DNA of 21,316 nucleotides, taken from assembly GCA_947303825.1 (NCBI GenBank), contig CAMYZK010000007.1, positions 1 through 21,316 of the forward strand, read 5' to 3'. The notes under the pieces were generated by a model, which ran no database searches, was not told where the DNA came from, and saw only the letters and a program-made list of their open reading frames with translations. Positions 1 to 21,316 of the stretch are shown here, in pieces. This DNA comes from an uncultured Prevotella sp. Lineage in GTDB: Bacteria; Bacteroidota; Bacteroidia; Bacteroidales; Bacteroidaceae. How positions within the stretch are numbered: the stretch's first letter is position 1; the number at the start of each line of letters is the position of its first letter. The position numbers were made by a program, and so were the translations under genes.

Positions 1-516
1 AAGCTGACACTCACCGGCAACCTGGGCGACGTGATGAAGGAGAGTGCCGTGCTGGCACTGGAGTATGTCAAGGCACATGCCGAAACGCTGCAACTGGACT
101 ACCGCATCTTCGACAACTGGAACATACATATTCATGTGCCGGAGGGGGCAACACCCAAAGACGGCCCGTCGGCAGGCATTACCATAGCAACCTCTATAGC
201 ATCGGCATTGACACAGCGCAAGGTGAGGAAGAACGTGGCCATGACGGGCGAGATAACCCTTCGCGGCAAGGTGCTGCCAGTAGGTGGTATAAAAGAGAAG
301 ATACTGGCTGCAAAGCGAGCCGGCATTACCGACATCGTGCTCTGTAAGGAGAACGAGAAGGACATTCTTGAGATACCCGAGATGTATCTCAAGGGAGTCA
401 GCTTCCACTATGTGCAGGATGTGCAGGATGTGTGGGCTTTCGCACTCACCGACGAGCTGGTGAAGAACCCAGTGAAATTTGACATTCCAGAAGGAGAAAA
501 AGACAAGAACGACTGA
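1..516 (+). CDS. lon: ATP-dependent Lon protease, C-terminal end (5' truncated)
   Basis: Only the last 171 codons are in the window; the frame is open from base 1 and ends at TGA 514-516. They are most of the Lon proteolytic (S16) domain. The serine of the Ser-Lys dyad lies in DGPSAG (codon at 169-171) and the lysine in GGIKEK (298-300); their 43-residue separation equals that of Ser679 and Lys722 in E. coli Lon. The stretch [16 protein letters not shown] and the EIPEMYL segment are also typical. Lon is a cytoplasmic AAA+ protease that removes misfolded and regulatory proteins. The AAA+ and N-terminal domains must lie upstream of the window. The tail is acidic and lysine-rich. It is followed 19 bp later by tgt on the same strand, so the two are probably co-transcribed. 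Confidence 0.97.
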
Positions 517-535
517 TTTGCGGCTTTCTATTTAA

Positions 536-1663
536 ATGACGTTTGAACTTCAACATACAGATGCTGCTTCCGAAGCGCGTGCCGGTGTGATAAACACAGA
601 CCATGGACGCATAGAGACCCCCATCTTCATGCCCGTGGGCACATGCGGCAGTGTGAAGGGGGTTCACTTCAGTGAGCTGAGAGACGAGGTTGGGGCACAG
701 ATAATACTTGGCAACACATACCACCTGTATCTGCGTCCCGGTCTCGACACGCTAGGCAAAGCCGGCGGCCTGCATCGCTTCAACACATGGGACAGGCCTA
801 TACTTACCGACAGCGGCGGTTTTCAGGTGTTCTCGCTCACGGGCATCCGCAAGCTCAGGGAGGAAGGGTGCGAGTTCCGCTCGCACATAGACGGTTCGAA
901 GCATGTGTTTACCCCCGAGAATGTCATCGACACGCAGCGCATCATCGGTGCCGACATCATGATGGCCTTCGACGAGTGTCCGCCAGGCGAGAGTGACTAT
1001 CAGTATGCCAAGAAGAGTCTGGGGCTTACTCAGCGTTGGCTGGACAGGTGCGTTAAGCGATTCAAGGAGACACAGCCGCTGTACGGGCATAGTCAGGCAC
1101 TCTTCCCCATAGTGCAGGGATGCAAGTATAAAGACCTGAGACAGGAGGCGGCAAAACATGTTGCCGACAAGGGTGCCGAGGGCAACGCTATTGGCGGACT
1201 GGCCGTGGGTGAGCCTACAGAAGTGATGTATGAGATGATAGAGGTGGTAAACGAGATACTGCCCAAAGACCGTCCCCGCTATCTCATGGGAGTAGGAACA
1301 CCGCAGAACATACTCGAAGCCATAGAGCGTGGCGTTGACATGTTCGACTGTGTGATGCCTACCCGCAACGGCAGGAATGCCATGCTCTTCACCTATCAGG
1401 GAACGATGAACATGCGCAACAAGAAGTGGGAGCAGGACTTCTCGCCCATAGACCCTGACGGATGTCCCCTGGACAGGCTACACACCAAGGCATACCTGCA
1501 CCATCTGTTCAAAGCACAAGAGCTGCTGGCACTACAGCTGGCCAGCATACACAATCTAGCCTTCTATCTGAGACTTGTAAGAGATGCACGAAGGCATATC
1601 ATTGAGGGCGACTTCACACAGTGGAAACGCTCTGTCATAGACGACTTAGCACGCAGGGTATGA
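536..1663 (+). CDS. tgt: queuine/preQ1 tRNA-guanine transglycosylase
   Basis: This 375-residue protein is a tRNA-guanine transglycosylase, which swaps guanine 34 in GUN-anticodon tRNAs for preQ1 on the way to queuosine. Seen: TDSGGFQVFSL with the conserved Asp at 92, MAFDEC with the base-recognition Asp146, GGLAVGE at 220-226, and FDCVMPTRN with the expected nucleophile Asp271. The C-terminal zinc site is degenerate: the usual C-x-C-x2-C is replaced by DGCPLD (one Cys, 310), although the late His (ASIHNLAF, 339) is kept. Bacteroidota TGTs that I recall also lack these cysteines. PTRNGRNA is also slightly different from the common PTRNARNG. The ATG at 536 gives the expected N-terminus. Its TGA overlaps the ATG of the next gene (ATGA), which indicates translational coupling. 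Confidence 0.97.
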   Translation: MTFELQHTDAASEARAGVINTDHGRIETPIFMPVGTCGSVKGVHFSELRDEVGAQIILGNTYHLYLRPGLDTLGKAGGLHRFNTWDRPILTDSGGFQVFSLTGIRKLREEGCEFRSHIDGSKHVFTPENVIDTQRIIGADIMMAFDECPPGESDYQYAKKSLGLTQRWLDRCVKRFKETQPLYGHSQALFPIVQGCKYKDLRQEAAKHVADKGAEGNAIGGLAVGEPTEVMYEMIEVVNEILPKDRPRYLMGVGTPQNILEAIERGVDMFDCVMPTRNGRNAMLFTYQGTMNMRNKKWEQDFSPIDPDGCPLDRLHTKAYLHHLFKAQELLALQLASIHNLAFYLRLVRDARRHIIEGDFTQWKRSVIDDLARRV

Positions 1664-2760
1664 GGTGGATTCTTCTCAAGCGGCTGGACCGCTACATCAT
1701 CAAGAAGTTTATTGGCACATATATATTTGCCATCCTGCTGATTATCTCTATCAGTATAGTCTTCGACTTCAATGACAACATGTCGAAGTTTGCCAACAAC
1801 CATGCACCCTGGCGAGCCATCATCTTCGACTACTATGCCAACTTCATTCCTTATTTTGCCAACCTCTTCTCGCCTCTGTTCGTCTTCATTGTCGTCATCT
1901 TCTTTACGTCGAAGCTGGCAGGCAACAGCGAGATTATTGCCATGCTTGCCTCGGGAACAAGCTTCCGCAGGCTCATGCGCCCGTATCTCCTGTCGGCAGC
2001 ACTCATAGCAGGCATCAACTTCTACCTCGGGGCATACGTCATACCAAGCGGCAACATAGTGAGGCAGAACTTTGAGACGATGTACAAGAACAAGAAGAAA
2101 AACACGTCGGCATCAAACGTTACGCTCCAGGTGGGGCCGGGAGTCATTGCCAACATGCAGCAGTATGACAACCTGGCAAAGCGCGGATACGGATTCAACC
2201 TCTACAAGTTTGAGCAGAAGAAGCTGGTGAGCCACATGATGGCCAACATGATACAGTATGACACTATCAGCGACTCACGCTACCACTGGAAAGCTACCAA
2301 CTACAAGATACGCACCCTGAAAGGGCTGAGGGAACAGATTGAGTCGGGTGTCACCATCGATACCATGATTGTCATGGAGCCAATGGACCTGGTCTACTCC
2401 AAGGGCCAGCAGGAACAGTTCACTTCGCCAGAGCTGCTCAGGTACATCTCTAAGCAGCAGGAGCGAGGGTCTACCAACGTGGTGCAGTACGAGGTGGAAT
2501 ACCACAAGCGAATAGCCACCAGCTTTGCGTCGTTCATACTTACCATCATCGGAGCATCGCTGTCGGCCAGAAAACGTAAAGGGGGCATGGGTCTGGCACT
2601 CGGCATTGGACTGGCACTGAGCTTTGCCTACATACTCCTGCAGACTGTATCGGCAACATTTGCTATTCAGGCCAGCTTCCCACCGATGCTCGCAGCATGG
2701 TTGCCTAACATCCTCTATGTGTTCATTGCCTATTTCTGCTACAGGCAGGCACCGAGGTGA
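1660..2760 (+). CDS. LptF/LptG (YjgP/YjgQ) family permease
   Basis: This 366-residue membrane protein belongs to the YjgP/YjgQ family. LptF and LptG form the membrane part of the LptB2FG ABC transporter that extracts LPS from the inner membrane and drives it through the Lpt bridge. Seen: the typical opening LDRYIIKKF followed at once by a hydrophobic helix (about 16-38), more helices around 60-85 and 100-130, a long soluble periplasmic section (about 135-275, beta-jellyroll in the family), then three C-terminal helices after RIATSFASF. I chose ATG 1660 because it makes a 4-bp ATGA overlap with tgt and gives the family N-terminus; an in-frame GTG at 1621 would add 13 residues encoded inside tgt. 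LptF and LptG cannot be told apart here, and no partner or LptB is in the window. Confidence 0.9.
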   Translation: MRWILLKRLDRYIIKKFIGTYIFAILLIISISIVFDFNDNMSKFANNHAPWRAIIFDYYANFIPYFANLFSPLFVFIVVIFFTSKLAGNSEIIAMLASGTSFRRLMRPYLLSAALIAGINFYLGAYVIPSGNIVRQNFETMYKNKKKNTSASNVTLQVGPGVIANMQQYDNLAKRGYGFNLYKFEQKKLVSHMMANMIQYDTISDSRYHWKATNYKIRTLKGLREQIESGVTIDTMIVMEPMDLVYSKGQQEQFTSPELLRYISKQQERGSTNVVQYEVEYHKRIATSFASFILTIIGASLSARKRKGGMGLALGIGLALSFAYILLQTVSATFAIQASFPPMLAAWLPNILYVFIAYFCYRQAPR

Positions 2761-2775
2761 GTTAAGAGTTAAGAG
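2759..2775 (+). repeat. short AGTTAAG-type repeat at the permease/helicase junction
   Basis: Two and a half copies of the 7-base unit GAGTTAA/GAGTTAAG fill almost the whole gap between the permease stop codon and the helicase ATG at 2778. The repeat starts inside the TGA stop codon. Related sequence appears at 8099-8109, 12323-12360, 13596-13623 and 18830-18850. The function is unknown; here the purine-rich AAGAGAA end lies where a ribosome binding site would be. Confidence 0.6.
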
Positions 2776-2777
2776 AA

Positions 2778-4076
2778 ATGACATTTGAAGAGACATATTT
2801 GAACGATAATATCCTTGATGCACTTTATGACATGCACTTCGAGGAGATGACTCCCATACAGGAGAAATGCATACCGCAGATTCTGGATGGGCGAGATGTG
2901 TTGGGCGTAGCCCAGACAGGAACGGGAAAGACGGCTGCCTACCTGCTGCCTATCCTCTCTATGCTTGACGATGGTGAATATCCCGAGGACGCCATCAACT
3001 GCGTCATCATGGCACCTACACGCGAGCTGGCGCAGCAGATAGACCAGGCTATGGAGGGATTTGCATACTACATGCCGCAGGTGAGTTCCATTGCTGTATA
3101 CGGTGGCAACGACGGCTCGCGCTTCGACCAGGAACTGAAGAGTCTTAGGGGAGGGGCGCCTGTTGTGATAGCAACGCCGGGCAGACTGCTCAGCCACATG
3201 AAGGTGGGAAACCTGAATCTGGCCCATACCTCCTTCTTTGTGCTCGACGAGGCCGACCGTATGCTCGACATGGGGTTCATCGATGACATCATGCAGATAA
3301 CTAAGCTATTGCCGCAGGACTGCCAAAAGGTGATGTTCTCCGCCACCATGCCCTCGAAGGTGAGAGACCTGGCCGTCTCGCTGTTGCACAATCCGGTGGA
3401 GGTGAAGCTGAAGGTGAGCCGTCCGGCCGACAAGATAAGGCAGCTGGCATACGTTTGTTACGACCCGCAGAAGCTCTCCATCATCGACCATCTGTTCAAG
3501 AACGGCGACCTGCAGCGCGTCATCATCTTCTGCGGAAAGAAAGACCGCGTGAAGGACATCAACCGCCAGCTGAGCCGCCTGAAGATAAACTGTGCCCCTA
3601 TGCACAGCGACCTCTCCCAGCAGGAGCGCGACGATGTGATGTACCGTTTCAAGGCCGGACAGGTAGATGTGCTCGTGGCTACCGACATCGTGAGCCGTGG
3701 CATTGACATCGACGATATCAGGATAGTGATAAACTTCGACGTTCCTCATGATGCCGAGGACTATGTTCACCGCATAGGGCGCACTGCACGTGCCGACCGT
3801 GACGGCATGGCCATCACCTTCATCAGCGACAAGGATATAAGACGGTTCATGCAGATAGAGCACTTCCTTGGCAAGGAGGTGGAAAAGCTGCCGCTACCCG
3901 ACGGGCTGGGAGAAGGGCCGGAGTACAAAAGCTCGGAAGAGAACGCTAAGTCATCAAGGCGTAACAGTCACAGAGGCCACGGCAATAAGCCGAGACGCTA
4001 CAAGGGGCGTAAGGATAAGGGCCGCGACGGTAAGAAAACACAAGAGAAAGATAACAACAAACAACAAATTAACTAG
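2778..4076 (+). CDS. DEAD-box ATP-dependent RNA helicase
   Basis: This 432-residue protein has the complete DEAD-box motif set in order: Q motif EEMTPIQ (22-28), motif I AQTGTGKT (45-52), Ia PTRELAQQ (80-87), Ib TPGR (133-136), II DEAD (157-160), III SAT (188-190), IV VIIFC (248-252), V TDIVSRGID (302-310) and VI HRIGRTAR (331-338). The family unwinds short RNA duplexes with ATP in ribosome assembly, mRNA decay or cold adaptation. After about residue 380 there is a low-complexity, Lys/Arg-rich tail (RRNSHRGHG, RRYKGRKDKGR) ending in Asn/Gln; such tails usually add non-specific RNA binding. It resembles RhlE/DeaD-type helicases, but the exact subgroup cannot be fixed by eye. It lies 17 bp after the permease and 12 bp before leuB. 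Confidence 0.96.
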   Translation: MTFEETYLNDNILDALYDMHFEEMTPIQEKCIPQILDGRDVLGVAQTGTGKTAAYLLPILSMLDDGEYPEDAINCVIMAPTRELAQQIDQAMEGFAYYMPQVSSIAVYGGNDGSRFDQELKSLRGGAPVVIATPGRLLSHMKVGNLNLAHTSFFVLDEADRMLDMGFIDDIMQITKLLPQDCQKVMFSATMPSKVRDLAVSLLHNPVEVKLKVSRPADKIRQLAYVCYDPQKLSIIDHLFKNGDLQRVIIFCGKKDRVKDINRQLSRLKINCAPMHSDLSQQERDDVMYRFKAGQVDVLVATDIVSRGIDIDDIRIVINFDVPHDAEDYVHRIGRTARADRDGMAITFISDKDIRRFMQIEHFLGKEVEKLPLPDGLGEGPEYKSSEENAKSSRRNSHRGHGNKPRRYKGRKDKGRDGKKTQEKDNNKQQIN

Positions 4077-4088
4077 ACAAAGACTGAC

Positions 4089-5150
4089 ATGGAACTGAGG
4101 ATTGCAGTGTTGCCGGGCGACGGTATAGGCCCGGAGATAATGAGGCAGGGCATCGCCGTGATGAATGCCGTGGCCCTCAAGTTTGGACATCGCTTCTCGT
4201 ATGAGGAAGCAATGGTGGGTGCCAGTGCCATTGATGCTGTGGGTGACCCGTACCCTAAGGATACTCACGAGGTATGCATGAGGGCCGATGCTGTGCTTTT
4301 CGCTGCTGTAGGTTCATTGAAGTATGACAACAACCCTACTGCCAAGGTGCGCCCGGAGACAGGCCTGCTGGCCATGCGCAAGCAGCTGGGACTCTATGCC
4401 AACATCAGGCCGGTGGCAACGTTCGACTGCTTGCTGCACAAGTCGCCGCTGAAGGATGAGCTGATACGCGGGGCAGACTTCATTGTTATCAGGGAGCTGA
4501 CGGGAGGCATGTACTTCGGAGAGAAATATCAGGACAACGATAAGGCATACGATACCGACCTGTATACTCGTCCAGAGATAGAGCGTATACTCAAGATGGC
4601 CTTCGAGTATGCCCTGAAGCGCAAGAAGCACCTTACTGTGGTTGACAAGGCCAACGTGCTGGCAAGCTCCAGACTGTGGAGGCAGATAGCAAAGGAGATG
4701 GAGTCGCAATACCCTGACGTTACTACCGACTATATGTTCATAGACAATGCTTCCATGCGTGTGCTTACAGACCCTCGGTTCTTCGATGTCATAGTGACCG
4801 AGAACACCTTTGGCGACATTCTTACCGACGAGACATCGTGCATCACCGGTTCTATGGGGCTGCAGCCATCGGCATCGCTGGGCCTGCATACACCGCTCTT
4901 TGAGCCTGTCCACGGCTCGTGGCCGCAGGCTGCCGGACAAAACCTGGCCAACCCCCTGGCGCAGATACTCTCGGCTGCCATGCTGCTCGAACACTTCTCT
5001 CTGACAGAGGAGAGCGCGCAGGTGCGCCGCGCTGTCGATGCCTCGCTGGCCGAGAACGTCCGAACCCCTGAGATACAGGTGGAGGGAGGCCGGCACTACG
5101 GAACGGCCGAAGTGGGGCAGTGGATAGTTGACTACATCAAGAGAAGTTAA
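4089..5150 (+). CDS. leuB: 3-isopropylmalate dehydrogenase
   Basis: This 353-residue enzyme would catalyse the NAD-dependent oxidative decarboxylation of (2R,3S)-3-isopropylmalate in leucine synthesis. Seen: GDGIGPEI (10-17), the substrate arginines in [17 protein letters not shown] (Arg97, Arg107) and [11 protein letters not shown] (Arg135, Tyr142), the catalytic Lys187 in VVDKANVL, and the metal-binding Asp219, Asp243 and Asp247 in the FIDNASM and TFGDILTDE segments. The RELTGG loop points to LeuB rather than isocitrate or tartrate dehydrogenase. In the NAD loop, HGSWPQAAG has Gln280 where many LeuBs have Asp (HGSAPDIAG). No leuA, leuC or leuD is in the window, so leuB sits apart from the rest of the pathway. 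The next gene starts 2 bp after its stop. Confidence 0.95.
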
Positions 5151-5152
5151 CA

Positions 5153-5824
5153 ATGAGATTCCCACGAGTCGTTTTACTTGTAAGCATGCTGGCACTCACC
5201 ATGTCGCTTCCGATGCTTGCCCAGACGCCGCAGCAGTGGCGCGACTCATTGGCCGTGCTCAATAAGCAGATAACAGCACAGCCTGCTTCTACTGACCTCA
5301 GACTAAGGAAAGCTGCCGTGAACATAGAGCTCAACCAGTGGGAATATGCCATAGAGGAGTATGGACGTGTGCTCGACATTGACAAGAACAGCCTGTCGGC
5401 ACTTTACTTCAGGGCGTATGCCTACAACCACCTGCGGCATTATGACTTGGCCTGTGCCGACTATGAGCATTTCCTCTCTATACTGCCTCGCAACTTTGAG
5501 GCCCGCCTGGGGCTTGCCATGACCAAGCGCAACATGGGCCGTAAGCTGGAAACTGGCGATGAGCTGAACCGCCTGGTTGAGATGTACCCCGACTCGGCTG
5601 TTGCATACGCAGCACGCGCAGCATTTGAACAGGAGGAGAAACAGTACGACCTGTCGCTCTACGACTGGGACAAGGCGTTGCTGCTCTCCCGTAACAACAC
5701 CGAGTATCTGCTGGCCAAGTACCATGTGCTGTGGGCTATGAAACGCTACGACGAGGCACGGCGCCTGCAGCGCGAACTGCTGAAGGCCGGTGTATCGCAG
5801 GCATTGTTGAAAACCGAAAAATGA
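5153..5824 (+). CDS. secreted/periplasmic TPR-repeat protein
   Basis: This 223-residue protein starts with a likely Sec signal peptide: MRFPR, a hydrophobic core VVLLVSMLALTMSLPML, then AQTPQQ, with cleavage probably near residue 23-24. From about 45 to 210 it is helical with tetratricopeptide features such as the NQWEYAIEEYGRVLDIDKNS unit, then a hallmark A-D-Y pattern in HYDLACADYEHFLSILPRN and QYDLSLYDWDKALLLS. TPR arrays bind other proteins; no enzymatic motif is seen. The start is 2 bp after leuB and its stop overlaps the start of the dipeptidyl peptidase gene (ATGA), so it is translated as part of the same unit. A role in envelope assembly or as partner of the peptidase is only a guess. 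Confidence 0.88.
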   Translation: MRFPRVVLLVSMLALTMSLPMLAQTPQQWRDSLAVLNKQITAQPASTDLRLRKAAVNIELNQWEYAIEEYGRVLDIDKNSLSALYFRAYAYNHLRHYDLACADYEHFLSILPRNFEARLGLAMTKRNMGRKLETGDELNRLVEMYPDSAVAYAARAAFEQEEKQYDLSLYDWDKALLLSRNNTEYLLAKYHVLWAMKRYDEARRLQRELLKAGVSQALLKTEK

Positions 5825-8115
5825 CCGATAAAACTATGAGAAGATTTTCTGTTATTTTTGCCACACTCCTTGTGGCTTTTGCCTTTAGTGGAAACTGTCT
5901 GGCAGGCAACAAACTCACGTTGAAAGATATTACTGGCGGGGCATTCTATGCCAAGTCGATAGCTGCCGTAGAGCCACTGGCTGGCGGAGAGGAATATGCC
6001 CAGATTTCTTATGATGGCAAGCAGATAGTGAAGTATTCGTTCCGAACAGGAAAACAGACGGGAGTGCTCTTCGATGTTGCCACTGCACGTGGGGCACGCT
6101 TGGATGGCGTAGACGGATATGTGATGAGTCCCGACGGGAAGAACATTCTCATACAGACCGACACTCGGCGCATCTACAGGCATTCGTTCACCGCCACCTA
6201 TTATATATATAATGTGGCAAACGGCAAGCTGGCACCGCTCAGCGACGGCGGACCGCAGCAGACGCCCGTATGGAGTCCCGACGGCTTGCAGGTGGCCTTT
6301 GTTCGCGACAATAATATCTTCCTCGTAAAGCTGCTCTACAACAACTCTGAGAGTCAGGTCACTACCGACGGTAAGCGCAACAGCATCATCAATGGTGTGC
6401 CCGACTGGGTGAACGAGGAGGAGTTCTCGTTCAACTCGGCTATGACCTTCAGTGCCGACTCCAAGCAGATAGTATGGGTGCGCTACGACGAGAGTGCCGT
6501 AAGCGAGGTGTGCCTACCCATGGCTTCCGATGACTGGAACCCAGGAGCACGTCAGGCCGACAAGGCATGGATGAAACCCGATGGAGGATATACCTATAAG
6601 TATCCCAAGGCTGGAGAGCAGAACGCTACTGTCACGCTGCACAGCTACGACATCAAGAGTAGGCAGACGAGAAAGCTCAACCTGCCGCTCGATGCCGACG
6701 GATACATACCGCGCATCCTGCCCACCAGCGACCCCGCAAAGGTGGCCGTCTTCACCCTGAACCGACATCAGGACTGCCTCAGGCTCTTTATGTGCAATCC
6801 GCTCACCACCGTGTGCCAGCAGGTCATTGAGGACAAGGTGAGCAAGTATGTCAACGAGAACGTCTTTTCCAACGTCAAGATTGTCGGCTCGAACATTCTG
6901 CTAACCAGCGAGCGCGACGGCTATAACCATATCTATCTGTATAATCTCAACGGACAGCAGCTACGCAAGGTGGGCGACCTGCCCCAGCCCCAGCGGATAG
7001 GAGGGGGGGAGAAAGAACTCCATACCATCGTCACCGATGTCTATGGCTACGACGAGGCTACTGGCGACATCTTCTTTGCTGCCCTCAATAGCGGACCCAC
7101 TGAGCAGCAGGTCTTTGTTAACCACAAGAACGGCAAGACCGACTGCCTCACTCCTGGTGGCGGATGGGCTTCGGCAACCTTTGCACAAGATTTCAAGAAC
7201 TTTATCTGCATCTGGAGCAATATCGACACCCCTACGCAGATCACGCTTCGCAGCACCCAGGGCAAGACACTTGCCACACTGGTCGACAATAAGGAGCTGG
7301 CAGCCAGATATGCATCCTATGACATGGGGAAGAAGGAGGTGTTCACATTCACCACGAGCGAAGGCGTAAGGCTTATCGGCTGGCTTGTCAAGCCTGCCGA
7401 TTTCGACCCTGCCAAGAAATATCCTGTCATCATGTACCAGTATGGCGGTCCTGGCTCCCAACAGGTGAAGAATGCCTGGGGCATAGGCATGAACGGTCAG
7501 GGGGCCATCCTAGAACAGTATCTGGCACAGCAGGGCTACATCGTGGCGTGTGTCGACAACCGTGGAACAGGCGGACGAGGAGCCGAGTTTGAAAAGTGCA
7601 CTTACCTGCGACTGGGTGAGCTGGAGGCACGCGACCAGGTGGAGACAGCACTGTGGCTGGGCAAGCAGAGCTATGTGGACAAAGACCGCATTGCCATCTG
7701 GGGATGGAGCTACGGAGGCTGGAACACCCTCATGGCCATGTCTGAGGGACGACCCGTCTTCTGCTGCGGCATAGCCATTGCACCGCCCACCTGCTGGCGA
7801 TACTATGACACCGTCTATACCGAGCGGTTCATGCGCACACCGCAGGAGAACGCCAAGGGATATGACGAGATTTGCCCCATAGCACGGGCCGACAAGCTGC
7901 ACGGAGCACTGCTGCTGTGCCACGGACTGGCCGACGACAATGTGCACTATCAGAACACTGCCGACTATGTGTCGGCACTCGTCGATGCCGACAAGGACTT
8001 CCGGCAGCTGGTCTACACTGGACGCAACCATAGCATCTACGGAGGAAACACCCGCTACCACCTCTTCCGACAGTGCATCAACTTCTTCAACCAACACCTA
8101 ACTCTTAACCCATAA
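5821..8115 (+). CDS. dipeptidyl peptidase IV (S9B family), exported
   Basis: This 764-residue protein is an S9B serine peptidase that removes X-Pro or X-Ala dipeptides from peptide N-termini. An export signal follows MTDKTMRRF (SVIFATLLVAFAF, then SGNCLAG). The N-terminal part is the beta-propeller (DPPIV_N) and contains DWVNEEEFSF, whose EEE at 199-201 matches the substrate-amine clamp of DPP4. The C-terminal hydrolase domain has GWSYGG with Ser630, GLADDNVH with Asp705 and GRNHSIYGG with His737. ATG 5821 overlaps the TPR gene stop; ATG 5836 is an alternative. A GC-rich stretch at residues 386-403 (LPQPQRIGGGEKEL, with a G7 run) looks inserted compared with the family. The last codons contain the AACTCTTAAC repeat. 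In oral and gut Bacteroidales this enzyme helps peptide feeding and can act as a virulence factor. Confidence 0.95.
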   Translation: MTDKTMRRFSVIFATLLVAFAFSGNCLAGNKLTLKDITGGAFYAKSIAAVEPLAGGEEYAQISYDGKQIVKYSFRTGKQTGVLFDVATARGARLDGVDGYVMSPDGKNILIQTDTRRIYRHSFTATYYIYNVANGKLAPLSDGGPQQTPVWSPDGLQVAFVRDNNIFLVKLLYNNSESQVTTDGKRNSIINGVPDWVNEEEFSFNSAMTFSADSKQIVWVRYDESAVSEVCLPMASDDWNPGARQADKAWMKPDGGYTYKYPKAGEQNATVTLHSYDIKSRQTRKLNLPLDADGYIPRILPTSDPAKVAVFTLNRHQDCLRLFMCNPLTTVCQQVIEDKVSKYVNENVFSNVKIVGSNILLTSERDGYNHIYLYNLNGQQLRKVGDLPQPQRIGGGEKELHTIVTDVYGYDEATGDIFFAALNSGPTEQQVFVNHKNGKTDCLTPGGGWASATFAQDFKNFICIWSNIDTPTQITLRSTQGKTLATLVDNKELAARYASYDMGKKEVFTFTTSEGVRLIGWLVKPADFDPAKKYPVIMYQYGGPGSQQVKNAWGIGMNGQGAILEQYLAQQGYIVACVDNRGTGGRGAEFEKCTYLRLGELEARDQVETALWLGKQSYVDKDRIAIWGWSYGGWNTLMAMSEGRPVFCCGIAIAPPTCWRYYDTVYTERFMRTPQENAKGYDEICPIARADKLHGALLLCHGLADDNVHYQNTADYVSALVDADKDFRQLVYTGRNHSIYGGNTRYHLFRQCINFFNQHLTLNP
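8099..8109 (-). repeat. AGTTAAG-type repeat inside the end of the peptidase gene
   Basis: The sequence TAACTCTTAAC, the reverse complement of GTTAAGAGTTA, encodes part of the last residues (HLTLNP) of the dipeptidyl peptidase and lies next to its stop codon. It is the same short motif as at 2759-2775 in the opposite orientation. Confidence 0.5.
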
Positions 8116-8118
8116 GTC

Positions 8119-8661
8119 GTGTTTATCTCAAAAGAACTCAGGAAGAAAAACATTGCCGAGTACCTGCTCTACATGTGGCAGGTGGAAGACACCATACGTG
8201 CCTTCGGATGCTCGCTGCCGCGAATACGCCGCGAATACGTAGAACGCTTTGACTATAGTGATGAACAGAAGGAAGACCTGGCCGACTGGTACGGCAACCT
8301 CATCCGCATGATGAATGAGGAAGGATGTCGTGAGACGGGCCATCTGCAGATAAACCGCGTAACGCTGCAGCTGCTCTCCGACCTGCACCGTCAGCTGCTC
8401 AGCTCACCCAAGTTCCCCTTCTACAACACCGCCTACTACAAGGTGCTGCCCTTCATCGTGGAGCTGAGAGGACGAGGAGCCAATAAAGATGAAGACGAGA
8501 TAGAGACATGCCTTAATGCCCTCTACGGCACCCTCATGCTGCGTTTGCAGAAACGTGAGATAACACTCAACACCCAGCATGCCGTCACGGAGATTTCTTC
8601 CTTCATTGGCATGCTCAGCGACTATTATAAGCAAGACAAAGAAGAAGGACTGACATTCTGA
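8119..8661 (+). CDS. DUF4924 family protein
   Basis: This 180-residue protein begins with FISKELRKKNIAEYLLYMWQ, which I recognise as the opening of DUF4924, a Bacteroidota-only family of unknown function. The start is GTG, 3 bp after the peptidase stop; there is no ATG near it, and the family N-terminus supports this start. The chain is predicted to be mostly helical and has no signal peptide, membrane segment or catalytic motif that I can see. The charged segment NKDEDEIETCLNAL sits in the middle (about 121-137). It lies 2 bp before rfbD. Position in this housekeeping run suggests a cytoplasmic protein, but no function can be given. Confidence 0.87.
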   Translation: MFISKELRKKNIAEYLLYMWQVEDTIRAFGCSLPRIRREYVERFDYSDEQKEDLADWYGNLIRMMNEEGCRETGHLQINRVTLQLLSDLHRQLLSSPKFPFYNTAYYKVLPFIVELRGRGANKDEDEIETCLNALYGTLMLRLQKREITLNTQHAVTEISSFIGMLSDYYKQDKEEGLTF

Positions 8662-8663
8662 TT

Positions 8664-9512
8664 ATGAACATACTTATTACAGGCTGCAACGGACAGCTGG
8701 GTAACGAGATACAGCTGCTTGAGCCACAATACCCAGGCCACACTTTCTTCAACACCGACGTGGCCGAGCTTGACATCACAGACCCACAGGCCATCAATGA
8801 CTACGTGACCCAAAACAGCATAGACGTGATAGTAAACTGTGCTGCATACACCGCTGTCGACAAGGCTGAAGACAACCCCCAACTGTGTAGCAAGCTCAAC
8901 GCGCAGGCTCCCGCATTCCTTGCAAAGGCCATTGTCGGCAGGGGAGGGTTGATGGTGCAGATTTCAACAGACTACGTGTTCGACGGCACCGCCCACAAGC
9001 CCTATACCGAAGATCAGCCCACAAGCCCCAACAGCGTCTATGGGCGTACCAAGCTAGAGGGCGAGCAGGCCGTGCAGCAGCTCTGTCAGCAATATATCAT
9101 CATCCGAACGGCATGGCTCTATTCCACTTTCGGCAACAACTTTGTAAAGACCATGATAAGGCTGGGGCAGGAGAGAGCCGAACTTGGTGTCATTGCCGAC
9201 CAGATAGGCTCGCCTACATACGCCCGCGACCTGGCAAAGGCTGTCCTCATGGCAGTAGACAAGCATATTGCTACGGGCATCTACCACTTCACAAACGAGG
9301 GTGTGGCCTCATGGTACGACTTCACACTTGCCATACACCAGCTGGCTGGCATCGACTCGTGCCACGTAAGGCCGCTGCATACTTACGAGTATCCTACTCC
9401 CGCATCGCGCCCTCACTACTCGGTGCTCGACAAGGCCAAGATACGTCAGGCGCTTGGCATTGAGATACCCCACTGGAGAGAGGCCCTGACACAATGCCTT
9501 TATGAGTTATGA
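8664..9512 (+). CDS. rfbD: dTDP-4-dehydrorhamnose reductase
   Basis: This 282-residue short-chain dehydrogenase performs the last step of dTDP-L-rhamnose synthesis, the NAD(P)H reduction of dTDP-4-dehydro-L-rhamnose. Seen: the nucleotide loop TGCNGQLGNEI (Gly7-x2-Gly10-x2-Gly13), VNCAAYTAVDKAE (58-69), ISTDYVFDGT (100-109) with the catalytic Thr102, the YGRTKLEGE pair Tyr126/Lys130, DQIGSPTYARDLA (179-191) and the RPHYSVLDKAKI segment near 249-260, all typical of RfbD/RmlD. The genes rfbA, rfbB and rfbC are not in the window, so the pathway is split. Rhamnose may feed the surface glycan genes to the right, but this is inference. Its TGA overlaps the ATG of rlmH. Confidence 0.96.
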   Translation: MNILITGCNGQLGNEIQLLEPQYPGHTFFNTDVAELDITDPQAINDYVTQNSIDVIVNCAAYTAVDKAEDNPQLCSKLNAQAPAFLAKAIVGRGGLMVQISTDYVFDGTAHKPYTEDQPTSPNSVYGRTKLEGEQAVQQLCQQYIIIRTAWLYSTFGNNFVKTMIRLGQERAELGVIADQIGSPTYARDLAKAVLMAVDKHIATGIYHFTNEGVASWYDFTLAIHQLAGIDSCHVRPLHTYEYPTPASRPHYSVLDKAKIRQALGIEIPHWREALTQCLYEL

Positions 9513-9979
9513 AAACCCTCATCATCCTCGTGGGGCGTACCACCAACCCGCATTTTGCTGCCAGCATATCCGACTATGCCGCACGCATAACCCATTACAT
9601 GCCTTTTGAGATGCTTGTGCTGCCCGAGACGAAAAATACCAGGAGCCTGTCAGAAGAGCAACAGAAACATGCTGAGGGTGATCAGATCCTTAAGCAGTTA
9701 CAGCCTTCCGACACCGTGGTGTTGCTCGACGAGCATGGGCGCGAGCTGCGCAGCATTGAGCTCGCATCATGGCTGGAGCACCGGCGGCAGAGTGCCAAGC
9801 GGCTGGTCTTCATCATTGGCGGACCCTACGGCTTCTCACCCGAAGTCTATGCTAGGGCCAACGAGAAGTTGTCGCTCTCCCGGCTCACGTTCTCTCACCA
9901 GATGGTAAGGCTGGTGTTCACCGAACAGCTCTATCGGGCATGCACCATCATCAAAGGAGAACCCTACCACCACGAGTAA
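9509..9979 (+). CDS. rlmH: 23S rRNA (pseudouridine-1915-N3)-methyltransferase
   Basis: This 156-residue SPOUT-class methyltransferase uses S-adenosylmethionine to methylate pseudouridine 1915 in helix 69 of 23S rRNA in the assembled 70S ribosome. Seen: FIIGGPYGFS (101-110), the SAM-binding knot loop, and the family-defining C-terminus LSLSRLTFSHQMVRLVFTEQ followed by LYRACTIIKGEPYHHE. The length equals that of known RlmH proteins (about 155). The start overlaps the rfbD stop by 4 bp. It is the last gene of the long + strand run; about 280 bp without a gene follow. Confidence 0.97.
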   Translation: MKTLIILVGRTTNPHFAASISDYAARITHYMPFEMLVLPETKNTRSLSEEQQKHAEGDQILKQLQPSDTVVLLDEHGRELRSIELASWLEHRRQSAKRLVFIIGGPYGFSPEVYARANEKLSLSRLTFSHQMVRLVFTEQLYRACTIIKGEPYHHE

Positions 9980-10255
9980 CCGTTTTAAAAGTCAGCTATG
10001 ACTGAGACATGCATGCCATTTATTTATACATCGCAAAAACAGGCGATTATTTCTTGCTGCAGGAGGGACGCGAGGATTCTGCTCGGACGAAAGAAGAACG
10101 AAAGAAGACTTATGTTGGAAGGGGAAAAGATATGAAAAAACTTGCATGACGCTGTTTTTTTTCGTACCTTTGCAGCGTCCAAGCAGAGGCAAGGCCTGCT
10201 ACAGAAAAATGGGACAAATAACTGTTGGTTTATAGAAGAAGTAACAAAAACAAGC
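9980..10255. other. intergenic region between rlmH and yicC
   Basis: This 276-bp gap carries no convincing gene. It is A/T-richer than its flanks. A small inverted repeat (AGTCA-GCTA-TGACT, about 9990-10003) follows rlmH but has no U-tract, so it is not a clear terminator. The right part holds the yicC promoter (10142-10172) and a 7-bp inverted repeat around it, followed by a leader of about 75-80 nt with no Shine-Dalgarno sequence, as is common in Bacteroidota. Confidence 0.7.
10142..10172 (+). promoter_or_regulatory. Bacteroidota-type promoter of the yicC-gmk-nadD operon
   Basis: A -33 element TTG (10142-10144) and a -7 element TACCTTTG (10165-10172) are separated by 20 bp, matching the Bacteroidota consensus (TTTG, about 19-21 bp, TAnnTTTG). 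The spacer has a run of eight T. The start of transcription is expected near 10178, about 78 nt before the yicC ATG. GACGCTG (10148-10154) and CAGCGTC (10173-10179) form a perfect 7-bp inverted repeat on either side of the -7 box, which could be an operator or a chance match. Confidence 0.82.
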
Positions 10256-11131
10256 ATGATACAGTCAATGACAGGCTACGGCAAGGCCGTAGTGGTATAT
10301 AAGAACAAGAAGATAAGTGCTGAGATAAAGTCGCTGAACTCCAAGCAGCTCGACCTGCAGACACGTATAGCCCCCATCTACCGTGAGAAGGAGATGGAGA
10401 TAAGGCAGATGATAGCATCTAGCCTGGAGCGTGGCAAGGTGGATTTCGCCCTGTGGCTGGAGAAAGACACAGAGGTTGATGCCACACCGATAAACGGGTC
10501 ACTGATGGACAACTACTACCGTCAGCTGAAGACCATTGCCGACAAGTATGGCATACCGGCGCCCCAAGACTGGATATACACGCTGACACGCATGCCCGAC
10601 GTGCTCACCAAGACAGAGGTGGAGGAACTGTCGGAAGAGGAGTGGCAGGAGGCACGCAAGGCAGTAGAACAGGCTATAAAGGCACTGGTAGACTTCCGTA
10701 GCCAGGAGGGGGCTGCCCTGCAGAAGAAGTTTGCCGAGAAAATAGACAATATAGAGCGCCTGCTTGCCAGTATTGAGAAGTGGGAGAAACAGCGGGTGGA
10801 GAAGATAAGGCAGCGCATAGTGGACGGCCTGCAACAGGTATCGGCTGTAGACTACGACAAGAACCGATTGGAACAGGAGCTCATCTACTATATTGAGAAG
10901 CTGGACATCAGCGAGGAGAAGCAGAGGCTGGCAAACCATCTGAAGTACTTCCGCGAGACCATGGAAGAGGGACACGGACAGGGAAAGAAGCTGGGTTTCA
11001 TAGCACAGGAGATGGGGCGTGAGATAAACACCACCGGCTCGAAGTCTAATCAGGCCGAGATGCAGAACATTGTGGTGCAGATGAAAGACGAGCTGGAGCA
11101 GATAAAGGAACAGGTATTAAACGCATTGTGA
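10256..11131 (+). CDS. yicC: YicC/YloC family endoribonuclease
   Basis: This 291-residue protein begins with MIQSMTGYGKA, the signature start of the YicC family, which fixes ATG 10256 as the start; an upstream in-frame ATG at 10142 would lie on the promoter. The N-terminal domain (about 1-155) contains EIKSLNSKQLDL. The C-terminal DUF1732 domain includes LEQELIYYIEKLDISEE (205-221) and the conserved end GQGKKLGFIAQEMGREINT, then GSKSNQAEM. E. coli YicC is reported to be an endoribonuclease acting on small-RNA and mRNA targets; the exact substrate here is unknown. It is the first gene behind its promoter, 9 bp before gmk; yicC-gmk is a common pairing in bacteria. Confidence 0.94.
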   Translation: MIQSMTGYGKAVVVYKNKKISAEIKSLNSKQLDLQTRIAPIYREKEMEIRQMIASSLERGKVDFALWLEKDTEVDATPINGSLMDNYYRQLKTIADKYGIPAPQDWIYTLTRMPDVLTKTEVEELSEEEWQEARKAVEQAIKALVDFRSQEGAALQKKFAEKIDNIERLLASIEKWEKQRVEKIRQRIVDGLQQVSAVDYDKNRLEQELIYYIEKLDISEEKQRLANHLKYFRETMEEGHGQGKKLGFIAQEMGREINTTGSKSNQAEMQNIVVQMKDELEQIKEQVLNAL

Positions 11132-11140
11132 TATATATAT

Positions 11141-11707
11141 ATGGCTAAACTGTTAATTGTAAGCGCACCTTCAGGAAGCGGAAAATCGACCATAGTAAAC
11201 TGGCTGATGAAGGAACATGCAGAGTTGAGCCTGTACTTCTCTGTTTCGTGCACTTCACGGGCTCCAAGAGGAACAGAACAGAACGGAGTGGAGTATTTCT
11301 TCCTCACGCCAGAGGAGTTTCGCCAGAAGATAGACAACGATGAGTTTCTGGAGTACGAGGAGGTGTACGAAGACCGCTTCTACGGCACGCTGAAGGCACA
11401 AGTGGAGCGACAGCTGGAGGCAGGGCAGAACGTGGTCTTTGATGTTGATGTGAAGGGTGGGGTGAACATAAAGAAGTATTATGGCGACAGAGCCATGAGC
11501 ATTTTCATAAAGCCCCCTTCGGTAGAGGAGCTGCGCCGCCGCCTGGAGGGTAGGGGCACCGACACTCCGGAGGCTATAGAAAACCGTCTGGCTAAGGCAG
11601 AGTATGAGATGACCTTCGCCCCGCTATTCGACCATGTTGTGGTGAACGACGACTTGGAACAGGCCAAGCAAGAGACGTTACAACTGGTGAGCGACTTCTT
11701 GCAGTAG
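11141..11707 (+). CDS. gmk: guanylate kinase
   Basis: This 188-residue enzyme transfers phosphate from ATP to GMP (or dGMP), giving GDP for nucleotide and (p)ppGpp pools. Seen: the P-loop SAPSGSGKST (8-17), the GMP-binding segment SCTSRAPRGTEQNGVEYFF (36-54) with Arg40, Arg43 and Tyr52, EYEEVYEDRFYGT (71-83), and FDVDVKGG (100-107). Length is normal for bacterial Gmk. The start ATG 11141 lies just after an ATATATAT stretch, 9 bp past the yicC stop; no strong Shine-Dalgarno sequence is seen. Confidence 0.98.
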   Translation: MAKLLIVSAPSGSGKSTIVNWLMKEHAELSLYFSVSCTSRAPRGTEQNGVEYFFLTPEEFRQKIDNDEFLEYEEVYEDRFYGTLKAQVERQLEAGQNVVFDVDVKGGVNIKKYYGDRAMSIFIKPPSVEELRRRLEGRGTDTPEAIENRLAKAEYEMTFAPLFDHVVVNDDLEQAKQETLQLVSDFLQ

Positions 11708-11739
11708 ATGTTTCATGGGCTAAAGTGGAGCGGCATCTC

Positions 11740-12330
11740 ATGCTAAAGAGAATAGGCATACTAGGCGGGAGCTTCAATCCCATTCATTTAGGGCATATAG
11801 CTCTTGCACGCCAGTTGAGACAGCTGGCCGGCCTTGACGAGGTGTGGCTCATGGTGAGTCCGCAGAACCCGCTGAAGGAGTCGGCAACGCTGATGGACGA
11901 CCGGCTGCGCTATCAGCTGACACGGCTGGCTCTTCACGGTGAAGAGGGGGTGGTGGCCAGCGACTACGAGCTACACCTGCCCAAACCAAGCTATACATGG
12001 AACACCCTTGAGCACCTGCACAAGGACTATCCCGACTACACGTTTGTATTGCTGATAGGTGGCGACAACTGGGAGCGATTCCCGCAGTGGTATCGTGCCG
12101 ACGACATTGTTGAAAGCCATCAGATTGTGGTTTATCCACGCCGTGGCAGCGAGAGCTGCGCTGCGGCACTGCCCCCAACGGTAAGCATGGTGAAGACGGA
12201 GCTTATTGATGTCTCAAGCACAGAAATACGCCAAAGGGTGGCACAGGGCAAGAGCATCACAGGCCTGCTTCCCGCCATTATAGAACCGCTGGTGAAGCGG
12301 CTCTACGGGTTAGGGAGTGCAGGAGTGTAG
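11740..12330 (+). CDS. nadD: nicotinate-nucleotide adenylyltransferase
   Basis: This enzyme of about 196 residues adenylates nicotinate mononucleotide to deamido-NAD in NAD synthesis. Seen: RIGILGGSFNPIHLGH (4-19), which has the nucleotidyltransferase G-x-F-x-P-x-H-x-G-H signature, LMVSPQNPLK (37-46), LLIGGDNWERF (104-114) and the DVSSTEIRQRVAQG segment (157-170). ATG 11740 gives the usual short N-terminus; GTG 11725 would add five residues. The last residues (LGSAGV) and the stop codon are written in GAGTGTAG-type sequence that runs straight into the 41-bp repeats, so the native C-terminus may have been altered. It is the last gene of the operon and converges on the - strand glycan genes. 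Confidence 0.95.
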   Translation: MLKRIGILGGSFNPIHLGHIALARQLRQLAGLDEVWLMVSPQNPLKESATLMDDRLRYQLTRLALHGEEGVVASDYELHLPKPSYTWNTLEHLHKDYPDYTFVLLIGGDNWERFPQWYRADDIVESHQIVVYPRRGSESCAAALPPTVSMVKTELIDVSSTEIRQRVAQGKSITGLLPAIIEPLVKRLYGLGSAGV

Positions 12331-12336
12331 AGTTAA

Positions 12337-12500
12337 GTTTAGAGTGTAGAGTTTAGAGTTTGCTACCGCAGTGCTTAGTTTAGAGTGTAGAGTTTAGTGT
12401 TTGCTACCGCAGTGCTTAGTTTAGAGTGTAGAGTTTAGAGTTTGCTACCGCAGTGCTTAGTTTAGAGTGTAGAGTTTAGAGTTTGCTACCGCTTGCAGTG
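12337..12500 (+). repeat. four 41-bp tandem repeats between convergent operons
   Basis: Four head-to-tail units start at 12337, 12378, 12419 and 12460. Each begins GTTTAGAGTGTAGAGTTTAG, continues AGTTTGCTACCGC and, in the first three, ends AGTGCTTA. Units 1 and 3 are identical, unit 2 differs at one base (A to T at position 21), and unit 4 differs at its end, where TTGC precedes AGTG. The period (41) is not a multiple of three and every frame has TAG codons, so it does not code. Inside the unit, GAGTGTAGAGTTTAGAG is related to the short AGTTAAG-type repeats elsewhere in the window. There are no spacers, so it is not a CRISPR array. The 72 bp from 12501 to 12572 hold no clear feature. Confidence 0.95.
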
Positions 12501-12572
12501 TATTGTCTTTAACTCCTTTCGCTCGGCTTCGCCGCTTGGCTCGTCCAAGAAATCCTAAATTCATAAACTCAT

Positions 12573-13595
12573 TTACTTGAACTTCTCGTGACCAGTGAGA
12601 ATGCGCAGGCGGCGAGCCACCGAGCGGAAGATGAACTTGAAGTTGCCGTAGCGCAGGTTGAGCCACAATTCCTCCAGCGAGCGTCCTATCTTTGTGAGCG
12701 GATAACCCCATCCGTTGGCTTTGTACATACGCTTCCAGTAGCCGGCTTCCTCTATCACATAGCGGGGATGATGAAGTGGAAAGGCCAGCTCGTGACGTTT
12801 CATGGTAAAAAGCTGCTTCAGACGCCGGGGCATGGTCTTGAACTCGGAGTAATGGGCTGAGTCGGCCGACGCTCCGATGTTGTTTATCATATTCTTAGCA
12901 GGCATGATGGCCAGGCCCGAGTTGAAAAGCATGGTGGCCCAGAAAACGCTCTCAAACTGCGGACTGCCGCTGTCTCTATGATCCTGGCACATCTTTATGA
13001 AGCTCTTGCGATAGCCTCGCTGACGTATCAGTGCGTCAAGCTGGCGCATGGCTTGCGGATCGTCGAGGAAAGTGTAGTCTTTGTCCCATTGCTGAACAAC
13101 ACGGCGCCACGATGCCCATCCCCAGATGCTGAATGCCGAAGTGAAAAAGTAGTCGTAGGGCATGTCGGGCGTCTCTTCGTCTACGTTGAAGCCCGCCACC
13201 ATGGTGATACGCTCGTCGTCGGCATAGCGGTCGAGCATCTCCTTGCAGAAGGGGAAGAACGACTGCGAGGGTACGACATCGTCTTCGAGCACCATACACT
13301 TGTCGGCCAGCGAGAACGCCCACTGGTGACTGGTATAGCCAGCCACCATGCAGCCAAGGTTCTTCTCCTGATAGTTGCGGTGTACATCGCATTCCCAGTC
13401 TATTTCATTGTCGGATACAACCTTACGGCATGCTTCTATGCCTGTCTTATCGGCATCGTTGCGAGGACCGTCTTGAAAGAGGAACAGCCTGGAGGGACGT
13501 GCCTGGCGCACTTCGTTGAAGACTTGCTGCAACGTGTCGTTACGGGTGAAGAACAGCAACAATACTGCAATATCTACTTTTGCGGGGTACTTCAT
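12573..13595 (-). CDS. GT-A fold glycosyltransferase (HlpA-like / GNT-I-like)
   Basis: This 340-residue protein resembles Bacteroidota glycosyltransferases often annotated as HlpA-like and distantly similar to GNT-I. Seen: the N-terminal strand VDIAVLLLFFTRND, then LFLFQDGPRND (37-47), the metal/nucleotide-sugar motif MVLEDDVVPSQSFF (101-114, acidic E104-D105-D106), and SAFSIWGWASWRR (153-165), a segment typical of this group. It has no membrane helix and probably acts at the cytoplasmic face of the inner membrane. Donor and acceptor sugars cannot be read from the sequence. It is transcribed toward nadD and is cut off from the acyltransferase gene by 294 bp of repeat DNA; I see no TAnnTTTG promoter directly upstream, so it may depend on read-through. 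Confidence 0.85.
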   Translation of the reverse strand: MKYPAKVDIAVLLLFFTRNDTLQQVFNEVRQARPSRLFLFQDGPRNDADKTGIEACRKVVSDNEIDWECDVHRNYQEKNLGCMVAGYTSHQWAFSLADKCMVLEDDVVPSQSFFPFCKEMLDRYADDERITMVAGFNVDEETPDMPYDYFFTSAFSIWGWASWRRVVQQWDKDYTFLDDPQAMRQLDALIRQRGYRKSFIKMCQDHRDSGSPQFESVFWATMLFNSGLAIMPAKNMINNIGASADSAHYSEFKTMPRRLKQLFTMKRHELAFPLHHPRYVIEEAGYWKRMYKANGWGYPLTKIGRSLEELWLNLRYGNFKFIFRSVARRLRILTGHEKFK

Positions 13596-13623
13596 GAGTT
13601 GAGAGTTGACGAGTTGAGAGTTG
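13596..13623. repeat. GAGTTGAGAGTTG repeats next to the glycosyltransferase start
   Basis: Imperfect tandem copies of GAGTTGA(C) (GAGTTGAGAGTTGACGAGTT, then GAGAGTTG) directly abut the start codon of the - strand glycosyltransferase. They are a G-variant of the GAGTTAAG motif at 2759-2775. In the - strand they form a pyrimidine-rich leader with no Shine-Dalgarno sequence. Confidence 0.6.
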
Positions 13624-13884
13624 TATTTAATTCAACTTCCGCAAGTTCTGCGGTAAAGCCCTGAAAGGGCGAAATAGCACAGACGGGGGTGATAACCCCC
13701 GTAAAAGGGTGGGCACACATCCTAAGCCCTGAAAGGGCGACATAGTTCTTTCGCCCTTTCAGGGCTATGTCTTGAAATGCCGTTCCATTACGGGGGTTAT
13801 CACCCCCGCCTATGTTCTTAAGCTCTTTCAGGGCTTTGTGGATGCTTGCTCTCATAGCTTGCGGAACTTGAATTGTATTTAATT
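13621..13884. mobile_element. palindromic MITE/REP-like element with 12-bp flanking direct repeats
   Basis: A non-coding imperfect palindrome (13631-13872) has 15-bp terminal inverted repeats, TTCAACTTCCGCAAG at 13631-13645 against the complement of 13858-13872 (14/15). Inside are four copies of GCCCTGAAAGGGC, two in each orientation (13658-13670, 13726-13738, 13753-13765 and a one-mismatch copy 13822-13834). Two exactly complementary hairpins CGGGGGTGATAACCCCCG lie at 13684-13701 and 13791-13808. The centre is a perfect 16-bp stem (13725-13740 with 13751-13766) around a 10-base loop. The 12-mer TTGTATTTAATT occurs on both sides (13621-13632, 13873-13884), as a target duplication would. No transposase is present. 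It lies between the acyltransferase and glycosyltransferase genes and would fold strongly in RNA. Confidence 0.75.
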
Positions 13885-13889
13885 ACGAA

Positions 13890-14906
13890 TTATGGATTAC
13901 GAATAAATCTTTGAAGTTGTTGCAAGAGTAGTAGGCGCAGCTTGTCGAGCAGTATAGAGCCGACGAAGACTGCTGCTATGAGCAGGACAACACTTAGTAG
14001 GAAGGCCGGGCGCGACAGCTGCCCATGCCAGGCCTGTATGGTGCCGTCGTAGTACTTGGCCAGGAAGCTGCTGCTATGGGTGAGGTAGATGGCCAAGGCC
14101 GATGCAGCCACCCAGTTTATCAGTCGGCTGCTGATGTGCAGCTTACTGAAGAAGAGCAGCAGGAAGGTAGCTGCCACAATTACCGTTGGAGAGTTGTAGA
14201 AGAAGAGCACTCCCCCTAGGTTAAGATGCCATTTGAGCAGGAAGGACGCTATTGCCACCATGAGGCATACTGCTGTATAGACCAGCAGGTCGGCCTTGCT
14301 GCTCAGACGGGTCCATGCCGGCCGGTAGATGCTCATATAGCGGGCAAGGAGGTAGAGGCCCATGAACGATGGCAGGCTGTAGCCGGCACGGAGCCATGCG
14401 GTAGCCTCGAACACCCATCCGAACACCCACTGGAAGCCGAAGAAACACAGCAGCACGGTAGCCAGCTGCCGCCGGGTGGCTGACTCGGCAAAGGTGTTGA
14501 GTACCGGGGCAAGGATGTAGAGGGCTATGTATACCTTTATGAACCAGTAGTTGCCGTCGTTGAGCATGAAAAGGGTGGTGATTGCCTTGGGAGGCAGCTG
14601 CCCGCTAACGCAATATTCTATGCCCAGGCAGAGCACTCCGAAGAACAGCAGTTGGAAGACGAGCTCGGAGAAACGCACCAGGCGGGGCCGTATGGCATAC
14701 CAGCCAGAGAGCATGACAAACACGTTGACACCCACCACCGAGAAGCTCTGTGTGAGGAGCTGCAGGAAGCCCGACAGCGCATCGGCCTCGATGCTGGCTG
14801 GGGTGGGGTGGGGCAGTGCGCGGTAGCTGGCGTGCACTGTCATGATGAGGAGCATGGCCACTATGCGCAGCAGCTCCATATTGCTGTCGCGTGTTTTCAT
14901 CGTCAT
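13890..14906 (-). CDS. acyltransferase family 3 membrane protein
   Basis: This 338-residue polytopic membrane protein looks like an AT-3 (OafA/WecH-type) acyltransferase, a family that O-acetylates or otherwise acylates surface glycans. Seen: DSNMELLRIVAMLLIMTVHA (8-27), with the conserved Arg and His of the family's first helix, and GNYWFIKVYIALYILAPVLN, the second family hallmark; about ten hydrophobic helices follow. ATG at 14906 makes a 4-bp ATGA overlap with the flippase stop, so the genes are translationally coupled. The last codons and the stop are written in ATTCGTAATCC/ATTCGTAAT repeat sequence (13881-13905), so the C-terminus may have been formed by repeat insertion. The acyl donor and acceptor are unknown. 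Confidence 0.88.
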   Translation of the reverse strand: MTMKTRDSNMELLRIVAMLLIMTVHASYRALPHPTPASIEADALSGFLQLLTQSFSVVGVNVFVMLSGWYAIRPRLVRFSELVFQLLFFGVLCLGIEYCVSGQLPPKAITTLFMLNDGNYWFIKVYIALYILAPVLNTFAESATRRQLATVLLCFFGFQWVFGWVFEATAWLRAGYSLPSFMGLYLLARYMSIYRPAWTRLSSKADLLVYTAVCLMVAIASFLLKWHLNLGGVLFFYNSPTVIVAATFLLLFFSKLHISSRLINWVAASALAIYLTHSSSFLAKYYDGTIQAWHGQLSRPAFLLSVVLLIAAVFVGSILLDKLRLLLLQQLQRFIRNP

Positions 14907-16351
14907 TCTATTTTTCTCTTAACTATAAAGCCAACGGCCTCGCGGAAGATGGTGGAGTGCAGGAGCCACAGCGCGGCACAGTAAGCCACGGCTACCATTG
15001 CCACCTTCACTGCTATGCCTGCATACATGTTGCTGATGCCCTGTGTGGCAAGATGAGTAGCCAAGACTATTCCCACTGAGAGCAGCAGATAGGGAGCAAC
15101 ATCGCTCACCGCCTCTGTTACAGTGAGGCCAATCTTGCGGTGAGAGAAGTGGAACCATACGCCCATCCACACTATGTTGACCAGGGCAAAGCCCCTCACC
15201 ATCCATCCTATGCCGTAGGGCACGCAGAGACCCACGACAAGCAGCTGCGCCAGGCACAGCCCTATGGTGCACCACATGTAGGTGGACGAGTGGCCCCGGC
15301 TGATGAGCAGATGGGAGAACAGGTAGCTGACGGGCATCACGGCTCCGGCCAGGCACAGCACACGCAGTATGTGGGCACTGGAGAGCCACTTCTCGGTTAT
15401 CAGGATTACGATAAACTCTTCACTCACCAGAGCCAGACACAGCATCAGGGGGAAGCTGATAAACGCCGTGAAACGCAGCAGCTTGCGGAACACCTGCTTC
15501 TGCCGCTGGCGGTCGTCGTCGGTCTTTGTAAGCACAGGCTGGGCTATGCTGTAGAGCATGTTGGTGATGAGCGAGTGGCCCATGGTGTTCCACTTGTTGG
15601 CTTGGGTGAAGTCGCCCACCTCGGGGGCGGTGTAGAACTTACCCAGCAGCACCGAGAGTACGTTGGTGTTGGCCGCCGTCACAATGTTGGTCACTATCAG
15701 CTTGCTGCTAAAGCCCAGCAGCTCCCTCACAGGGCGCAGGTCGATCTTCAGCGTTGGCCGCCAGCCGGAAAACCAGAAGTTAAGCACACTGACCGACAAG
15801 GTGAACACGATGTTCTGCGTGGCCAGCCCCCAGTAGGCATAGCCCTGATAGGCCATGACAATGCCCACCACGCCGGAAAGGGCCATCGAGACCAAGGTGA
15901 TGATGCTGCTCTGGCGTACCATCATGTTTTTAAAAATGTACGCGCGAGGGGCAATGCTGAAGCTCACAAAGAGAAAACTCAGAAACGAGTAGCGGGCAAG
16001 GGCTGTGAGGCGTGGCTCACCATAGAAGCTGGCTATGAGCGGAGCCGTAAAGAAGAACAGCAGATAGAAACAGACGCTTGTAAGAATGCTCATCCAGAAT
16101 ACAGCGTTGTAGTCGCGCTGTGTAACGTCTTTCTTGCGGTTGAGCGCGGCAATGAAGCCTCCCTCCTGCATGCAGGCTGCTATGGCCGAGAAGATAGCTA
16201 GCATGCCCACCATGCCATAGTCGGCCTGTGAGAGCTTGCGGGCCAGTATGATGCCGAACACCAGTCCCAGCAGCTGCTGCACACCGTTGCTCAGTCCGCC
16301 CCATAGCAGTCCCTTGGCCGTCTTTTCCTTCAATGACTCCTGTCTGCTCAT
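14903..16351 (-). CDS. lipopolysaccharide/polysaccharide flippase (MOP superfamily, Wzx-like)
   Basis: This 482-residue integral membrane protein begins MSRQESLKEKTAKGLLWGG and continues SNGVQQLLGLVFGIILARKL, typical of the RfbX/WzxC (Polysacc_synt) group of MOP-superfamily flippases, which move lipid-linked sugar repeats across the inner membrane. About 12-14 hydrophobic helices are spread over the length, and there is a GKFYTAPEVGDFTQANKW segment in mid-protein, typical of WzxC. I chose the start at 16351: a longer frame to 16417 would read through the promoter (16377-16408) and add an unrelated hydrophobic stretch. It overlaps the acyltransferase start by 4 bp. Substrate is unknown, presumably the glycan built by the neighbouring enzymes. 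Confidence 0.92.
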   Translation of the reverse strand: MSRQESLKEKTAKGLLWGGLSNGVQQLLGLVFGIILARKLSQADYGMVGMLAIFSAIAACMQEGGFIAALNRKKDVTQRDYNAVFWMSILTSVCFYLLFFFTAPLIASFYGEPRLTALARYSFLSFLFVSFSIAPRAYIFKNMMVRQSSIITLVSMALSGVVGIVMAYQGYAYWGLATQNIVFTLSVSVLNFWFSGWRPTLKIDLRPVRELLGFSSKLIVTNIVTAANTNVLSVLLGKFYTAPEVGDFTQANKWNTMGHSLITNMLYSIAQPVLTKTDDDRQRQKQVFRKLLRFTAFISFPLMLCLALVSEEFIVILITEKWLSSAHILRVLCLAGAVMPVSYLFSHLLISRGHSSTYMWCTIGLCLAQLLVVGLCVPYGIGWMVRGFALVNIVWMGVWFHFSHRKIGLTVTEAVSDVAPYLLLSVGIVLATHLATQGISNMYAGIAVKVAMVAVAYCAALWLLHSTIFREAVGFIVKRKIE

Positions 16352-16376
16352 AGCTTCTTTGTAGAAATCAGACTGC

Positions 16377-16408
16377 AAAGGTAGCAGAAAAAGGGCGAAT
16401 GACCAAAA
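16377..16408 (-). promoter_or_regulatory. Bacteroidota-type promoter of the flippase-acyltransferase pair
   Basis: On the - strand TTTG (16408 to 16405) is followed after 20 bp by TACCTTTG (16384 to 16377), matching the Bacteroidota -33/-7 consensus and the yicC promoter in this window (same -7 octamer). Transcription should start near 16370, leaving a leader of about 20 nt before the flippase ATG at 16351. So this pair can be expressed apart from the genes upstream. The rest of the 142-bp gap (16352-16493) is A/T-rich with no clear terminator for the gene before it. Confidence 0.82.
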
Positions 16409-16493
16409 TAATATCAATTTTTCAGCAAAACATTAATGAGAATCACTGTTTTGAGTGAATTTGCAACCGTATCCCTCTTGTTTAAATATAACT

Positions 16494-17747
16494 TCACAGT
16501 CCCATCTCTGTGCAGATGTCGTCAACGACATTCTGGGCTACGGTCTTGCCGCCAGGTGGCAGCAGGTGGTTGTGGAAGAACTGCTCGCGCTGAGGCAGCA
16601 TGGGGTCGTTGCCGCCCAGCACTACGTCGTCAATGAAGTGGCGGATGTCGGCCTCGTTCTTGCCTTGGTAGTGCATGGCGTAGGCCTGGCGGCCAAACTC
16701 GCTCTGCGTGGAGAGCACAGCTGCCATATCCTTTGACACGAACATAACAGGGCGGCGCGAGTAATGGTACTCGGCAGCAAAGGAGCCGCTGTCGTGAATC
16801 ATGGCGTCGCTCTGCATGAACAGGTCGGTATAGGATCCCGTTTCCAGCTGGGTGTTGGGCAGTTGCTGCCACCGTGCATAGTAGTCGTCAGCTCGCTGTT
16901 GTCCCCATTGACTGTGCTCATAAAGCTGGGTGAGCAGTGCGGGGTGGGGCTTGAAGGCTATCTGCAGCCTGTCGGCATATTCCTGGGCCAGAGCCAGCAT
17001 GAGGTCGGCCATCCACAGGAAGTTGGCCCTGGGGGGAAATGCGGAGTTGTGGCTGATGATAGAGAAGTGGGGTGCCCAGATGATGCGCTTGCGCCGACGG
17101 CCATCGGCCATGACTCTCCAGGGATTGCTGTCTATAGGCTTCAGATAGTCGTCGGCATTGGCATATCCCACTACACGTACATTCCTACCTTTGTTGGTGG
17201 CCACATGCTGTGCCTCCTGCAGGTGCAGGGTGCTGGAATAGTAGAGCCGCCATGCCAGGTTGTGGAAATGCAGGTCGTAGGACAGCTTGCCAGTGGAGGT
17301 CCAGAAGCCGTAGGGCATGTAGCACAGCAGGCGGTCGTAGAAGCGGGTGCAGTCGTACTGGTCTATGAGCAGGTGCTCGTAGGGCTGTGTGTAGAAGAGA
17401 ATGTCGGGCTGCAGCTCCCTGCGTATGTCGATAGGTGTTCCGTTGAAGTCAACGTAGCTGATGCCCCGGGCATCGAAGAATGAGCGCAGCAGCAGCATGT
17501 CGCTCTGCCACTCTCGGCTTTTGCAGGGCGAGAGCACTATGGTGGGCTTAAACCGTGCATCGCGGGCCATGAGCTGGTAAACATGCTGGTACTTCCACAG
17601 GGCCACGTCGATAGCCATGAACACCACTCGCAAGGGCCGTTTCTCGCGTCTCAGCCTTTCTGCCAGCCTGCGGTGCTGCCGTTCAGCAGAGCGGTACTTC
17701 CATGCGTGTAGCCAGAGGTAGTTCAGTGTCTGGGAAATCTTGTTCAT
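16494..17747 (-). CDS. CDP-glycerol glycerophosphotransferase-like protein (TagB/TagF family)
   Basis: This 417-residue protein has the GT-B-like C-terminal features of the CDP-glycerol:poly(glycerophosphate) glycerophosphotransferase family: RIIWAPHFS (221-229), AFKPHPALL (264-272), and DLFMQSDAMIHDSGSFAAEY (308-327) followed by RRPVMFV. In teichoic-acid synthesis such enzymes transfer glycerol- or ribitol-phosphate from its CDP carrier; Gram-negative members transfer related phospho-substituents in capsule or O-antigen. The N-terminus is basic (RRLAERLRREKR), as expected for peripheral membrane binding. ATG 17747 has a good GAAGAAGGA ribosome binding site. It is 34 bp after the broken dehydrogenase gene, next to the cytidylyltransferase fusion that may supply its CDP donor. 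The donor itself is not established. Confidence 0.82.
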   Translation of the reverse strand: MNKISQTLNYLWLHAWKYRSAERQHRRLAERLRREKRPLRVVFMAIDVALWKYQHVYQLMARDARFKPTIVLSPCKSREWQSDMLLLRSFFDARGISYVDFNGTPIDIRRELQPDILFYTQPYEHLLIDQYDCTRFYDRLLCYMPYGFWTSTGKLSYDLHFHNLAWRLYYSSTLHLQEAQHVATNKGRNVRVVGYANADDYLKPIDSNPWRVMADGRRRKRIIWAPHFSIISHNSAFPPRANFLWMADLMLALAQEYADRLQIAFKPHPALLTQLYEHSQWGQQRADDYYARWQQLPNTQLETGSYTDLFMQSDAMIHDSGSFAAEYHYSRRPVMFVSKDMAAVLSTQSEFGRQAYAMHYQGKNEADIRHFIDDVVLGGNDPMLPQREQFFHNHLLPPGGKTVAQNVVDDICTEMGL

Positions 17748-17781
17748 TCCTTCTTCGTGATTTTCCTGCGCTACACCGTTC

Positions 17782-18792
17782 CTATCTTGTCGAGGCTTTG
17801 TCCAATCCCCACTGGCACAGACGGTCTATTACCGGCGAGGCAACTTTTTTCTCATGTGCCAACCGACTGATGACTGCCAGGCCGTAGGGAAAGTCTTCCG
17901 TGAAATACCTGCTATGGAAATCGGGTACATAGCCATTGCCAACCCTAAGCATGGGGGCTTGAATGCCTTTAAACGCCTTAATGCTACGCAACTTGGCAGC
18001 CAACGAAGCCGCATCGGTGCTTTCGTAGTAGTCGAGTACGGTGGGAATGCTTCCTTTCCTCACGGGCAAGACTGCCAGTAGCTGCTGAAACTCGTTGTCC
18101 ATGGCAATATACAGTTCGGCTGCCCGCTCTGTCCATTCCTCGTAGAAATATGGTATACGGTTGCAGACATCACCTTCTTTCCAGTCGCTCCATAGGTCGT
18201 AGAGTCTTGCAGGATGCAGCAAGGGATTGCTATTGGAAAGGCTTACCTCATAGTGGTTCGCCATCAGGTGGGTTGGTGTGTTGAACATCTGCTGCAACGT
18301 CTCACACAGTGCTTCTGCCTGCTGCGAACGCTCGACAGCCACCTGTAGACTGTCCTTGAAGCCCAACAATGAGGCGCTGTGGCCATATTCCTTGACGCGG
18401 GCAATGAACGGCACTCGCTGGAATCCGAACAGGGGGTTGGACTGTGGCAGCACCTCCATAGCATCAAAGAAGAAACCTGTGCTGCTTACCACGCTTCCCA
18501 CTGCAGTTCCAGGCTGCAAACAGTTCTTGATGCGTAAGAGCATCTCGCGTATGGAGTAGCCTGGCAGACATATTATCACTATGTCGGCATCGGCCACCAC
18601 GTCTTGTGGGTCACTGCTGATGCGGCTTAGACTAGCATTAAGCAGGTAACCGTCAGGAGTCTCTATTTACAGCTGCCGGCTCCATCTTTCCGGATGGCGT
18701 GTCAGCAGCGACACCTCAACCCCCTGTCGTGTAGCAACAAAACCCGCCACGACATGCCCCAGATTTCCTCCACCACAAATACAAATCTTCAT
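17782..18792 (-). pseudogene. octopine/nopaline dehydrogenase-family gene interrupted by one in-frame TAA
   Basis: Read from ATG 18792 the frame gives MKICICGGGNLGHVVAGFVA, the Rossmann NAD(P) motif of the NAD/NADP octopine/nopaline dehydrogenase family, then meets TAA at codon 42 (18669-18667). The same frame continues to the stop at 17782, with IVIICLPGYS, VVSSTGFFFDAM, FGFQRVPFIARVKEYGH and the SNSNPLLHP motif (about 186-194) that holds the family's active-site histidine. Full length would be 336 residues, near family size. No frameshift is seen and the rest looks undecayed, so the change is probably recent (AAA, GAA or CAA to TAA) or a sequencing error. Restarts after the stop (such as GTG near 18600) would lose the nucleotide loop. 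Intact members join an amine and a 2-oxo acid reductively. Confidence 0.85.
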
Positions 18793-18823
18793 ATCAACTG
18801 TTTAAGGTGTAGAGTTTGTTCAC

Positions 18824-20653
18824 TTAATAACTCTTAACTCCTAACTCATTAAGTCCTTCCACCAGTCGTGTGTTGTCCTCGTGGTTACGCACTGCAATGC
18901 GCATGTACTGTTTCTGAGGCATTAGTCCGGGCTTGCCGCTACAGTCACGGGTAAGAATGTTGTATTGTTTGAGCATGTGTATCACTATCTGGCTGGCAGT
19001 GTAAGGGGGCATCACCTCGCAGAGGAAGTAGTTGGCCTGTGAAGGCATGACCCGCAGGAAGGGCACCTTGCGCAACTGGGCCTCAAAGCTGTCTCGCTCT
19101 TTCACGAATTTGTGGCATGCCCGCTTATAGTCTTTCTCATGCTTGCCGAATATCTGCATGAAGAACTCGGCAAAGGAGTTAAGATTCCATATACTCACCT
19201 CTCTCTTGACGTGTGCTATAAGTTCCTTATCGGCAGAAGCCAGGATGCCCAGCCTGAGGCCAGGTACACCATAGCTCTTTGAGATGCTCTTCATGACTGC
19301 CATGTGGGGAAATGCTTCCAGCGTTTCATCGCAGAGCAATGAATTGGTGGCATAGTCGGTGCTGAAGTCCACGAAGCTCTCGTCTACAATCAGTCGGATG
19401 GCATGCTCGTCGCACCACTTGGCCAGCCGCAGTACATCCAGCTTGGGTATGAAGTTGCCAGAAGGGTTGTCGGGGTTGATGACCATCAGCTGGCAGATGT
19501 CCTTGTCAGTAAAGAAAGCCATCAGGTCATCGGCCGTATAGCGGTAGTCCTCGTTCTGTGGCACGAAGGTCACCTGCTTGTCTTTGTCATAGCGGTTGGG
19601 ATATTCCTCAAAAGTAGGACGGATGAATCCCACCTTCCCCTGCGATTCCTCCATCAGTATCTTTATCAGTTCAGCAGCACCGTTGCCAGGTACAATGTAC
19701 GGCTCGCTCACTCCGAAGCACTTGCTGGCAAGGAGCGTGTTCACTTTCATGCCCGAGGGGTATTCGGTGAGCAGGGTGTCGAAGTTGGAGCGCATCTCGT
19801 CTTTCATCCTTCGGCTGGGGAAGTAGGGGTTTACCAGGTAGCAGTAGTCGAGCATCTGTGGGAATCGCCAGAAGCCGCCATAGCGTCCGTAGTATTTGCG
19901 AATCACATCCTTCTCGTCGGCAAAGAGGGCCTCGGCAATGTCCAGGTCTTGCTTGTCGTCTATCTCATACCACTTCTCGCTTCCAATGGGTAATGCTTTC
20001 AGGTCGTGGCCGTTCAGCAGTGAAATGACTCGTAGCACGTTCTCGTAATACTCGTTCAGTCCCACTGCCTTGGTGTATGCATCGAGGAAAGGTACATACT
20101 TGGTCTGTAGGAACTCACGGCTGAACTTATAGATGTTCACCGTCTTGTAATAGGTGTTGACATCGGCATAGCTGAAAGCTTCCTTAGAGATGAAGTTCAC
20201 AATGTTGTTCTCATCGTCAAGACGCACCATGGTACCGTCCATCCACGATTCATACTTTGCCACCAGTGCCAGATTGGGTTCTGGGTTGTTTGCAATCATG
20301 GAGAGGAGATGGTCGCTGAAGATGAGGTCGCTTTCTATGAGCAGTGTGTCGTCTTGCTGCAATAGCTCCTTTGCCAGTGCCAGTGAGTAGATGTTGTTGG
20401 TACGCTCATAGTCTGGATTGTCCACATAAACTATGTTGAGGCTGTTGTCATATCGTTTTCCGATATAGTCTTTCAGCTTCTGCCCTTTATATCCCACAAC
20501 GATTACTACTCGCTGCAGCTTCAGCCCTGAGAGCTGGAGGAGCAGCCTGTCGATGAGGCGGCGGCCGTTAACTTCGACCATGCACTTTGTGTTGTCGCTG
20601 GTCAGATTGCCCAGCCTGCGGCCCATCCCTGCCGCTAAGATTATTGCTTGCAT
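18824..20653 (-). CDS. cytidylyltransferase-like / PLP aminotransferase-like fusion protein
   Basis: This 609-residue protein joins two enzymes. Residues 1-245 are a nucleotidyltransferase: AIILAAGMGRRLGNLT (3-18), NTKCMVEVNGRRLIDR (21-36), NPDYERTNNIYSLALA (79-94) and LLIESDLIF (104-112); the NIYSLALA pattern recalls LicC/PntC, which activate phosphocholine or aminoethylphosphonate with CTP. Residues 255-609 are a fold-type I PLP enzyme near HisC/CobD: VPGNGAAELI (321-330), NPDNPSG (393-399), IVDESFVDF (422-430), and the PLP lysine 459 in SISKSYGVPGLRLG. The substrate is unknown: a decarboxylase or transaminase making an amino-alcohol phosphate is the best inference. Its last codons and stop consist of GAGTTAGGAGTTAAGAGTTA-type repeat. 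It lies 13 bp after the surface protein gene and 31 bp before the dehydrogenase gene. Confidence 0.86.
   Translation of the reverse strand: MQAIILAAGMGRRLGNLTSDNTKCMVEVNGRRLIDRLLLQLSGLKLQRVVIVVGYKGQKLKDYIGKRYDNSLNIVYVDNPDYERTNNIYSLALAKELLQQDDTLLIESDLIFSDHLLSMIANNPEPNLALVAKYESWMDGTMVRLDDENNIVNFISKEAFSYADVNTYYKTVNIYKFSREFLQTKYVPFLDAYTKAVGLNEYYENVLRVISLLNGHDLKALPIGSEKWYEIDDKQDLDIAEALFADEKDVIRKYYGRYGGFWRFPQMLDYCYLVNPYFPSRRMKDEMRSNFDTLLTEYPSGMKVNTLLASKCFGVSEPYIVPGNGAAELIKILMEESQGKVGFIRPTFEEYPNRYDKDKQVTFVPQNEDYRYTADDLMAFFTDKDICQLMVINPDNPSGNFIPKLDVLRLAKWCDEHAIRLIVDESFVDFSTDYATNSLLCDETLEAFPHMAVMKSISKSYGVPGLRLGILASADKELIAHVKREVSIWNLNSFAEFFMQIFGKHEKDYKRACHKFVKERDSFEAQLRKVPFLRVMPSQANYFLCEVMPPYTASQIVIHMLKQYNILTRDCSGKPGLMPQKQYMRIAVRNHEDNTRLVEGLNELGVKSY
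18830..18850 (-). repeat. AGTTAAG-type repeat forming the 3' end of the fusion gene
   Basis: On the - strand, AATGAGTTAGGAGTTAAGAG encodes the last residues (NELGVKS) of the fusion protein. Just beyond the stop, 18807-18817 has GTGTAGAGTTT, which is also part of the 41-bp unit at 12337-12500. This links the short and long repeats of the window by sequence. Confidence 0.6.
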
Positions 20654-20666
20654 CTTCTTTTATTTA

Positions 20667-21316
20667 TCATTTAACAAACTGTATACGTGAGACGGTCTTG
20701 CCGTTTGCCATTGTGGTACGCACTATACATGGGCCTTGTGCAGGTTTGGTAATGCGCTGTCCGTTCATGTTGAAGAACTCAGTTGTTACCACGTTAGCCT
20801 TCTGAACCTCGCTAATGCCTGAAGGTATGTTGCCAATGAAATAGTCTACAACGAGCACTATACACTGCTGGTATCCTGCATTCTTGAACTTGACGATGTT
20901 GAGATTGTCCAGGTCGAAGGTTACATGGTCAGGATTGGATGCGTTGTTTACACCGAGAATGGTGGTTGTCTCGGGTGTGTAGTCCACACCGCCCACGCTT
21001 GCCCAGTAATTTGTCCGGTCGGTCTCGCTCTTGTTGGTGTAACTCCAGATGGTGATCTTCGTGGCATGACCGTTGTCGGGCAGAAAGAGCGTGTTCTCTG
21101 CTCCGTTAGATGTCTTTATGGTGGTGCGCTCGATGGTCTCGTTGTTGTATGTCAGATTAATCTTGCTGCCTGCCGAGTAGGTCTTCTCCAGATTGCCGGT
21201 AAGTACCATCGAGAAACCCTCGGCAGTGTCGCCGGCATTGCCTGTAAGCATGTTGTTTGCCGTTGTGCCTTGGTATTGCCCGACGGTCATGTTGCCCCAC
21301 GACAGGATGGCGGTCT
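20667..21316 (-). CDS. secreted/surface protein, C-terminal part (5' truncated at window edge)
   Basis: The frame is open to the right edge, so only the last 215 or so residues are seen; ATG 21290 is probably internal, because TAILSWGN before it continues the protein. The visible part is Thr/Asn/Gly-rich and beta-like (NNETIERTTIKTSNG, TKITIWSYTN, YWASVGGVDY), as in Bacteroidales surface proteins and glycan-binding modules. The end, EFFNMNGQRITKPAQGPCIV then GKTVSRIQFVK, is the NLNGQRV-type C-terminal tail found on many secreted Prevotella and Bacteroides proteins, and resembles type IX secretion sorting tails. Function is not recognised. It is transcribed in the same direction and only 13 bp before the fusion gene. 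Confidence 0.82.
   Translation of the reverse strand, partial: TAILSWGNMTVGQYQGTTANNMLTGNAGDTAEGFSMVLTGNLEKTYSAGSKINLTYNNETIERTTIKTSNGAENTLFLPDNGHATKITIWSYTNKSETDRTNYWASVGGVDYTPETTTILGVNNASNPDHVTFDLDNLNIVKFKNAGYQQCIVLVVDYFIGNIPSGISEVQKANVVTTEFFNMNGQRITKPAQGPCIVRTTMANGKTVSRIQFVK

Follow-up and report, generated by a model that had tools for sequence, protein, structure and literature searches.

N-[(R)-1-carboxyethyl]ethanolamine phosphate is a glycan substituent that belongs to Proteus. Biosynthetic genes for it were not found in the open-licence PMC literature, nor was any description of genes for an opine-type phosphate decoration. The known systems closest to the cassette analysed below are the PntC-AEPT protein (6pd1/6pd2), an aminoethylphosphonate cytidylyltransferase and transaminase, the LicC/LicD system for phosphocholine decoration, the phospho-amino-acid decarboxylases SMUL_1544 (6oux) and CobD (1lc5-1lkc), and octopine dehydrogenase (PDB 3c7a). 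In Bacteroidota, the kind of protein O-glycosylation locus discussed below is associated with HexNAc-P-glycerol (P. gingivalis) and HexNAc-P-sugar alcohol (P. intermedia; PMC8729774, PMC10897501). This locus (LFG) is linked to metG and an O-glycosylation-type flippase, and a 2025 review on Bacteroidota O-glycans gives the stage at which such modifications enter as unknown (PMC12871550).

Here, a candidate decoration cassette was analysed in a window (the whole stretch of DNA under study) of 21,316 nt from an uncultured Prevotella sp., contig CAMYZK010000007.1 (GCA_947303825.1), positions 1 to 21,316. The relevant genes are as follows:

18824..20653, - strand: bifunctional fusion protein of 609 aa (Pfam, NCBIfam, structure and sequence comparison)
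17782..18792, - strand: octopine-dehydrogenase-family (ODH) gene, interrupted, open part 17782-18600 (PF02317, intact relatives)
16494..17747, - strand: TagF/TarL-like GT-B protein of 417 aa, candidate phospho-aminoalcohol transferase (PF04464, marginal)
14903..16417, - strand: MOP-type flippase (best NCBIfam model NF058658, O-glycosylation flippase)
13890..14906, - strand: acyltransferase (PF01757, by Pfam), with a 4-base overlap with the flippase gene
12573..13595, - strand: conserved protein without Pfam match, putative glycosyltransferase (cluster 7)

The first three genes form a tandem trio on the - strand, as the first-pass annotation had described, and its interpretation of them as one chemical route to a CDP-activated, N-modified aminoalcohol is backed by strong comparative evidence for the cassette as a whole, the product being a predicted one. 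A relative of the cluster 7 protein is present in 26 of 81 loci. The O-glycosylation setting, the ornithine-cyclodeaminase-family (OCD) alternative to ODH, and LicD rather than a TagF-like protein as the usual partner had all been missed in that annotation.

In the fusion protein, residues 3-135 match PF00483/PF12804 and residues 319-600 match PF00155. Its N-terminal part (residues about 1-245) is a LicC/PntC-like domain of cytidylyltransferase type, predicted to act as a CTP:ethanolamine-phosphate cytidylyltransferase. When it is compared by sequence with solved structures, PntC (6pd1, 48 bits) and LicC (1jyk, 45 bits), which handle 2-aminoethylphosphonate and phosphocholine, rank ahead of the sugar-phosphate enzymes, albeit with low bit scores (40 bits for the next nucleotidyl transferase); a CTP-transferase-like domain had been proposed, and this kinship agrees with it. 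The fold search with the model of the whole fusion says little about this part. The C-terminal part (residues about 250-609) is a CobD/SMUL_1544-like PLP domain, for which phosphoserine decarboxylase activity is predicted. The match to the NCBIfam CobD model (172 bits, residues 265-601) is under the cut-off of 290.55, and thus the protein is a relative of CobD and not an ortholog; the HisC model gives 135 bits, with a cut-off, about 277, far above that score. In sequence, the domain is closest to SMUL_1544 (6oux, 145 bits versus 101 bits for CobD, 1lc5), and in the fold comparison CobD ties with SMUL_1544. The domain has the fold of this branch and its active-site sequence, with a W/N motif of CobD type. 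The HisC/CobD-like PLP domain of the first-pass annotation is confirmed through PF00155 and these matches below cut-off; the kinship with decarboxylases, for which CobD and a Campylobacter capsule enzyme had been named, holds for the CobD type, with SMUL_1544 as the nearest decarboxylase found. HisC identity was rejected, being weaker in both sequence and fold and with the W/N motif missing in E. coli HisC.

The ODH frame starts with ATG at 18792, meets an in-frame TAA at 18669-18667 and is open again, in the same frame, from GTG at 18600 to 17782 (272 aa; PF02317 109.8 bits, cut-off 30). The gene had been called broken, correctly, because this single stop interrupts a frame that is otherwise open. 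The remainder downstream of the stop retains the catalytic residues, and intact relatives exist in other loci. The His-Asp dyad and the Arg sensor of opine dehydrogenases, described in PMC2924402 (with Arg324), are aligned in 80 of 80 cases. The enzyme is predicted to join the aminoalcohol to a 2-oxo acid. If the stop in this MAG is real, the tag of this strain would be unmodified phosphoethanolamine, or none would be attached.

Genomes were counted as fusion-bearing when they gave a long match with E of 1e-211 or better, or, for G164, a split copy; the next match had 2e-28. ODH is present in 28 of the 42 fusion genomes versus 10 of the 159 other genomes (Fisher test, p about 8e-16), and ODH or OCD in 38/42 versus 13/159 (p about 3e-25), where the p values are a guide only because the genomes are related. 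LicD, present in 150/201 genomes, is uninformative as a marker at this level. Among the best 80 of 536 matches, 52 loci have ODH and 23 have OCD as the co-directional neighbour of the fusion at no more than 700 bp, while ODH is inverted in two and neither was seen in three. The cassette genes are thus found together and adjacent in related genomes. LicD, TagF-like or CDP-alcohol phosphatidyltransferase genes lie nearby, ODH-LicD gene fusions exist among the relatives, and some loci hold the fusion and LicD without ODH or OCD. The fusion family is very abundant, with at least 8000 relatives scored. A wide spread across the phylum was rejected, only G000 and G343 of 395 genomes matching with E below 1e-60; a distant fusion copy, used as query, matched in 10 of the 295 genomes from the order, its own included.

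One exact slot beside the fusion holds ODH or OCD, which are unrelated enzymes, and we regard their repeated exchange as a clear example of replacement between analogous enzymes. At least 23 exchanges between them are placed on the fusion tree, and five colinear pairs show a clean swap of the single gene. This tree excludes L134, whose fusion is split, and the distant L113/L135. OCD was assigned to L118 by hand because there it begins on the following contig (L142); L095 and L105 (inverted ODH) were scored as having no slot, and L144 and L151 were counted as ODH although it lies 935 and 2255 bp away. The slot state is random on the tree (29 changes versus 27.3 in shuffles), and a locus shares its state with its nearest fusion relative in 64 of 111 cases versus 65.9 expected. 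Within the 80 loci (best 80 of 536 matches), the ODH and OCD types co-diverge with the fusion with rho of 0.66 and 0.69, compared with 0.49 for LicD and 0.39 for metG, and 0.77 for the acyltransferase of cluster 5. As a tentative proposal, to which we give less than an even chance, the slot could represent a long-standing polymorphism with two states of a surface tag, in which ODH and OCD give N-carboxyethyl tags of opposite configuration (R or S) and both states persist side by side across Prevotella species under frequency-dependent selection by phages or immunity, much like blood-group polymorphisms. The random placement of the states, combined with a closer co-divergence with the fusion than LicD or metG shows, would favour it. 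That the two enzymes give opposite handedness may be expected from the chemistry of their families. The same pattern may come instead from frequent exchange between close relatives.

A second analogous replacement in the same pathway is the swap between phosphate and phosphonate in G175, where an aminoethylphosphonate pathway takes the place of the fusion while ODH, the TagF-like gene and the flippase gene follow as before; this suggests an aminoethyl-P substrate. Five genomes without the fusion have PEP mutase plus ODH or OCD, clustered in G175 and in G111 but on separate contigs in G021, G187 and G079; ODH or OCD is retained beside the phosphonate genes. The replacement of the fusion in G175 and of ODH by OCD in many genomes supports the chemistry of the first-pass annotation. 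We consider probable, on balance, a pathway from phosphoserine through ethanolamine phosphate and CDP-ethanolamine, with N-carboxyalkylation by ODH or OCD, to transfer onto an O-glycan; its domains, gene linkage and partner exchange are observed. The PLP domain, judging from its closest relatives, would decarboxylate O-phospho-L-serine to ethanolamine phosphate, which the N-terminal domain would link to CMP with CTP, giving CDP-ethanolamine. An ODH-type or OCD/mu-crystallin-type enzyme would reductively couple the amine with a 2-oxo acid, as the gene exchange suggests; this acid is probably pyruvate, which would leave an N-(1-carboxyethyl) group, and the handedness may be opposite for the two enzyme types. 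The N-carboxyalkyl-ethanolamine phosphate would then be placed on a sugar, probably a HexNAc of the outer O-glycan, by a CDP-alcohol transferase, which would be LicD in most relatives and, in the window, the TagF-like protein; the tagged glycan would be exported by the flippase.

Other readings have to be weighed against this pathway. It seems very improbable to us that the fusion is a PntC-AEPT relative that aminates phosphonoacetaldehyde and activates 2-aminoethylphosphonate, making the tag a phosphonate. PntC-AEPT does rank first by E-value in whole-chain Foldseek, its NTP domain is the one closest in sequence to that of the fusion, and the window's genome has a PEP mutase on another contig; but only fusion residues 2-208 align to 6pd1 in sequence, whereas for the PLP part the matches are to PF00155 and CobD/SMUL_1544 (fold type I, Pfam class I/II; the PLP part of PntC is named class V). 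Moreover, PEP mutase is not associated with the fusion (7/42 fusion genomes versus 28/159 others, p = 1), and the phosphonate genes of G175 bring their own transaminase, without the fusion. Membership among the PntC-type phosphonate enzymes was rejected on the PLP class and the lack of PEP mutase association. We also find it unlikely that the PLP domain is a HisC- or serinol-phosphate-type aminotransferase, or a phosphothreonine decarboxylase, so that the aminoalcohol would be, for example, serinol or 1-amino-2-propanol: high HisC-family scores and the tie in fold with CobD, which uses phosphothreonine, speak for it, but the nearest sequence is that of SMUL_1544, the W/N motif is of CobD type, and a two-carbon amine agrees better with the swap against the aminoethylphosphonate route.

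Quite unlikely, in our opinion, is a mere co-location of ODH and OCD, which would serve amino-acid/redox metabolism or a separate substituent and leave the tag unmodified. Their families include alanine dehydrogenase, iminosuccinate reductase and lysine cyclodeaminase, OCD stands alone in G079 and G138, and there are the fusion and LicD loci that have neither; yet this fits poorly with the genome association, the single exact slot, the ODH-LicD fusions and the persistence of ODH or OCD beside phosphonate genes. The weakest link of the pathway reading is the TagF-like assignment, which is marginal. The window's protein reaches 22.2 bits with PF04464 (cut-off 22.1; 32.0 for an ortholog), UDP-GlcNAc 2-epimerases head its fold list, a PDB sequence search with its alignment gave no match at E up to 1, and its homolog in L139 matches the glycosyltransferase model NF046086 weakly (20.5 bits, cut-off 200). 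Since four LicD matches also lie elsewhere in the window's genome, it is possible, although we lean away from it, that in this subtype the protein is an ordinary glycosyltransferase and another enzyme adds the tag. Of the TagB/TagF-like transferase proposed in the first pass, the PF04464 match and the position in the cassette stand, whereas the assignment is weak and LicD is the usual partner in relatives, the TagF-like protein occupying its place in the window.

Returning to the pathway through CDP-ethanolamine, the neighbouring genes suggest what its glycan acceptor may be. NF058658 is the best model for the window's flippase (696 bits, below the cut-off of 720), and 20/20 of the flippase relatives scanned, out of 50 cluster members, match it; metG is present in 46/81 loci, among them that of Prevotella ruminicola KHT3 (L044), which has metG, the fusion, ODH, LicD and a flippase. 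In flippase family and metG linkage these loci resemble the protein O-glycosylation locus of Bacteroidota, and the tagged sugars are probably those on the cell's own proteins. Rumen Prevotella seem to build a small amino-acid-like phosphate tag for surface sugars, with one step that varies between two unrelated enzymes in close relatives. We think that the cassette offers a testable gene set for opine-type phosphate decoration, and that it links an abundant protein family to specific predictions for mass spectrometry. A HexNAc with N-carboxyethyl-ethanolamine phosphate would give an oxonium ion at m/z 399.116, with a fragment at 214.048 from the tag, whereas plain phosphoethanolamine would give 327.095, the aminopropanol form 413.132 and a 2-oxoglutarate adduct 457.122; calculated in this way, the ions published as 358.089 in P. 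gingivalis and 448.1211 in P. intermedia come out at 358.090 and 448.122. The enzymes predicted to make, activate and transfer the tag sit within the locus itself, which bears on the stage of entry left open by the review.

In comparison with the known systems, the linkage of LFG to metG and an O-glycosylation-type flippase is also seen in many fusion loci, but in the window's own genome metG lies away from the cassette, split over two other contigs, and, in contrast to the phospho-alcohols known there, no description of the predicted substituent was found in the papers covered. PntC-AEPT has the same order of an NTP and then a PLP domain in one chain and activates a small amino-P compound with CTP, as predicted for the Prevotella fusion, although its PLP part is named class V and that of the fusion is of Pfam class I/II. 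SMUL_1544 and CobD, the nearest to the PLP domain in sequence and fold, are stand-alone cobamide enzymes, whereas this domain is fused to a nucleotidyltransferase in glycan loci. The LicC/LicD system shares a LicC-like NTP domain adjoining a LicD transferase, as in most relatives, but uses phosphocholine, while in Prevotella an amino acid would be converted on site into the aminoalcohol, which would then be N-carboxyalkylated. ODH shares with octopine dehydrogenase a full-length match and the catalytic residues, and OCD shares the family match with OCD/mu-crystallin enzymes; those enzymes use arginine or another amino acid, whereas the amine predicted here is ethanolamine phosphate or CDP-ethanolamine. 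Finally, the substituent that the first-pass annotation had named, N-(1-carboxyethyl)ethanolamine phosphate, appears in a review on Proteus mirabilis and Klebsiella (PMC9630907) under the name N-[(R)-1-carboxyethyl]ethanolamine phosphate; this O-polysaccharide substituent would be the predicted tag itself, in another phylum and on another polymer.

The fusion, octopine-dehydrogenase-family (ODH) and TagF-like genes were found where the first-pass annotation had placed them, and its observation as a whole is confirmed. On the same strand, the three cassette genes are followed by genes for a flippase, an acyltransferase and a protein that matches no Pfam family. The window corresponds to contig C7, 21316 bases long, in a fragmented source genome that is 70.7% complete. 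Just upstream of the fusion, a partial protein (20667-21290, - strand) extends to the contig end; it has no match in Pfam or NCBIfam, and the true locus start may be hidden there. Among the matches listed, the closest loci in named records belong to Prevotella-type MAGs, largely from ruminants, and to P. ruminicola KHT3 and Prevotella sp. tf2-5, both isolates.

The most unexpected result, absent from the first-pass finding, is an exchange of ODH with ornithine-cyclodeaminase/mu-crystallin-family (OCD) genes in the slot beside the fusion. In the best 80 of 536 matches, drawn from data with a single genome for each species, the gene that follows the fusion on its own strand at no more than 700 bp is ODH in 52 loci and OCD in 23; ODH is inverted in 2 and none was seen in 3. 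The only two inverted copies among these 80 lie directly after the fusion (L095:11827-12618 and L105:8527-9207). A second sample covered 41 further genomes of the family, taken without the window's own genome and G343, with the slot judged by inspection: ODH adjoins the fusion in 25 and lies no further than 2.3 kb away in 2 others; OCD adjoins it in 7, and in 1 genome OCD is on the other side of a contig break; in 6, neither is near the fusion. At the genome level, ODH or OCD is present in 38 of 42 fusion-bearing genomes versus 13 of 159 others. Stand-alone OCD copies, apart from glycan genes, were also observed (L169:8286-9269 and L170:8749-9711), the genomes concerned being G079, which has no fusion, and G138, with the fusion on another contig. 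In genus g3 (loci L124 and L125) the fusion adjoins an NAD-dependent epimerase and an acyltransferase, with no ODH, OCD, LicD or TagF-like gene there.

One OCD copy matches pyrroline-2-carboxylate reductase, thiomorpholine-carboxylate dehydrogenase, 4m54 (SbnB) and related chains. Pecten octopine dehydrogenase matches an intact ODH at 137 bits, and the equivalents of His212, Arg324 and Asp329 (positions counted on the alignment) are kept in 80 of 80; PMC2924402 describes the His-Asp dyad and Arg324.

On a quick tree of 121 fusions, without bootstrap and with some long branches, slot state needs 29 changes (shuffled labels average 27.3), at least 23 of them forced by well-supported branches, and it is the same in the closest fusion relative in 64 of 111 cases versus 65.9 expected at random. 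The colinear loci L035 (OCD) and L038 (ODH) differ solely in the slot, being 93.5% identical over 3.9 kb reaching near the fusion end and 90.5% over 9.0 kb starting just inside the next gene. The replacement is equally clean in L116/L117, with flanks 93.0 and 96.0% identical, and in L099/L081, L070/L057 and L093/L083; the remaining pairs compared show broader differences around the slot. Both families co-diverge with the fusion (rho 0.66 for ODH, 0.69 for OCD) more closely than LicD (0.49), metG (0.39) or the flippase (0.12) do; the cluster 5 acyltransferase exceeds both at 0.77.

The transferase varies as well. Within 4 kb of the fusion, LicD occurs in 82 of 121 loci and a TagF-like gene in 10, never together, with neither in view in 29; CDP-alcohol phosphatidyltransferases are near the fusions of L183 and L134. 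Thus, three families using CDP-alcohols alternate beside the same NTP domain. In L134 (7839-9646) the fusion is divided into two overlapping genes, beside a MATE-type flippase and the phosphatidyltransferase. ODH and LicD form a single protein in 6 of 81 loci (cluster 27: L076, L059, L074, L075, L081 and L085) and additionally in L158, L159 and L161; the domains are given for one:

L076:4871-6667, ODH fused to a LicD domain

Nine fusion loci from other families of the order were compared. Two carry OCD and LicD (L182, L185) and two ODH (L188 and L183, the latter with its CDP-alcohol transferase); in four, LicD adjoins the fusion without a dehydrogenase (L184, L186, L187 and, on the opposite strand, L190), and L189, whose fusion contains a stop, has no ODH, OCD or LicD. 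A LicD-family gene directly follows the fusion, again without a dehydrogenase, in L184, L186, L187, L133 and L135. The last of these (8847-11236) has a distant fusion with 34% identity, whose gene overlaps that of a short LicD-like protein; this may be the module at its simplest. Among the transferases, the case for the TagF-like protein is the weakest: its PF04464 score is marginal in the window and, within its GT-B fold, UDP-GlcNAc 2-epimerases rank first, with TarL and TagF within 2 Z units.

In one genome, G175, a phosphonate pathway takes the place of the fusion:

L139:3307-7541, complete aminoethylphosphonate pathway: NTP transferase, PEP mutase, phosphonopyruvate decarboxylase, 2-aminoethylphosphonate transaminase

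It occupies the position held by the fusion in L121 of the sister genome G024. The two loci have four upstream genes in common (76-95% protein identity), followed downstream by ODH (41%), TagF-like protein (61%), flippase (71%) and further common genes (68-85%). The mutase scores 417.8 bits (cut-off 319.55), the decarboxylase 512.8 (cut-off 312.5) and the transaminase, which is split, 231.8 and 205.9 for its two parts (whole-protein cut-off 360.8). Judged by these matches, the genes would lead to activated aminoethylphosphonate, the phosphonate counterpart of ethanolamine phosphate in its activated form. The window's genome has a PEP mutase on contig C165 (L167:4505-5809), whose L139 relative bears a cytidylyltransferase-like domain fused in front, and in G111 (L168) OCD directly follows PEP mutase. 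No association of PEP mutase with the fusion was found (7 of 42 fusion-bearing genomes versus 28 of 159 others).

The simplest path accounting for all partners would convert phosphoserine to ethanolamine phosphate, then to CDP-ethanolamine and its N-carboxyalkyl form, and finally transfer the latter to a glycan. The substrate of ODH could be either ethanolamine phosphate or CDP-ethanolamine; the existence of ODH-LicD fusions suggests late action. Kinship with octopine dehydrogenase makes pyruvate the likeliest 2-oxo acid, which would yield N-(1-carboxyethyl)ethanolamine phosphate as the predicted product. The reading as a phospho-aminoalcohol decoration is supported, in a setting now better defined and with one weak member, the TagF-like protein.

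Our literature searches, limited to open-licence PMC papers, found no description of this phospho-tag module. As outlined in PMC12871550, the Bacteroidota O-glycosylation locus begins with metG, followed by a wzx flippase and ending with two glycosyltransferases. Of our 81 loci, 46 contain metG and 50 a member of the flippase cluster, and the NCBIfam O-glycosylation flippase model was matched by 20 of 20 flippases scanned, the window's scoring 696, below the cut-off of 720. The metG of the window's genome is split over two other contigs, its 3' end not facing the locus. Some wider-family fusion loci sit in other settings, so the acceptor may differ from genome to genome. HexNAc of the Bacteroidota O-glycan bears a phosphoglycerol in P. 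gingivalis and a sugar-alcohol phosphate in P. intermedia, according to PMC8729774 and PMC10897501. The first-pass annotation placed the predicted product itself in some Proteus-type O-antigens; its R form is listed among O-polysaccharide substituents in a figure legend of PMC9630907.
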